A DNA stretch of 64,000 nucleotides from Colwellia sp. (lineage in GTDB: Bacteria > Pseudomonadota > Gammaproteobacteria > Enterobacterales > Alteromonadaceae), in assembly GCA_022969175.1 (NCBI GenBank), contig JALJPB010000006.1, positions 1-64,000 on the forward strand. Reading direction: 5' to 3'. The notes under the pieces are model-generated. The model was not told where the DNA came from. It worked only from the letters and a program-made list of their open reading frames with translations, and searched no databases. The translations under genes and the position numbers were made by a program. Below, in pieces: positions 1 to 64,000 of the stretch (the stretch's first letter is position 1; each line of letters begins with the position of its first letter).

Positions 1-124
1 CATGGGGCTTACAAAACATATTATGCTAAAATCCCCCTTCAGCTTTATAAATGTGCACCAGATCTCATTTGTTTGACTGAGCGTAGTGAAACCCTACCGT
101 GATTAACTAATGAGGATACAAGAT

Positions 125-397
125 ATGAGTAAATTAAATGCTGAAGAGCGTAAAGCCCGAGACAACGAACGTTTTTCACAACGAGTCGATGAGCGCAGAG
201 TAAAAGGCGAAGATGTGGTTGCCTACGCACTTGCCAATAAGAAAGCCTATAAATTTCTGACTAAAGATGAAAAATACGAGCTTAAGCAAAGACAAATAGC
301 ACTTCAGAATGAAGTGCAACTTACAGAGCTAGAAAAGCTTAAGCTTAGAGATGAGCAAGAGTTAGAAAAGCTTCAAGCTGCATTTACCGAACAGTAA
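125..397 (+). CDS. Small charged coiled-coil protein, unknown function
   Basis: A 90-residue protein rich in Lys, Glu and Arg, with no signal peptide or membrane segment. Residues from about 45 to the end form a heptad-like Leu/Glu/Lys pattern that should make a coiled coil. I chose the ATG at 125 because GAGG at 112-115 sits 9 bases in front of it; the ATG at 110 overlaps that ribosome site. It ends just before a recombinase tail (400-489), so it may belong to a lost mobile element, but nothing in its own sequence shows a function. I do not recognise the family. Confidence 0.6.
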   Translation: MSKLNAEERKARDNERFSQRVDERRVKGEDVVAYALANKKAYKFLTKDEKYELKQRQIALQNEVQLTELEKLKLRDEQELEKLQAAFTEQ

Positions 398-399
398 AA

Positions 400-489
400 C
401 ACGATAAACAGCGATCGTTAAGTACCGTTCGTTATCTTGGTATCGAAGTCGATGACGCACTTGAACTGTCGGAAACTATAGATATTTAA
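400..489 (+). pseudogene. C-terminal remnant of a tyrosine recombinase/integrase
   Basis: Read in the frame ending at the TAA 487-489, the sequence translates to HDKQRSLSTVRYLGIEVDDA followed by LELSETIDI and stop. This resembles, from memory, the last residues of integrases in which the nucleophilic Tyr lies in a STVRYLG segment. A frame stop at the left and the lack of any upstream recombinase domain show that only the tail remains. It is too short for a gene call. It marks an old integration or deletion point at the left edge of the decayed stretch. Confidence 0.6.
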
Positions 490-623
490 ATCACAAATAA
501 CTCAGGAAGTATGGACGCTTCCTGCCACAAACCCGTCCATTTTCAGAATTAAAAAACGACCTCAGAATGGTCTGTTTAGATACGATATATAGACATTAAC
601 ATCAATAGATTTTTGAGCTGTTT

Positions 624-960
624 TTAGTGTTCATGAGACGTTGAACTACCTTCATATTGATAGTAAGCAAAGCCACCAAAGCGGCCGTTCACGTATTTGT
701 ATTGACATGACTTCAAAGTGATCATTGTTTACGTAACGAACTGAAAAAATTAATGTCTCGAAAGATACGATAGCGGACGTTCCCCACAGATGAGTATCTG
801 AGACTTTTGATGATGGCTTTTTGCCAATAAGTCGTTCAGTATGAGTGTGAACAAAGCCAACATTGCGGTCATAGAGCATCTTTATCACTCGACCAGCGTA
901 TGTAGGAATAGCATTTCTTTTTATCTGATGGCATAAAACAGTGCGCATTATTAAAGTCAT
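624..960 (-). pseudogene. Possible decayed small gene, two frames
   Basis: A reverse open frame (652-960, 102 codons) reads plausibly up to about 725 and then turns into Trp/Leu-rich sequence. A different reverse frame, 723-725 down to the stop at 624-626, encodes a 33-residue peptide containing KYVNGRFGGFAYYQYEG, which looks like real protein. One reading is a single gene with a frameshift near 710-730; another is a 33-residue peptide gene with no visible ribosome site. No family is recognised and the call is weak. Confidence 0.22.
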
Positions 961-989
961 TAGTTGATTTTAATGCTCTCATAATTAGC

Positions 990-1358
990 CTATTTGGACA
1001 ACGGACTATTTAAGCGCTGTAAATGTAAATGATACAAGTATTGTCCTAGCTTAAAAGCATCTACCGCTAATTTCTCACAAAATGAATAAAACTCAATAAT
1101 GTCACGGTTGAGTAGCTTGTGGACTATATGCGGTTCATCTTGTTGTAGTAATTGGATTATGACTTTTGATGGATGGTTCGATAATCGAACTTGTTTTATT
1201 GTTAGTGGTGTAAGGCTTTGTAGCATAACTTGGCTTATTGGATATGAGTGAAAAGCACAAGTTAATGTCGGGTTACTGGTTTGAGCAACCGAAATGGATT
1301 GAACGAAGTAAATTACAGGCAATAAAAAAGCACCAGCGAATGGTGCTTTGTTTAACAA
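990..1358 (-). CDS. Doubtful ORF, unknown
   Basis: Open frame of 122 codons whose first codons lie inside the terminator of the PEP-CTERM gene, so the annotated first ATG is unlikely to be used. An internal ATG at MLQSLTP lacks a clear ribosome site. The C-terminal half (IIQLLQQDEPHIVHKLLNRD and on) has helical, amphipathic character that looks more protein-like than a chance frame. It could be a fragment of a decayed gene. I do not recognise it. Confidence 0.25.
   Translation of the reverse strand: MLNKAPFAGAFLLPVIYFVQSISVAQTSNPTLTCAFHSYPISQVMLQSLTPLTIKQVRLSNHPSKVIIQLLQQDEPHIVHKLLNRDIIEFYSFCEKLAVDAFKLGQYLYHLHLQRLNSPLSK
1322..1349 (-). terminator. Rho-independent terminator of the PEP-CTERM gene
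   Basis: On the reverse strand an 8-bp perfect stem (AAGCACCA / TGGTGCTT, 1328-1335 and 1341-1348) with a 5-base loop is followed by a run of T. It begins about 20 bases past the stop of the gene ending at 1371. Confidence 0.85.
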
Positions 1359-1370
1359 TGAACAGTTAGT

Positions 1371-1994
1371 TTACTGTTTCTTAAATCTACGTGATGCTAA
1401 ACCCATAATACCTAATGCGAAGATTGCAAGGGTTGAAGGCTCTGGGACGGAAGTAGCAGTATAGGCTCGTATATTATCTACGGTAATGCCTTGTGTTTGA
1501 ACGAATTGTGTCAAATTCAGCAGTTCGTTTCCGCTACCGATCCAGCCAACAAAACTATTAGTTTGACCACCATTCGCACCGTAGCTTGGACTAGTATCGG
1601 TTCCTAAAGTGTGAATAAAGTCTATTGTTTGGATAACTTCATTACCGAAATTAAACGATAGTGCGTTCAACCCCAATGATGTATTGCCAAGGCCGCGAAT
1701 TATTGCGTTCGAATTTGATTGCCCCGGCTGTAGCCAAGCCAAACCAGTAGGAGCAACGTTTATAATAGATGAATTACCCCCATCTACCATTTCGGCCTGC
1801 CCACCTCCGATTCCAAGTGGATCAGCTGAAGGTCCTAGTAGGAAGCTCTCAAAGTCTTCAGTCCACGCTGACGTTAAGCCCAATGTCGCAGCATCGAAAG
1901 CAGCCTGATTGGTATATATCAATCCAGCATTAGCGAAACCGCTCACAGATAATACCAAACCAGCAGCAGCTGCTTTTAACATTTTTAAGTTCAT
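1371..1994 (-). CDS. PEP-CTERM sorting-domain secreted protein
   Basis: A 207-residue exported protein. Residues 1-23 are a signal peptide (MNLKMLKAAAAGLVL..., cleavage after FANA). The body is Gly/Asn/Ser-rich and has no enzyme motif that I recognise. The end is a classic PEP-CTERM tail: VPEPST, a hydrophobic helix, then SRRFKK. In this family the tail is processed by an exosortase (none in the window), and such proteins are often tied to exopolysaccharide or biofilm. I moved the start from the upstream ATG at 2081 to 1994 because the upstream 29 codons are not signal-like and AAAGGAATTCAAT lies directly before the chosen ATG. Sorting signal is certain; function is unknown. Confidence 0.85.
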   Translation of the reverse strand: MNLKMLKAAAAGLVLSVSGFANAGLIYTNQAAFDAATLGLTSAWTEDFESFLLGPSADPLGIGGGQAEMVDGGNSSIINVAPTGLAWLQPGQSNSNAIIRGLGNTSLGLNALSFNFGNEVIQTIDFIHTLGTDTSPSYGANGGQTNSFVGWIGSGNELLNLTQFVQTQGITVDNIRAYTATSVPEPSTLAIFALGIMGLASRRFKKQ

Positions 1995-2218
1995 ATTGAA
2001 TTCCTTTGCAATACATTCCTTGAAATAGGAAGGTGTTGTTTTTGTTATTTCTAACTGTACATATACATATACATAAATCATACCAAAGATAAAAATCCTT
2101 TTTTTTCAATACGATAGTGGTTATGTGTGAATTATCCAAATTAAATCTGTAAAAAAGTCGGACACTTATCCAATCATAATTCACTAATTTGTTTACATTT
2201 AATTAACAAGCGCAATTA

Positions 2219-2248
2219 TTGCCACCTACCCAAACATTCCTGTATAAT
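2219..2248 (+). promoter_or_regulatory. Sigma70-type promoter, duplicated rimO promoter
   Basis: TTGCCA at 2219-2224, an 18-base spacer and a perfect TATAAT at 2243-2248. It stands about 120 bases in front of the truncated rimO leader and was probably copied along with it. Confidence 0.55.
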
Positions 2249-2366
2249 CCCGCGCATTAAACAACCGCCTAAGCAAACACACCAAGTTAGCCATAAAGAC
2301 AGTTAAACCACCAATTATGACGCTTTTACCTGTAGGTTTGAGCCATTTAAAGCGGCAGAGCAATAT

Positions 2367-2531
2367 ATGACCGTAGAGCAATTCGACCCAAGCCAAACCA
2401 CCACGCTAGACATACCATCTAAAATGATTGAAGAGCAACATCAAAAGACTGTTAATGCAAATACAGACTCAAATCGCGTTGCAAAGGTAGGCTTTGTGAG
2501 TCTCGGTTGACCAAAGAGCTTAGTAAATCTA
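2367..2531 (+). pseudogene. rimO: Truncated rimO 5' fragment (ribosomal protein S12 methylthiotransferase)
   Basis: The frame from ATG 2367 gives a 47-residue peptide with a low-complexity leader (MTVEQFDPSQTTTLD...) ending in AKVGFVSLG, then TGA at 2508-2510, then PKSLVN. RimO proteins begin their radical-SAM methylthiotransferase part with [20 protein letters not shown]. So the first cluster cysteine codon has become a stop, N and D have changed, and similarity ends by about 2530. The promoter in front is also present. This is a dead partial copy. The working rimO must be elsewhere in the genome. Confidence 0.75.
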
Positions 2532-3027
2532 TAGTGAATGCCACAGTCGGCTTTGAGCTTAAACCAGCCCCACAAACGAGCAGTGAATTTCGATTAGTAT
2601 TACCCTAAATATCATCATGGCTTTGCAAAGGTTTAATGTCAGCTTATGGCTAATCAGTTGACCTAAAGAATAGTTAGTAGTTAATGTCTCCAATGCGCAC
2701 ATAGTGATCGTTACCAGCCTAACCGTGAATGACGGCTATGGTGACTAAGTTGGTTATTAATTAAGATAAATTCATATCTAAATTATGTCGGCATTGTGGC
2801 TTGAGTTACCCTTACAATTATGAAATTTATTGTTACCACCAATAAATATACCGCTCTATTTAGATTCATATGGATAAACTTTATTGTCGCTGCATAGTAC
2901 TCACCCTTATAGTTTTTGAACTCAATAAAACTTAGAGGTGTTTTTGAAAATGATAAAGAAAGGACGCTAGATTATTAATAAAATTTAGTGCCCTTATTTT
3001 CTGCTTAACTTTCTGATTTATTTTTGT
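2532..3027 (+). other. Gene-poor stretch with one possible gene tail
   Basis: No convincing gene. A forward frame from about 2507 to the TAA at 2606-2608 (LTKELSKSIVNATVGFELKP then APQTSSEFRLVLP) has the look of a protein C-terminus and runs on directly from the rimO fragment in another frame. It may be the end of a second gene joined by deletion. The rest, 2609-3027, is AT-rich and holds nothing that I can name. Confidence 0.4.
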
Positions 3028-3486
3028 TTAGTTAGGTGCTGTGTCGTACCAAATTGCGTATTTATCTCCTTGCCATTTGAGCAATTGAAATAAATATGCC
3101 AGGGCAAGCATTATTAGCCCACCCTCAAGTGCTGCTGGACTAATAAGTCCTAAGCAACAAAATATAAAGCCGCTGATATGTGAAACAACTTCAATACGCA
3201 CGGTAGAACGCCTAGTGGGTTTGGTATTTAAAAAATTGAGGGCGAACCAGCATTTTACTAAAAAGGGTAAGCGGCTCCAGTTATCTGAACTTTTGTCTAT
3301 CATAAATTTCTCCTGATTCAAGGTTGAAATATCAACATCAAGTGCAGCAGATAAGCATTTAAGTGATTCAATACTGGCATTATGGCCACTTTCAATACGC
3401 TGGATGGTTCTAACATTTAATCCAGACATTTGAGCGAGTTGCTCTTGTGAAAAGTGGCGACTGATACGCAGTTCTTTAAGAATCAT
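3028..3486 (-). CDS. XRE-family regulator with membrane-like C-terminus
   Basis: A 152-residue protein. Residues 1-55 are a helix-turn-helix of the Cro/C1 type (LRISRHFSQEQLAQMSGLNV, then RTIQRIESG) and should bind DNA. Residues 100-140 are hydrophobic and look like two short membrane segments around SHISGFIFCCLGLISPAAL and IMLALAYLFQLL. This layout is common in small membrane-tethered XRE regulators of marine gammaproteobacteria. It is divergent from the Fur-box operon, with the GTCGG hairpin in the space between. It might regulate itself, but its target is not shown by the sequence. Confidence 0.8.
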   Translation of the reverse strand: MILKELRISRHFSQEQLAQMSGLNVRTIQRIESGHNASIESLKCLSAALDVDISTLNQEKFMIDKSSDNWSRLPFLVKCWFALNFLNTKPTRRSTVRIEVVSHISGFIFCCLGLISPAALEGGLIMLALAYLFQLLKWQGDKYAIWYDTAPN

Positions 3487-3584
3487 TAAATAATTTCCTC
3501 TGTACTTATACCAAACAGCTAATCAATTATCCGTTTTAGTATTTAATGGCAATATGTGAATCACAAGTATTGATTGAATTGTAC

Positions 3585-3613
3585 AATGTCGGTGACGAAT
3601 TCTCCCCGACATT
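3585..3613. promoter_or_regulatory. Inverted repeat, candidate operator
   Basis: AATGTCGG (3585-3592) and CCGACATT (3606-3613) form a perfect 8-bp inverted repeat with a 13-base centre; a further CCCGAC follows at about 3616-3621. It lies 100 bases upstream of the XRE gene. Autoregulation by that protein is an inference. Confidence 0.4.
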
Positions 3614-3730
3614 CCCCCGACACCTAGAAAATAGCTACTAACTAACCGCTTCACCATTTTATTAATATGATAAATAGCAGTAAATATAAATTAAATAGAC
3701 AAAAAAGATCAATTCATTGGATAAATTAAC

Positions 3731-3762
3731 TTGCAAACACAAATGAGAATGATTATCATTTG
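3731..3762 (+). promoter_or_regulatory. Promoter overlapped by a Fur box
   Basis: TTGCAA (3731-3736), a 17-base spacer and TATCAT (3754-3759) form a promoter. Over the spacer and -10 lies GAGAATGATTATCATTTGT (3744-3762), matching the classic Fur consensus at about 14 of 19 positions. A wider inverted repeat, CAAATGA (3740-3746) with TCATTTG (3756-3762), frames it. Iron-loaded Fur bound here would block the -10, so the downstream NiSOD operon should be on when iron is scarce. Confidence 0.75.
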
Positions 3763-3795
3763 TGTGAATTGAATTGTACTTATAAAGAAATACCA

Positions 3796-4236
3796 ATGAC
3801 CATAACTAAATTGATCTGCTTTTACCTACTATTTTGTTCGTCTTTAATAAACGCTCAAGAGCACATAGTCCACTTAAAAACGATGGGGACTAACGGTAAA
3901 ATGATGGTGTTTGAACCAATTTTATCAAAAATATCAGTTGGCGATACCGTTAATTTTATCCCTAGCGATGCATCACACAATGCAGAGTCTTTTTCTGTAC
4001 CTACTGAAAAATCGACCTTTAAGACGCCATATGGCAAGGCAACTAAAATCACTTTTAATGAAGAGGGCATAGTACTAGTAAAATGTTTACCCCATTTTTC
4101 CTTAGGCATGATTGGCATTATTGTGATTGGAGAAAATGTTGATAAAAAGAAGGCTGTTAGTGATTGGCAGACTATTAGAGCTGGTGTGGCTATCAATAAA
4201 GAAGTTATAGATCAGGCATTAGCCCAAATAAAATAA
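3796..4236 (+). CDS. Pseudoazurin-like periplasmic cupredoxin
   Basis: A 146-residue blue copper protein. The first 20 residues are a signal peptide (cleavage after LINA), so it acts in the periplasm as a one-electron carrier. The copper ligands are visible: His61 in SHNAES, then Cys97, His100 and Met105 in KCLPHFSLGM, the C-x2-H-x4-M spacing of pseudoazurin. The length fits that family. I use ATG 3796; the TTG 36 bases earlier lies inside the Fur box and would put sequence in front of the signal peptide. It is the first gene of the Fur-controlled operon. Its redox partner is unknown; the link with superoxide removal is inferred from position only. Confidence 0.85.
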   Translation: MTITKLICFYLLFCSSLINAQEHIVHLKTMGTNGKMMVFEPILSKISVGDTVNFIPSDASHNAESFSVPTEKSTFKTPYGKATKITFNEEGIVLVKCLPHFSLGMIGIIVIGENVDKKKAVSDWQTIRAGVAINKEVIDQALAQIK

Positions 4237-4254
4237 CGATAACTAACTTAACAA

Positions 4255-4698
4255 ATGGATGAAGAATTTATGCAACAATGGCAAACCTTATTAACAGACG
4301 GTAATGACTGTTTTGATAATGAAAATTGGTTACAGGCAGAATATTGTTATAAAGAAGCCGCCTTTCATCTTGATACTTTATGGTCTGCTGATTCAAAAAA
4401 TATTCAGCTTCTTATGGCGTGGATATGTGCATTACATAATTTAGCGTCTTTATTTGAAGCTCAAGATAATCCTGACTTGTCTTTGCAATATTTATTAATT
4501 CCGCACGATAAAATGCTATCTATCAGTATTGCTCCAGAAGAGTGTGAAGACCTGAAACTTATTGCTGCTAATGCTCTTAAAATTACTTTTTCGCCGATTT
4601 TGATGTTTTCTAAACGATACCCTATGTGCCCTAAGTGTACAAAATCTTTGAAAAAATTCAAAGACAACCTAGATCAGGATTCAAGCAACTTGCATTAA
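4255..4698 (+). CDS. TPR-like cytoplasmic protein, unknown function
   Basis: A 147-residue helical protein lacking a signal peptide. Residues 10-80 resemble one to two tetratricopeptide repeats (GNDCFDNENWLQAEYCYKEA, with a following LMAWICALHNLASLFEAQ), as in proteins that hold partner proteins. Near the end, PMCPKCTKSL gives a CxxC pair that might bind metal. It lies 18 bases after the cupredoxin gene and 25 before the next, so it is co-transcribed. The start could instead be the ATG at 4270, which has GAAGAA in front. It may help metal loading or assembly of the operon's enzymes; that is inference. Confidence 0.65.
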   Translation: MDEEFMQQWQTLLTDGNDCFDNENWLQAEYCYKEAAFHLDTLWSADSKNIQLLMAWICALHNLASLFEAQDNPDLSLQYLLIPHDKMLSISIAPEECEDLKLIAANALKITFSPILMFSKRYPMCPKCTKSLKKFKDNLDQDSSNLH

Positions 4699-4723
4699 CT
4701 TTATATTTAATAAGGACGATAAA

Positions 4724-4945
4724 ATGAAAGTAAAACAAATAATAGTAGCGATCTTCTTTAGCTGTTTTAGTGCCATATCATTTGCGCATGAAGGACATGA
4801 TCATAATACTTTTTCAGCGGTATTTATTCATTTGTTATGGCTTGCCCCTGCAATGATTGTGGCGACTGTTATCTATAGCAATATTTTGAAAAAAAGCTAT
4901 GGCATGAAATCAGCTAGCCATGAAAAAAATATTGAGGTGTCGTAA
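4724..4945 (+). CDS. Small exported His-rich single-helix membrane protein
   Basis: A 73-residue protein. Residues 1-21 are a signal peptide ending in SFA. Cleavage there would leave a mature N-terminus HEGHDH, a metal-binding pattern that starts with His. A second hydrophobic helix (residues 32-52, FIHLLWLAPAMIVATVIYSN) anchors it in the inner membrane with a short cytoplasmic tail. AAGGACG precedes the ATG. It sits two bases upstream of the nickel superoxide dismutase gene, so a role in nickel or copper capture for that enzyme is attractive but unproven. No family is recognised. Confidence 0.7.
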   Translation: MKVKQIIVAIFFSCFSAISFAHEGHDHNTFSAVFIHLLWLAPAMIVATVIYSNILKKSYGMKSASHEKNIEVS

Positions 4946-4947
4946 CT

Positions 4948-5451
4948 ATGTTATATGAACTAATTAAAAAACTAGACAATAAAATGCATTTTTCAACGGT
5001 CTCTGCTCACTGTGATATTCCTTGTAAAATTTATGATCCTATCACGGCACAGATAGCCACCTTAACTATGATTAGAATGGTTGATTTATTAGTTGAATTG
5101 CAAAATAAAGCCAAGTTAACCACAGAAGAACAAGCTCAATTCACCCGATTAGTTGCTCAAAAAGAGCACCATGGTATTAAGGTCAAAGAAGAAATTACCG
5201 TTATTTGGGGCGATTTTATCAAAGAGCCTCAATTAATAAAATTTCCTGAACTGCACTCTTTAGTTCATAGCATTATGTTAGAAGCATCTAAAGCCAAGCA
5301 GCATATTAATAAAGAAATAGCCTTGTCTTTGTTATCTAAGGTCAATCGATTTGCTGAAATATTTTGGCATTGCAAAGACATTGAAACATATTCCGCGCAA
5401 TGCCCATATCCACCAGAGCAATCCCTAATTTATCCTTTTTTAAACCAATGA
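4948..5451 (+). CDS. sodN: Nickel superoxide dismutase precursor
   Basis: Converts superoxide to peroxide and oxygen with a nickel centre. After a 20-residue leader the protein reads HCDIPCKIYDP (residues 21-31). This is the nickel hook of the family (HCDLPCGVYDP): His1, Cys2 and Cys6 bind nickel and Tyr9 lies in the active site once the leader is cut. The usual Gly7 is Lys here. The helical body that follows (for example IATLTMIRMVDLLVEL) fits the four-helix fold. At 167 residues it is somewhat longer than typical precursors, the surplus being at the C-terminus. Its stop overlaps the start of the peptidase gene (ATGA), the pairing seen in known sodN loci. The leader lacks an export signal, so the enzyme is probably cytoplasmic. 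Confidence 0.9.
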   Translation: MLYELIKKLDNKMHFSTVSAHCDIPCKIYDPITAQIATLTMIRMVDLLVELQNKAKLTTEEQAQFTRLVAQKEHHGIKVKEEITVIWGDFIKEPQLIKFPELHSLVHSIMLEASKAKQHINKEIALSLLSKVNRFAEIFWHCKDIETYSAQCPYPPEQSLIYPFLNQ

Positions 5452-5750
5452 AAATTTGGGGGATTAAAATATGGCGAGTGACAGGACACAGTATGTTTCC
5501 TCGAATTCCCCAATACAGTTATGTTTTGGCAATTCACTGGTTCCGTTATCGTAAAATAAAACCAAAGCACACTATATTGATTGACCACCCTAAACATGGC
5601 TTGTTAATAAAGACGGTGGCATTTGTTGATAAAAACTCATTAGTTTGGTGCAAGGGCGAAAACCCCTCTAGCATCCGAGTTGAAGAACTCGGCCCGGTGA
5701 ATAGTAAACAAATCATCGGACAAGTGATTAAAATTTTTAAAAAACATTAA
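5448..5750 (+). CDS. Nickel-type SOD maturation peptidase (S24/S26-like)
   Basis: A 100-residue serine peptidase of the signal-peptidase/LexA fold. Ser15 in VTGHSMFP and Lys55 in LLIKTVAF match the catalytic Ser/Lys dyad. Small peptidases of this kind lie beside sodN in many bacteria and are thought to remove the leader so that His1 of the nickel hook is exposed. The ATG at 5448 overlaps the sodN stop, implying translational coupling; the longer frame from 5400 would lie inside sodN. There is no N-terminal membrane anchor, in keeping with a cytoplasmic substrate. Confidence 0.88.
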   Translation: MKIWGIKIWRVTGHSMFPRIPQYSYVLAIHWFRYRKIKPKHTILIDHPKHGLLIKTVAFVDKNSLVWCKGENPSSIRVEELGPVNSKQIIGQVIKIFKKH

Positions 5751-5800
5751 AAACGCTTCAAAATAATGAAGCAAGAACCGAGTTATTGGACATTGAGTTT

Positions 5801-6994
5801 ATGGTACTAAGTCAAAGATTGATTGACGCGCAAATATTAATTCGTAGTTTATGTTTAACCCACAAACGACTTTTATTACCGGTAATTATATGCGTTTTGC
5901 TGTTAACAAAGAGTACTCATGCTCTGACCATTAATGTTTTGTCTGATGCTTTTTGGCAAGTTTCTGCTTATGTTGCTGCTAGTTTAGCGATATACCATTA
6001 TCTGGCGAGTATTATTAGCCAATACAAATGGCTTGTTAATGTTCATGCCAATAACAGTAAATACCAAGTGGTTGCCGCTAGCCTTATGGGAGCCATACCT
6101 GGTTGTGGTGGAGCTATTGTTATTATCACCCAATTTGTTCAGGGCAAGTTTTCATTCGGCGCAGTTGTTGCGGTATTAACTGCAACAATGGGAGATGCTG
6201 CTTTTCTTTTATTAGCAGCGCAACCTAGTGTTGGCTTATTCGTTCTTAGCATTGGGGTCGTGGTCGGTATTATTTCCGGTTGGTGTGTTGATAGCATCCA
6301 TGGTGATAAATTTTTGCGCCCAGAACAACACGAAAAAGGGACAAGGGCGACTTGCAAACAAGGGTTAAATACAAAGATATCAGCACCAATAAAGTTACAA
6401 GGAGTGTTTTGGCAATGGGCACTTTTACCCTCAGGTGTTATCGCCGTTTTATTTTCCTTTCAAGTGAATGTAGATCAATTTTTCAAGCTAGCTGCAGGCA
6501 CAATAAATAATATTGGTGCATGTGCTGCAGTTATTGCGATGATTTTATGGGCTTTGTCTAGAGAAGTTACTAGTTATCAGTCACTTGTCTCTGAAGATTT
6601 GGCGATTAATACTCGGAATCTATTTCAAAAAGTAGCACAAGATACTAACTTTGTTGCCAGTTGGGTGATTTTAGCCTTCTTAATGTTTGAATTGTTTATG
6701 CTTTTTTCAGGACTAGACTTAGGTAAAGTTTTTTCTCAATGGGGTAACTTAACGCCGTTACTGGCAGTCATTATTGGCTTACTACCTGGGTGTGGGCCAC
6801 AAATAATCACTACAAGCTTATATTTGTCAGGCACTATTCCCTTGTCTGCCCAACTAGGTAACGCAATTAGTAATGATGGCGATGCCTTGTTTCCGGCAAT
6901 CGCCATGGCGCCTAAAATGGCACTAATCGCCACTTTGTATTCAGCTATCCCGGCAGTTATTGTCGCTTATGGCTACCTCTATCTTTTTGAGTAA
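5801..6994 (+). CDS. Putative ten-helix metal permease (ArsP_2/DUF2899-type)
   Basis: A 397-residue inner-membrane protein with about ten hydrophobic helices in two halves. Each half has a matching motif, MGAIPGCGGA near residue 100 and IGLLPGCGPQ near residue 330, which suggests an internal duplication and a Cys in the transport path. This fits the family annotated as a putative manganese or heavy-metal transporter. It closes the Fur-controlled NiSOD operon, 50 bases after the peptidase gene; a short hairpin (GCTTCA/TGAAGC near 5755-5772) lies between. I favour ATG 5801 over the TTG at 5786. Substrate and direction of transport cannot be told from sequence. Confidence 0.75.
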   Translation: MVLSQRLIDAQILIRSLCLTHKRLLLPVIICVLLLTKSTHALTINVLSDAFWQVSAYVAASLAIYHYLASIISQYKWLVNVHANNSKYQVVAASLMGAIPGCGGAIVIITQFVQGKFSFGAVVAVLTATMGDAAFLLLAAQPSVGLFVLSIGVVVGIISGWCVDSIHGDKFLRPEQHEKGTRATCKQGLNTKISAPIKLQGVFWQWALLPSGVIAVLFSFQVNVDQFFKLAAGTINNIGACAAVIAMILWALSREVTSYQSLVSEDLAINTRNLFQKVAQDTNFVASWVILAFLMFELFMLFSGLDLGKVFSQWGNLTPLLAVIIGLLPGCGPQIITTSLYLSGTIPLSAQLGNAISNDGDALFPAIAMAPKMALIATLYSAIPAVIVAYGYLYLFE

Positions 6995-6997
6995 GCT

Positions 6998-7723
6998 TTA
7001 TTCGTTGTCAGCATAAATATGATTATCGCCAGTTGCATAAGCCACTAAACGGCTTAGTTGGCTAAGAGATAAATTACATTCAGTTTGCCATTGATTAAAA
7101 CTCGCTTGTATAGCAGCTAAGCTTTTTTTACTTTGAAGGCCACCGTCGATAATGTGGTGCGCCCTAAAGTAGGCTTCAATGTCTCGGGTTAATAAAAAGG
7201 TATCCCTACCCAAAGCTCTCAATGCATAAGGTCCGGTATTACCACCCAAACGGTGACCATGCTTTTTAAGATAAGCCCATAAACCAATCAAATTGTCATC
7301 TGGCCAATTAGCCAAAAACTCACTGAAGCTATGACCGTTTTGTTGCTCTTCAAAGATCATTTGTGCGTTAGTTTTAATGGTTTTTACTTTGTTAAAGTTA
7401 CGGATGATTTTGGGATCTGCTGCTTTTCGCTCCATCATTTCTTCTGGCATCATTAAAACCTTGGTGATGTCGAAGTTAAAGAAGCTTTCTTCAAAATTAG
7501 GCCATTTGTTTTCTACTACTCGCCAAACAAAGCCCGATTGAAAAACTTTCTTGGTGAAAGCCGATAAAATACGATCATCACTGAGTGATGTTAATGTTTG
7601 ATGATCACTTTCATTACCTAACAAATGATGTAGTGCTTTTTTGCCGCCTTTTCGATCGGCGGCACGTTGATACAAGCTATTGAAAGATTCTAATACCGCT
7701 TTGCCATCAATTCTTCTATCCAT
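6998..7723 (-). CDS. DNA-3-methyladenine glycosylase I-like protein
   Basis: A 241-residue cytoplasmic protein of the Tag-related helix-hairpin-helix glycosylases that remove alkylated adenine. Supporting sequence: SAFTKKVFQSGFVWRVVENK, then the conserved IIRNFNKVKTIKTNAQMI segment, then a GHRLGGNTGPYALRALG stretch. It is about 50 residues longer than E. coli Tag and I do not see Tag's full set of zinc residues, so it is a relative and not a sure Tag. It starts five bases after the prlC stop and is probably co-transcribed with prlC. It meets the metal permease gene tail to tail. Confidence 0.75.
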   Translation of the reverse strand: MDRRIDGKAVLESFNSLYQRAADRKGGKKALHHLLGNESDHQTLTSLSDDRILSAFTKKVFQSGFVWRVVENKWPNFEESFFNFDITKVLMMPEEMMERKAADPKIIRNFNKVKTIKTNAQMIFEEQQNGHSFSEFLANWPDDNLIGLWAYLKKHGHRLGGNTGPYALRALGRDTFLLTRDIEAYFRAHHIIDGGLQSKKSLAAIQASFNQWQTECNLSLSQLSRLVAYATGDNHIYADNE

Positions 7724-7728
7724 AATAA

Positions 7729-9786
7729 TTACCCTTCAATGCCACAGTGGCGAAGTAATGCGGCTATTGCCGGCTCTCGGCCTCTAAAAGCTTTAAATAA
7801 TTGACTTGGCTCTTCACTGCCGCCTTTTTCAAGAATATTAATTAAGAAGTCATTGCCAACACTTTTGTCAAAAATACCTTGTTCTTCAAAACGAGAAAAG
7901 GCATCAGCAGATAATACTTCTGCCCATTTATAGCTGTAATAACCTGCGGCATAGCCACCACCAAAAATATGACCAAAACCATGTTGAAAACGATTGAAGT
8001 CTGGCGCTTTTATCACGGCATACTGCTGGCGTACATAATTGAGTACTTGCTGAATATGGGTACTGTTATCATCTGCATTGGGGTTATAAGTCGCATGCAT
8101 TTTAAAATCAAAAATACTGAATTCTATTTGACGTAACATTTGCATGGCCGACTGAAAGTTTTTTGCTGCCAGCATTTTATCTAACATTGCCTTTGGTAAA
8201 GGCTCTGAGGTTTCAAAGTGACCTGAAATAAAACTCAGTGCTTCTGGTTGCCAACACCAATTTTCTAGAAACTGGCTCGGTAGTTCCACTGCATCCCAAG
8301 GTACGCCGTTAATACCAGCAACACCACTGACATTAATTTGCGTTAGCATATGATGAATACCATGACCAAACTCATGAAACAAAGTAACCACTTCGTTGTG
8401 GGTGAATAATGCCGGTTTGTCGCCAACAGGGCCATTAAAATTGCAAGTTAAGTAAGCAACAGGTAATTGTATTTCACCGGTACTGAGTTCTCGACGGCCA
8501 ACACAGTCATCCATCCATGCGCCGCCCCTTTTTTTATCTCGGGCATATAAATCTAAATAGAAACTGCCACGCTGGTCATTGTTAATATCAAAAACATCAT
8601 AGAATTTAACATCCTTGTGCCAAGTATCAATATCGTCACGCTGCTTTATTGTTAAGCCAAATAAGCGATTAACGACTTCAAATAAGCCGGCAACTACCTT
8701 ACTCTCAGGAAAGTATGGACGTAGCTCTTCATCTGAAATTGAATAACGCTGCTGTTTCAGTTTTTCTGAGTAATAAGGCAAGTCCCAAGCTTGTAGGTTG
8801 GTTTGCTGGTATTCACTTTTAGCAAAATCCGTTAACTCTTGAAAATCTTGCTCTCCTTGGTGTTTCGATTTAATCGCTAAGCCTTCTAAAAAATTTAAAA
8901 CTTCATCTGTGGACGATGCCATTTTGGTCGCTAGAGACTTTTCTGCAAAACTTTCAAAATCTAGTAATAGCGCCAATTCATGACGAAGGCTTAATAATTC
9001 ATCCATAATACTGCTGTTATCAAATTCGCCGGCATTAGGACCTTGCTCAGAAGCGCGAGTAACAAAAGCACGATGAAGTTCTTCACGTAATTGTTGATTA
9101 TCACAATACATTAAAACCGGTAAGTAGCTTGGCATATCAAGGGTGAATAAATAGCCTTGCTGTTTTTTACTTGCCGCGAGCGATTGGGCTGCTTCTTTAG
9201 CACTTTCAGGTAAACCGGTTAATTGACTTTCATCAGTAATGGTCACGGTAAAAGCTTGTGTTGCATCAAGGACATTATTGCCAAAAGTAGAGCTTAACTC
9301 AGATAACCGAGTAACAATTTCACCGTAACGTTTTTTATCTTTGTCGTTTAGTGCGATGCCAGATAATTTAAAATCACGTAAGGCATTTTTAATGACCTTT
9401 TTTTGGGCAATGCTTAGCGTTTGGTATTCATCGCTGTTGCTTAACTGCTGATAGGCGAGAAATAACGCTTGGTTTTGGCCCACAAAGGTACTGTATTCAG
9501 ATAATAGCGGCAGGCATGTTTCATAAGCTTGACGTAATTCATCACTACTGATTACTGAATTCATATGTGAAACAGGCGACCATAACTTTGCCAAGGCATC
9601 ATCACTTTCATCCAGTGGCACAACTAAGTTCTGCCAAGTAAAGTCTTGATTATTATCTAGTACGTTAGCAAGCGTTTTTTTACAGTCACTGATGGCTTGC
9701 TCAATTGTTTCTTTTATTTGTTCGGGTTTTATTTGAGAAAACTGGGGTAAAATTTGAGTCGAAATTGGTGCTGATGAATGGGTCAT
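7729..9786 (-). CDS. prlC: Oligopeptidase A (M3 metallopeptidase)
   Basis: A 685-residue cytoplasmic zinc peptidase that breaks down short peptides, including cleaved signal peptides. The zinc motif HEFGHGIHH is near residue 470, with the second ligand region (ENWCWQPEAL) about 30 residues further on. Length and the N-terminal LSEYSTFVGQNQALFLAY region match E. coli PrlC well. The open frame starts three codons earlier with MII; I use MTHSSAP, as in PrlC proteins, though neither start has a strong ribosome site. The downstream glycosylase gene follows at once. Confidence 0.93.
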   Translation of the reverse strand: MTHSSAPISTQILPQFSQIKPEQIKETIEQAISDCKKTLANVLDNNQDFTWQNLVVPLDESDDALAKLWSPVSHMNSVISSDELRQAYETCLPLLSEYSTFVGQNQALFLAYQQLSNSDEYQTLSIAQKKVIKNALRDFKLSGIALNDKDKKRYGEIVTRLSELSSTFGNNVLDATQAFTVTITDESQLTGLPESAKEAAQSLAASKKQQGYLFTLDMPSYLPVLMYCDNQQLREELHRAFVTRASEQGPNAGEFDNSSIMDELLSLRHELALLLDFESFAEKSLATKMASSTDEVLNFLEGLAIKSKHQGEQDFQELTDFAKSEYQQTNLQAWDLPYYSEKLKQQRYSISDEELRPYFPESKVVAGLFEVVNRLFGLTIKQRDDIDTWHKDVKFYDVFDINNDQRGSFYLDLYARDKKRGGAWMDDCVGRRELSTGEIQLPVAYLTCNFNGPVGDKPALFTHNEVVTLFHEFGHGIHHMLTQINVSGVAGINGVPWDAVELPSQFLENWCWQPEALSFISGHFETSEPLPKAMLDKMLAAKNFQSAMQMLRQIEFSIFDFKMHATYNPNADDNSTHIQQVLNYVRQQYAVIKAPDFNRFQHGFGHIFGGGYAAGYYSYKWAEVLSADAFSRFEEQGIFDKSVGNDFLINILEKGGSEEPSQLFKAFRGREPAIAALLRHCGIEG

Positions 9787-10067
9787 AATAATCATTAAAT
9801 GAGAAACAGTGTTATAGATGTAATAACAGATCAGCCATTATTCAAGGTCTTAGTGTGAAATGATTGGTTAATTAAATTTTTTATCAACAGTAATGTTAAT
9901 GTATTGTATGAAGTGTAAACAGCATATGTCGGTAAAGTACCTGAAATATCAATACTTAGGCCTCAAAGGTTTTTCATTTGCATATGTCTCAAAGAGTCAT
10001 TAAATTAACAAAAAGTTATCATACCTTTTGTCCTATTTCTTATTTATTGTTAGTGAATTTAGTAGTT

Positions 10068-13000
10068 ATGCTTAAGTATTTACACCCTATCCCGATAAAA
10101 TTGCTCGCGGCTTTGCTTATCCTTTTAGTCATGCCTGCAAGTTTTGCTAAAATGAATAATTTGACGCTAAGCTCTTTGTCAGTAAAGGATGGTTTATCTC
10201 AAGGGACTATAAACGCAGTTATTGAAGATGATGCTGGCTTTATTTGGTTAGCAACTTCCAGTGGCATTAACATTTATGATGGTAATGTTATCAGACCATT
10301 TCTTGGTCCAAAGGACGTATTTAAAGATAAGAAAATTAACAATTTAATAAAAGATAACCAAGGACTCATTTGGATTAGCTCAGGTACAAATACACTATAT
10401 ACTTATGATCCAAAGACTGGGGATTATCAATTAATATTGTCAAAAATAGCTGAGAATAAAGACTACTCTATTAGTCATGTTTTAATTGGTGACCAGGGTA
10501 ATATTTGGATTTTAACTTCAAAGTCACTCGATTTATATAATAAGAATACCGGAGAGTATCAGGAGTTTATCAATTTTGAAGATCAGTTACCTAATCGAGA
10601 ATTAATGTACCAGATGAGTCAATATGACGGTGTACTTTATTTAAGTTCTCGTATTGGCGTTTTTGCTATTAATAAAGCATCGAAACAGTGGAAGAAACTA
10701 CCCAAAATTGAGTATGACAATACCAATGTTAAAACCTTTAATCCTGCGAGCTCTTCTGTTGTTTATACCTTGCATGCCAGCAGTCGTCTTTTATATATAG
10801 GGACAGCGGATGGTTTCTTTACCATAGACACCTCAGAGATTAAAGCTTATATAGTTGACAAGAAAGTATTGAATGACTATCAATTACTCATTGAAAATAC
10901 CGCGACTAGGCGGTTATTTTCCGATGATAAATTGCTGTATATCGCTACAGATAAAGGTTTATTTACGGCAAATTTAATAGACAATTCAATTGAGTTTATT
11001 TTGGGTTTTAGCGATTATTATGATGATATCACCGATAATAAAATTCAAGCTATCATAAAAGATCGAGACGGTACCCTTTGGTTAGGTTCACCAGCTAAAG
11101 GAGTTTATCTTTGGAATCCTAAAAGAGAACTGTTTACAAATTACCGTTATAAAAGTAAGAGCTCAGCAAGTTTGAGCTATAACGCAGTCTGGAGTACTTT
11201 TTCTAATCCCGAAAATGAAAATTTATTATGGATAGGCACTTCCAACGGCTTGAATGCCATTGACTTGAAGCAAAATAAAGTTACTCAGTATATGGTTAAT
11301 ACCGATAGCAAAAGTATTTATACCCAGAGTTATATCTATATTATTCAAACATTAAATGAACAACAATTACTTATATCTACCCCAAAAGGTGTACGGTTGT
11401 TCGATATTGTTCAACAGCAATATATTAAGCTACCTTTTAGCCCGATGATAAATGATTTATTAGCATTTAATCAATATTACATTTCCATGGTGAATGATTA
11501 TTTGTGGTTGGCCAATGAAAAAGGTTTTTACCGCATTAACATTAAAACTCAGTACATTGAAAGATTAGAGGCCCTGAATACGCAGTTTCCAAATGGTAGT
11601 GGCTTGAGAATGCTAGATTTTTTACCTGGTAATGATGCAGCCATATTTACTAGCAATAATGCCTTGTGGAGTTATGATCATAAAAAGAAGCATTTAAAAC
11701 AGATTTACCAACAGCCCAATATATTAAAAGAAGAAGTTTTAGACATCAGTAACTGGGCTATTGATGGTCAAAATATTCTTTGGTTAAGCTTTTCAACTAA
11801 AGGAATTGTTGGTTTAGCACTTGATACCTTTGAGGCTAAATACTTTTATAATCATGCCAATTCGATTATAGATGATAACGTTTATGGTTTGATGACCGAT
11901 ATTGACGGGGATGTTTGGTTTTCTAGCCATAATGGTTTGTATATGTTGGACGATGAAAGCCATCATATCAGCCATTATTCAACAGAAAATGGTTTAGGCG
12001 CGACAGAATTTAATTCCCGTGCGTATGCTAAGATAAATGATGATCTTTTTGCTTATGGCTCTATGGAAGGGGTAAGTATATTCTCTCCTTCCCAATTAAA
12101 AAATGCCTATAGCGAGGAAAATTTTAAAGTTCAAATAAGTAAAGTCAATATATTATCTCGGCACTTAATAACCCCTTTGATAATAGCTAATGATACCGTT
12201 TTTAATTTAAATTATAACGATGTTGGCATTCGGGTCGATTATTCAACTTTTTCATTTCTCTCTGATGATAAAATTGAATATGATTTCCGATTGACGGGTG
12301 AAACTAATCTGGTTTATCCACCCAGTAAAGAAAGTTACATTACCTTTGCAAGCCTTCCCTCTGGAGATACAAGTCTAACTGCTCGGGCGAAATCACCCAA
12401 AACAGGGCATTATTCAGCGCCGATAATACTTCACTTTAAAGTAAGTTATGCTCCATGGCGTTCGCCAATGGCATTTACCTTATATGCGGTTATAGCGGCC
12501 CTAATGTTCATGTTGTGGTATAGGTATCGTCAAGTACAACGACAATTACTATTAGATGTTCATGAACAGGTTAAATATCGTGAAAAGCGTCTACAGCTTG
12601 CGCTAACTGGCAGTAATTTAGAGGTTTGGGATTGGCAATCAGATGATGATTTGATATTTGGTAAGCGCATTACTTTGGATCTTGGCTACAAAAATGAAGC
12701 TTTATTTTATAGTTTTAATAACCATGTAAAATTAATTCATCCCGATGACAGAGAAAACTTTTTAACTCTGTGGCAGCTCTTTATTGCTAATGCCAATTTA
12801 GAGGATAACTTTTCGTGCTCCTATCGATTAAAAACGGTTGATGGTCAATGGCTTTGGTATAAAGATTTGGCAAAAATTGTTGCGATAGACAGTGAGGGTA
12901 AACCGAGCCGAGTTACCGGTTCTTATACTAATATTACCGAATCACGAGCAAATGAAGAACGCGCTCAATTTTATGGCGATGCTTTTAAACAAACCCAAGA

Positions 13001-14681
13001 TTGGGTATTAATTATTGATGAAAAAATAAGCCGTGTTACTGCCAATCACTCCATGCGAAGAGTTTTTGGTTGGACTGATGAGGTTTTCGCCTTTGACGCA
13101 AATATTTTAGGGGTAGGAGAGAAAAGACAAGCATTTTACCAACATTTACTTTTATCATTAAAAGTAGGCGAGCATTGGTCTGGTGAAGAGTTAATTACCA
13201 CCGCAAATAATGAACAACACCATGTGGTGGTTAATATCAGTGCCGCAAGAAACTCAGTAACCAATAATATCCACTACATTTGCATTTTTACAGACATTAG
13301 TGCACAAAAAAGTGCTGAAAATGAACTTAGGTTTTTAGCCAATTATGACTACTTAACCGGTTTACCTAATCGTTCGTTACTATTAGAGCGTATCCAACAT
13401 GCGATTAACCACGCTAAACGTCATAAGAATTTAATTGCTTTGTTCTTTATTGACCTCGACCGTTTCAAGCAGGTCAATGATTCTCTAGGTCATGATTATG
13501 GCGATTTGCTACTAAAAGAGATTACTAAACGTTTATTACTGGTATTGCGTACAGAAGACACGGTTGCCCGGATTGGTGGTGATGAATTTGTTATTTTACT
13601 TGAGTCATTCAACACTAATCAGTTAGGAACAATTGCTCAAAAAATAATTGCATCGATTGAAGAACCGGTCCAACTTAAAAATAATAAAGTGAGTGTTGGC
13701 GCGAGTATTGGCATCGCCCTTTATCCGGAAGATGCTGTTAATTCTGAAAAATTATTACGTAATGCCGATATGGCTATGTATCATGCTAAACAGTTAGGAC
13801 GTAATAACTTTCAATTCTTTACCGATGAAATGAACTTCAAAGCGAAAGAACGCTTAAGTCAAGAATCCAAAATTAAGCAAGCGGTAAAAAATAACGAATT
13901 TATTAATTACTACCAACCTATTGTTAACGCTCATACAGGTAAGGCCGTTGGTTTTGAATTATTAATGCGTTGGAAAAGCCCTGAAGGAATGATTCCACCT
14001 GATCAGTTTATTCCTTTGTCAGAAGAGCTTGGTTTAATCATTGAAATGACAGAGTCAGCCTTAGATAGAGGTCTCAGAGTTTTAAAACAATGGTGTAAAG
14101 TACGTGAAGGATTATATTTATCAGTAAATTTAGCCGCCCAACACTTTGCTAAAGATTCTCTCGTTCCTTACATAGAGCGTTTATTACATTCACATCACTT
14201 ACCTGCGAGTTCATTAAGAATTGAAGTTACAGAAAGTGCTTTACTAAGTGAACCCGAAAAATCTATTCAAACAATGTGCGCTTTATCAAAGCTTGGTGTA
14301 AGTTTGGCGCTGGATGATTTTGGCACCGGATTTTCTTCACTTTCTTATTTGAAACAATTACCTTTAGATATTATAAAAGTTGACCGAAGTTTTGTTGAAG
14401 GTATTGGAAAAAATAAAGCTGATGAAGCGATTGTTGATACCACGTTAGTATTAGCTAAACGGCTCAATATGTATTGTATCGCTGAAGGAGTAGAGACCAA
14501 AGAGCAATTGAGATATTTAGTGGCTAAAAATTGCCATTACATTCAAGGATATTTGTATTCCAAGCCCCTGCCAGGATTAGATGTGATGAAAATGTTAATG
14601 ATTAATGAAACAGATTTAATTGTTACTCGTCCTTGTAGTGAGGTTGTTGTACCATCAACTGAGCTTGAAAATAACAAATAA
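10068..14681 (+). CDS. Propeller-sensor PAS GGDEF-EAL cyclic-di-GMP protein
   Basis: A large sensor of about 1,537 residues. Residues 1-27 are a signal peptide. About 30-720 form the two-component-regulator beta-propeller repeats (for example [20 protein letters not shown]), then a Y_Y_Y domain near 730-800, a membrane helix near 805-825, two PAS domains (about 840-1080), GGDEF (1110-1270) and EAL (1275-1530). GGDEF is intact (ARIGGDEF near 1167) with an RTED inhibitory site five residues before it, so cyclase activity is likely. The EAL signature is ELL, but DDFGTG is kept, so phosphodiesterase activity is plausible. I chose ATG 10068 since it begins the signal peptide; the frame is open from 9978 and the ribosome site is weak. 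Confidence 0.85.
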
Positions 14682-14739
14682 TGCCCACATAGTATGTATT
14701 ATATTTTTGGCGTATTTCAGCAATTATGAGGTTTTATTC

Positions 14740-16104
14740 ATGACACAAACAATAGCAGCACATTTTGACTTTCTGGCCATTGGTGCCGGCAGTGGTGGTA
14801 TAGCTTCGGCGAATCGAGCAGCGAAACACGGACAAAAAGCTGCAGTAATTGAAGCAAAAGTTATTGGTGGCACTTGTGTTAATGTTGGTTGTGTTCCTAA
14901 AAAAGCGATGTGGTATGCCGGACAAATTTCTGATGCCCTGCGCTATGCCGCAGATTATGGTTTTAAAGCACCATTACAATCATTTGATTGGGCGACGCTA
15001 GTTAAAAATCGTGAGGCCTATATTGAGCGTATTCATGGTGCGTATCAGCGAGGGTTTGATAGCAACGGTGTAACGGTAATTGACGGTTTTGCAAAATTTG
15101 TTAATAAAAATACCGTTGAAGTTAATGGTAAGTTTTATAGTGCAGATCATATTGTTATCGCCACCGGAGGTCGTCCGCAAATTCCCACTATTGAGGGGGC
15201 GGAATTTGGCATCGACTCAGATGGATTTTTTGCTTTAACCGAACAGCCTGAATCGGTTGCTGTAGTCGGCGCAGGTTATATTGCCGTTGAATTGGCCGGT
15301 GTATTTCATGCACTTGGCAGTAAAACCAGTTTAGTTGTACGTAACGAAAAGCCATTACGTAGTTTCGATGATATGTTAAGTAATACCCTTGTTGAGCAAA
15401 TGGAACGACATGGGCCAACTCTGCATAATCATAGTACGCCAGAGCGCATCGAAAAATTAACCGATGGCCGTTTAGTGATTCACCTAACAAACGGCAAATC
15501 ACTTGATCCTGTTCATACTTTGGTTTGGGCAATTGGCCGAGAGCCAGCGACTGATAAAATTAACTTGTCATCAGCTGGCGTTGAGCTTAATAGCCGAGGT
15601 TTTATTTCCACTGACAAGTACCAAAATACTAACGTTGAAGGTATTTATGCGGTAGGTGATAATACCGGTCGAGCACAGTTAACTCCCGTTGCTGTTGCTG
15701 CAGGTCGCCGTTTAGCCGAGCGTTTATTTAACAATAAACCCGATGAGCACCTAGATTATTCAACTATAGCCACTGTGGTGTTTAGTCACCCTGTTATCGG
15801 TACTGTCGGCTTGACAGAAAAAGAAGCAGTTGAACAATACGGTGAAGATAATATATGCGTTTATACTTCTCAGTTTACCGCTTTATATCAAGCGATCACT
15901 ATAGACTATCGTGAGCCAACACGAATGAAATTAGTTTGTACCGGTGCAGATGAAAAAATAGTTGGTATTCACAGTATTGGCTTTGGCAGTGACGAGTTAT
16001 TGCAAGGCTTTGCCGTGGCAATGAAAATGGGCGCCACTAAAGCTGATTTTGATAATACTATTGCTATTCATCCAACGTCGGCTGAAGAGTTTGTTACTAT
16101 GTAG
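14740..16104 (+). CDS. gor: Glutathione-disulfide reductase
   Basis: A 454-residue cytoplasmic FAD enzyme that reduces oxidised glutathione with NADPH. FAD fold at [17 protein letters not shown] (residues 15-31); redox pair Cys46 and Cys51 in [18 protein letters not shown] fold near [14 protein letters not shown]; second FAD site [11 protein letters not shown]-terminal HPTSAEEF with the catalytic His of the partner subunit. Length is typical. TGAGG at 14727-14731 lies 8 bases before the ATG at 14740, so the longer upstream frame is discarded. It stands alone between the sensor gene and a small hypothetical. Confidence 0.96.
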
Positions 16105-16154
16105 TTTTGGGTCTGGAAATTGAAAACACAATAGTTGTAATTTCTGGAGGTTAA

Positions 16155-16556
16155 ATGCAAGAGCACGGTTCATTTGAAATTGAAGTTACGGGTCAAACAA
16201 TTCGAGTTAAATTGTTTGACCAGTGGAATTATGAAACTACAATTCGTTTTTGTCATGAAGTTAAATTAATAGCCCTCACAATATCAGATAAACCCTGGGC
16301 TTGTTTAGTTGATTTGTTAGACTGGGAGTTGGGGACACCAGATATTTGGGCACCATTGGAAGACGCAAATATTTGGTCTAGTAATCATAACCAAAAATAT
16401 GAAGCTAGTGTTTCTAAATTAGCAGTTCACAAGCATCTGATGAAAAAAAGTGATGAAACATTTATTGGCGTGCAAACAAATGCTTTTGATAATATTCCAG
16501 ATGCTTTAGCTTGGTTGGAGGAAGTTGGCATAAGAACAACTAACCTTAATGATTAA
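16155..16556 (+). CDS. Hypothetical protein, possible STAS/SpoIIAA-like fold
   Basis: A 133-residue cytoplasmic protein preceded by a strong ribosome site (CTGGAGG, 16145-16151). Alternating strands and helices such as FEIEVTGQTIRVKLFDQWN and WACLVDLLDWE hint at a SpoIIAA-like fold, seen in small regulators, but no signature residue confirms it. It follows gor by 50 bases and may share its transcript. I do not know its role. Confidence 0.7.
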   Translation: MQEHGSFEIEVTGQTIRVKLFDQWNYETTIRFCHEVKLIALTISDKPWACLVDLLDWELGTPDIWAPLEDANIWSSNHNQKYEASVSKLAVHKHLMKKSDETFIGVQTNAFDNIPDALAWLEEVGIRTTNLND

Positions 16557-16856
16557 AGAGAATTCAAATTCATATTATCTGAAACTGTTAACATGAAATT
16601 ATATTTATAAAATGTTTTGATACGAGCAATAAATAAATATCTTCGAGTTATCGGCACTCACTTTCTGTGTTATTTTTCTTTTTAAGTTAACAATTCATCA
16701 TCGTTTCAGAACATTCGTTTAAAGTTAGGTTAATTATTCTATTAGCCTGTATTAACCCATTTCTTCTATTCACAATACTTTATATATTCTTGTTAAATTT
16801 ACATTTCTTGCCTAGGCTATTAATTACACTTTGCTTAGCATATTCGCAGGAATAAA
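16557..16856 (+). other. 300-base AT-rich intergenic region before the chemotaxis cluster
   Basis: No open frame and no RNA gene seen. It must hold the promoter of the chemotaxis operon. I looked for the flagellar sigma28 pattern (TAAA then GCCGATAA) and did not find a good match, so the promoter type is unresolved. Confidence 0.5.
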
Positions 16857-18065
16857 ATGTCTATTGAGAAACAGCAAGAGTTACAAAAAAAAGTATCGTT
16901 AAGTTTTATTACGCTATGTTTGTGTTTAGCCATTGCGCTCATTTATGGCCAAGCAGGTGAGGGTAGTCTGATGGTGACAGGTGTTATCAGTGTGCTTTCT
17001 ATTGCAGCCGCTATTTTCTTACATCAATGCCAGCAACAATTAGATCAACTGTTCATCCAACAAGCCGATACAGTGAGTAAAACCCAACAAAGCAATTCCC
17101 AAGATAGTATACATGTTGAACAATACCTTGATTTAGCCTATCAAATCATCGAAGTGTGGGCTGGACAAACCGACTTAGCGCGTGGTCAGGGCGATGAAAA
17201 TATTAATAAGCTTGCAAATGATTTTGCACAAATAAAAGAACAATTATCTGAAGCCATTGAAACATCACGAGCCACTTCTGGTGAAATGAGTGGTGATAAT
17301 GGCCTTACTCATATTATTAGCCAATCTGAAAATTCACTTAATGGCATTATTAAATCGCTACACGATGCCATGGTAGGGCGAGATCAAATACTCAGTGAAA
17401 TAAATAGTTTGTCAGCCATTGCCGAAGAGTTATCTAAAATGGGGGATGAAGTGGCGGGCATTGCTTCACAAACTAATTTACTCGCCCTTAATGCCGCAAT
17501 TGAAGCCGCCCGAGCAGGAGAGGCAGGCAGAGGATTTGCGGTAGTAGCTGACGAGGTTAGAACACTTTCAACTCGTTCTGGTGAAACGGGATCACGTATT
17601 ACTAAAACGATAGAACAAGTGAACGCTACTCTGCAAAATACCCTAACTAAAACTCAAGAGTTTACAGACCATGATGCTTCTTTAATCCATGCAGCGGAAG
17701 AGACTATCAAACAAGTTATTGAAAATTACAGCGAAGCAGGTGAAAAAATCATCCTTAGTGCCAATCAGCTTGAACAAGAAAATACGACAGTGCAGTTAGC
17801 AATAGATGAGGTTTTAGTTTCACTACAGTTTCAAGACCGTGTTAGCCAAATTCTAGGTCATGTCTTTGATGATATGAATAAACTCGCGCCAAACTACCAT
17901 CAGTGTCAACAAGCTTTAAGTAACGGCGAAACAATCACACCTGTCGATATCACTCAGTGGCTTGATAACATAAAACAAACTTATACTACCCTTGAGCAAG
18001 TTGCTGCCCATGATGGCAAGGGTCAAAAGCAAAGCAGTAATGAAGATGAAATCACCTTTTTTTAA
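16857..18065 (+). CDS. Methyl-accepting chemotaxis protein without ligand domain
   Basis: A 402-residue signal transducer. Two adjacent membrane helices (about residues 12-30 and 36-54, [11 protein letters not shown] and [16 protein letters not shown]) leave only a few residues outside, so there is no periplasmic sensor and no HAMP domain that I can see. The coiled-coil signalling region carries the hairpin tip [20 protein letters not shown] and [18 protein letters not shown], the site for CheA and CheW. The tail ends in DEITFF with no pentapeptide for CheR tethering. AGGAATAAA precedes the ATG. As first gene of the cluster it probably reports a membrane or internal signal. Confidence 0.88.
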
Positions 18066-18200
18066 GTGATTAAATTATCAGCAATTCAAATGAGCAAATA
18101 TAAAAATTTGAACTATGCTTTTAAGTAATTAAAAAATAAAATTAATTAATTTTATCAAAAAAATCATATTCTAATAATTAAAAAAAGTGGCTGTAATTCA

Positions 18201-18563
18201 ATGAGTAAAACTATTTTAATCGTAGATGATTCCGCAAGTATAAGGCAAGTTGTATCAATCACTCTTAAGGGGGCAGGATATGAGGTGATTGAAGCTGTTG
18301 ATGGTAAAGATGGCTTGAGTAAATTAGATGGTAAAAGAGTTCACTTAATTATATCCGATGTCAACATGCCAAATATGGGCGGTATCGAGATGGTCAAAGC
18401 GATAAAACAGCTTCCTTCCTATAAATTTACGCCAATAATTATGTTAACGACTGAAGCCTCAGATGATATGAAAGCCCAAGGGAAATCGATAGGAGCCAAA
18501 GCTTGGATGGTTAAACCATTTAAACCTGAGCAAATGTTGCAAGCTGTTAGCATGTTAACTTAA
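18201..18563 (+). CDS. cheY: CheY-like response regulator
   Basis: A 120-residue single receiver domain. Asp9-Asp10 bind magnesium, Asp53 (LIISDVNMPNMGG) accepts phosphate, Thr82-83 and Lys105 (WMVKPFKP) complete the site. With no output domain it works by protein contact, as CheY does at the motor or as a phosphate sink. It begins the tight gene run towards CheA, which should phosphorylate it. Confidence 0.9.
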   Translation: MSKTILIVDDSASIRQVVSITLKGAGYEVIEAVDGKDGLSKLDGKRVHLIISDVNMPNMGGIEMVKAIKQLPSYKFTPIIMLTTEASDDMKAQGKSIGAKAWMVKPFKPEQMLQAVSMLT

Positions 18564-18580
18564 GCAGCGAAGGACAGAAT

Positions 18581-18934
18581 ATGGCGGAAATAAAAATCAC
18601 CCAAAAGCGCAATAACAGCACTGAGATCATCATTAGTGGTGAGCTCACAATATACTGTGCAGTGGATTTTTATCAGCAACATATAAAAGCAATAAAACTT
18701 AAACCTCTCACCATACTATACCTGTCAGACATAGATGAAGTTGATACTGCAGGAGTACAACTACTCATTATGTTATTCAAAGAAATAAGTCGTCAACAAA
18801 GCCAATGTCAAATAAATTCAATCAGTCGTGCTTTACAAGATTACAGCAATATATTTCGTCTTGATCATTACTTTACACTTCATGGAAGTGATAACGAACC
18901 GACAACTGAAATAAGCTCAGAAGGGCAATTATGA
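18581..18934 (+). CDS. STAS-domain protein in the chemotaxis operon
   Basis: A 117-residue anti-sigma-factor-antagonist-like protein. The STAS core shows ISGELTIYCAVDFYQQ and DEVDTAGVQLLIML, with Thr56 where SpoIIAA proteins carry the phosphorylated Ser/Thr. Its stop overlaps the cheA start (ATGA at 18931-18934), so the two are made together. Such STAS proteins recur beside cheA in aquatic gammaproteobacteria; the partner kinase or phosphatase is not in this window. Confidence 0.85.
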   Translation: MAEIKITQKRNNSTEIIISGELTIYCAVDFYQQHIKAIKLKPLTILYLSDIDEVDTAGVQLLIMLFKEISRQQSQCQINSISRALQDYSNIFRLDHYFTLHGSDNEPTTEISSEGQL

Positions 18935-21219
18935 TGAGCTTAGATGCGGCGTTGCAGACTTTTTATGTTGAAGCTCAAGAGCATTTAGAATCGATGGAAA
19001 ATGCGTTTTTACAAATGGATGATGGCGATATAACCAAGGATATACTCAATGATATATTTCGTTCTGCTCATACCATTAAAGGCTCTGCAGGCATCTTTGG
19101 TTTAGATCATATCGTTAACTTTACCCATGTGGTAGAAAATGTTTTAGACCGAGCAAGAGAAAATGAAATCACTTTAGGTAAAAGCTTACTTGATATTCTC
19201 TTTAGCTGCAGAGACCACATGCAAAGTTTAGTGGGAGTCACTTTAGAGGAATTTCAACAGCAAGATGAATTGCAAAAAGTAGGCATCACTTTATTACAAA
19301 CCTTAATTCCTTGGTCCAATGAAGCCCCTTCAGATAATGAAGAAAGCGTCGATGAAGCAGCTGGAAATGTGCAAAATTCAGTGTCTGATATGGCTAATGT
19401 TGCAGAGTCAACAGAAGAGTTGTCTGATAAGACCAACGGTAAATATTGGCATATCTCATTGCGTTTATCGGCTGATTGCTTAAGAAATGGCATGGATCCT
19501 TTGTCTTTTATCAAGTTTTTAGCAAGCTTAGGTGAAATAAAACATATAGAAAGTATTACCGATAACTTCCCGCAAGCGGCTGACTTTGATGCTGAAAACC
19601 TTTATTTTGCCTATGAAATAGCTTTACAGTCTGAAGCAGATCTAGAAACAATTGAAAATACTTTTATGTTTGTTCAGGATGACTCAAGCATTGAAATATT
19701 ACCCCCTAGTGCAAAAATCGAAGATTACCTCGCTCTGATTGATAAATTACCAGAAGAAAATCGAAGGCTCGGGGAGATTCTGGTTAAATGTGGCTCGTTA
19801 ACAAAACAATCGCTTGAACAAGCACTGATGGTTCAAACAAGAGACTCTATCATTGGTGATAAGCAAGGAGAAAACGGCAATAAAAAATTAGGAGAGGTAT
19901 TAACCGAACACCATAAAGTCCCGGAACAAGTAATTAATGCAGCACTATCAAAACAGCAGAAAAACCAAAAGACAAATACGGAAGGTAAACAAATTCGCAT
20001 TGATGCTAGTCGTTTAGATCTGCTCATTAATTTAATTGGTGAGCTTGTTATTAATCAGCAACGTATAGAGTTGTTATCAAAAAACAGCAAAAATCCTGCC
20101 TTAATTGAAGCCGTGGATGATTTTGATGATTTTACTAATCAAATTCGAGATGCTGCACTAAGTTTAAGAATGGTTGCGATTGGTGGTACTTTTCAACGCT
20201 TTAAACGACTGGTAAGGGATACTGCTAAAGAGCTAGGTAAAGAAATTGAACTTATTATCGAAGGTGGTGATACTGAGTTAGACCGCTTAATGGTAGAAAA
20301 GCTTGGTGATCCACTTACCCATATAATTAGAAATGCCATGGATCATGGGCTTGAGAGCGTTGAAGATCGTAACGCTGCGGGCAAACCCTCTAAAGGACAA
20401 TTAAAACTTGCTGCTTACCATGAGGCCGGTCATATAGTTATTGCGATTAGTGATGATGGAAATGGTATTAACAAGGCTAGAGTTAAAGCCAAGGCAATCG
20501 AAAAAGGCATTATCAACGCTGATATGCAATTAACTGATAATGAACTCAATCATCTCATTTTTCATCCTGGATTTTCAACCGCAGAAACCGTAACCAATTT
20601 ATCTGGTCGTGGTGTGGGAATGGACGTGGTGAAACGTAATGTTGAGGCTTTACAAGGCAATATTGAAATCAAATCAATAGAAGGGCAAGGGTCGTTGTTT
20701 AAAATTCGACTACCACTAACCTTAGCTATTATTGATGGTTTTCATGTAGAAGCTCAAAATACACATTTTATTATTCCACAGGCAACTATCATCGAGTGTA
20801 TAGATTTGGACAATCATCAAGATGTTAAAGGTCGGCACTGTATTAATTTACGTGGCGACATGATTCCTTATTTAAATATGTCAGAAATATTTAATCTTTC
20901 ATCAACCACTAAAACATTCGATTCTGAAAAAAACACCAATGAAAACAAGCAACAAAAAGTGCGGAATGAACTTGTTATTGTACAGTTTGGTGGTGATAGA
21001 GCAGGGATAGCCGTTGATAAACTTAATGGTGAAATTCAAACCGTAGTAAAACCATTAGGGCCAATATTTAAGGCACTTAAAGGCATTGGTGGCTCAAGTT
21101 TATTAGGTAATGGTGAAATTGCTTTTATTTTAGATATACCACAACTTATCGGCTTAGCCATTGGCAGTGAAGTTGCGGGTACAAGTGAAATTACTAGCAT
21201 AAGCAAAGAAGTAGATTAA
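18931..21219 (+). CDS. cheA: Chemotaxis histidine kinase CheA
   Basis: A 762-residue kinase that passes phosphate to CheY and CheB. Domains in order: Hpt (about 1-110) with phospho-His47 in RSAHTIKGSAGIFG; a variable linker region (about 120-350) with an acidic stretch and two LGEIL/LGEVL repeats; dimerisation helices (about 355-430); HATPase (about 430-600) with HIIRNAMDHGLES and GRGVGMDVVKRNVE; and a CheW-like domain to the end. There is no clear CheY/CheB-binding P2. All catalytic boxes are present. Its start overlaps the STAS gene. Confidence 0.95.
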   Translation: MMSLDAALQTFYVEAQEHLESMENAFLQMDDGDITKDILNDIFRSAHTIKGSAGIFGLDHIVNFTHVVENVLDRARENEITLGKSLLDILFSCRDHMQSLVGVTLEEFQQQDELQKVGITLLQTLIPWSNEAPSDNEESVDEAAGNVQNSVSDMANVAESTEELSDKTNGKYWHISLRLSADCLRNGMDPLSFIKFLASLGEIKHIESITDNFPQAADFDAENLYFAYEIALQSEADLETIENTFMFVQDDSSIEILPPSAKIEDYLALIDKLPEENRRLGEILVKCGSLTKQSLEQALMVQTRDSIIGDKQGENGNKKLGEVLTEHHKVPEQVINAALSKQQKNQKTNTEGKQIRIDASRLDLLINLIGELVINQQRIELLSKNSKNPALIEAVDDFDDFTNQIRDAALSLRMVAIGGTFQRFKRLVRDTAKELGKEIELIIEGGDTELDRLMVEKLGDPLTHIIRNAMDHGLESVEDRNAAGKPSKGQLKLAAYHEAGHIVIAISDDGNGINKARVKAKAIEKGIINADMQLTDNELNHLIFHPGFSTAETVTNLSGRGVGMDVVKRNVEALQGNIEIKSIEGQGSLFKIRLPLTLAIIDGFHVEAQNTHFIIPQATIIECIDLDNHQDVKGRHCINLRGDMIPYLNMSEIFNLSSTTKTFDSEKNTNENKQQKVRNELVIVQFGGDRAGIAVDKLNGEIQTVVKPLGPIFKALKGIGGSSLLGNGEIAFILDIPQLIGLAIGSEVAGTSEITSISKEVD

Positions 21220-21251
21220 GTGAAAATAATTGAAAAGTACTGAGTATAAAT

Positions 21252-21764
21252 ATGAATACTTTTGAAGAGAAAAACACAGAAAAACAGACCATCAATGAAA
21301 CACAGCAGTTTTTAACTTTCACCATTGCTGACGAACACTTTGGTATGGAGTTACACCAAACCAGAGAGATTATTGAATATGCTGGCATCACAAAAGTACC
21401 ATTAATGCCGCAATTTATTACCGGTGTTATTAATTTACGTGGTGAAGTTGTTCCTGTTATTGACTTGAGTGTTCGTTTGGGTAGAGAGCCGATCACCATT
21501 CACAAAAGAACCTGTGTGATTGTAATTGAATTAAACAGTTCTGAGCAGAACTGTGTTTTAGGTTTGTTAGCTGATGCAGTAAATGAAGTCATAGATATTT
21601 GTGCGATGGACATTGAAGATGCCCCCGCATTTGGCGCAAAAATACGTGCAGAATTTATTCAAGGCATAGCCAAAAAAGATGATGACTTTATTGTACTTTT
21701 AGACGCTGAAAAAACCCTGTCGCCAAGAGAGTTAGCCCATTTAGTTGAAGCAGAATTACAATAG
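21252..21764 (+). CDS. cheW: Chemotaxis coupling protein CheW
   Basis: A 170-residue cytoplasmic adaptor that joins CheA to the receptors. The CheW fold is seen in FLTFTIADEHFGMELHQTRE, then the conserved MPQFITGVINLRGEVVPVID. Length is usual for the family. It lies 32 bases after cheA in the same run. Confidence 0.94.
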   Translation: MNTFEEKNTEKQTINETQQFLTFTIADEHFGMELHQTREIIEYAGITKVPLMPQFITGVINLRGEVVPVIDLSVRLGREPITIHKRTCVIVIELNSSEQNCVLGLLADAVNEVIDICAMDIEDAPAFGAKIRAEFIQGIAKKDDDFIVLLDAEKTLSPRELAHLVEAELQ

Positions 21765-21804
21765 AGCTTATTGACTAAATACACGTATTAACGAGGAAAA
21801 AACC

Positions 21805-23493
21805 ATGTTAGAAAAAATAAGCTTGAAGGCAAAAATTTTATTTCTAGGTTTGCTGGTTACATTAGCATTGTTGTTATTGGGCTGGTCATCAATTAATAAA
21901 TTTTCAGAATTTCATGAGTCTGTTGAGCATGATTTTAAGCAAGTCAGTCAAAATATCGAAATATTATCTGATATTACCAATGCTCATGTGCTCTTTAAAA
22001 TTCAGGTACAAGAGTGGAAAAATGTTCTAATCCGTGGCAATGATGAAAAACAATTTGATAAATACAGTACTCGTTTCCAAGAAAATTCAGACAAAGTACA
22101 AGCACTACTTGCCAACGCCATAGAGAAATCAATAGCATTAAATAAAAGTGTGAAAAAACTTGAAGCAGTTAAGATTGAACATGGCAATTTAAAAACGGCG
22201 TATGTATTGGCTTTAAACAACTTTGATAAACAAGACAAGTTAACGGGTAAAAAAGTTGATAAAAGTGTCAGTGGTGTTGATAGACCCGCTAGTAAAGGCA
22301 TGACCGATCTGGCAGAGGAAGCAGAAAAAGATTTCAGAGCTATTATCAACGAAACCATAGTATCCATGGATACACAATTTGATAATACTAAGTCATCACT
22401 GACCATTTTTGTCATTATCGGCGCTATCGTGGTATTAAGTGTGATGGCGGTAATTTTTTATGACTTATTTAAAACCCTTGGTGGTGAACCTCGTTATGCT
22501 GCTCAAGTCTGTAATCAAGTTGCTAATGGTGATTTAAGTATCGACATCGAATTAAAGAGTAATGATAAGGGATCTTTGTTATTTAGTATTACCAATATGA
22601 AAAACCAACTAGCGACCATTATTCATGACGTAAGATCATCGTCAGAAGCGCTATCTTCCGCTTCAACTGAAGTAAACTCTACTGCGCAAACTATAGCTAA
22701 GGGCGCTTCTGTGCAAGCGGCTAGTGTTGAGGAAACTTCTGCTTCAATGGAGCAAATGTCAGCTTCAATATCACAAAACAATGAAAATGCGGGGATTACT
22801 GATGGTATGGCTCAAAAAGCGTCTAAAGAAGCTACATCAGGTGGTGAGGCTGTTGCAGAAACCGTTGAAGCTATGCAAAAAATTGCTGAAAAAATCAGCG
22901 TAATTGATGATATCGCCTACCAAACAAATTTACTTGCCCTTAATGCCGCTATTGAAGCCGGCAGAGCTGGAGATCACGGCAAGGGTTTTGCTGTTGTTGC
23001 TTCAGAAGTAAGAAAGTTAGCTGAACGTAGCCAAGTAGCCGCACAAGAAATTGGTGAATTAGCGAAAGACAGTGTTAAACGTGCAGACTTTGCCGGTAAA
23101 GCGTTAGAAGAAATGGTGCCATCCATCAATAAAACGGCAGACTTAGTACAAGAAATAGCGGCAGCTTCATCAGAGCAGGCTTCTGGTGTGCATCAAATAA
23201 ATGAAGCTATCGCACAAGTTAATCAAACCATGCAACACAATGCCGCAGCCTCGGAAGAGTTAAGTGCAACCTCTGAAGAAATGAATTCTCAAGCGTTACA
23301 ACTTCAAGAATCAGTTAATTACTTCACACTAGAAAGCACACCGCTAGAAAAGGCTTCTAAAAGGTATATTAGTGCCAACAAACAAAATACCAATATACGA
23401 GAAAATAATAAAAAAGAGGGTCGCTCAACAAACAACTTAAATGAAAATAGTAATAATAGAGATGATGATGATGATAGTTTTGTTGGCTATTAA
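21805..23493 (+). CDS. Methyl-accepting chemotaxis protein with 4-helix sensor
   Basis: A 562-residue receptor. First membrane helix at about 10-28 ([17 protein letters not shown]), a helical periplasmic sensor of about 165 residues that looks like a four-helix bundle, second membrane helix at about 198-220 ([17 protein letters not shown]), then HAMP and the signalling coiled coil with [20 protein letters not shown] and [19 protein letters not shown]. The linker near the C-terminus is Asn-rich and ends in [10 protein letters not shown], so there is no classic NWETF tether. A strong ribosome site (ACGAGGA) precedes the ATG. Ligand is unknown. Confidence 0.93.
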
Positions 23494-23546
23494 ACTACTG
23501 TGAAAATAAATAGTGGGTCAACATACAAAAAAACTAAGGATCATCA

Positions 23547-24377
23547 ATGCAGGGTAGTTTAACAATGAATGAATTAGAAATACTGCCTTCAGAAGAAGTG
23601 TTTATTCTTTTTCAAAAGCTCGTACATAGTAAGTTAGGTATTCATTTAGCAAAACAAAAACGAATGATGTTAGGGCATAGATTATTTAAACGAGTTAAAT
23701 ATATAAAAGCGTCAGGGTTTTCTGATTACTTTCGTTATATTAATAAACCAGAGAATACTAACGAGTTAGAAATTGCTCTTGAATTGATGACAACTAACGA
23801 AACTTTTTTCTTTCGTGAACATAAACATTTTGATTACATGGTTGATACCCTTCTGCCGAAAATAAAGCCGAATAAAGAGTTTAAGGTTTGGTGTGCAGCA
23901 AGTTCTAGCGGTGAGGAGCCATACAGTATTGCCATGGTTTTAAATGAACATTGCCATACTCCATGGTCTGTAATCGCATCTGATGTCAATAAATCGGTAT
24001 TAAATCATGCCCGCAAGGGAATTTATGTCGATGACAGGGCTAAATTATTACCGGATAGCTATAAAAAGCAATATTGCACTAAAGGCATTAAAGAGTTCGA
24101 AGGCTATATGAGGGTAAAACCAGAACTTAGAAAGCGCGTTGATTTTTTTTGTTTCAATTTACTTGATGATATGGCTGCCCTTGGCAAGTTTGATCTGATT
24201 TTTATTCGTAATGTGATGATTTATTTTGATGACAATACTCGGCAAAAAATTATAAGTGGATTGCAGCACTGCTTGAACGAAGATGGCCATTTATTTATTA
24301 GCCACTCAGAGACTTTACATGGCTTAGAACATAATTTCGAATTAAAACAACCAGCAATTTATCGCCACCTAAAGTAG
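23547..24377 (+). CDS. cheR: Chemoreceptor methyltransferase CheR
   Basis: A 276-residue SAM-dependent enzyme that methylates glutamates of the receptors. The N-terminal all-helix domain is followed by NETFFFREHKHF, the SAM pocket WCAASSSGEEPYSIAM, and FDLIFIRNVMIYF. AAGGA lies 7 bases before the ATG at 23547, so I keep that start and not the Met six codons later. It works against CheB, two genes on. Confidence 0.95.
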   Translation: MQGSLTMNELEILPSEEVFILFQKLVHSKLGIHLAKQKRMMLGHRLFKRVKYIKASGFSDYFRYINKPENTNELEIALELMTTNETFFFREHKHFDYMVDTLLPKIKPNKEFKVWCAASSSGEEPYSIAMVLNEHCHTPWSVIASDVNKSVLNHARKGIYVDDRAKLLPDSYKKQYCTKGIKEFEGYMRVKPELRKRVDFFCFNLLDDMAALGKFDLIFIRNVMIYFDDNTRQKIISGLQHCLNEDGHLFISHSETLHGLEHNFELKQPAIYRHLK

Positions 24378-24398
24378 TAACGGTCTAGAGAAAAGATA

Positions 24399-24905
24399 AT
24401 GAAGAGGAAGCAGCAGTTAATTCATTTGCAACCTGGAGAAATATATTTCTCTAAAACCAATGGACAAGTAAATGAAGTAGCCAAAATCAGAACGATTTTA
24501 GGCTCTTGTGTTTCAATAACGGTTTGGCACCCAACATTACTTATTGGCGGTATGTGCCACTATTTATTAGCTCAACAAAGTAGATCCACGTTAACGAGTA
24601 AAGTACTTAAGCAATATCGTTACGGTGATAGGGCACTAGATTTTTTATTGATAAAAATGTCATTAATTCAACCAATAAATAACTTTGAATTAGGGGTGTT
24701 TGGTGGTGGTTGTATGTACGATAGATCAGTTTCCCCCAGTATCGGTGAAATAAATGTTGCTTTTGCTCATGCTTGGGCGAAAAGAAATAAGTTAGCATTT
24801 ACACAAGAAGATACGCTAGGAAATCTAGGGCGAAATCTTAAATTAGATTTAGTTAATGGCAATATTGAATTAAGTAAATACCCAATAGAACAAGAGGATC
24901 TGTAA
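24399..24905 (+). CDS. cheD: Chemoreceptor glutamine deamidase CheD
   Basis: A 168-residue enzyme that deamidates receptor glutamines and helps adaptation. Cys37 in LGSCVSITVW and His54 in GGMCHYLL are 17 residues apart, as in the catalytic pair of known CheD proteins. A GVFGGGCMYD segment also fits. It ends directly against the TTG start of cheB. Confidence 0.93.
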   Translation: MKRKQQLIHLQPGEIYFSKTNGQVNEVAKIRTILGSCVSITVWHPTLLIGGMCHYLLAQQSRSTLTSKVLKQYRYGDRALDFLLIKMSLIQPINNFELGVFGGGCMYDRSVSPSIGEINVAFAHAWAKRNKLAFTQEDTLGNLGRNLKLDLVNGNIELSKYPIEQEDL

Positions 24906-25979
24906 TTGGCTATCAATGTAATTATTATCGATGACTCTGCGGTGGTACGGCAGGTTATTTCCCAAATACTGAATGATTCGACTGAAATCAACGTATACGC
25001 TGTCGCCAATGATCCTATTTTTGCCTATACAAAGATGCTAAAACAATGGCCTGATGTCATTATTTTAGATATTGAAATGCCTCGTATGGACGGAATTACT
25101 TTTTTAAAGAAAATTATGGCAGAACGTCCTACTCCCGTTATTATTTGCTCTTCATTGGCCGAAAAAGGCGCCAAACTTTCATTACAGGCATTAGCCGCAG
25201 GTGCATTTGATATTATTACTAAACCACAAATGGGCTTGAAAGGCTTTCTTGAAGGGGTAGCAAAAGATATTAAAAATGTTGTGAAGGCGGCAGCAAAAAC
25301 AAAAGTTTATAGAAATACCAGTGATACTGATACACAACAAAAAACTCTGCAGACAGAAAAGGTTGAACAACAAAAAAATGATGTTGTTAAAAATGATACC
25401 GACTTAGCTGCAATCGCTTTAACTACTGATAGAGTAGTCGCAATCGGTTCTTCAACTGGGGGTACAATTGCCTTAGAAAAGATACTGACTAAGTTACCAA
25501 GAACAAGTCCAGGTATTGTGATAGTACAGCATATGCCTGAAAAATTTACCAAAGCTTTCGCTGATAGACTAAACTCACTATGTGAGCTTGATATTTTTGA
25601 AGCAAGCTCCGGAGATAGAGTTATTCCTGGTCGCGTTTTAATTGCTCCAGGTGGTAAGCATTTACAAGTAAAACGCTCTGGTGCGCAATATATTGCCATC
25701 GTATCTGAAGGACCAGCAGTCAATAGACACTGTCCTTCTGTTGATGTATTGTTTAAATCATTAGCAAAAAGCGCTAAACAAAACTCTACCGGCATTTTAT
25801 TAACGGGTATGGGTAATGATGGCGCGCAAGGCTTGTTAGCGATGAAGCAATCAGGCAGTAAAACCATTGCTCAAAATGAAAGTTCTAGTGTTGTTTTTGG
25901 CATGCCCAAAGAAGCCATTAAGCTTGGTGCTGCCGACAGGATTGTTGACTTAAGTGACATTGCCGCATTAGTAGTATAA
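24906..25979 (+). CDS. cheB: Chemotaxis methylesterase/response regulator CheB, TTG start
   Basis: A 357-residue two-domain protein: receiver (1-120) with phospho-Asp55 in VIILDIEMPRMDG, and a methylesterase (about 165-357) with catalytic Ser in IGSSTGG, His in QHMPEKFTKAFADRL and Asp in LTGMGNDGAQG. The linker is Thr/Gln-rich. The first codon is TTG at 24906: AGAGGA (24893-24898) stands 7 bases before it, it abuts the cheD stop, and the usual MAINVIIIDD-type start follows. The rare start codon probably keeps CheB low. Confidence 0.94.
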   Translation: MAINVIIIDDSAVVRQVISQILNDSTEINVYAVANDPIFAYTKMLKQWPDVIILDIEMPRMDGITFLKKIMAERPTPVIICSSLAEKGAKLSLQALAAGAFDIITKPQMGLKGFLEGVAKDIKNVVKAAAKTKVYRNTSDTDTQQKTLQTEKVEQQKNDVVKNDTDLAAIALTTDRVVAIGSSTGGTIALEKILTKLPRTSPGIVIVQHMPEKFTKAFADRLNSLCELDIFEASSGDRVIPGRVLIAPGGKHLQVKRSGAQYIAIVSEGPAVNRHCPSVDVLFKSLAKSAKQNSTGILLTGMGNDGAQGLLAMKQSGSKTIAQNESSSVVFGMPKEAIKLGAADRIVDLSDIAALVV

Positions 25980-26082
25980 TAACTAGATGATAAATTATAA
26001 AATTAAGATAACAGGCGATGAAAAATTCACAAAAAACTCAATCAATGAGTTGATTGTAATCATCAAATAAGCCGGGCCCTTT

Positions 26083-27309
26083 ATGCAAACATTGAAAGTA
26101 CTTGTTGTTGACGATAGTGATGTACAACGAAACCATGTGATGAATATGTGCATTGAGCATGGCTTGTCGCAAGTTATCGGGGCTACTGATGGTGCTCATG
26201 CTGTTGAAAAATTAAAAGAAGAATGTTTCGACCTAGTTTTTATCGATTTAGAAATGCCGGTAATGGACGGTGTTACTTTGGTTCGAAAGATAGCGAAAGA
26301 AAAACTTGCCCAAGCCGTTATTATTTTAAGTTCAAAAGATCCCTCACTTATATCAAGCATTGGCACAATGGCCGAATCGGATGGTTTAAATGTGCTAGGG
26401 ACTTTTCAAAAACCAATGCAAGGGAATGATCTTCTGTCCAGCATTAAACGCCTATCCCAGAATATTAAAAAGGAAGAACAACATAAAATTTATAACCGTA
26501 TTGATTCAAGTGATTTATTAGCAGGGATAAAAGAAAAACAAATAACGCTCTTTTATCAACCCAAATTAACTTGCAAAGGTTTGTTATTAAAGGGTGTTGA
26601 AGCACTAGCACGTTGGCAACACCCAACACTAGGGTTTGTTTCACCTGTTGAGTTTATTACTGCAGCTGAACAATTTGGTATTATCTCTGAATTAACTCAC
26701 TACCTGTTTGATATTGCACTTAAACAAAAAGTACAATGGCGCGATCACGGTATTAACTTTCATCTTGCCTTTAACTTATCTCCCTTATCTCTTGCCGATG
26801 ATGATCTTGCTGATAAAATAGCCCGCCAAGTTGAACGTCATAATATTGAGCCAAAAGAAATTGTCTTAGAGATAACCGAAAATGCGATTTGCGGTGAAAT
26901 ATCGTCGGCAATTGAAACCTTGGCCAAGTTAAGACTAAAAGGCTTTAAACTAGCAATAGATGACTACGGTACTGGCTTTGCCAACGCCCAACAACTCTCC
27001 AGAGTGCCAGCAACAGAACTAAAACTTGATAGAGTATTAGTTGATAACGTCGCTACCAGACCACAACAACTTGCCATCTTAAAAAGTACGGTCAATCTTG
27101 CCAAAGATTTAGGTTTAAATACCGTAGCTGAAGGTGTCGAGAGTTTTGAAGATTTCCAACAGATACTGAATTTAGGTGTAGATTTGGTACAAGGCTACTA
27201 TTTTGCTAAACCTATGAATGCAAGTTCATTAGTAAGCTGGTTAAAAAATGATTTAGCTAATATCCGTAATAACCTGCATGATAAACAGACTCAAGAAAGT
27301 AACCATTAG
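26083..27309 (+). CDS. REC-EAL response regulator, cyclic-di-GMP phosphodiesterase
   Basis: A 408-residue cytoplasmic protein with a receiver domain (1-125, phospho-Asp55 in FIDLEMPVMDG) and an EAL domain (about 150-395). The active-site elements are kept: GVEALARWQHP, LEITENAICG, IDDYGTGFANAQQL and LKLDRVLV, so cyclic-di-GMP hydrolysis is likely. It lies 100 bases past cheB in the same direction, so the chemotaxis kinase may feed it and couple stimulus to cyclic-di-GMP level. That coupling is inference. Confidence 0.92.
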   Translation: MQTLKVLVVDDSDVQRNHVMNMCIEHGLSQVIGATDGAHAVEKLKEECFDLVFIDLEMPVMDGVTLVRKIAKEKLAQAVIILSSKDPSLISSIGTMAESDGLNVLGTFQKPMQGNDLLSSIKRLSQNIKKEEQHKIYNRIDSSDLLAGIKEKQITLFYQPKLTCKGLLLKGVEALARWQHPTLGFVSPVEFITAAEQFGIISELTHYLFDIALKQKVQWRDHGINFHLAFNLSPLSLADDDLADKIARQVERHNIEPKEIVLEITENAICGEISSAIETLAKLRLKGFKLAIDDYGTGFANAQQLSRVPATELKLDRVLVDNVATRPQQLAILKSTVNLAKDLGLNTVAEGVESFEDFQQILNLGVDLVQGYYFAKPMNASSLVSWLKNDLANIRNNLHDKQTQESNH

Positions 27310-27317
27310 GAAGCTGG

Positions 27318-27572
27318 GATTTTACTCATCTTCTATCTGTTAAATACTTTATGGCATTATCATCAGAAGCTTACCTAACATAGGGAAGACGGTTATCTTA
27401 TCAATAACGTTGAAATGGAACGGGCTCTTAAGCTATAGACATGAATGACATTTGGGGCGCGAATATTGGTTTTTACTTTAATCAAGCCTCCTTAATTTCA
27501 GCTAATTATCACACTAACCGCATTGGTGAAGACTCAAATGCCGTCAGTGCCACTTTCGTAGCTCAATTTTAG
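27318..27572 (+). pseudogene. Decayed partial copy of the outer-membrane-like gene at 31145
   Basis: The stretch lines up with bases of about 31745-32059. Shared runs include TTTATGGCATTATCATCAGA, ACTTTAATCAAGCC, TGGTGAAGACTCAAAT and the same end GCTCAATTTTAG. About 72 bases present in the intact gene between AATTAT and CACACTA are missing, and the part between GAAAT and TTTGGGG is scrambled, with stops. It lacks the first two thirds of the gene. It is the left copy of an old duplication. Confidence 0.85.
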
Positions 27573-27583
27573 TTATTATTAAA

Positions 27584-27611
27584 GATAAGGAGGAATATAT
27601 TCCTCCTTATC
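27584..27611. terminator. Perfect 28-base palindrome after the pseudogene
   Basis: GATAAGGAGGAATA pairs fully with TATTCCTCCTTATC over 27584-27611. No T run follows at once, so it is a strong hairpin and perhaps a bidirectional terminator, not a textbook one. The matching place after the intact copy (about 32066-32098) has only a degenerate version. Confidence 0.5.
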
Positions 27612-27838
27612 TCGCTATATTTGTGCTATATCCCAAGTCCATTAAATTTTTCCACTCAGAGTTTTTAGCTTTTTGAGAACAAATATGATTTTTTGTTTAT
27701 AACACTCTCGTCTTTGTTTCCTGAGCCGCTTTAACCGCACCTTCCATGGTTTCGTTTGCAATCTGTGCCTGTCTCTAAGCCTTTTAACTCTCACTGAGTG
27801 GCAAGAAACTTATTGGAATTGGTATCATATAAAACAGT

Positions 27839-28726
27839 CTAGAAGATATCCCAATGTTCAACGATTTTATTTGTATTGTTATCTACACGCCATAAATCAA
27901 CGCCGTTCAAGTTGTCATCACCCGAGCCTGAAAAGGTCCAAACCATATCACCTTGAGCTAGACTCAAAAAGATAACTAAATTTCCACTGGTACCACTACT
28001 TACAAAGTTTAATAAAGCATTGCTGCCATTAGGCACCCAAAAATTATGTTGAAGATAACTTGGGTCTACTAAGACGGCAATCAAAGCAATATTTTGATTA
28101 TTGAATAAGTCTAAATAGAATTCAGTAACCATCACTTTATTCTCTTCTTCGATGGCCACATCATTATTAGAAAATGTATCGGTAGGGTATATGTATAAAT
28201 CACTAAAAACTGAATTACCACTTGCCGTTACTGTATTTGGAGTCATAACCAGATCCCAATGTTCAACTATCAAATCATCCGAAAGCTTGTATAAATCAAC
28301 TCGTGCGTCGCCAACAAATTCATCTTCAATATTTTCTGAATAATGCCAATGAACGGCAACATAATTACCATCGGCAACGATATGTTTAATAGTTGCCACA
28401 TGGTTAGGATAATTAGCGTTCATATTATCAAAATATACTTGTTGCCCATTGAGCCCAGGAGTTATAGCAGAGTTATGCTGAATAAAGTTTTCTGCATATA
28501 AAGAAGTTACTAATCCGGCATTTGCGCCATTGATTACATCATTATAAATTTGTTTAATAAGAGTGATATTATTTTCTTCACATGCTGTTGATATGCACGG
28601 CTGTATACTTAAAACTTCTGGACTTTCTTCTGCTATTTCAGTTTTGGGGCTTGGATCATTATTACTATTATTGCAGGCTGCAATTCCTACGAATAAAAAA
28701 ACACTTACAAGCTTAACTATCTTCAT
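27839..28726 (-). CDS. Lipoprotein with two SnoaL/NTF2-like domains
   Basis: A 295-residue exported lipoprotein: signal peptide with lipobox FVGIAAC, so Cys19 is lipidated. After a Ser/Glu linker come two similar halves, about 50-165 and 190-295. Each opens with a helix and LY.ENFIQHN or LVDPSYLQHN and each closes with VEHWD, the hallmark of the SnoaL branch of NTF2-like folds. The tandem arrangement points to internal duplication. SnoaL-like proteins bind small hydrophobic ligands or act as cyclases; no catalytic assignment can be made. AAGGAAG precedes the ATG. It faces the CadC-like regulator gene across a 229-base divergent promoter region. Confidence 0.8.
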   Translation of the reverse strand: MKIVKLVSVFLFVGIAACNNSNNDPSPKTEIAEESPEVLSIQPCISTACEENNITLIKQIYNDVINGANAGLVTSLYAENFIQHNSAITPGLNGQQVYFDNMNANYPNHVATIKHIVADGNYVAVHWHYSENIEDEFVGDARVDLYKLSDDLIVEHWDLVMTPNTVTASGNSVFSDLYIYPTDTFSNNDVAIEEENKVMVTEFYLDLFNNQNIALIAVLVDPSYLQHNFWVPNGSNALLNFVSSGTSGNLVIFLSLAQGDMVWTFSGSGDDNLNGVDLWRVDNNTNKIVEHWDIF

Positions 28727-28955
28727 TTAACTTCCTTAATTTACACTGTTTTGAATTAATGAGTAAAACGTTATATTTTTAATTTCCATCCATTAACAAT
28801 ATTGTGATTTAATACTGCCTATTTTGAAAATGGTGTCGCGATAAATTGATTTCGCATTTAAATTTTGTATTACAGTGCAATACAAAGACATATTTAAAAA
28901 ATCAAAAAAACATCATTTCTTTATTGTTTTTAAATTCAAGTAGTTACAAGGGTGT

Positions 28956-31079
28956 ATGACAGGGATTTCGAACGGAAAATTTAGCTTTATAGAGTTTGAA
29001 GCTATTCCACAGGCAAATATATTAATAAAAAAACAACTTGAAAAGCGCATTGAGCCCAAAGTAATGGCTTTATTAATATTACTAGCAAGCCGGAGTGGCA
29101 CTGTTGTTACTCGGGGAGAGATTTTAGAAGAGCTATGGCCAAACATCGTTGTTGGTGACGAAGTTATTTCTCAGTTAATCTATTCACTTCGCAATGCTTT
29201 AGCAGATGATGCAAAAAATCCAAAATACATAGAAACGATTCCTAAAAGAGGTTATCGATTTATTGCCGAAGTAAAGATTACGGAGACTGAAACAAAGAGT
29301 GGCTTGCGGGTAAAACAACACAGTGATGTCTTAGAAATAAAAAGTAAAATAAATTTTAAATTGAAATGGCTATTCAGTAATTTATTTTTATTACTTTTAG
29401 CGATAAGTATTTATTGGTTTTATAATAATGCTTATTTACAAAAATCAGTCAGTTCCCGCGCAATTGCCAACATTTTACCTGTTACACAAGATGTTGGCGT
29501 AGAAGATGATTTTAGCTTTCATGAAAAGCACAATAAAATGGTCTATGTTCGCTCCCTAGAGCAACAAGTTGATATTTATGTCAAAACACTCGGTACGAAT
29601 CAGCCACAACAAATTACTAATGATGATTGGGTTGAGTCATCTCCTTTATGGATTGACAGTCGAACGTTGGTTTATATTCGAAAAAAATCGGGTCAGTTTC
29701 AAATTATTCGCCAGCTCCTTAACCAAGATATTGAAATTGTTTATGAGTCTAAGAAGGCTATCTTCAATTTGGTAAAAAAAACAAATGAACCAGATGCGGT
29801 AACATTTACTGAATTTGACGATTATCAACATAATAGATTATATGAATTAAAATCATTAAATCTTGTAAGCAATCAAGTAACGTATCTGCATGACTCAGTG
29901 CTAAATTTACCCGGTAACATTGGGCGGGCAATATATTCTTTAGATGGCGATAGCCTTTACTTTTTTGATGCGAGTAATGACGTCAAACATATCATTGCTT
30001 TAGATCTTCAAAGCAGTCAATACACAACTATCAGTAAACAGTTTACTTGGGTAGATCACATTGCCTTACTTGACCCAGATCACTTGCTAATTTCAGGCGA
30101 AATGTCAGCTACTAAAGGCGTTTGGCAGTTAAATATAAATGATCAGTCTATCAAGAGCGTGCTACTGAGTACTAGTGGACGACGTATTGTTCAAGCTGCA
30201 TTTAAGCAAGATCAAATTTATTACGCTACTTACAAAGCCTCTATTAATCAGTTTGTTGCTGACACTGAGCATCAAACTGTAGAGCCGTTAACCAAGTTAA
30301 ATAGTGATGCAAATGAACTCTCTGGTATTTATTCAAAAGATAATAGCATTATATATTTTGTCTCTAATCGCACTGGATATTATGAAATATGGTCTTACAC
30401 TATTGGTACTCAGCAAACAGAACAAATCACTCAATTACAAGCAAACTCTATTTACAGACCTGTTTTGTCTCATACAGAAAAATACTTTGCAGTAGTTTAT
30501 GAAAAAGAAAGTTTGATACTTTCAATAATTTCACTAGCAACAGGAAAGCCTATCAGTGAAAACAATATTCCTAGTATGAAATTTCCATTAGCATGGAGCA
30601 GAGACGATAGCAGTATTTATGTTAGTGAACACATAAAACAGGTCAATATTTACCAGTACGACCGTGAGACTTTACAGCCTAAGTTAATACAGAAAAATGC
30701 AGGGCTATTTGCACAAGAAAGTTTTGATGAAGAAAGTATTATCTTAGTTGATTATAAACTAGGAAGCTTGATCACAAAAAACCTTAAAAATGAGACCATA
30801 ACTAAGCTTAATAATTCTATAGCCAATATAGATTCGTTAGGACCTGGAGAGTTTAAAGTGGTTGAACAATCCACTTTTTCGGTGAAAAAGCATGGCGGAA
30901 AAAGGCAAATACAGATTGCACCATTAGGCAGTGATGAATTCGGTTCTGTTAGCAAAATAATAATGGACTTGCCTGATTGGTCTCGAGTAACCGATTTCAA
31001 TGATAACGGTACTAAAGCTATATTTTTCAAAGCAAGCCCACCAGAGGGCAATATTATGAAGATTCAATATGATAAATAA
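28956..31079 (+). CDS. CadC-like membrane transcription regulator with propeller sensor
   Basis: A 707-residue one-component regulator. Residues 10-110 are an OmpR/PhoB-type winged helix ([20 protein letters not shown], then NALADDAKNPKYIETIPKRG). A single membrane helix follows at about 130-150 (LFSNLFLLLLAISIYWFY). The remaining 550 residues, outside the inner membrane, carry TolB/WD40-like repeats (for example IYSKDNSIIYFVSNRTGYYE with IWSYTIG), forming a propeller. This is the CadC plan: periplasmic sensing, direct DNA control. Its likely targets are its neighbours, the divergent SnoaL lipoprotein and the downstream outer-membrane-like gene. Confidence 0.88.
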   Translation: MTGISNGKFSFIEFEAIPQANILIKKQLEKRIEPKVMALLILLASRSGTVVTRGEILEELWPNIVVGDEVISQLIYSLRNALADDAKNPKYIETIPKRGYRFIAEVKITETETKSGLRVKQHSDVLEIKSKINFKLKWLFSNLFLLLLAISIYWFYNNAYLQKSVSSRAIANILPVTQDVGVEDDFSFHEKHNKMVYVRSLEQQVDIYVKTLGTNQPQQITNDDWVESSPLWIDSRTLVYIRKKSGQFQIIRQLLNQDIEIVYESKKAIFNLVKKTNEPDAVTFTEFDDYQHNRLYELKSLNLVSNQVTYLHDSVLNLPGNIGRAIYSLDGDSLYFFDASNDVKHIIALDLQSSQYTTISKQFTWVDHIALLDPDHLLISGEMSATKGVWQLNINDQSIKSVLLSTSGRRIVQAAFKQDQIYYATYKASINQFVADTEHQTVEPLTKLNSDANELSGIYSKDNSIIYFVSNRTGYYEIWSYTIGTQQTEQITQLQANSIYRPVLSHTEKYFAVVYEKESLILSIISLATGKPISENNIPSMKFPLAWSRDDSSIYVSEHIKQVNIYQYDRETLQPKLIQKNAGLFAQESFDEESIILVDYKLGSLITKNLKNETITKLNNSIANIDSLGPGEFKVVEQSTFSVKKHGGKRQIQIAPLGSDEFGSVSKIIMDLPDWSRVTDFNDNGTKAIFFKASPPEGNIMKIQYDK

Positions 31080-31144
31080 TTGTATTTGTATTTTTAAACA
31101 GATAAAGTGCATCCGATATAATACTTAATACAAGGATGTACTGC

Positions 31145-32059
31145 ATGAGGTTAATTAACCTAGCATTTTTAATACCTGCAATTTTATCGGTGAGCTCTGT
31201 AAAGGCCGAAACCTATCAATCATTTTCCACTATTGGCTATTTTGAGAATGAATATGGCGACAACTTAACTAATAGTGATAGCATTTTATTAGCTACTCAG
31301 TATTACTTTGATAAAAGAATGTCGTTAGGTCCTTTTAATGAGTTTAATTATATTAATACTATTAGTTCTGTTTCTGTGAGTTATGCTAAAAGTAATTATG
31401 AAACTAACTTTCCTTCAAAATATCAAATAACTAATTCGAAAACCAAAACTGATAATTTCACTATTGGTGGTGAATGGTTTGTTGGTGATTTTTTAGTGGG
31501 AGCCGGCTATTCATATAATCATTGGGAAAGTGAAAATTGTGTATTGCTTTGTGATAATGATTTAGATACCTATCGAATGACCCTAGGTTATCTAATTTCA
31601 GACAACTTGTTAGTCAAAGTGAATACTGTTGTAGCTGCAGATTATGATACTCGCTATACCTTTGATGTAAATTACAATCTGCAACTTAATCAATTAGACT
31701 ATGTTGGCTTTGGTTATAATAGCAATGAGGACTTTGATTATCATCACTTATCCGCTAGATATTTTATGGCATTATCATCAGAAAGTTTCCTAACATTGGG
31801 AGGGAGTTATCTTATTAATAACGTTAAAATCGAAACTGGTTCTGGTTCAATTGATTTTGATGATGTTTGGGGTGCTAATATTGGTTATTACTTTAATCAA
31901 GCCACTTCTATTTCAGCTAATTATGGTAATGATGATTCCTATGGTTTGAGTGCCAATCACTTTTTTAATAAAAACTATTCACTTGGTATTAACTACCACA
32001 CTATCCGCACTGGTGAAGACTCAAATTCTATCAGTGCCACTTTTATGGCTCAATTTTAG
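31145..32059 (+). CDS. Putative outer-membrane beta-barrel protein
   Basis: A 304-residue exported protein with signal peptide (cleavage after SVKA). The rest is alternating-residue beta strands rich in Tyr, Asn, Gly and Asp (TLGYLISDNLLVKVNTVVAA, SFLTLGGSYLINNV) and it ends in SATFMAQF, with the terminal Phe typical of outer-membrane barrels. I use ATG 31145: AAGGA (31132-31136) lies 8 bases before it, whereas the upstream ATG overlaps that site. The gene follows the CadC-like regulator by 65 bases. A decayed copy of its 3' third lies at 27318-27572. Pore or ligand is unknown. Confidence 0.8.
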   Translation: MRLINLAFLIPAILSVSSVKAETYQSFSTIGYFENEYGDNLTNSDSILLATQYYFDKRMSLGPFNEFNYINTISSVSVSYAKSNYETNFPSKYQITNSKTKTDNFTIGGEWFVGDFLVGAGYSYNHWESENCVLLCDNDLDTYRMTLGYLISDNLLVKVNTVVAADYDTRYTFDVNYNLQLNQLDYVGFGYNSNEDFDYHHLSARYFMALSSESFLTLGGSYLINNVKIETGSGSIDFDDVWGANIGYYFNQATSISANYGNDDSYGLSANHFFNKNYSLGINYHTIRTGEDSNSISATFMAQF

Positions 32060-32126
32060 TCATCAGTAAGATAAGCAGGACATATTCTTTCTTGCTTACC
32101 TCGCTATATTTGTATTTAGTCTCTAC

Positions 32127-33368
32127 TTAAACCTTAACCTTCATATTATCAGAAGCTTCGAGCATGGCATGCATTAATACATTACAGCCTGCTTCACATT
32201 GCTCAGCCGTAGTATCCTCAATTTCTGCATGGCTAATACCATCTTTACACGGAGTAAATACCATACCAGAAGGCACTATGTCGGCCATGTAGCATGCGTC
32301 ATGTCCAGCACCGGCAAAAATATCCATATGGCTATAACCACATTTTTTTGCAGCTATTTTTACATTATCTGATGCATTAAATTCTACTGGCTCAAAATAC
32401 CAAAAATGGTCGACATCAATTTCTAAATTACTTTCTTGAGCTAAGTTTTTGCAATAACCTTGTAACTCGTCATCCATTTTAGCCAATACCACCGGATCAG
32501 GGTTACGTAAATCAGCACTAAATTTTACACTACCGGGAATGGTATTTCGTGAATTTGGATATACCTCCATAAAACCAACGGTACCTAAACCGTTAGGTGG
32601 ATTATTGTGGGCAATATTATTAATTTCACAAACAATTTTACTTGCCGCTAACATGGCGTCATAGCGCAAGTGCATTGGTGTTGACCCTGCATGTGACTCT
32701 CGTCCAGTGATGCTGATATCGTACCAACGAATGCCTTGACCTAAACGTACCACTCCAATCATTTTATCTTCATCTTCTAAGATAGGGCCTTGCTCGATAT
32801 GTGTTTCAAAAAAAGCGCCTATGTTGCGACTGCCGGGTTCTTCTTCACCTAAATAACCAATTTTTTCTAGTTCATCTTTAAGTACTAAACCGTCGACATC
32901 CGTTTTTGCTAACTCAACCGCTAGATCAAAGCGGCCAACATAAACACCTGAGCCTTGCATGGCTGGCTGAAAACGTGAACCTTCTTCATTGGTCCAAACG
33001 GTGAATTCAAAAGGGGCATTCGTTGCAATATTATTTTCAGTGAGGGTTCTTAAAACTTCTAGGCCGGCAAGGACGCCAAATACACCATCAAATTTACCAC
33101 CCGTTGGCTGGGTATCTAAATGACTACCAGTAACTACCGCAGGCAAATTGGAATTTTTGCCTTCACGGCGAGCAAAAATATTGCCCATTTTATCTACCGT
33201 AACGGTACAACCTTCTGCTTTACACCATTTTACAAATAAGTCACGAGCTTGGCCGTCTAACGCTGTCGCTGCTAATCGTTTACAGCCGCCTTTTTGTGTT
33301 GCGCCAATCTTTGCCATTTCCATTAAACTGTTCCAGAGTCGGTCTTTGTTTATCCTTAAATCTTTCAT
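32127..33368 (-). CDS. M20-type N-carbamoyl-amidohydrolase (beta-ureidopropionase/PydC-like)
   Basis: A 413-residue cytoplasmic metal-dependent amidase. Metal-site motifs: GSHLDTQPTGGKFDGVFG (His and Asp), TNEEGSRF (Glu-Glu), FETHIEQGPIL (His) and GAGHDACYMA (His). These mark the hydantoinase/carbamoylase group, which includes allantoate amidohydrolase and the bacterial beta-ureidopropionases. In this operon the likely substrate is N-carbamoyl-beta-alanine or its methyl form, the third step of reductive pyrimidine breakdown, giving beta-alanine, CO2 and ammonia. Its start overlaps the permease stop (4 bases). Last gene of the operon. Confidence 0.88.
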   Translation of the reverse strand: MKDLRINKDRLWNSLMEMAKIGATQKGGCKRLAATALDGQARDLFVKWCKAEGCTVTVDKMGNIFARREGKNSNLPAVVTGSHLDTQPTGGKFDGVFGVLAGLEVLRTLTENNIATNAPFEFTVWTNEEGSRFQPAMQGSGVYVGRFDLAVELAKTDVDGLVLKDELEKIGYLGEEEPGSRNIGAFFETHIEQGPILEDEDKMIGVVRLGQGIRWYDISITGRESHAGSTPMHLRYDAMLAASKIVCEINNIAHNNPPNGLGTVGFMEVYPNSRNTIPGSVKFSADLRNPDPVVLAKMDDELQGYCKNLAQESNLEIDVDHFWYFEPVEFNASDNVKIAAKKCGYSHMDIFAGAGHDACYMADIVPSGMVFTPCKDGISHAEIEDTTAEQCEAGCNVLMHAMLEASDNMKVKV

Positions 33369-34861
33369 GAGTTAACCTTCTTAAACTTTAAAATATAATA
33401 AATAAATGCGCCAAATAATGAGCCGGTAAACCAGCCATAATTATAGAACCAATGTAATTTTCCGGTACTTAATGAAAAGATGGTTAAAGCTACCGGAATT
33501 AAAAAAGCGATTAATCCTTGCACGTTAACATTTGGGTATACACCCCCTTGTTTATACAAGGAAACTAAGTCTAATTGCTGTTTATTAATAACAAAATAAT
33601 CGACAATCATGATGCCGGCGATGGGCCCTAGTAGGCTTGAGTAACCTAATAACCAATTGGAATATAATGCTTCAACACTAACGTCTGATTCTATCCAGTG
33701 CATTTTTTTTAATAACTCCCAGCTCATCATTAATACGCCAATTAAACCGGTTAACAGTACACCGCGTTTTTCATTGATAAATTTAGGTGCAACATTTTGA
33801 AAGTCATTTGTCGGAGAAACAATGTTTGCCGCGCTATTGGTTGATAAGGTTGCAATAATTATCAGTACCATGGCTATTCCTACCATTAAAGGGTTGTCTA
33901 TTTTACCAATTAAGTTGATTGGATCAGAGATGGTTTCACCCACTAAAGTACTTGATGCAGCCGTTAAAACCACGCCTAAAGCGGCGAAGAAAAACATCGT
34001 TAATGGTAGACCTAATACTTGTCCGATAATTTGATCTTTTTGTGATTTAACAAAACGACTAAAATCAGGAATATTCAAACTTAACGTTGCCCAGAAACCT
34101 ACCATAGCCGTGATACCAGCCATTAAATAGGGAGCCGCACTGTCAGTTTCTGGTCGGTTGGCTTTAGTGGCAAGAATCTCTGTTAGGTTAATTTGTGGAA
34201 AAGCCCACATCATTAAACCAATGCCAACAGCTAGTAAAATTGGTGCTGACCAGTTTTCTAATTGTTTAATTGAATCCGCACCTTTTATTACCACATAAAG
34301 GTTTAAGGCTAAAAACATAAAAAAGCCATAAACTTCACCAACACTACCCAGAGAAGCCCAGCTGGTAGAAAGTTCAGATAGTAATAAGTGGCAGGCGATG
34401 CCACCAAACAAGGTTTGAATACCAAACCAGCCACAAGCGACGATGGCACGGATTAAACAGGGGATATTTGAGCCATAAAGACCAAAAGAGCTGCGTAATA
34501 AAATAGGAAAGGGAATACCATACTTTGTCCCCGCAAAGGCATTAAGTGTTAAGGGGATCAGCACAATCACGTTAGCCACTAATATGGTAAATAGCGCTTC
34601 CATTACAGATAAGCCAAAATAGGCAGTTAATACTCCGCCAAGAGTATAGGTAGGGACACAAATTGCCATACCTATCCATAGTGCAGCGACATTACCTTTA
34701 TGCCATGTGCGTTGGCTTATTTTTGTCGGCGCAATATCATCGTTGTATAAGGGGCTGTCTCGAACATCACTTTGTACTTCTAACTCGACAAACTCCCCCC
34801 TTTGAACAACTTTTGAACCCGAATTTGCATTATTATTGTTGTCACTCTGGTCGTTTTCCAT
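33365..34861 (-). CDS. NCS1-family nucleobase permease
   Basis: A 498-residue inner-membrane carrier with about 12 helices and a polar N-terminus of some 45 residues. Family marks: KGNVAALWIGMAICVPTYTL in the first helix, GIPFPILLRSSFGLYGSNIP in the third, and SLNIPDFSRFVKS between the sixth and seventh. The NCS1 group carries cytosine, uracil, allantoin or hydantoins. Placed between preA and the amidohydrolase, it most likely brings in uracil, thymine or dihydropyrimidines. Cation-coupled transport is family knowledge. Confidence 0.9.
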   Translation of the reverse strand: MENDQSDNNNNANSGSKVVQRGEFVELEVQSDVRDSPLYNDDIAPTKISQRTWHKGNVAALWIGMAICVPTYTLGGVLTAYFGLSVMEALFTILVANVIVLIPLTLNAFAGTKYGIPFPILLRSSFGLYGSNIPCLIRAIVACGWFGIQTLFGGIACHLLLSELSTSWASLGSVGEVYGFFMFLALNLYVVIKGADSIKQLENWSAPILLAVGIGLMMWAFPQINLTEILATKANRPETDSAAPYLMAGITAMVGFWATLSLNIPDFSRFVKSQKDQIIGQVLGLPLTMFFFAALGVVLTAASSTLVGETISDPINLIGKIDNPLMVGIAMVLIIIATLSTNSAANIVSPTNDFQNVAPKFINEKRGVLLTGLIGVLMMSWELLKKMHWIESDVSVEALYSNWLLGYSSLLGPIAGIMIVDYFVINKQQLDLVSLYKQGGVYPNVNVQGLIAFLIPVALTIFSLSTGKLHWFYNYGWFTGSLFGAFIYYILKFKKVNS

Positions 34862-34888
34862 GTTATTCCTTACTTTAAAATGATTTGC

Positions 34889-36169
34889 CTATGGCTTTTC
34901 CCTATAAGGGTTTGCAGGGTGGTGTAACCAACTTAAATGTGGTTGGCCGGTATCAATATCTTTCATTACTATAGCATTGGGCTCTGGGCAGGTAATTTCA
35001 CATAAGTTACAGCCAACACATTCTTCGTCAATTACCGTATACTCGCGATTACCAATGTCACCAGTTTTTAAAATAGCTTGATGAGAGGTATCTTCGCAAG
35101 CGGCAAAACACCGTCCGCACTGAATACAGGCATCTTGATTGATATGTGCGATGCGTTTGTAATTCATGTTTAGATGTTTCCAGTCCGTGGTGTTTGGAAT
35201 GGCCATGCGACTAAAATCACTAATGTTTTGGTAGCCTTTTTTCTCCATCCAATCACTTAAACCATCACATAAGTCATCAATAATCTTAAAACCATACAAC
35301 ATGGCGGCAGTACAAACTTGCACATTGCTCGCGCCTAACGAGATAAACTCTGCGGCGTCACGCCAATTTGATATCCCGCCAATGCCTGAAATGGGTAAGG
35401 TAGCTGTTTCTGGATTTCGGGCGATTTCTGAAACCATACTTAAAGCAATTGGTTTAACCGCTGAGCCACAATAACCGCCATGAGTACCTTTACCATCAAC
35501 ACTAGGCTCAGGCGACATAGTTTCTAAATTTACTGAGGTGATAGAGTTTATGGTATTAATTAAACTTACCGCATCAGCACCGCCACGCCAAGCCGCTTCA
35601 GCAGGTTTTCGGACATCGGTAATATTGGGTGTTAATTTAACAATCACTGGTAGTGAGCAATACTGCTTACACCAGCGTGTTACCATTTCAATGTATTCAG
35701 GCACTTGGCCAACGGCTGCACCCATTCCTCGTTCAGGCATACCATGAGGACAGCCAAAGTTAAGCTCTATGCCATCTGCACCGGTGGCTTCTACTAGAGG
35801 TAAAATGTTTTTCCATGCTTCTTCCTCACATGGCACCATAAGTGAAACAATAATGACCCTGTCTGGCCAATCTTTTTTAACTTGGGTGATCTCATCTAAG
35901 TTTATTTGCAGTGGACGATCGGTAATCAATTCAATATTGTTAAAGCCGACAACTTGCCGATTTTGACCATAATGAACACCATAGCGAGATGAAACATTAA
36001 TGGGGGCAGGGTCTTCACCTAAGGTTTTCCAAACCACGCCGCCCCAGCCAGCTTCAAAAGCACGAATAACATTGTAAGCTTTATCGGTTGGCGGCGCTGA
36101 AGCTAGCCAAAAAGGATTAATTGATTTTATGCCGATGAATTCACAGGCTAAGTTTGCGTTCTTTTTCAT
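34889..36169 (-). CDS. preA: NAD-dependent dihydropyrimidine dehydrogenase subunit PreA
   Basis: A 426-residue cytoplasmic subunit that reduces uracil and thymine to their 5,6-dihydro forms. An FMN barrel fills residues 1-320, with the active-site loop NFGCPHGMPERGMGAAVGQ carrying the general-acid Cys. The C-terminus has two 4Fe-4S clusters, CIQCGRCFAAC and CVGCNLCEITCPEP, which take electrons from PreT. Length matches E. coli PreA. It lies 23 bases after preT. Confidence 0.95.
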   Translation of the reverse strand: MKKNANLACEFIGIKSINPFWLASAPPTDKAYNVIRAFEAGWGGVVWKTLGEDPAPINVSSRYGVHYGQNRQVVGFNNIELITDRPLQINLDEITQVKKDWPDRVIIVSLMVPCEEEAWKNILPLVEATGADGIELNFGCPHGMPERGMGAAVGQVPEYIEMVTRWCKQYCSLPVIVKLTPNITDVRKPAEAAWRGGADAVSLINTINSITSVNLETMSPEPSVDGKGTHGGYCGSAVKPIALSMVSEIARNPETATLPISGIGGISNWRDAAEFISLGASNVQVCTAAMLYGFKIIDDLCDGLSDWMEKKGYQNISDFSRMAIPNTTDWKHLNMNYKRIAHINQDACIQCGRCFAACEDTSHQAILKTGDIGNREYTVIDEECVGCNLCEITCPEPNAIVMKDIDTGQPHLSWLHHPANPYREKP

Positions 36170-36192
36170 AATTGTAATTTCCTAACCTGAGT

Positions 36193-37560
36193 TTATAGTT
36201 GCGTTTTTGGTGCAGTGTTTTTTGATAGTTGCTGATGGATGGCTATTGCAGCTTTGTTACCATGATCAACGGCTTCAACTACTAGGTCTTTACCATTGAT
36301 ACAATCACCACCTGCGAATACACCATTAAGGCTAGTTTGATAATTTTCATTGACGGCTAATCTGCCACGATTATCTAAGTGAGGTTTTTCGCCCCCCCCT
36401 AAAGGTGAGTCTTCAAACTTCTGACCGATAGCTTTAAAAACCACGTCACACTCAATAGAAATAACTTCATCGGTGGTTATTAATTTACCACTGCTATTGA
36501 GCTCCGTTCGGCAAAACTGCATTTCGGTTATTCCTGACTTGTCACCCAGTATCTGTTTGGGCTGAGCATTGCAGATAAAATTAACACCATTTTTCAGTGC
36601 TAATTCTTGTTCATGCTCTGAGGCACCCATCGAGCTTTGGGCACGTCGATAAACTATGGAAACCTGCTCAGCGCCGAGTTTTTTACTTTGTACGGCAATA
36701 TCTATTGCCGTCATGCCTGCGCCAATAACAATCACGCGCCGGCCTACAGGTAAGTTAGCTAAATTGTCTTCTTGTCTTAAATCTCGAATATAAGAGACGG
36801 CGTCTTCAACACCAGCAAGCTCTTCTCCTGGAATATTTAACGCATTAACATCACTCATTCCGATAGCAATAAATACCGCATCATGTTGTTCGCGCAATTG
36901 TGCCAGTGAAATATCGCGTCCTAACGCTTGGCAATATTTAATCTCTATTCCGCCAATTTCTAAAACAAACTCAATTTCTTTTTGGCTGTAATCATCAACC
37001 AATTTGTACTGTGCAATTCCGTATTCATTTAAGCCGCCACTTTTTTCTGCGGCTTCAAAAATTGTTACTTGGTGACCATTTCTCGCCAGTTGATGAGCAC
37101 AACTGAGCCCAGCAGGGCCTGCACCAACAATAGCCACATGTTTTCCGGTATCATTTTCACGAGTGAATGGGTAAGGTAGTGATTTATCTAAACGGTCAAC
37201 AGCGTAACGTTGTAAACGGCCAATTTCTACCGGAGCTTCTTCACAAGTATTTCTGACACAAGCTTGTTCACACAAAGTTTCAGTTGGGCAGACTCGGGCA
37301 CAGCTACCACCGAGAATATTGGCTGACAAAATTTCCTTTGCCGCGCCATGGTTGTTGCCAGTATTAATTTTACGAATAAAAAGTGGGATATCAATATCGG
37401 TAGGACAAGCATCGATACACGGTGCATCATAGCAAAATAAACAACGCTCACTGGCAACCAAAACTTGTTTTTCGGTCAGTGGTGGTGTCATGTCGGAAAA
37501 GTTATCAAATATTTCACTGTTAGGTAATCGATTTGATTTTATATCTTGAGTCATACTCAT
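36193..37560 (-). CDS. preT: NAD-dependent dihydropyrimidine dehydrogenase subunit PreT
   Basis: A 455-residue flavoprotein partner of PreA. The N-terminus has cysteine-rich cluster motifs (CLFCYDAPCIDACP and CARVCPTETLCEQACV), then the FAD fold VGAGPAGLSCAHQLARNGH and the NAD(P) fold VIGAGMTAIDIAV, ending with GVFAGGDCINGKDLVVEA. It passes electrons from NADH to PreA. It is the first gene of the reverse operon. Its promoter, with -35 TTGACC at 37619-37624 and -10 TATATA at 37595-37600, is covered by a RutR-type box. Confidence 0.94.
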   Translation of the reverse strand: MSMTQDIKSNRLPNSEIFDNFSDMTPPLTEKQVLVASERCLFCYDAPCIDACPTDIDIPLFIRKINTGNNHGAAKEILSANILGGSCARVCPTETLCEQACVRNTCEEAPVEIGRLQRYAVDRLDKSLPYPFTRENDTGKHVAIVGAGPAGLSCAHQLARNGHQVTIFEAAEKSGGLNEYGIAQYKLVDDYSQKEIEFVLEIGGIEIKYCQALGRDISLAQLREQHDAVFIAIGMSDVNALNIPGEELAGVEDAVSYIRDLRQEDNLANLPVGRRVIVIGAGMTAIDIAVQSKKLGAEQVSIVYRRAQSSMGASEHEQELALKNGVNFICNAQPKQILGDKSGITEMQFCRTELNSSGKLITTDEVISIECDVVFKAIGQKFEDSPLGGGEKPHLDNRGRLAVNENYQTSLNGVFAGGDCINGKDLVVEAVDHGNKAAIAIHQQLSKNTAPKTQL

Positions 37561-37594
37561 TCCCTGTCCTTGTCTTTAATTATTATTCTATTTA

Positions 37595-37624
37595 TATATA
37601 AAAACATTTTGACCATATGGTCAA
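37595..37624 (-). promoter_or_regulatory. RutR-type operator on the preT promoter
   Basis: TTGACCATATGGTCAA at 37609-37624 is a perfect 16-base palindrome and equals the published E. coli RutR consensus TTGACCAnnTGGTCAA. On the reverse strand its first half is also a -35 element, 18 bases before TATATA (37595-37600). A bound TetR-type repressor would block preT, and pyrimidines would release it. No rutR gene is in the window. The rest of the 326-base gap to 37887 shows no gene and no second box. Confidence 0.85.
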
Positions 37625-37853
37625 GTTTAATTTAGTATGGAGATTAAATATAAAAGCACAAACAATAAACTATAGTTAATTCAGCGTATTAGATTGTAGG
37701 TGTAGTATTCAGTATAGATGCTAATGAAATTTTTTGATGATTTATTGTTTAATAAACGAAGAAAAAACAACGGTAATCGCTTTGTTAATGAGCGACTGAG
37801 GCAAAGAGAAAGGTACTAAATTATATTTTTGTGCCTGACGTTAAAGCCGTTAG

Positions 37854-39329
<1,476 letters not shown>

Positions 39330-39478
39330 TATCGCATAGATGCAACCGCTTATCGCAATGAGACTTCGCCGTTAAACAAAACTGTGTTATTTTCTGAAAC
39401 ATAATAGGTTGAGTTACTTGTTTATTAAACAGGCAATGGCCTATCTCATTTTAATAACATTTGTTTAAAGGCGATTTT

Positions 39479-41818
39479 ATGCAAAGAAATAACGTCACTA
39501 TCAGCGCTGTGCTAATTGCTACAGGGTTATTAGTTGTTGGTTGCGGTAGCACTGATAACTCAAAGACGGTAAATCAAACACAAAGCAATCAAACACTGTC
39601 AAAAATAGATTATCAACGTGCAGAAAAACAACTGCGTGCTAATACATCGAAACTAGTCACTGGCACAGTACAGCAAGCCAAGTGGTTAGATGATAACCGA
39701 CTTTCTTATAAAGTACCCACGTCAACAGGGCATCAATTTATTATTGCCAATGTTGCAACCAAGAAAAAACAACCTGCCTTTGATCATGAGGCGATAGCTA
39801 AAGTGTTATCTTCAGATGATCATCAGTATCAAGGTGAGAAGTTACCTTTTACTCGTTATAAATTTAATGATGATTACTCTGCAATTACCTTTAAGATCAA
39901 TAAAGACAGCTATAACTGTGAATTGAGCTTAAATCAATGTGTCCTTGAGCCAGATAAAACACAGTATAAAGGTGAAATTGCTTCCCCTGACGGTATGCAG
40001 GCAGCGTTTATTAGAGAATTCAATTTATGGGTGCGTGATACCCAAACGCTATTAGAAACTCAACTAACGACTGACGGTGTTGAAAACTTCGGCTACGCCA
40101 CTAACAATGCTGGCTGGACAAGGGGTAAATATCCGGTGTTGTTATGGTCGCCAGACTCTAGAAAAATCACCACTTTTCAGCACGACTCAAGAAAAGTGGG
40201 CGACATGCATTTAGTGAGCACTAAAGTTGGTCATCCAGAGTTAGACTCTTGGAAGTATCCATTGCCCGGTGATGAGCACGTGTTCAGTTTGCATCGAGTT
40301 ATTATTGATGTGGCTAAGAAAAAAATTGTTCGTTTAAAAATGGCACCAGATGAACAACGCTCAACCATTACCGATCATATTTATCGTGGTGGTAAGTTTC
40401 TTGATGTTGAGTGGAGCCAAAACAGCCAGTCACTAGCATTTGTCTCGGTATCTCGCGACCATAAAGAAGCAACTTTACGGATTGCAAATGCTCGAACAGG
40501 TGATGTTAAAACGATTATGAATGAAAAAGTTCGTTCGTTTTTTGAATCTGGCAAAGGTAAAGTCAATTGGCATTATTTACCGGAATCTAATGAAATACTT
40601 TGGTTTTCTCAGCGCTCAGACTGGGGACATTTATACCTATATGATTTAACCACTGCAAAACTAAAACAAACGATTACTCAAGGCGATTGGAACGTATTAC
40701 AAGTATTGAATGTTGATAAAACAAACCGTACTTTATACTTTACTGGCGCAGGACGTGAAGCCGGAGATCCGTATTTTCAATATTTTTATTCGGTGAATTT
40801 TGACGGTTCAAATTTAACGCTATTAACACCAGAGAATGCTAATCATAGTATTACCTTAAGTGATAACGGCGGCTATTTCTTAGATCGTTTTTCTACGCCA
40901 AGTAAACCTGAAATTTCTCAAATCAAAAATTCTGATGGTGAGTTGACCATTAAATTGGAAAAAGCCGATATTTCACAGTTAATTGCAAATGGCTGGGTGG
41001 CTCCTGAATCGTTTGTCGTGAAAGACCGTGACGGTAATTTTGAACTTCATGGTTTGATGTATAAACCAAAAAACTTTGATGCTAACAAGTCTTACCCTAT
41101 CGTTAACTATTTATACCCAGGTCCTCAAACGGGCAGTATTGGTAGTCGCTCGTTTGTTGCCTCTCGTGGTGATAAACAGGCAATGGCAGAACTTGGTTTT
41201 ATATTAATTGAAATTGACGCACTAGGCACACCAATGCGTTCTAAAAGTTTCCATGAATTTTATTATGGCAACATGGGTGACAGTGGCGTGCCAGACCAAA
41301 AATCGGCAATTGAACAGCTGGCTAAAAAATATTCTTGGCTAGATACTGATCGAGTGGGGATTTGGGGGCATTCAGGTGGTGGCTTTGCATCAACTAATGC
41401 TATTTTGACCTATCCTGAGTTTTATAAAGTTGCCGTTTCAGGTGCGGGTAATCACGATAATCGTACTTATGCAGATTCTTGGGGTGAAAAATGGCAGGGT
41501 TTGTTAGTGACTAATGAAGACGGTACCACTAATTATGACAATCAAGCCAATCAACTCTTAGTGGAAAACTTAACCGGAAAATTATTATTAGCTCACGGTA
41601 CCTTAGACGATAACGTACCGCCAAATAATACTTTAGTCGTTGTTGATGCCTTAATAAAAGCCAATAAAGATTTTGACTTATTAATGTTACCCAATCGTCG
41701 TCATGGTTTTGCTCGTGAAGATTACATGATGCGTAAACGTTGGGATTACTTTGTTGAGCACTTAATGGGAGCGACACCGCCAAAAGAATTTGTTTTTGGT
41801 GAACAAAAATCCGATTAA
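39479..41818 (+). CDS. Lipoprotein dipeptidyl-peptidase IV-like S9 peptidase
   Basis: A 779-residue exported serine peptidase. The signal peptide ends in a lipobox LVVGC, so it is anchored through Cys. A DPP IV-type beta-propeller (about 60-500) is followed by the alpha/beta-hydrolase domain (about 520-775) with nucleophile in GIWGHSGGGFAS, Asp in HGTLDDNVPP and His in NRRHGF. The family removes X-Pro or other dipeptides from peptide ends. I use ATG 39479: AAAGGCG lies before it and the longer frame would spoil the signal peptide. It forms a tandem with the next S9 gene but with a terminator between them. Confidence 0.9.
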   Translation: MQRNNVTISAVLIATGLLVVGCGSTDNSKTVNQTQSNQTLSKIDYQRAEKQLRANTSKLVTGTVQQAKWLDDNRLSYKVPTSTGHQFIIANVATKKKQPAFDHEAIAKVLSSDDHQYQGEKLPFTRYKFNDDYSAITFKINKDSYNCELSLNQCVLEPDKTQYKGEIASPDGMQAAFIREFNLWVRDTQTLLETQLTTDGVENFGYATNNAGWTRGKYPVLLWSPDSRKITTFQHDSRKVGDMHLVSTKVGHPELDSWKYPLPGDEHVFSLHRVIIDVAKKKIVRLKMAPDEQRSTITDHIYRGGKFLDVEWSQNSQSLAFVSVSRDHKEATLRIANARTGDVKTIMNEKVRSFFESGKGKVNWHYLPESNEILWFSQRSDWGHLYLYDLTTAKLKQTITQGDWNVLQVLNVDKTNRTLYFTGAGREAGDPYFQYFYSVNFDGSNLTLLTPENANHSITLSDNGGYFLDRFSTPSKPEISQIKNSDGELTIKLEKADISQLIANGWVAPESFVVKDRDGNFELHGLMYKPKNFDANKSYPIVNYLYPGPQTGSIGSRSFVASRGDKQAMAELGFILIEIDALGTPMRSKSFHEFYYGNMGDSGVPDQKSAIEQLAKKYSWLDTDRVGIWGHSGGGFASTNAILTYPEFYKVAVSGAGNHDNRTYADSWGEKWQGLLVTNEDGTTNYDNQANQLLVENLTGKLLLAHGTLDDNVPPNNTLVVVDALIKANKDFDLLMLPNRRHGFAREDYMMRKRWDYFVEHLMGATPPKEFVFGEQKSD

Positions 41819-41860
41819 TGGTTTTTACTTTTTATAGAATATAACTAGATAAAATTATCA

Positions 41861-41881
41861 CTCCCGCTATTTTAGCGGGAG
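41861..41881 (+). terminator. Hairpin terminator after the DPP IV-like gene
   Basis: CTCCCGCTA (41861-41869) pairs perfectly with TAGCGGGAG (41873-41881); CTGTTTCTT follows. The T run is broken, but the stem is strong and lies about 40 bases past the stop. Confidence 0.7.
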
Positions 41882-41994
41882 CTGTTTCTTATATAAACTC
41901 GCATCATAGCTTTTCTCCACTATAATGAATTTAATCTTTGATTAATGAAAGTTGATCAATAATAAAATCAATTAGTTATCATTATGGATGAGAT

Positions 41995-44157
41995 ATGAAG
42001 AAACCAAATAAAGCCCCAATAAAAATTATAAGCTTAATTAGCATTATCATGATGATGCTAGGTTGTAACAATACCTCAACAAATCAAAAGAATACCGCTC
42101 AGCCTGCAGCCCCTGTCGCCAAAAAAATACCTTATGAAATTAATAGCAATGGTAATAAGCGCATTGATGAATATTACTGGCTGCGTGATGACAGTCGCAG
42201 CGCACCAGAAGTACTTGCCCATTTAAATGCCGAAGAAGCTTACATGCGTGCCAGTATGGCGCACACTGAAACTCTGCAAAATAAACTCTATGCTGAGTTA
42301 ACTGAGCGTTTACAAAAAGACGAGAGTAGCGTACCAATTAAGAAAGGCAGCTACTGGTATCAAAGCCGGTACGTTGTTGGTGGTGAATATCGTCAACATG
42401 TACGAATGTCATCGGCTGAAAGTAAAGAATTTGAATTACTCATTGATGAAAATCAACTCGCCGAAGGTTTAGGATATTTTGCTCTACGTGGTCGTCGGGT
42501 AAGTAGTAATGAAAATTTACTGGCTTACGGTGTTGATAAGGTCGGCAGAAGAATTTACACCATCCACTTTAAAAACTTAAAGACAGACCAATTGTTAACA
42601 GACACTTTGGAAAATACCAGTGGCACAGTTGAATGGTCAAATGATAATAAAACCGTATTTTATATCAGAAAAGACCCCGAAACCTTATTAGGCTATCAAG
42701 TATTTCGTCATGAATTAGGCACTAAACAATCAGCAGATGTTTTGGTATTTGAAGAAAAAAATAAGAGTTATTATACCTATTTATCTAAATCACTCGATCA
42801 AAAATATATCTACATTCATCATTACAGTACCACTGTTCAAGGTCAAAGCTTCATCGATGCTAATCAGCCAAAAAATGAAGTCAGTTTGGTACATTCCCTT
42901 GATGATAACCTCGAATATTCTGCCTATTCCCACCTCGATGATTTTTATATTTTAACTAATTGGCAGGCTCAAAATTTTCGTTTAATGAAAACCAAAAAAT
43001 CAACCGCCTCTGATCAATCTACCTGGCAAGAGGTTATTGCTGATAAAAAAGACGTCTACCTTGATAATGTCTTGGTTTTTGAAAAACATTTAGTGGTTAG
43101 AGCAAGGAAAAATGGCTTAATTCAAATTCAATTTATTGAGTTAACCACGATGAAAAGTAAAACATTAACTTTTGAAGACAGTGTTTACACCGCAGGCTTT
43201 GATGATAATGCGGTATTTGATACAGATAAGGTACGTTTGTATTATTCGAGCTTAACGACACCAACAAGTATTTTTGATGTTAACTTAGCCGATCGAAAAA
43301 GAGTATTACTAAAACAAGATAAAGTTATTGGCAATTTTGATGCTAATAACTACTTTACTGAACGTAAGTATTTTAAAGCACGTGATGGCGTTGAAGTTCC
43401 TGTGAGTCTGGTATACCGCAAAGATCTGTTTAAACATGATGGTACCAACCCGCTTTATCAATACGGTTATGGCTCATACGGTAATACTATAGCGCCCTAT
43501 TTTAATTCTCGTGTATTGTCATTACTCGATAGAGGTTTTGTTTATGCCATTGCTCACATAAGAGGTGGAGAGTTATTGGGACGACAATGGTATGAAAGTG
43601 GCAAACTGCTGAATAAGAAAAACTCTTTTACTGACTTTATTGACGTCACTAAAGCATTAGTAGAGCAGAAATATGCTGACAAAGAAAAAGTTTTTGCTGT
43701 CGGTGGTAGTGCAGGTGGCTTACTTATGGGGGCAATTATTAATGATAGCCCTGAACTTTATCGTGGCGTTGCTGCACATGTACCCTTTGTTGATGTAGTT
43801 ACCACTATGCTTGATGAAAGTATTCCATTAACCACCAACGAGTTTGACGAATGGGGCAACCCTAAACAGCAACAGTATTACGATTATATGCTCAGTTATT
43901 CTCCTTACGATAACGTTCAAGCAAAGGACTACCCTAATTTATTGGTCACCACAGGGCTGCACGACTCCCAAGTTCAGTATTTTGAACCGGCCAAATGGGT
44001 GGCAAGACTAAGAGCATTAAAAACTGATAACAATGCACTCTATTTTCATATTAATATGGAAGGGGGACATGGCGGTAAATCAGGTCGATATAGGCGCTAT
44101 AAAGATAAAGCCCTTGAATTTGCTTTTTTCTTTGACCTTATTGGCATTGACCATTAA
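41995..44157 (+). CDS. Lipoprotein oligopeptidase B-like S9A peptidase
   Basis: A 720-residue exported serine oligopeptidase. The signal peptide carries lipobox MMLGC, so unlike cytoplasmic E. coli PtrB it should be a cell-envelope protein. A propeller (about 100-440) caps an alpha/beta-hydrolase with nucleophile in VGGSAGGLLMGA, Asp in GLHDSQVQYFEP and His in NMEGGHGGKSGR. DESIPLTTNEFDEWGNP is the oligopeptidase B signature loop; the family cuts after Lys/Arg in short peptides. With its neighbour it suggests use of external peptides. Confidence 0.9.
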   Translation: MKKPNKAPIKIISLISIIMMMLGCNNTSTNQKNTAQPAAPVAKKIPYEINSNGNKRIDEYYWLRDDSRSAPEVLAHLNAEEAYMRASMAHTETLQNKLYAELTERLQKDESSVPIKKGSYWYQSRYVVGGEYRQHVRMSSAESKEFELLIDENQLAEGLGYFALRGRRVSSNENLLAYGVDKVGRRIYTIHFKNLKTDQLLTDTLENTSGTVEWSNDNKTVFYIRKDPETLLGYQVFRHELGTKQSADVLVFEEKNKSYYTYLSKSLDQKYIYIHHYSTTVQGQSFIDANQPKNEVSLVHSLDDNLEYSAYSHLDDFYILTNWQAQNFRLMKTKKSTASDQSTWQEVIADKKDVYLDNVLVFEKHLVVRARKNGLIQIQFIELTTMKSKTLTFEDSVYTAGFDDNAVFDTDKVRLYYSSLTTPTSIFDVNLADRKRVLLKQDKVIGNFDANNYFTERKYFKARDGVEVPVSLVYRKDLFKHDGTNPLYQYGYGSYGNTIAPYFNSRVLSLLDRGFVYAIAHIRGGELLGRQWYESGKLLNKKNSFTDFIDVTKALVEQKYADKEKVFAVGGSAGGLLMGAIINDSPELYRGVAAHVPFVDVVTTMLDESIPLTTNEFDEWGNPKQQQYYDYMLSYSPYDNVQAKDYPNLLVTTGLHDSQVQYFEPAKWVARLRALKTDNNALYFHINMEGGHGGKSGRYRRYKDKALEFAFFFDLIGIDH

Positions 44158-44206
44158 CAGTGAGTAAAACGATAAGACAAAAAATAACACAATTAAGGAA
44201 TAAGAC

Positions 44207-45745
44207 ATGACTAAAGCAATTATTGCTGATAATAAACCTAAAAAAATTAGTCTAAGCAAGGGTGAAGATTATTTTTATTGTGCCTGTGGTCGATCGGCAA
44301 ATCAGCCGTTATGTGATGGTTCTCATCGGGGGACCTCATTTACGCCAAAAAAAATCACTGCTGATACTAGCGAAGATGCTTATTTCTGTCAGTGTAAACA
44401 AACCAAGAATCCCCCTTTTTGTGATGGTTCACATAAGGCAATTAAGCCGGAACAGGTAGGTAAGCAATTAGCCACAGTAAATGATAATCAAACAAACGAA
44501 GTCGTAGCAACACCCGAAGAGCCTCACGTTGCTTATATTCATGAATTAGCTAAACATGGCTTATCGCAAGTAGGCCATCATGGTGAAATGGGGGCAATGG
44601 GAGTACCTGGAAAAGACTTGCCTCGTTGGGATGATATCCAGTTTATTACCGGTCAAATGGCGACAAAACCTTTACTTGATAATGTTGAGGTAGAATCTGA
44701 ATTAGTTATTGGCAAAAATGCTAGAAAACCGTTAGTTTTATCTATGCCTTTGTTTGTCTCTGATATGAGTTTTGGGGCTTTGTCTGAAGAAGCAAAACTT
44801 GCATTAGCCAAAGGGGCTGAATTAGCAGGAACGGGTATTTGCTCTGGTGAAGGCGGTATGTTGCCAGAAGAACAAGCCAGTAACTCTCGTTATTTTTATG
44901 AATTAGCCTCGGCTAAATTTGGCTTTTCCATGGATAAACTTAAAAATGTGCAAGCGTTTCATTTTAAAGGGGGTCAAGGAGCAAAAACAGGTACTGGAGG
45001 TCATTTACCAGGAAGTAAAGTTAAGGGCAAGATTGCACAAGTTCGTCACTTGCCTGAAGGTGAAGACGCAATTAGTCCGGCAACTTTTACCGATTTAGTG
45101 ACTGTCGCTGATTTTAAAAAATTAGCAGACCAAGTACGAGAAGTTACTGGCGGCGTTCCTATAGGATTTAAATTATCAGCCCAGCATATAGAGCAGGATA
45201 TTGAGTTTGCTGTGCAAGCCTCTGCTGACTATATAATCTTAGATGGTCGAGGTGGTGGTACCGGTGCAGCGCCTTTGATTTTTAGGGACAATATTTCTGT
45301 GCCAACTATACCTGCCTTAGCGAGAGCAAGATATTATTTGGATAGTAAAGGTTATGATCACGTAACGTTAATTATCACCGGTGGTTTGCGAACACCAGCG
45401 GACTTTGTCAAAGCGTTAGCGCTAGGTGCTGACGGTATCGCGGTTTCAAATTCAGCAATGCAAGCTATTGGCTGCGTTGGTGCAAGAATGTGCAATACCA
45501 ATAATTGTCCTGTGGGCATTGCCACTCAAAAGCCAGAGCTGCGTGCTAAAATGAAGATCAATGAGGGTGCTGAGAAGTTAGCTCGATTTTTTGGCGCAAC
45601 CAATCAATTAATGCAAGTGATGGCACGCGCTTGTGGTCATGATCAGTTATCTAAATTAACTGTGACAGACCTAACTACTTGGAAAAAAGAGATGAGTGAC
45701 TTGTCTGGAGTGCAATTTAGCGGCCTCAGCAGCTTTAAACGTTAA
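44207..45745 (+). CDS. Double-CDGSH / FMN glutamate-synthase-domain fusion
   Basis: A 512-residue cytoplasmic fusion. Two CDGSH cluster motifs stand at the N-terminus: Cys25, Cys27, Cys36, His40 and Cys61, Cys63, Cys72, His76, each with the exact C-x-C-x2-S/T-x3-P-x-C-D-G-S-H pattern, so each can hold a 2Fe-2S cluster. After a linker, residues about 110-500 are the FMN barrel of the glutamate-synthase large subunit (FVSDMSFGALSEEAKLALAK, LDGRGGGTGAAPL) with the cluster cysteines CVGARMCNTNNCPVG. There is no glutaminase domain, so it is not a normal GltB. Reaction unknown; a redox or ammonia-linked synthase activity is possible. AAGGAATA precedes the ATG. Confidence 0.85.
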   Translation: MTKAIIADNKPKKISLSKGEDYFYCACGRSANQPLCDGSHRGTSFTPKKITADTSEDAYFCQCKQTKNPPFCDGSHKAIKPEQVGKQLATVNDNQTNEVVATPEEPHVAYIHELAKHGLSQVGHHGEMGAMGVPGKDLPRWDDIQFITGQMATKPLLDNVEVESELVIGKNARKPLVLSMPLFVSDMSFGALSEEAKLALAKGAELAGTGICSGEGGMLPEEQASNSRYFYELASAKFGFSMDKLKNVQAFHFKGGQGAKTGTGGHLPGSKVKGKIAQVRHLPEGEDAISPATFTDLVTVADFKKLADQVREVTGGVPIGFKLSAQHIEQDIEFAVQASADYIILDGRGGGTGAAPLIFRDNISVPTIPALARARYYLDSKGYDHVTLIITGGLRTPADFVKALALGADGIAVSNSAMQAIGCVGARMCNTNNCPVGIATQKPELRAKMKINEGAEKLARFFGATNQLMQVMARACGHDQLSKLTVTDLTTWKKEMSDLSGVQFSGLSSFKR

Positions 45746-46111
45746 TCTAGGGCGTGTTGAACTTTCAGAACGATGAAAGTTCAATACGCACTCGGGCAGG
45801 GTAAAAAGGTTTACTCTGAGAGTATGCCTTTTTGCCTATTGATTAAAGAAAAAAACCCACCCCTCTGTAAACTATTTCAATCGTTATCATTTCTTAAGTG
45901 TTCGATATAATTAACCAACCCTACTGACTATAAAAATATTTTTTCGATCAATGTTCTTTTAGTCCTTTGTTTATAGTGCCTACCAAGCTTTTTAGTTAGA
46001 AGTCATTAAATGATAAAAATAATCCTCGACGTTCATTATTTTAGTATGCTACTGTTTGTTAAATCGAACACCTGATATTTAATCTAGTACTAAATAAATG
46101 ATGAGCTTTTT
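45746..46111 (+). other. Intergenic region with two strong hairpins
   Basis: No gene. Hairpin one: a 15-bp stem with one G-T pair, 45752-45766 against 45775-45789 (core TTGAACTTTC/GAAAGTTCAA). Hairpin two: GGTAAAAAGG (45800-45809) against CCTTTTTGCC (45827-45836) with an inner ACTCTGAGAGT. The first may end the fusion gene's transcript though no T run follows. The remaining 250 bases are AT-rich and include the puuD promoter and a candidate PuuR site. Confidence 0.55.
46030..46046 (+). promoter_or_regulatory. puuR box: Candidate PuuR site before puuD
   Basis: CGTTCATTATTTTAGTA is, on the reverse strand, close to the E. coli PuuR consensus AAAATATAATGAACA but two bases shorter in its AT centre. 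It lies about 65 bases before the puuD start. The match is imperfect. Confidence 0.35.
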
Positions 46112-46882
46112 ATGAATCAAGCGAAATTACCTATTGTTGGCGTTATCTGTGACCAAGAGATTATTGGGCCACATGCTTTTCACATCGCTGGTGATAAGTA
46201 TTTGCAAGCTTTAATCAAGGTAAGTAATTGTTTGCCGGTGTTAATTCCGGCATTAGCGGATGAAAAAATTATTAACCAATTAATGACTCAGTTAGATGGT
46301 GTTTTATTAACGGGTGGTTATTCAATGGTTGACCCACTGCAATATCAAGATGAAGTGGCAAAAACAGGTACTAAGTTAGACCCCGCCAGAGACAATACCA
46401 GCATACCATTAGTGATTAAAGCCGTTGAGCAAGGCTTACCCGTTTTAGGCATATGCCGCGGCTTTCAGGAAATGAATGTCGCTTTTGGCGGCAGCTTGCA
46501 TCAAGAATTACATCAACATGCTCAGTTTTTTGAACACCGAGAAAATAAAGATGCCAGCTTAGATGAGCAATATTCTGATAGCCATAAAGTTAAATTAACA
46601 GCCAATGGTAAGTTAGCTGCGGTGCTGGGAGAAAGCTCGATTGAAGTTAATTCCTTACATACTCAAGGAGTTGACCGTTTAGCAAATAACTTACTAATAG
46701 AGGCTATTGCTGAGGATGGTTTAGTGGAAGCATTTTCTGTGGTCAGTGCTAGCACTTTTGCTATGGCTGTGCAGTGGCACCCTGAGTGGAAGGTGTCCCA
46801 CAATCCTCATAGCACAAAATTATTTCATGCCTTTGGTCAGGCGTGTTTAGCAAAACAAATTACGAGAGAAAGTCATGGATAA
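46112..46882 (+). CDS. puuD: Gamma-glutamyl-GABA hydrolase
   Basis: A 256-residue class-I glutamine-amidotransferase-like hydrolase that frees GABA from gamma-glutamyl-GABA, the fourth step of the Puu route. The nucleophile Cys is in PVLGICRGFQEMNVAFGG and the His/Glu pair in VQWHPEWK. Length is that of PuuD. Its last 8 bases overlap puuA, so the two are coupled. Confidence 0.9.
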   Translation: MNQAKLPIVGVICDQEIIGPHAFHIAGDKYLQALIKVSNCLPVLIPALADEKIINQLMTQLDGVLLTGGYSMVDPLQYQDEVAKTGTKLDPARDNTSIPLVIKAVEQGLPVLGICRGFQEMNVAFGGSLHQELHQHAQFFEHRENKDASLDEQYSDSHKVKLTANGKLAAVLGESSIEVNSLHTQGVDRLANNLLIEAIAEDGLVEAFSVVSASTFAMAVQWHPEWKVSHNPHSTKLFHAFGQACLAKQITRESHG

Positions 46883-48245
46883 GTCACAGTCAATGCAAAA
46901 AATCACCACATGGTTAACTGATAATAAAGTAAAACATGTGCAAAGTTTAATTGGTGACCATACCGGTATTGCTCGGGGTAAAGTTTTCCCTGTTGATAAA
47001 TTCATTGAAGATGGCGGCTGCCGTTTAGGTGAAACTATTTTATTGATGGGAGCAACGGGCGACTTAGCCGAAGGTAAGTACCTATATACCTTAGCCGATG
47101 AACGCGATATTGACATGATATTAAAGCCAGATGTTAATGCTTGTTATATGGTGCCATGGGCAGATGAACCAACGGCAATGATTATTCATGACTGTGTTGA
47201 TCACCAAGATAAAGATATTGAACTTTCACCACGTAACTTATTAAAGAAAGTTGTTTCACTTTATGCAAATAAAGGTTGGAAAGCCGTAGTAGCACCAGAA
47301 ATGGAGTTGTATTTAACTAAAACTGTTATCGATTCAAATCAGCCGTTAGAAGCACCTTTAGGTAAATCGGGTCGAGAAGAAGTCGGTCGTCAGTCATTTG
47401 GTATTGATGCTATTAGTGAGTTTGATCCACTGATAAAAGATATTTATCTATGGGCGGCTGAGCAAGGCTTAGAGCTTGATATTGTTGTGCATGAAGAAGG
47501 TCGCGCTCAGTTTGAATTTAATTTTAATCACGGCGATCCGGTGAATTTAGCTGACCAAGTATTTGTCTTCAAACGCACAGTAAAAGCAGCAGCAGAAAAG
47601 CATGGTATAACAGCCACCTTTATGGCGAAACCTATTTCAGATCAACCCGGCAGTGCCATGCATATTCATCAAAGCATTGTTGATATAGAAAGTGGAAACA
47701 ATATTTTTTCAGATGACAGTAGTGAGACAGGCTTTAGTGAAGCGTTTTACCATTATATTGGCGGCTTACAAAAATATACCGGGCAACTCATGCCAATGTA
47801 CGCACCTAATGTTAACTCATATCGTCGATTTTTAACCGACGAAGCAACACCTACTAACCTACATTGGGGCATTGAAAATCGTACTGTTGGTTTACGCATA
47901 CCAGATGCTCCACCAATAGCAAAACGTGTAGAAAACCGTTTGCCAGGTGCCGATGCTAATCCGTATTTAGCTATTGCAGCGACGTTAATTTGTGGCTATA
48001 TCGGCATGATGGAGAAAATTCAACCCTCAACAGAAACCACTTATAAAGCCAATAAAGAACGTAATGATCATATACCGCGCAATATCGAGGCTTCGATTGA
48101 GCTGATGAAAAACAGCGAAACCATTAGGAAATACCTAGGTGAAACCTTTGTCGATGGTTTTCTTGCCACCAGACAAGCGGAATACAACAATTTTAAAAGC
48201 GTGGTCACTTCGTGGGAACGCCATTATTTATTAACAACAGTGTAA
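46875..48245 (+). CDS. puuA: Gamma-glutamylputrescine synthetase (glutamine synthetase family)
   Basis: A 456-residue ATP-dependent ligase that joins glutamate to putrescine (or a related amine), step one of the pathway. Glutamine-synthetase marks: VAPEMELYLTK, the ATP/metal region FNFNHGDPVNLADQ, FMAKPISDQPGSAMHIHQS and NRTVGLRIPDAPPIAKRVEN with PGADANPYLA. The N-terminal GDHTGIARGKVFP matches the PuuA subgroup and not GlnA; the adenylylation-site tyrosine loop is absent. The start lies inside the end of puuD with GAGAGAAAG in front. Confidence 0.9.
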   Translation: MDKSQSMQKITTWLTDNKVKHVQSLIGDHTGIARGKVFPVDKFIEDGGCRLGETILLMGATGDLAEGKYLYTLADERDIDMILKPDVNACYMVPWADEPTAMIIHDCVDHQDKDIELSPRNLLKKVVSLYANKGWKAVVAPEMELYLTKTVIDSNQPLEAPLGKSGREEVGRQSFGIDAISEFDPLIKDIYLWAAEQGLELDIVVHEEGRAQFEFNFNHGDPVNLADQVFVFKRTVKAAAEKHGITATFMAKPISDQPGSAMHIHQSIVDIESGNNIFSDDSSETGFSEAFYHYIGGLQKYTGQLMPMYAPNVNSYRRFLTDEATPTNLHWGIENRTVGLRIPDAPPIAKRVENRLPGADANPYLAIAATLICGYIGMMEKIQPSTETTYKANKERNDHIPRNIEASIELMKNSETIRKYLGETFVDGFLATRQAEYNNFKSVVTSWERHYLLTTV

Positions 48246-48259
48246 CTGGGAGTACTAGC

Positions 48260-49645
48260 ATGAACGCTACTTCAACTAATAAAGCTGCAAGCTTTAACGA
48301 TATTCAAACTAAAGACATAAAGCATCACTTCACCCCTTTTAGTGATAATAAAGAGCTGGCTGAATGTGGCTCACGAGTTATCAGTAAAGCCAAAGGTGTT
48401 TATATTTATGATGATAACGGCAATAAATTCCTCGATGGTATGGCCGGCCTTTGGTGCGTAAATATCGGCTATGGTCGCCAAGAATTAGTAGACGTTGCTA
48501 GCAAGCAAATGTCTGAACTGCCTTATTACAACCTGTTTTTTAAAACTACGCATGCGCCAGCAGCAAAACTGGCAGCAAAAATTGCCTCAATTGCCCCAGC
48601 ACATATGAATAAAGTATTTTTCACTGGCTCTGGCTCAGAAGCAAACGATACTGTGTTTAGAATGGTACGTCGCTATTGGGATCTTAAAGGTAAACCAACG
48701 AAAAAACAGTTCATCAGTAGAGAAAATGCTTACCATGGCTCAACGGTAGTGGGTGCAAGTCTTGGTGGTATGGGTTATATGCACGAACAAGGCGACTTAC
48801 CTATTGAAGGAATTTCGCATATTGATCAGCCTTATTTCTTTAAAGAAGGTGGCGAGCTTACGCAAGAAGCATTTGGTATTAAAGCGGCCCAAAGCCTTGA
48901 AACGAAGATTTTAGCGTTAGGTGAAGACAATGTTGCTGCTTTCATTGCTGAACCATTCCAAGGAGCAGGTGGTGTAATTATTCCCCCTACTAGCTATTGG
49001 CCTGAAATAAAACGCATATTGGCCAAATACGATATTCTGTTAGTAGTTGATGAAGTTATTTCTGGTTTTGGCCGGACAGGTGAATGGTTTGCTAGCCAAT
49101 ATTACGACTTAAAACCTGATCTTATGCCAATCGCTAAAGGATTATCTTCTGGTTATTTACCTATTGGCGGCGTAATTGTTGGTGACCGAGTGGCTGATAC
49201 CTTAATTGAAAAGGGCGGCGACTTTAATCACGGCTTTACTTATTCTGGCCATCCGGTTGCAGCTGCGGTCGCACTTAAAAACATTGAATTATTAGAATCT
49301 GAAGGCATAGTTGAGCGTGTTAAAAATGATATCTCGCCGTATTTGCAAAAAAGATGGCAAGAATTAGCGGCACACCCTATTGTTGGTGAAACTCGTGGTT
49401 TAGGCATGGTAGCTGGTCTTGAATTGGTAAGAGATAAAAAAACTAATGAACGTATAGTCCCAGATGCTAAAGCAGGTGGGGTATGTCGCGACTATTCAAT
49501 GGCTAATGGCTTAATTATGCGACCTTGTGGTGATACCATGATAATTTCTCCACCTTTGGTGATTACCCGTGAAGAGGTTGATGAATTAATTGAAAAAGCA
49601 GTTAAAACATTAGATGAAACAGCTAAGTTTTATAACTTAATGTAG
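48260..49645 (+). CDS. Class-III aminotransferase (putrescine/omega-amino acid type)
   Basis: A 461-residue PLP enzyme. PLP contacts: FFTGSGSEANDTVFRMVRRY, NAYHGSTVVGASLGG, LLVVDEVISGFGRTGEWF and the Schiff-base Lys in LMPIAKGLSSGYLPIGG. Overall it resembles SpuC-like amine:pyruvate aminotransferases more than GABA aminotransferase PuuE, so the substrate may be putrescine, spermidine products or GABA. CTGGGAG lies before ATG 48260, 14 bases after puuA; the longer frame lies inside puuA and is discarded. Closes the operon, followed by a strong terminator. Confidence 0.88.
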   Translation: MNATSTNKAASFNDIQTKDIKHHFTPFSDNKELAECGSRVISKAKGVYIYDDNGNKFLDGMAGLWCVNIGYGRQELVDVASKQMSELPYYNLFFKTTHAPAAKLAAKIASIAPAHMNKVFFTGSGSEANDTVFRMVRRYWDLKGKPTKKQFISRENAYHGSTVVGASLGGMGYMHEQGDLPIEGISHIDQPYFFKEGGELTQEAFGIKAAQSLETKILALGEDNVAAFIAEPFQGAGGVIIPPTSYWPEIKRILAKYDILLVVDEVISGFGRTGEWFASQYYDLKPDLMPIAKGLSSGYLPIGGVIVGDRVADTLIEKGGDFNHGFTYSGHPVAAAVALKNIELLESEGIVERVKNDISPYLQKRWQELAAHPIVGETRGLGMVAGLELVRDKKTNERIVPDAKAGGVCRDYSMANGLIMRPCGDTMIISPPLVITREEVDELIEKAVKTLDETAKFYNLM

Positions 49646-49653
49646 TTCCACTT

Positions 49654-49689
49654 TAATTAAGCCACTTTTATAGTGGCTTAATTATTTTT
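49654..49689 (+). terminator. Rho-independent terminator of the puuDA-aminotransferase operon
   Basis: TAATTAAGCCACT (49654-49666) pairs perfectly with AGTGGCTTAATTA (49672-49684), 13 bp, followed by TTTTT. Confidence 0.92.
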
Positions 49690-49742
49690 GGCTTTATTAC
49701 ATTTAAATATTCAAATAATAACTAGAATAAAAGAAGGGAAGT

Positions 49743-50618
49743 ATGGCGGAGTTATCGATGAATCAAACCTTCATGAAACATTTTCATGCATGGGGCTACC
49801 AAGGCTTTAAATACCTTATTTATACCCTGTTAGCGATCAATGTTTACTTGTTTTTTAATGAAGAATGGTTAGCAAGTAAAGTTATTTTTGCCTCTGGTGT
49901 CAACCTAGATACCATTATTGAAGCATTCTCTTCCACCATAGATACTGCTGCTTGGTTAGTTTTATTGTTATTGTTTGAATTAGAAACTTCCGTGATTGAT
50001 GACGAAAATTTAACGGGAAAAGTTAAATGGACCTTACATGGAATTCGCGCCTTTTGTTATATATTCATCATTTATTCGCTTTACGGTTACATGACAAAAG
50101 TAGGTTTAATTGCTCAATTTTCGCCACATCAAATTACCGACTTGTGTAGTTTAAGTAAAGAATGGAAGTTCATGGAAACGCTCAATGTTTATAATGAATT
50201 TACCAAAGAAACCTGCAAAAGTTTATCAACGGTAGGATCAGAATTTTATTCCCATGAAAAATACAAAATCATTACCAATAGCAAAACACTATCCGATGTT
50301 AATGGACTGGCGTGGGTTGATGTAATCAACGCTTCAGCTTGGGTTTCTGTGGTGCTGATGTTAGAAATTGATGTTCATACTCAGCTGGGTAATATCTCCA
50401 GTAAATGGTGGGAAAAATATAATATCTTCGTAAAAGCTACTGTGTATAATGTGTTATTTGTCGCTGCAATTTACTGGGGGGTAACTGGTAATTTTCTCGA
50501 GTTTTGGGATGCTTTTTTATGGATTGTTGCTTTTGTGCTGATTGAAATGAATATGTTTGAATGGCAAGCAGAAGTGGCTGAGCGTAAAAATAAGCAAGCT
50601 AATACCAACGTAAAGTAA
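49743..50618 (+). CDS. Membrane protein of unknown function, paralog A
   Basis: A 291-residue inner-membrane protein with about five to six helices (about 22-38, 66-82, 103-118, 205-222, 235-250, 258-276). Helix two contains STIDTAAWLVLLLLFELET, with acidic residues in the membrane; the loop before helix four has Cys135 and Cys158, a likely disulfide; the last helix reads FWDAFLWIVAFVLIEMNMFE. All these marks recur in the protein at 63026 (roughly half the residues identical by eye). AAGGGAAG precedes the ATG. It follows the polyamine operon terminator. No known family is recognised; transport or sensing is possible. Confidence 0.8.
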   Translation: MAELSMNQTFMKHFHAWGYQGFKYLIYTLLAINVYLFFNEEWLASKVIFASGVNLDTIIEAFSSTIDTAAWLVLLLLFELETSVIDDENLTGKVKWTLHGIRAFCYIFIIYSLYGYMTKVGLIAQFSPHQITDLCSLSKEWKFMETLNVYNEFTKETCKSLSTVGSEFYSHEKYKIITNSKTLSDVNGLAWVDVINASAWVSVVLMLEIDVHTQLGNISSKWWEKYNIFVKATVYNVLFVAAIYWGVTGNFLEFWDAFLWIVAFVLIEMNMFEWQAEVAERKNKQANTNVK

Positions 50619-50643
50619 TAAACCAGCAACAGAAGTAAATATT

Positions 50644-50979
50644 ATGACCACAGCTTACTGGTATTTGATACTAGCCATTGTTACCGAAGTACTCGCAACT
50701 AGTGCGTTAAAAGCCTCAGAAGAGTTTACCAAACTTTGGCCAAGTACTATTGTTGTACTTGGTTATATCGCGTCATTTTACTTTATGGTATTAGTGCTGC
50801 GCACTTTGCCTGTTGGCATTACCTATGCCATTTGGTCGGGTGTTGGTATTGTTTTGGTTACTCTGACTAGCATGATTTTATACCATCAAATACCGGATCT
50901 TCCTGCGGTTATTGGTATGGCACTAATAATTTCAGGTGTTGTTGTTATTCATCTGTTTTCTACTGCTGTGGTGCATTAA
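50644..50979 (+). CDS. Small multidrug resistance (SMR) efflux protein, EmrE-like
   Basis: A 111-residue four-helix proton-coupled exporter. Glu15 in LAIVTEVLATSALK is the essential charged residue of helix one, and PVGITYAIWSGVGIVLVTLT is the SMR signature of helix three; ASEEFTKLWPS and IPDLPAVIGMALII also match EmrE. Such pumps remove quaternary ammonium compounds; some members act on polyamines (MdtIJ), which would suit this neighbourhood. It is 25 bases after the membrane protein gene. Confidence 0.9.
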   Translation: MTTAYWYLILAIVTEVLATSALKASEEFTKLWPSTIVVLGYIASFYFMVLVLRTLPVGITYAIWSGVGIVLVTLTSMILYHQIPDLPAVIGMALIISGVVVIHLFSTAVVH

Positions 50980-51111
50980 TTTTTTTCATTCCTAACATTC
51001 CTTATGTTAGAAAATTGTAGGATGTTGCCGAAAGATGTTGAACCTAATTTTATTAATGCTGTCCATAGTGTGTAGATACATAGTGTATTGATATACGCAA
51101 GGAGCACATTT

Positions 51112-51426
51112 ATGGCGCACAAAACGGTTAACTTTTTCTTATACTCTTTTATCATTTTTTCAAGCATCGCTTGCTCTTCACGTCATAATGGTGAAGAAGT
51201 GGCCTGTAACTTTGCTTCAGGTGCCAGTACTCTTGAATACGACGATGACAGTTCTTTTGGTGAAAACTTACTTATTGATGTATTAGCAGGTGCTGTTAAT
51301 ATGCTTTGGCAGGGCGCTCATCGCAGTGTTTCAAATGACAGTTATGATACCTGTGTTAAACAGGATAAATCTTATTGTATTGATTCAAATGGTGATGTTA
51401 AAGAGGAGTGTATATTAACTGAGTAA
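51112..51426 (+). CDS. Small putative lipoprotein
   Basis: A 104-residue protein with a signal peptide and lipobox SIAC, so it is likely lipidated. The mature part is acidic and has four cysteines (VACNF, DTCVK, SYCID, EECIL) that could form two disulfides. GGAG is placed 7 bases before ATG 51112; the longer frame from 51088 is unlikely. No family recognised. Confidence 0.7.
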   Translation: MAHKTVNFFLYSFIIFSSIACSSRHNGEEVACNFASGASTLEYDDDSSFGENLLIDVLAGAVNMLWQGAHRSVSNDSYDTCVKQDKSYCIDSNGDVKEECILTE

Positions 51427-51593
51427 TGGTGTAGATATGCGCACCGTCTTTAAATACATTATCAATAACATCAACGGCTTGCCTCGGCCTCTAATGCGGG
51501 ATTTTGTCAGGCAACAGAGCTTGGCTTTGCACATGATATGGCAAGCCAAGGCAACATCACTATGAACAAGTTTAATTTCATATGGTTAATTGT

Positions 51594-52268
51594 TTAGCGT
51601 AATATACCATCCTCTAATTGAATTATCCGTCGGCTACGTTTAGCAAATCTCGAATCATGGGTAACCATGCATATGGTTCTGCCTTCCTCATTGAGTTCAT
51701 CAAATAAGTCCATAATTGCATTGGCATTTTTCGAGTCTAGGTTGCCTGTCGGTTCATCCGCCAACAATATTGAAGGATCAACAACCAAACTGCGAGCGAC
51801 GGCAATACGCTGTTGTTGGCCACCAGAAAGTTGTGCAGGGTAAAACTTAGCTCTATCTACCATGCTCACTTTAGCGAGAGAGTTCATGGCAATTTCTGTT
51901 CTGTCCTGTTTTTTCATTTTGCGATAAGTCAACGGCAGGGCAACATTTTCTAATACCGTTAAATCACCGATCAAATTAAACGCCTGAAAAACGAAACCTA
52001 TTTCTTTATTACGTATTTCAGCTCTTTGATAAACGTCCAAGTCGTGTGCCTGATGGCCATTTAATAAATATTGACCACTGGTGGCATTATCAAGTAACCC
52101 CAAAATAGACATCAGCGTTGATTTTCCGCAGCCAGAAGGACCGGCAATACTTATGTAATCTCCGGCGTTAATGGTCAAATTTACATTTTTGATCGCACTG
52201 ATAACTCCGGCTTCTGTGGTGAAGGTTTTGGTCAGTGACTCTAATTGTATCAGTGGTTTATCACTCAT
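51594..52268 (-). CDS. ABC transporter ATP-binding protein (MacB/LolD type)
   Basis: A 224-residue ATPase: Walker A GPSGCGKST, signature LSGGQQQR, Walker B ILLADEPTGNLDS and switch VTHDSRFA. The Glu-Pro-Thr-Gly-Asn-Leu string is that of the MacB/LolD/FtsE group. It powers the permease at 52328 with the adaptor at 54818. I use the ATG at 52268, 9 bases after GGA; that at 52274 is only 3 bases from it. Last gene of its operon. Confidence 0.9.
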   Translation of the reverse strand: MSDKPLIQLESLTKTFTTEAGVISAIKNVNLTINAGDYISIAGPSGCGKSTLMSILGLLDNATSGQYLLNGHQAHDLDVYQRAEIRNKEIGFVFQAFNLIGDLTVLENVALPLTYRKMKKQDRTEIAMNSLAKVSMVDRAKFYPAQLSGGQQQRIAVARSLVVDPSILLADEPTGNLDSKNANAIMDLFDELNEEGRTICMVTHDSRFAKRSRRIIQLEDGILR

Positions 52269-52327
52269 TATCATGCTTCCTTTTTACGTCTACTCATCAA
52301 GAGAATAAAGTTAGTTGTGTTTTATTG

Positions 52328-54739
52328 TTATTGCTGGCGTAAAGCTTCGTTAGGTTCTATCGTTGTTGCCTGCTTGATTGGCAGTAAAATTGCGACTGCT
52401 GCAACAAACATCACTATGCCAGCTGTTAATAGGTACATGGTTAAATTTAGCGGATCAGTTTGGTAAAGTACGGTAGCTAATAAAGGTGAAATAAATACCA
52501 TGATAAAAGCTCCCAGCGCCACACCACCCGCACATAAAGATAAGCCTTGAATAGCAAATAAGGCACGAATTCGTTTCGGGTTAGCGCCCAAGGCCACACG
52601 AATGCCAATTTCTTTTCTACGCTGGCTAACATTATAAGCCACTACCCCCATCACCCCGCTAAGGGTAATTAAAAAGGCTAATAAGGCAAACATAGAAACC
52701 AAGAGGCCGACCAATGTAGAAGAAGCCATTGAATTGTCTTTGATGAAATCAAAACTGGTTATACTTTCCACTGGTTGCAAAGGGTCCACTTGATGAACAA
52801 TGTCAGTCACTAGCGGAGTTATTGAAGATAATGGCATACTAGTATTAATCAGTAATTGCAGATCATAATGCCAACCGATAATCCAATGGGTATAAAATGT
52901 TGGAACTGGCGCAATGTTAACCCCTACTTCACGAATATCACCGACAACACCACGTATAGTTTTCCATGTTTTCCCTTCATCAAAAGATAGACGTTTTCCC
53001 AGAGGCTGCTCATTGATAAAATATTTTTCTGCAAATGATTGATTGATTAAAATAACGCGAGGGCTGTGTTCATCATCAGACTCGGTAAAATAGCGCCCTT
53101 GTAATAAAGGAATACTTAGTATTTGATGATAATTAGCCGAGACTTCATTTTTCAAGGCATCTGGCCGTTCATCACGATCAACAGGTGGTTGTCCCTCTAT
53201 TTGGAAGAACCTTCGTTTATCTCTAATTTTAACAAATGGAACTTCAGTAGAAAAAGCTACGCTGGTTATTTCAGCAATGGCTTCTAGTTTACTAACTGTC
53301 TCACGCACAAAGTTCACTCGGTTTTCAGGGCTTGAGGAGAGGTTCACCGCGATAATATTGGCGGTTTCAAAACCAGTTACTTGATGACTTAAACGATACA
53401 AACTTAAACTGAGCAAAGAGGCACTGGTTAAAATAATAAATGCCAAACTAAATTGAGTGACTAACAGCGCTTGGCGCAGTTTAATGCTACTGCCACTGGC
53501 GGTAATGTTGCCACTGCCTTCTTTTAAGGCTTCATTAATATTACGTTTTTGAAAAGCCGCGGTTGCACCGCTAAGAATACCGGTAAACAATGAGATCACT
53601 AAACAGAAGGTCAGTACACTGCCATTGATTTTTACTTCGCTGGCAAGCGGGGTATAAAGCGCAGCAAACTCAGAAAGTAAGTCAACACTCATATAAGCCA
53701 GTCCCAGCCCTAATAGCCCACCTATTAAGGATAAGATGATACTTTCTGTTAATACTTGTCGGGCAATACGCCTAGGGTTTGCCCCTAAAGCTTCTCTTAT
53801 GGCGAATTCTTGTTTACGACTGGCCATACGTGCGAGGTTTAAATTAGCGACATTGGCACAAGCAATAAGTAATACTAGTGCCGTGATCCCCATAAGCAAA
53901 TAAAAAGTAGGACCGGCGTCGCCTGTCATATCGATACGCATTGGCGTTAAGGTATTGCTTAACCCTTGACTCTGCGGGTAGTCGTCAGGGTACGAAGAAG
54001 CCAACTGATGGGCAATAGTATTAAACTCAAGACTGGCACTTTGCAAACTAACACCTGACTTTAATTTGCCATACATCATAGAAATTGGCCTTGAACGTTG
54101 ACCAATAAACATATCACTACCCCTACCACCACATGAAGAAGAGCCCATCCAGATGTCATTTTTAAAGGGGTACGCAGGCAAAGGCGGTAATACACCAATC
54201 ACTTGAATTGCCGCGTCATTCATTTGCAGCACCGTGCCAACTACATCAGGATTACTGCCAAATTTTTCTCGCCAATAATGATGTGACAAAACAATTAAAG
54301 GTTTGGCGCCAGGTAAATCTTCTCCTGGTAAAAAGGTACGACCTAAGATAGGGCGTATACCTAACATTTCAAAAAAATCCCAACTTACTACGCCGCCTTC
54401 AACATTGGCAGCATTACCGTAGCCGTGCAGAGTAAATGCCATTTGATGATATTCAACTAAATGGTCGAGACTTTCATTTTTGGCAATATAATCCAAAGCG
54501 GTCGGTACAGAAACAGGCACATCAAAACGGTTTATTCTAGGATTGTTCGTTTTGAGTTTAATTAGCTGTTTGCCATCGGCAAAAGGTAAAGGGGCTAATA
54601 ATACGTTGTGCACCATACTATAGATGGCGGCATTCGCTCCTATGCCTAATGCCAGAGTGATGACAATAAGTGCACAAATCGCGGGCGTTTTTAAAAAATT
54701 TCGACAAGCAAATTGTATGTCTTCAATGAGTGTTTGCAT
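52328..54739 (-). CDS. ABC transporter permease with two FtsX domains
   Basis: An 803-residue inner-membrane protein. It has a helix near residue 25, a large MacB-type periplasmic domain (about 50-240), three helices (about 280-390), a second periplasmic domain (about 430-660) and three final helices. Both halves have the FtsX pattern: RKQEFAIREALGANPRRIAR and RRKEIGIRVALGANPKRIRA. This doubled layout works as a full permease in one chain and resembles the ADOP group. Substrate unknown; antimicrobial peptide or lipid export is typical. Confidence 0.88.
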   Translation of the reverse strand: MQTLIEDIQFACRNFLKTPAICALIVITLALGIGANAAIYSMVHNVLLAPLPFADGKQLIKLKTNNPRINRFDVPVSVPTALDYIAKNESLDHLVEYHQMAFTLHGYGNAANVEGGVVSWDFFEMLGIRPILGRTFLPGEDLPGAKPLIVLSHHYWREKFGSNPDVVGTVLQMNDAAIQVIGVLPPLPAYPFKNDIWMGSSSCGGRGSDMFIGQRSRPISMMYGKLKSGVSLQSASLEFNTIAHQLASSYPDDYPQSQGLSNTLTPMRIDMTGDAGPTFYLLMGITALVLLIACANVANLNLARMASRKQEFAIREALGANPRRIARQVLTESIILSLIGGLLGLGLAYMSVDLLSEFAALYTPLASEVKINGSVLTFCLVISLFTGILSGATAAFQKRNINEALKEGSGNITASGSSIKLRQALLVTQFSLAFIILTSASLLSLSLYRLSHQVTGFETANIIAVNLSSSPENRVNFVRETVSKLEAIAEITSVAFSTEVPFVKIRDKRRFFQIEGQPPVDRDERPDALKNEVSANYHQILSIPLLQGRYFTESDDEHSPRVILINQSFAEKYFINEQPLGKRLSFDEGKTWKTIRGVVGDIREVGVNIAPVPTFYTHWIIGWHYDLQLLINTSMPLSSITPLVTDIVHQVDPLQPVESITSFDFIKDNSMASSTLVGLLVSMFALLAFLITLSGVMGVVAYNVSQRRKEIGIRVALGANPKRIRALFAIQGLSLCAGGVALGAFIMVFISPLLATVLYQTDPLNLTMYLLTAGIVMFVAAVAILLPIKQATTIEPNEALRQQ

Positions 54740-54817
54740 TTATCTGTTGTCCTTATAATCATTCATCTAATCTTTTCCTGGCTATTTTTATCTAACGCAT
54801 TAATTTAGCGTTTTGAA

Positions 54818-56068
54818 TTAGCGTAAGGTCAATTTATTTAGCTTAGCGTACTTATTGGTGGATGATACGATTACGTGATCACCTTCCCTTAACGGAGACA
54901 AAATTTCGATAAGGTCAACGGAAGTGCGACCAAATTTAACCTGTATTCGTTGTGCCGACGTTTGGGATTCATTGAGTACAAAAAGACTACTGGAGGAGTA
55001 TTCCTGACTGTAAACAGGGCGCCTTAGCTTTAAGACATTCTTTAAATGCTCTAAAGCAATGACGCCGTCGATGCGTAAATCAGGTCGAGCGCCCATTAAA
55101 ATATCCCCAGTAAAATAAACGTCAACAATAACAACACCTTCTTTCACTGCTGGATTGATACGTTTTACGATTCCCGCAGCCAATTTTCCGCCTGCAGAGA
55201 TTACTACCGCTTGACCTTTCTTAACCTCTTTAACTTGGCTTTCTTGTACTCGTAATTGTGCTTTTAAATTGTCTTGTTCGGCAATACGAGCCAGTAAAGT
55301 ACCTACTTTAAAGGGTTCACCAACTTGTAAGGTCACTTCTTGCAGTATGCCTTTGGTGGTGGCTTTTACCAACAGATCTTCAGCCAGTTTTTGTTGTAGC
55401 AATAATTGACGTGTCGCCTGATTAATTTTGGCTTGTGCCGCTATTAATTCAGCTTGTTTCATTTTTGGTAGGCTGTCTAATAACTCAATTTCCAGTTTGT
55501 GCTGAAATTCCAGTTGTTTCTCCAGCAATATCGACTCATGGTAATCAATACTTGATACCGCACCCGTTTTTACTAATCGCTGATTGGCTTCTCGGCGCAG
55601 CTTGGTCATTTGATAACGAGCGCTAAAGTCTGCCACCACAATACGTTGTTTTAGTACGGCTTGCTGCCATCGTTGCTGTAATGAATTAAGAGCCGATTGC
55701 AATACTTCTACTTCCAGTTTGGCTTCATCGACGGCTTGTATGAGTTCAGAGTTTTCCAGCACCATAATAATACTACCAACTTCAACGATATCACTGGCTT
55801 CAAGTCGTATTTCTTTAACTTGTCCACTTGATGTGGCAGATAAAAAGTTTGATGCTATTGGCACTAAAATACCGGATGCCCGTATTTCTCGCACTAAATC
55901 ACCTTTTTTCACCTGAGCTATAATCACTTCTTCACGAGAAATTTGCGTTTCACCGCTGATATTATTGATACGACTCCAGACAATAATCAGTAATATAATA
56001 ACGCTACTAACAATCGCTAGCTTTTTAAATAGCGGAACAGGTATTGACTGTTTTTTAGGTATTTGCAT
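54818..56068 (-). CDS. Periplasmic adaptor (HlyD/MacA-like) of the ABC exporter
   Basis: A 416-residue membrane-fusion protein. One N-terminal helix (about 13-32), then a biotinyl-lipoyl half (VREIRASGILVPIASNFLSA), a long coiled-coil hairpin (about 105-225), the second lipoyl half (LQEVTLQVGEPFKVGTLLAR) and a beta-barrel. It should bridge the FtsX permease to an outer-membrane channel, which is not in the window. First gene of the reverse operon adaptor, permease, ATPase. Confidence 0.88.
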   Translation of the reverse strand: MQIPKKQSIPVPLFKKLAIVSSVIILLIIVWSRINNISGETQISREEVIIAQVKKGDLVREIRASGILVPIASNFLSATSSGQVKEIRLEASDIVEVGSIIMVLENSELIQAVDEAKLEVEVLQSALNSLQQRWQQAVLKQRIVVADFSARYQMTKLRREANQRLVKTGAVSSIDYHESILLEKQLEFQHKLEIELLDSLPKMKQAELIAAQAKINQATRQLLLQQKLAEDLLVKATTKGILQEVTLQVGEPFKVGTLLARIAEQDNLKAQLRVQESQVKEVKKGQAVVISAGGKLAAGIVKRINPAVKEGVVIVDVYFTGDILMGARPDLRIDGVIALEHLKNVLKLRRPVYSQEYSSSSLFVLNESQTSAQRIQVKFGRTSVDLIEILSPLREGDHVIVSSTNKYAKLNKLTLR

Positions 56069-56171
56069 AAGGTTTCAAATAATTCACAACAAACTTAATA
56101 AAATGTGGCTAGTGCTTTAAATAAAGAGCCAAGCCACTCTCTTTGACAATGGACTTGTTAAGGACATCAAC

Positions 56172-57008
56172 TTAAAGATTAGGCAGCCAAAATATATGAG
56201 CGGCAGAGTAAATCCCTAAACCCATAGCCCCAGTCAGCAGTAATATAGTGCTTGCCATAAGGTATTGGCTTGTAGATTTTCCGTTATCACGGACACGAAA
56301 ATAACATTCAAGTATTAACAGTGGCACAAGATAACCAGCAAAGTTTAATATTAAGTCGAACGGTCCAGTTAGATTGCCATTGGTGCCTGGGGAAGTGCCA
56401 TCATTAACAAATATCCAAAAACCTCGAATAACTCGAAAAAACCAAACACCACTGACCACGATAAATAACCGTAATGCCCAGCGTCGATGAATAGTAATTT
56501 TACGGGCCATAGCAAAACGTACGGTCATAATTGCACAGATGATAACAAGTACCCCATCCAATGATGTACCGATTTGCCCAATAACTCCGCCAATTATCGC
56601 TTCCCGACTCCAAATCATATAAATGGCAGCAATACTAATAACTAACGAAGTCATTATGTATAAACGGCCATTGATACGATGAAGAATGGGATAGTTTTGG
56701 CGAATTTGAGGAATGAACTGGAGGGGTCCACAAAAAGAAATGACAAATGCCAATAAAATGTGAATTAATACGGCAATATTACCAATGATATCGCCTTCAA
56801 TAATCCCATGGATCATCCGACTAGACCATGCTTCCCAATTTCCTTGTACGGCATTACCTCCGTAAAAGATCATGATGTAATAAGCAAAAAACCATTGACC
56901 AAAAACAGCCGTCAAGAACCAAGTCCCGGCACTGGCATTTAGCATTTTGCGGGCAATATTAGTATTGTCCTTTAAGTTAGATAACCCATAAATACTGCTC
57001 ATCGTCAT
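56172..57008 (-). CDS. DUF2306-family membrane protein
   Basis: A 278-residue inner-membrane protein with seven to eight helices. HRINGRLYIMTSLVIS, with a preceding GPLQFIPQIRQNYP and following IHRRWALRLFIVVSGVWFFR, matches the DUF2306 pattern in which conserved His and Arg lie at helix ends. Function is unknown; a haem-binding or redox role is sometimes suspected. GGAG stands 8 bases before the ATG at 57008. It lies upstream of the exporter genes by 100 bases and may be transcribed with them. Confidence 0.82.
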   Translation of the reverse strand: MTMSSIYGLSNLKDNTNIARKMLNASAGTWFLTAVFGQWFFAYYIMIFYGGNAVQGNWEAWSSRMIHGIIEGDIIGNIAVLIHILLAFVISFCGPLQFIPQIRQNYPILHRINGRLYIMTSLVISIAAIYMIWSREAIIGGVIGQIGTSLDGVLVIICAIMTVRFAMARKITIHRRWALRLFIVVSGVWFFRVIRGFWIFVNDGTSPGTNGNLTGPFDLILNFAGYLVPLLILECYFRVRDNGKSTSQYLMASTILLLTGAMGLGIYSAAHIFWLPNL

Positions 57009-57393
57009 TATATATTCTCCACTATTCTCTATGTTTAATGAATCTAGATTAAATTTGCCGGTGACTCAGTTAAATAACTCAGTAAAATAGTTCAGTAGGC
57101 AACTCGATTCAATTTATGAGAAATATAGAGTTTAAAGGTCAAGTATAAAACGCCCAATGTGTGTCAATTATTGAATTTTCATCGTGTGGGAAATATTGGC
57201 AAGGCAGCAATTTTGTTGATAATGGCTCTATAAATGTCAACTATGTGCCAATTAATGTGGCTTTTTGTCCATTTCTATTCAAAAAGAATGAAAATGCTAA
57301 CAATGAATATTTAAATTATTTTTATCAGTTTTTTGTAAAAAACTGAAGAAATGAATCATTAAGCCGATGGTTTTTGAGTTGGTTTGGTCGCCG
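57009..57393 (-). other. Intergenic region, no gene supported
   Basis: A 385-base AT-rich gap between two reverse genes. A 61-codon forward frame (57161-57346) has no ribosome site and no protein-like pattern. The gap should hold the DUF2306 promoter; no clear operator was seen. Confidence 0.5.
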
Positions 57394-58296
57394 TTATTTC
57401 AATACGACTTTGATTTGAGCATTAAGTGCCGCGATTTTTGCTAACATTTTTGGATCTGGGTTGGCAGATGAAGCCAAAATATTAGCGGCTACTTTAAAAT
57501 GATTTTGGGCGGCAGCATAATTTAGTCGATGTAATTGACTTTTACCTAGTTCGACATTAAGGTTGATTTTATCATTCAATCTACGTTGGTCTAATTGTTC
57601 GCTTAGGAACAAAAGGTAGTTTTGAGAACTGGCGAGTTTACTTTTGGTTATGGGTTGTAGTGGGGGTTGTTTTTGTGATTGTCGGTGTAACTGGTTTTCT
57701 ACTTTTAGTTGCTTCATGGCCTGATGGAATAATTTGCCGTAATGACAGGGGTCTGCATCATCTTGCTGTTCAAAATTTCCTAAAGCCGATGAAAATCCCG
57801 TCCAGCACCTAGTTTTTGTTACATTATCTTCAACTACTGAAGGTACAGACTGTACAACTAAGTCTCTTTTCCCACTGATAAAGTACCAAACTATACCGAT
57901 ACTAAGTAAGGTAATGACCAGTATCAGGGGAAATGTTCTATTATTGGCAGCCGAATATTCTTCTATGCTAAGTTTACGTAGGGCAACATTCTTTTCTCTT
58001 AAATCATGCTGTCCTTTTTTATATTGTAAAGACAATTCAAAACAATGGTGACGAAACTCTTCATCATCTAAACTTAGAGATTGCGGAGAAAGGTTAAAAA
58101 GTGCCAGGATTTTTGTCACATGTCTGTCGGGTATTACCGGATATCTAGGGTTACCTAACCTGTCTCGGGTCGCAAACCAACGGGTTAGAGATGTTGAGTC
58201 TAAACCTAATTGAGCAGCAAGCTGTTTGCGCGTTTTAATCTCTGGATTCAAACCACTTCGCAAAAGCGTATTGAGTTTACTTTTATCAATTTTCAC
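57394..58296 (-). CDS. HTH membrane protein with C-terminal helical repeats
   Basis: A 300-residue protein. Residues 18-70 resemble a helix-turn-helix (TRKQLAAQLGLDSTSLTRWF), a single membrane helix follows at about 122-142 (FPLILVITLLSIGIVWYFI), and the outer part ends in TPR-like helices (LNYAAAQNHFKVAANILAS). Two cysteines (RCWTG and DPCHYG) may pair outside. The plan is that of a membrane-bound one-component regulator, but no named family was recognised. It may control the exporter and DUF2306 genes downstream. Confidence 0.7.
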   Translation of the reverse strand: MKIDKSKLNTLLRSGLNPEIKTRKQLAAQLGLDSTSLTRWFATRDRLGNPRYPVIPDRHVTKILALFNLSPQSLSLDDEEFRHHCFELSLQYKKGQHDLREKNVALRKLSIEEYSAANNRTFPLILVITLLSIGIVWYFISGKRDLVVQSVPSVVEDNVTKTRCWTGFSSALGNFEQQDDADPCHYGKLFHQAMKQLKVENQLHRQSQKQPPLQPITKSKLASSQNYLLFLSEQLDQRRLNDKINLNVELGKSQLHRLNYAAAQNHFKVAANILASSANPDPKMLAKIAALNAQIKVVLK

Positions 58297-58515
58297 AAAA
58301 TATACCGATAATGTAACCTGGATGTGATTAATATAATTTAACTTTTGATACCAAAATTATATAGTTAATTTATGTTAAGAGAAAGCCTCTTTAGATAAAA
58401 GTCAATTTGAAGATAGCTTTTAAAAACAAAATTATGCATGGAATTAATCTCCATTATTCTTGTTGTTAATAAAGTTTTGACTGGTTATTCTCATTGAACT
58501 TTATAGGTAAAAAAC

Positions 58516-58543
58516 AAAAAAGCCAATGGATAAACATTGGCTT
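58516..58543 (-). terminator. Rho-independent terminator of the amidohydrolase gene
   Basis: On the reverse strand AAGCCAATG (58535-58543) pairs with CATTGGCTT (58520-58528) and a T run follows. A second perfect 9-bp hairpin, CTTAGCTAG (58561-58569) with CTAGCTAAG (58582-58590), lies between it and the stop codon. No other gene is found in 58297-58591. Confidence 0.9.
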
Positions 58544-58591
58544 AAGTAATTTTAATTCAGCTTAGCTAGAACTAATTCATACTAGCTAAGT

Positions 58592-60313
58592 TTAGTTATT
58601 TGAAAAAACAACTTGGCCACCAAGAATAGTTTCAAGCACTTTAACCTTATGAATATCATAGCGGTCTACTTCAAACAGGTTTTTATCTAAAATAACAAAA
58701 TCTGCCTTTTTACCTACTTCAATTGAACCAATTTGCTTGTCCATATGCATTTGGTAAGCGCCGTCTATAGTGTAACCTTTGATTAAAGTCGCGATATCTA
58801 AACGTTCATGTTTACCTGGTTGAATCGGGGCATTTTCTTGCTCAGGTGTTTGACGGTTATGGCCAATTTCCATATTGAAAATTGGTGACATACCTAATGA
58901 ACCAGCACCTGTTGCCGGGAAATCGCTGCCAAATGACATTTTAACCCCCGCTTCTTTTAAGCTGTTAAATCTAAAATAACGATTGAACTGATCGTCACTA
59001 ACAAATTCTTTGCCAAATTCATCATATGATGCCCATAAAGGAGTACTTTGGGCAATAACATTTAAGGTAGCGAAGCGTTTAACGTCGTTATTTGTCATTA
59101 CTTGAATGTGGCAAATGGCATATCGACTTGTGCTGTTATCTTGTGATGAGTCTTTACGCACTAACTCAATGGCATTCAACGTTTCGGTAATCGCTCGCTC
59201 GCCCAATGCATGAATATGAACATCAATATTTTCTGCACTGGCCTCGGCGATCAGAGTATTCATTTGTCTCTGGCTAAATACGGTTACGCCATTATTGCCT
59301 GGCTCACCTTGATAGTCTTCAAACATACCTGCGGTTTTACCTTCAATGGTGCCATCGTTCATAATTTTTAAGGTATTGATATGATACATATCGTGTTTGC
59401 TGCTTTTACGTTTTTTCAAAACAATATCAATGGCATCTTTCGCTTTATCGGCATGGCCAATCATATGAGAGGCGACCATTCGTATGGTCATATCACCTTG
59501 TTGTTCAACTTTTTGCAAAACGTTCATTTGCAACGATTCAACATCTGAAGCACCGGCATCAAATACTGCGGTTATACCATAACTGTTCATAATATTAATC
59601 ACATCGGCGGTACCAAGAGCCACAGTATTTATATTGATAATATCGAGTTTCTCTATGCCATCAGTGGCTGTCGCCTCAAGTAAATAACCGGTGGGTATGC
59701 CACTTTTGTCGCGTTTGTAATAGCTAAATCCTGGCTCAGGATCTGGTGTGTTTTTATTTACAGCTAACAACTCCATTGCTTTGCTATTAGCCCAAGCACC
59801 GTGAAAACCTTCATCCATTAGATAAACGGGGCGATCAGAAACTATTTTATCCAACATTGCACTGCTAGGCCCTTGTGGACCAAAAGCGCTAGCGAGGAAT
59901 CCGTAACCAAAAATGACTTTTGCTTGCGGATTTTGCTTGGCGTATTCAGCAATTTGTTGATACCAGTGCTTAGGGCCGGCAAAGCTGTCGAGTGATAAAC
60001 TGCGAACGTAAGCGCCACCCATAACTGGATGCGCATGGGAGTCGATAAAGCCGGGTAATAACATTTTTCCGTTAAGATCTTGTTGTTTTGTGTTTTTTCC
60101 AAGCCATGTTTTAGCTTCAGATAAATTACCAACGAAAACAATATCACCATCCTTTACCGCAACAGCTTCAACCCAAGGTTGTTTTTCATCAAGGGTATAA
60201 ATTTTGCCATTAAATAATAATAAATCAGCATCAGGCGACGAAACACTGTTAGCAAGTGAGATAGTCGATATTAAGGTGATAAAAATTGGAAAAAGTAAAC
60301 TTAAAAACTTCAT
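58592..60313 (-). CDS. Exported YtcJ-like amidohydrolase
   Basis: A 573-residue metal-dependent hydrolase of the amidohydrolase superfamily. The signal peptide (cleavage after ISLANS or SLA) sends it to the periplasm. Metal motifs: GFIDSHAHPVMGG near residue 75, His in VDIHIHALGERA and CHIQVM, and Asp in FGSDFPATG, followed by the C-terminal GSIEVGKKADFVILDKN. The substrate of this broad group cannot be predicted. I use ATG 60313 because GAGGG lies before it and the signal peptide starts there. A 16-base operator-like palindrome lies 38 bases upstream. Confidence 0.87.
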   Translation of the reverse strand: MKFLSLLFPIFITLISTISLANSVSSPDADLLLFNGKIYTLDEKQPWVEAVAVKDGDIVFVGNLSEAKTWLGKNTKQQDLNGKMLLPGFIDSHAHPVMGGAYVRSLSLDSFAGPKHWYQQIAEYAKQNPQAKVIFGYGFLASAFGPQGPSSAMLDKIVSDRPVYLMDEGFHGAWANSKAMELLAVNKNTPDPEPGFSYYKRDKSGIPTGYLLEATATDGIEKLDIININTVALGTADVINIMNSYGITAVFDAGASDVESLQMNVLQKVEQQGDMTIRMVASHMIGHADKAKDAIDIVLKKRKSSKHDMYHINTLKIMNDGTIEGKTAGMFEDYQGEPGNNGVTVFSQRQMNTLIAEASAENIDVHIHALGERAITETLNAIELVRKDSSQDNSTSRYAICHIQVMTNNDVKRFATLNVIAQSTPLWASYDEFGKEFVSDDQFNRYFRFNSLKEAGVKMSFGSDFPATGAGSLGMSPIFNMEIGHNRQTPEQENAPIQPGKHERLDIATLIKGYTIDGAYQMHMDKQIGSIEVGKKADFVILDKNLFEVDRYDIHKVKVLETILGGQVVFSNN

Positions 60314-60350
60314 AAAACCCTCATTAAAAGTAATAGTGCGATCAGTATTG

Positions 60351-60366
60351 TTGAGTAAACACTCAA
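60351..60366. promoter_or_regulatory. Operator-like palindrome before the amidohydrolase gene
   Basis: TTGAGT AAAC ACTCAA is a 6-bp inverted repeat with a 4-base centre, the size used by TetR-type repressors. It lies 38 bases before the gene. No TetR gene is in the window. Confidence 0.45.
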
Positions 60367-60492
60367 GACACGGAGAACACATTTATGTGTTTTGCCTCAT
60401 CAACTCTGATGAAAACTTGAATTCACTGGCAAGTAACATTTTTGGTAGCACAGTCACTCAATAAAAAAAGTGAAAAGCGTAGTCAAACCTTG

Positions 60493-61785
60493 CTAAAACT
60501 TATCTAACATTTTGTGATACATCATGCCTAAGGCAAGTAGCGGAGAGCGTAAATGTTGGCCACCAGGGAAAGTCAGGTGTTTTACTTTTGCAAAGGTATC
60601 AAAACCTGTTGATGGTCCATCAATTGCTTGGGCAATTAACTTTGCCGCAACATGAGTAATATTAACGCCATGACCTGAATAAGCTTGAGCATAATAGATG
60701 TTATTCGCCAAACGACCTATTTGTGGCAAGCGATTAGCGCCAATACCAATCATACCCCCCCACTGGTAATCAATATTAATATCGCTAAGTTGTGGAAATA
60801 CTTTCAGCATCTTAGGGTAAAGCGCCGCTTGAATGCTTTTAGGATCTCGACCTGAGTAGTTACACATGCCGCCAAACAATAAACGTTTGTCAGCTGATAA
60901 TCGGAAGTAGTCGAGATCAATTTTTAAATCACAAACGGCATGATTACCGGGTAATATTTGTTGATAAACGGACTCACTAAGAGGCTCTGTGGCAATAATG
61001 TAGCTACCAGCAGGTAATACTTTATTCGATATTTTAGGCATTAAGTCGCCTAAATAGGCATTACCAGCAAGCACTAATTTTTTTGCTATTATTTGCCCTT
61101 GTGCTGATTTAATGGTGACGGTATCGCCTTGAATGATTTCTTCAACGGCTGAGTTTTCAAATATCTGAACACCTAAATCAGCAGCAACCTTTGCTTCTCC
61201 TGTGCAAAGGTTCAGCGGATGTAAATGACCGCTGCCTTGATCTTCAAAACCACCAATAAAGTTTGTTGAGCCAACTACTTGTTGTTGAAGTGTGTTTTGG
61301 TCGAGCATTTTAATCGAGTGTGGATAATCGCTATTTATAAGAATTTGATAGTCTTGCTCTAAAGTTTTCATATGTTTAGCGCGGGTGGCTAAGTCACAAT
61401 AGCCCATGGTTAAGTCGCAATCGATGTGGTATTTGTTAATGCGATCAATCACTATTTTATTGGCGCTGGTACCTAAAGCGGTAATAGTATTAATACCTTG
61501 TTGGCCAATCACTTTTTTAAATTTTGCTAAGTCATGGCCAATACCACGAATTATTTGTCCGCCGTTACGGCCAGATGCACCCCAGCCTATTTTATGCTGC
61601 TCAAGCAATGCTACTTTGTAGCCACGTTCTGCTAACTCGACGGCTGTAGCTACACCACTAAAACCACCACCAACAATGCAAACATCGACACTTATTGATT
61701 CTGCTAACTTTGGATAGTCCGTTGCATAGTTTAGTGACGAAAAATAATAAGAGTTAGGATAAGTATTTGTATGTATGGCTGTCAT
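60493..61785 (-). CDS. puuB: Gamma-glutamylputrescine oxidase-like FAD oxidoreductase
   Basis: A 430-residue cytoplasmic FAD oxidase of the DAO family. The FAD fold is VGGGFSGVATAVELAERGYK, followed by GWGASGRNGGQIIRG, and the C-terminal YAQAYSGHGVNITHVAAKL completes the site. This pattern and length are those of PuuB, which oxidises gamma-glutamylputrescine to the aldehyde with release of ammonia and peroxide (step two). It is divergent from the PuuR-type regulator, with operator-like repeats between. The aldehyde dehydrogenase PuuC is not in the window. Confidence 0.88.
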   Translation of the reverse strand: MTAIHTNTYPNSYYFSSLNYATDYPKLAESISVDVCIVGGGFSGVATAVELAERGYKVALLEQHKIGWGASGRNGGQIIRGIGHDLAKFKKVIGQQGINTITALGTSANKIVIDRINKYHIDCDLTMGYCDLATRAKHMKTLEQDYQILINSDYPHSIKMLDQNTLQQQVVGSTNFIGGFEDQGSGHLHPLNLCTGEAKVAADLGVQIFENSAVEEIIQGDTVTIKSAQGQIIAKKLVLAGNAYLGDLMPKISNKVLPAGSYIIATEPLSESVYQQILPGNHAVCDLKIDLDYFRLSADKRLLFGGMCNYSGRDPKSIQAALYPKMLKVFPQLSDINIDYQWGGMIGIGANRLPQIGRLANNIYYAQAYSGHGVNITHVAAKLIAQAIDGPSTGFDTFAKVKHLTFPGGQHLRSPLLALGMMYHKMLDKF

Positions 61786-61828
61786 CGCTATTTACTCCTC
61801 ATTGCCGTCTTTTATAAATGCTGTGCTA

Positions 61829-61921
61829 CAGTGTAAATTATAAACACCAGTGTAAAGTATATCGAACGATGGTAACTCAAACAATGACTTATGCCAAGCA
61901 ATTGATATATAATATTGAACA
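61829..61921. promoter_or_regulatory. Divergent puuB-puuR control region
   Basis: Two direct repeats CAGTGTAAA (61829-61837 and 61848-61856), 19 bases start to start, and a PuuR-like ATATATAATATTGAACA at 61905-61921 lie between the divergent genes. AGTGTTAAA near 61931 may be a third, weaker repeat. Binding by the adjacent regulator is inferred. Confidence 0.45.
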
Positions 61922-61977
61922 GTTATCTTAAAGTGTTAAAAATTCTATAATTACACGCTATCATCGAGGGAATTTAC

Positions 61978-62526
61978 GTGGACGTAGGTGCAAGATTAAA
62001 ATCAATTAGATTGCTGAAAAAGATCTCACAACGTGAACTGGCTAAAAGAGCCGGGGTGACTAACAGCACGATTTCGATGATAGAAAAAAATAGTGTCAGC
62101 CCTTCTATTAGCTCATTAAAAAAAGTATTAAACGGTATTCCAATCTCGCTGGTTGAATTTTTTAATGAAGACTATAACAGTGAGCAAACTCAACAAGTTG
62201 TTTACAACGAAGATGAGTTAATGGATATTGGCTCGGGTGATGTTCAGATGAATTTAGTTGGCAAGTCTTTCCCACGTCGACAAATGACTTTCTTAGTTGA
62301 AACTTACCCGCCAAATGCCGATACCGGTACAGAAATGTTGCAAAATGATGCTGAAGAAGGCGGTTACATTGTAGAAGGTCAAATTGAATTAACTGTAGGC
62401 AGTGATGTATACATACTTAAAGCCAACGACAGTTATTATTTTGACAATAACAAGCCTCACCGCTTTAGAAACCCCTTTAACGAAGTTTGTAAAATAGCAA
62501 GTGCCACCACACCAGCTAATTTTTAA
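61978..62526 (+). CDS. puuR: PuuR-like regulator (HTH plus cupin), GTG start
   Basis: A 182-residue cytoplasmic repressor. HTH of the Cro/C1 type at residues 1-60 (ISQRELAKRAGVTNSTISMI), then a cupin domain (about 105-175; EGGYIVEGQIELTVGSDVYI with NKPHRFRN) that senses the ligand. E. coli PuuR has the same plan and binds putrescine, releasing the puu genes. The start is GTG at 61978 with GAGGGA 6-8 bases before. It should control puuB opposite and perhaps the puuDA operon, 15 kb away. Confidence 0.88.
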   Translation: MDVGARLKSIRLLKKISQRELAKRAGVTNSTISMIEKNSVSPSISSLKKVLNGIPISLVEFFNEDYNSEQTQQVVYNEDELMDIGSGDVQMNLVGKSFPRRQMTFLVETYPPNADTGTEMLQNDAEEGGYIVEGQIELTVGSDVYILKANDSYYFDNNKPHRFRNPFNEVCKIASATTPANF

Positions 62527-62555
62527 TGTTTTTTTAGCCAAGGTAAATTTCAGAC

Positions 62556-62673
62556 AAAAAAAAGCTCAGCTAAAATAATTGCTGAGCCGTTTAACAAGGG
62601 AAAACATAACAAAAAACTATCCAACCTCACTCGTTGAGCAGTGAATCTATCTTAATACCTTCCCTTGTTTTTT
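62556..62673. other. Structured region, candidate terminators or small RNA
   Basis: GCTCAGC (62564-62570) pairs with GCTGAGC (62581-62587) and, read on the reverse strand, is followed by eight T, so it ends a reverse transcript. Then AACAAGGGAA (62593-62602) pairs with TTCCCTTGTT (62660-62669) and, read forward, ends in TTTTTT with a 57-base loop. The forward one may end the puuR transcript; the reverse one has no known gene behind it. Confidence 0.45.
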
Positions 62674-62888
62674 ACTGTGGACAATTCGTTAAAGTTTGTA
62701 ACGGTGCAACCTCTTTAGTTATTTCTTATTTCTTATTACGACAACCGTTAGTCAACGTCTAAATCGGTTTATGTCTACATATCCAAGCTCATCATTTGTT
62801 TCTCTTGTTGTAAATAATTAACAGTGTGTTTATGTGTCTGAAAACTTATAACCCATTGTTTAACTGTTTATAGTTATTGATTTTCATG

Positions 62889-62917
62889 TTGACTTATTAT
62901 TGTAATGATAATATAAA
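62889..62917 (+). promoter_or_regulatory. Promoter of the membrane-protein paralog B
   Basis: TTGACT (62889-62894), 17-base spacer, TATAAA (62912-62917). The spacer holds TAATGATAAT, half of a Fur-like site. About 110 bases of leader then precede the ATG at 63026. Apart from this the gap 62674-63025 shows no gene. Confidence 0.6.
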
Positions 62918-63025
62918 GTGACAATTGATACTTGTTGTGTTTGAAATAATATACGGTTGTAAGGGTCTTATGCTAATCGTTATGTTACTGATAATTTGGC
63001 AAAAACTCACAGTAGGCTTGGCTTT

Positions 63026-63904
63026 ATGGGCATGGATAAAAATAGTCGCTATTTTAATGAAGCGATGATCTTTCAAGTATTTAAATACAGTATTTATATA
63101 TTACTCGCTATTGATATCTACCATTTTTTTGTTGAAGATTATTCAGCAAGCAGTCAAACTTTTGCAAAAGGAGTTTCACCAAGTCAGATCATTGAAGCGT
63201 TTACCGCAACGATTGATACGGCAGCTTGGCTAATCCTGCTATTAATCTTCGAATTAGAAACTTATATTCTTGATGATGAAAAAATTAAAGGTAAAACTAA
63301 ATGGGCGATAAATGCCGTTCGGCTATTTTGTTATCTAGTCATTTTATATTCGTTTTATGGTTTTCTATCAAAATTTAATTTATTACATACCACCATTCCT
63401 TTTATTAATAATGATGTTTGTAGTCTGGTTGGTACCAGTTTCACTTATATTAAAGAGATTGATAAGTACTTGCCGTTAACTGCTGATGTTTGTAAAGGGT
63501 TGGCCAATATACCCTTAATACAAATTGTTGATACTCAAATCATCACTACTCAAGCGCAACTTATTGAAACGCAGAGACTGTCTACAGTAGAGGTTACCAA
63601 CTCCGCTACTTGGTTATTCGTTGTCTGTATTCTTGAAGTTGAAGTTTTTTTACAGCTTAGAGGCAAGCTTACTAAGCAGACTTTAATATTAAGTAAGTGG
63701 CTCAAATATGTACTTTACACTGTGTTATTTATTGCTGCGGCCTATTGGGGCATTAAAGGCGGTTTGTTAGATTTTTGGGATGCATTTTTGTGGTTAGTTG
63801 CCTTTTGGTTTATTGAAGTCAATATTTTTAAATGGAACGCAGAAACCAACCAGGATCAAAGTGATGAGCCGTTGACCGAAAAATTGACTGACGGAATAAG
63901 TTAA
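63026..63904 (+). CDS. Membrane protein of unknown function, paralog B
   Basis: A 292-residue inner-membrane protein, the paralog of that at 49743. The two share the helix TIDTAAWLxLLLxFELET, the following acidic DDE loop, a KW.....R.FCY helix start, a cysteine pair (Cys132 and Cys156) in the outer loop and the C-terminal FWDAFLW.VAF.xIE.N.F.W. I chose ATG 63026: it gives almost the same length as the paralog, while the longer frame would need a TTG at 62996 with no ribosome site. It is immediately followed, stop and start overlapping, by another gene. Confidence 0.78.
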   Translation: MGMDKNSRYFNEAMIFQVFKYSIYILLAIDIYHFFVEDYSASSQTFAKGVSPSQIIEAFTATIDTAAWLILLLIFELETYILDDEKIKGKTKWAINAVRLFCYLVILYSFYGFLSKFNLLHTTIPFINNDVCSLVGTSFTYIKEIDKYLPLTADVCKGLANIPLIQIVDTQIITTQAQLIETQRLSTVEVTNSATWLFVVCILEVEVFLQLRGKLTKQTLILSKWLKYVLYTVLFIAAAYWGIKGGLLDFWDAFLWLVAFWFIEVNIFKWNAETNQDQSDEPLTEKLTDGIS

Positions 63905-64000
63905 TGAAAATAATTACTGAGCAGCCTAATTATATCATTAGTGATGAACTATACATTGGTCAGCATAATTGGGATTTTCCTGAACACCTTGCTATTGGCC
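63904..64000 (+). CDS. Partial gene, cut by the window end
   Basis: Reads MKIITEQPNYIISDELYIGQ and 12 more residues to the window edge, open throughout. Its ATG overlaps the last base of the preceding stop (TAATG), so it is translationally coupled to the membrane protein. The fragment is too short to name. Confidence 0.6.
   Translation, partial: MKIITEQPNYIISDELYIGQHNWDFPEHLAIG

Follow-up and report, generated by a model that had tools for sequence, protein, structure and literature searches.

The window, by which we mean the whole stretch of 64,000 nucleotides of Colwellia DNA analyzed here, appears to contain a Fur-controlled nickel superoxide dismutase (NiSOD) core, accompanied by two conserved but uncharacterized companions and by exchangeable add-ons that include a pseudoazurin. 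We consider it probable that this is a Fur-repressed operon making a complete NiSOD when iron is scarce, companions and add-ons included. The new elements are a Fur footprint that spans genera, the link to pseudoazurin, and the two uncharacterized companions of NiSOD.

Six tightly packed genes on the plus strand occupy positions 3796 to 6994, with spacing in gene order of 18, 25, and 2 nt, then an overlap between sodN and sodX, then 35 nt. The features are these:

3731 to 3759, plus strand: sigma-70-like promoter TTGCAA-N17-TATCAT, 9/12 matches
3742 to 3760, no strand: Fur box AATGAGAATGATTATCATT, 18/18 match and conservation in related operons
3796 to 4236, plus strand: pseudoazurin-like cupredoxin with a signal peptide and type-1 copper ligands H61, C97, H100, and M105
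4255 to 4698, plus strand: DUF2753/TPR-like protein with six helices, a CxxC, and a conserved C-terminal His
4724 to 4945, plus strand: HisTM, with a signal peptide, a predicted mature N-terminus reading HEGHDH, and one transmembrane (TM) helix
4948 to 5451, plus strand: sodN, Ni superoxide dismutase, by its family score and propeptide end ...VSA|HCDIPC
5448 to 5750, plus strand: sodX, NiSOD maturation peptidase with a Ser/Lys dyad, in a reading frame open from 5400
5786 to 6994, plus strand: permease of the ArsP_2 family (PF11449) with two PGCG motifs, an optional part

The sequence-only reading of this DNA had described a six-gene, same-strand cluster, and all six reading frames are found where it placed them and on that strand; the cupredoxin starts at ATG 3796 and not at TTG 3760. 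For sodX a start at 5400 is possible, with ATG 5448 more likely.

The palindrome AATGAGAATGATTATCATT covers the spacer and the -10 element of the promoter-like sequence, and it sits within a near-perfect 25-bp palindrome at 3739 to 3763. Sigma-70-like promoter matches are no more frequent in the stretch than expected by chance. Fur boxes were scored in the 7-1-7 form with a maximum of 18, the 19-bp GATAATGATAATCATTATC consensus in one phase having given scores that were too low. The box at 3742 to 3760 is the sole mismatch-free match to AATGAKAATNATTMTCATT in the whole 4.97 Mb genome, and among the matches with 1 or 2 mismatches are sites near FeoAB, the bacterioferritin genes Bfr/Bfd, and genes for TonB receptors. 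The genome-wide number of matches with up to 3 mismatches is about background, 64 versus 51 for the reversed pattern, and was left unused. We judge the predicted site to be the best Fur box in the genome and not a product of chance. The earlier suggestion of a Fur-like palindrome lying over the promoter is thus borne out by a full 18/18 match, by its uniqueness in the genome, and by the keeping of the box upstream of related operons; a predicted box that overlaps the promoter and is conserved in relatives is what a member of the Fur regulon displays at the sequence level.

How far the box extends to other operons was addressed with a SodN profile scan of named genomes that yielded 80 loci, making 81 operons with the window. 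Scanning upstream of the first operon gene at a threshold of ≥15/18, a Fur box is found in 56/81 sodN operons, versus 14/610 upstream regions taken from the same loci as controls. The distribution follows the operon type: 56 of the 64 operons with accessory genes have the box, versus 0 of the 17 bare sodN-sodX pairs. The bare pairs come mainly from SAR11-type single cells. Palindromes shuffled from the same letters matched a mean of 0.95 of the 81 operons; one shuffle matched 51, presumably as a near-copy of the Fur motif, and the next best matched 4. These counts argue that Fur control belongs to this type of operon and not just to this genome. No recognizable Fur box is present in two members of one genus of the same family (L031 and L036). 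All ten operons led by pseudoazurin have the box preceding the pseudoazurin gene. At the sequence level, the footprint offers a reason why the NiSOD of marine bacteria responds to iron.

The enzyme itself is clear from family scores, with SodN at 187.7 bits (TIGR02753/PF09055, cut-off 90) and an invariant HCDIPC nickel hook of the form HCxxPC. SodX scores 59.3 bits against TIGR02754, just below the cut-off of 63.25; both residues of its Ser/Lys catalytic dyad are present in 79/79 relatives, and its gene overlaps or abuts sodN. Clustering by gene order over 31 genomes of the order plus the 80 named loci gives TPR-HisTM-sodN-sodX as the constant block. The sequence-only reading had also pointed to two unstudied proteins in the operon, and this holds for both. 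HisTM matches no family, and the window's DUF2753/TPR protein has a subthreshold family score.

HisTM, with 73 residues, has a signal peptide, a single TM helix, and a tail that is mostly basic. Its mature N-terminus reads H-x-G-H-D-H, and the alignment shows no variation at H22, G24, H25, and H27. Counting as strong a match with E below 1e-18, in a sample of 296 genomes of the order, HisTM is found in 28/28 genomes with this type of SodN, each time directly upstream of sodN, and in 0/268 others. The Sod_Ni matches that have no HisTM comprise a truncated copy, a subthreshold match, and three exported forms belonging to a different SodN type. A phylum-wide sample gives the same HisTM-sodN pattern. 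Trivial linkage among close relatives is ruled out as the cause, because the pairing is seen in 28 genomes from several families and in one genome from another family of the class. Among the 80 named loci, the bare sodN-sodX pairs, whether of SAR11 type or not, have neither HisTM nor the TPR protein, so there are NiSODs that need neither of the two.

Away from NiSOD operons, HupE/UreJ nickel permeases are, by their N-termini, among the nearest matches to HisTM, and the HisTM profile aligns to the HupE N-terminus with a profile-profile probability of 97.9%, a match made up in part of the signal peptide and a short His motif. A signal peptide with a short His motif can arise by convergence. HisTM was rejected as a HupE/UreJ permease (PF04955) itself, having no multi-TM permease domain and being similar at the N-terminus alone. 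An N-terminal His motif beside a membrane part has been proposed to capture metal in HupE/UreJ and in the "Ang" domains (PMC12537917). HisTM is a good and concrete candidate for a nickel-delivery partner of NiSOD: within the sampled order it is confined to one large clade of NiSOD, whose genes it invariably adjoins.

The TPR protein of the window scores 21.9 bits against DUF2753 (PF10952), where the cut-off is 28.7; the family matches 25/36 of its relatives, at best with E = 1e-8. The structure model has six helices in an all-helical TPR-like arrangement with a pLDDT of 91.8, and a fold search with it matched generic TPR proteins alone. The C-terminal residue is His in 59/61 of these proteins despite varied tail length, and 46/61 have a CxxC near the end. 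Together the residue patterns of HisTM and the TPR protein suggest metal handling. To our knowledge, how nickel is inserted into NiSOD in cells is unsolved, and we know of no metallochaperone for the NiSOD of marine gammaproteobacteria; the TPR protein with its fixed C-terminal histidine is another concrete candidate for nickel insertion.

The cupredoxin belongs to PF00127 (Copper-bind), of the plastocyanin/azurin type and close to pseudoazurin. Its best solved relatives are all pseudoazurins (best E 2e-35), and the four copper ligands are kept in 13/13 aligned sequences. Against TIGR02375, cut-off 109.85, the window protein scores 94.9 and a Thalassotalea relative is over the cut-off at 117.4. 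Pseudoazurin leads 10/81 operons, namely the window, six from Colwellia, two from Thalassotalea, and that of Cognaticolwellia mytili. It is nearby in 3 more. In a Pseudoalteromonas it lies divergently beside the NiSOD operon, in a Psychrobiaceae bin a TonB-receptor gene stands between the two, and in Veronia pacifica it is found downstream. The co-occurrence of sodN and pseudoazurin therefore extends past this genome, as a neighborhood search proposed with the sequence-only reading was to establish. That reading had taken the cupredoxin as part of one unit with NiSOD. The tight operon and the co-occurrence elsewhere speak for this, but not for pseudoazurin as a founding member, since its presence in just 13/81 loci makes it an add-on to the TPR-HisTM-sodN-sodX core. 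On the SodN tree its presence requires at least 6 changes, so the link has been gained or lost repeatedly. Of 11 genomes of the order with a close pseudoazurin, 10 also carry this sodN, linked or unlinked (Fisher p about 1e-10, a value inflated by kinship). The unlinked pseudoazurins of Moritella and Psychrobiaceae mostly have Fur boxes of their own (15-17/18), and more distant homologues in small-genome relatives lie within iron ABC-transporter operons, which allows a possible part in iron uptake. The neighbors examined include no gene for a nitrite or nitrous oxide reductase. The pseudoazurin is best seen as a copper protein of the predicted Fur regulon that frequently joins the NiSOD operon.

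The last gene is an ArsP_2 member by its score (482 bits versus 32.5), and such a gene follows sodX (or sodN) in 7/81 loci. A SitABCD-type Mn/Fe importer takes its place in Moritella and in one Psychrobiaceae genome. The permease model, with a pLDDT of 73, has weak structural matches to ion-transporter folds from which a substrate is not readable, and we found nothing on the family in the open-access literature. The PGCG-motif permease of the sequence-only reading is present, with its two motifs; its family is annotated as a heavy-metal exporter.

As for the iron enzyme to be replaced, the genome encodes one Fe/Mn-type SOD elsewhere, with the AAQ signature of FeSOD. Among genomes of the order, two Fe/Mn SODs are found in 0/27 that have NiSOD (and a detected Fe/Mn SOD), versus 40/255 of the others (p 0.013, kinship ignored), in line with NiSOD standing in for a second SOD that does not use iron. 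The swap from iron to nickel SOD read earlier from the sequence is supported by the single FeSOD elsewhere, but the iron-sparing idea is not new, since published work on Alteromonas already has NiSOD induced by a shortage of iron: in Alteromonas macleodii NiSOD mRNA is up under iron limitation, interpreted as iron sparing (PMC7190382). NiSOD has also been used to mark iron stress in the waters of the California Current (PMC11069385).

The proposed mechanism begins with iron-loaded Fur on the promoter, which iron shortage would release, a step strongly supported by the sequence. SodN and SodX would be produced together, as their families and tight spacing indicate; SodX would cleave the propeptide, exposing His1-Cys2...Cys6 for nickel binding, and NiSOD would replace the single FeSOD. 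HisTM may then sit in the inner membrane with H-x-G-H-D-H outside and capture nickel as proposed for the nickel permease N-termini, while the TPR protein, which ends in His and often carries a CxxC, may be a cytoplasmic partner of SodN in nickel handling or assembly; for the two roles jointly our confidence falls slightly short of even. We are evenly divided on whether pseudoazurin would be, in some lineages, a Fur-controlled copper electron carrier that spares the iron of c-type cytochromes or takes part in redox steps of iron uptake. For the ArsP_2 permease the proposed job is adjusting some metal ion, in either direction. In the most ambitious version, which we offer tentatively and with more doubt than its parts, HisTM and the C-terminal-His TPR protein would form a dedicated nickel-delivery route to the NiSOD of marine gammaproteobacteria, and Fur would switch on this whole route and the copper electron carrier together, as a single unit that replaces iron.

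Other explanations touch each level of this scheme. The regulator might be a nickel-sensing or other Fur-family protein such as Nur or Zur, with the operon answering to nickel or zinc, given that the sites of Fur-family regulators look alike and that in Streptomyces the Fur-family Nur governs SOD genes via nickel (PMC3919588). We consider this very improbable: the motif is of the Fur 7-1-7 type, common to the FeoAB, Bfr/Bfd, and TonB-receptor sites of the same genome, and it is iron to which the Alteromonas NiSOD responds. A harder case is made by the idea that pseudoazurin is functionally independent of NiSOD, a separate Fur-regulon gene active in iron acquisition or respiration that became a neighbor through the shared kind of promoter. 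Its optional presence and the changes on the SodN tree fit this, as do the copies of Moritella and related genomes that are unlinked and have Fur boxes, and the homologues in iron ABC operons; in iron-starved Actinobacillus pleuropneumoniae the pseudoazurin of such an operon changes by +2.38 log2 as protein and by -1.85 as transcript (PMC12507848). The co-occurrence with this sodN in all but one of the close-pseudoazurin genomes, for all the kinship in its p value, weighs against independence, which to us is nearly an even proposition.

For the companions, it is conceivable that HisTM and the TPR protein have no nickel role and instead help SodN/SodX with targeting to the envelope, with stability, or with regulation of the peptidase. 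A TPR fold is a protein-binding scaffold and SAR11 NiSODs do without both proteins, but the near-invariant HxGHDH directly after the HisTM signal peptide, the likeness to nickel permeases, and the C-terminal His kept near-invariant on TPR tails of unequal length favor metal handling, leaving this as a minority view that we still take seriously. That the permease exports nickel or heavy metal against overload, and is not an importer feeding NiSOD, agrees with the exporter names of PF11449 and NF037962, and is quite possible if somewhat short of an even bet. Those names are predictions, however, the same slot holds the SitABCD-like importer in Psychrobiaceae and Moritella, and the structure model hints merely at a general ion-transporter fold.

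Compared with known systems, the pseudoazurins of denitrifiers and of the Actinobacillus iron ABC operon (PMC12507848) are of the same cupredoxin family with the same H-C-H-M type-1 copper ligands, but here the protein heads a NiSOD operon; we found no paper in the open-access literature linking NiSOD to pseudoazurin or to Colwellia. HupE/UreJ and the "Ang" N-terminal-His domains (PMC12537917) resemble HisTM in having the His motif at the mature N-terminus after a signal peptide, whereas HisTM has no permease domain, has a single TM helix, and is tied to NiSOD. In the accessible part of the A. macleodii report (PMC7190382) NiSOD is tied neither to a Fur site nor to pseudoazurin or accessory proteins, and the open-access papers available yielded neither a Fur site nor companion genes of NiSOD. 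The sodN-sodX pairs of Streptomyces, cyanobacteria, and marine bacteria share the HCxxPC-hook SodN and the adjacent S26-type peptidase SodX, but the present operon has an iron-type Fur box and not a Nur site, extra conserved TPR and HisTM genes, and an optional pseudoazurin and permease. In enterobacteria, Fur-repressed sodA switches the cell from FeSOD to a non-iron SOD. The operon described here would be alike in that Fur swaps an iron SOD for a non-iron one, the metal being nickel and not manganese. With the Fur footprint, the iron sparing that Fur drives in the ocean would gain a nickel branch and, at times, a copper one.

In relatives, the genes immediately 3' of the NiSOD operon are TonB-receptor-like or paired bacterioferritin-like genes and carry strong Fur boxes of their own, and the NiSOD locus is therefore an iron-response neighborhood. 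The regions concerned are:

L106, 6838-8950, TonB-receptor-like or paired bacterioferritin-like genes after the operon
L178, 8402-10925, the same
L107, 8323-9409, the same

Two loci of one genus, L031 and L036, from the same family as the window, keep the NiSOD core with no recognizable Fur box, so iron control of NiSOD there may be different or may act through a degenerate site. Upstream of the operon in the window are encoded 2 proteins, neither of which was found in the relatives listed in detail:

1371-2081, minus strand, PEP-CTERM protein
3028-3486, minus strand, XRE-type regulator

Genome G079 has, at L194, a second DUF2753/TPR-like paralogue divergent to a Fur-boxed pseudoazurin gene, with the pair located apart from sodN. 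This arrangement is a hint of possible pairing between the TPR family and pseudoazurin as well.

The SodN at L061 (genome G283) is shortened to 84 amino acids with the motif AKCDIPC, and because it is truncated, is missing the nickel-ligating His1, and has no HisTM in its sodN region, it is probably a decayed NiSOD. Another SodN type, at L058, L059, and L060, has a Sec-like signal peptide whose end reads YS|HCQIPC or FS|HCQIPC, and neither SodX nor HisTM was found in those 3 sodN neighborhoods. His1 would here be freed directly by the signal peptidase cut. This second type is a predicted exported NiSOD with a maturation route unlike that of the SodX type.
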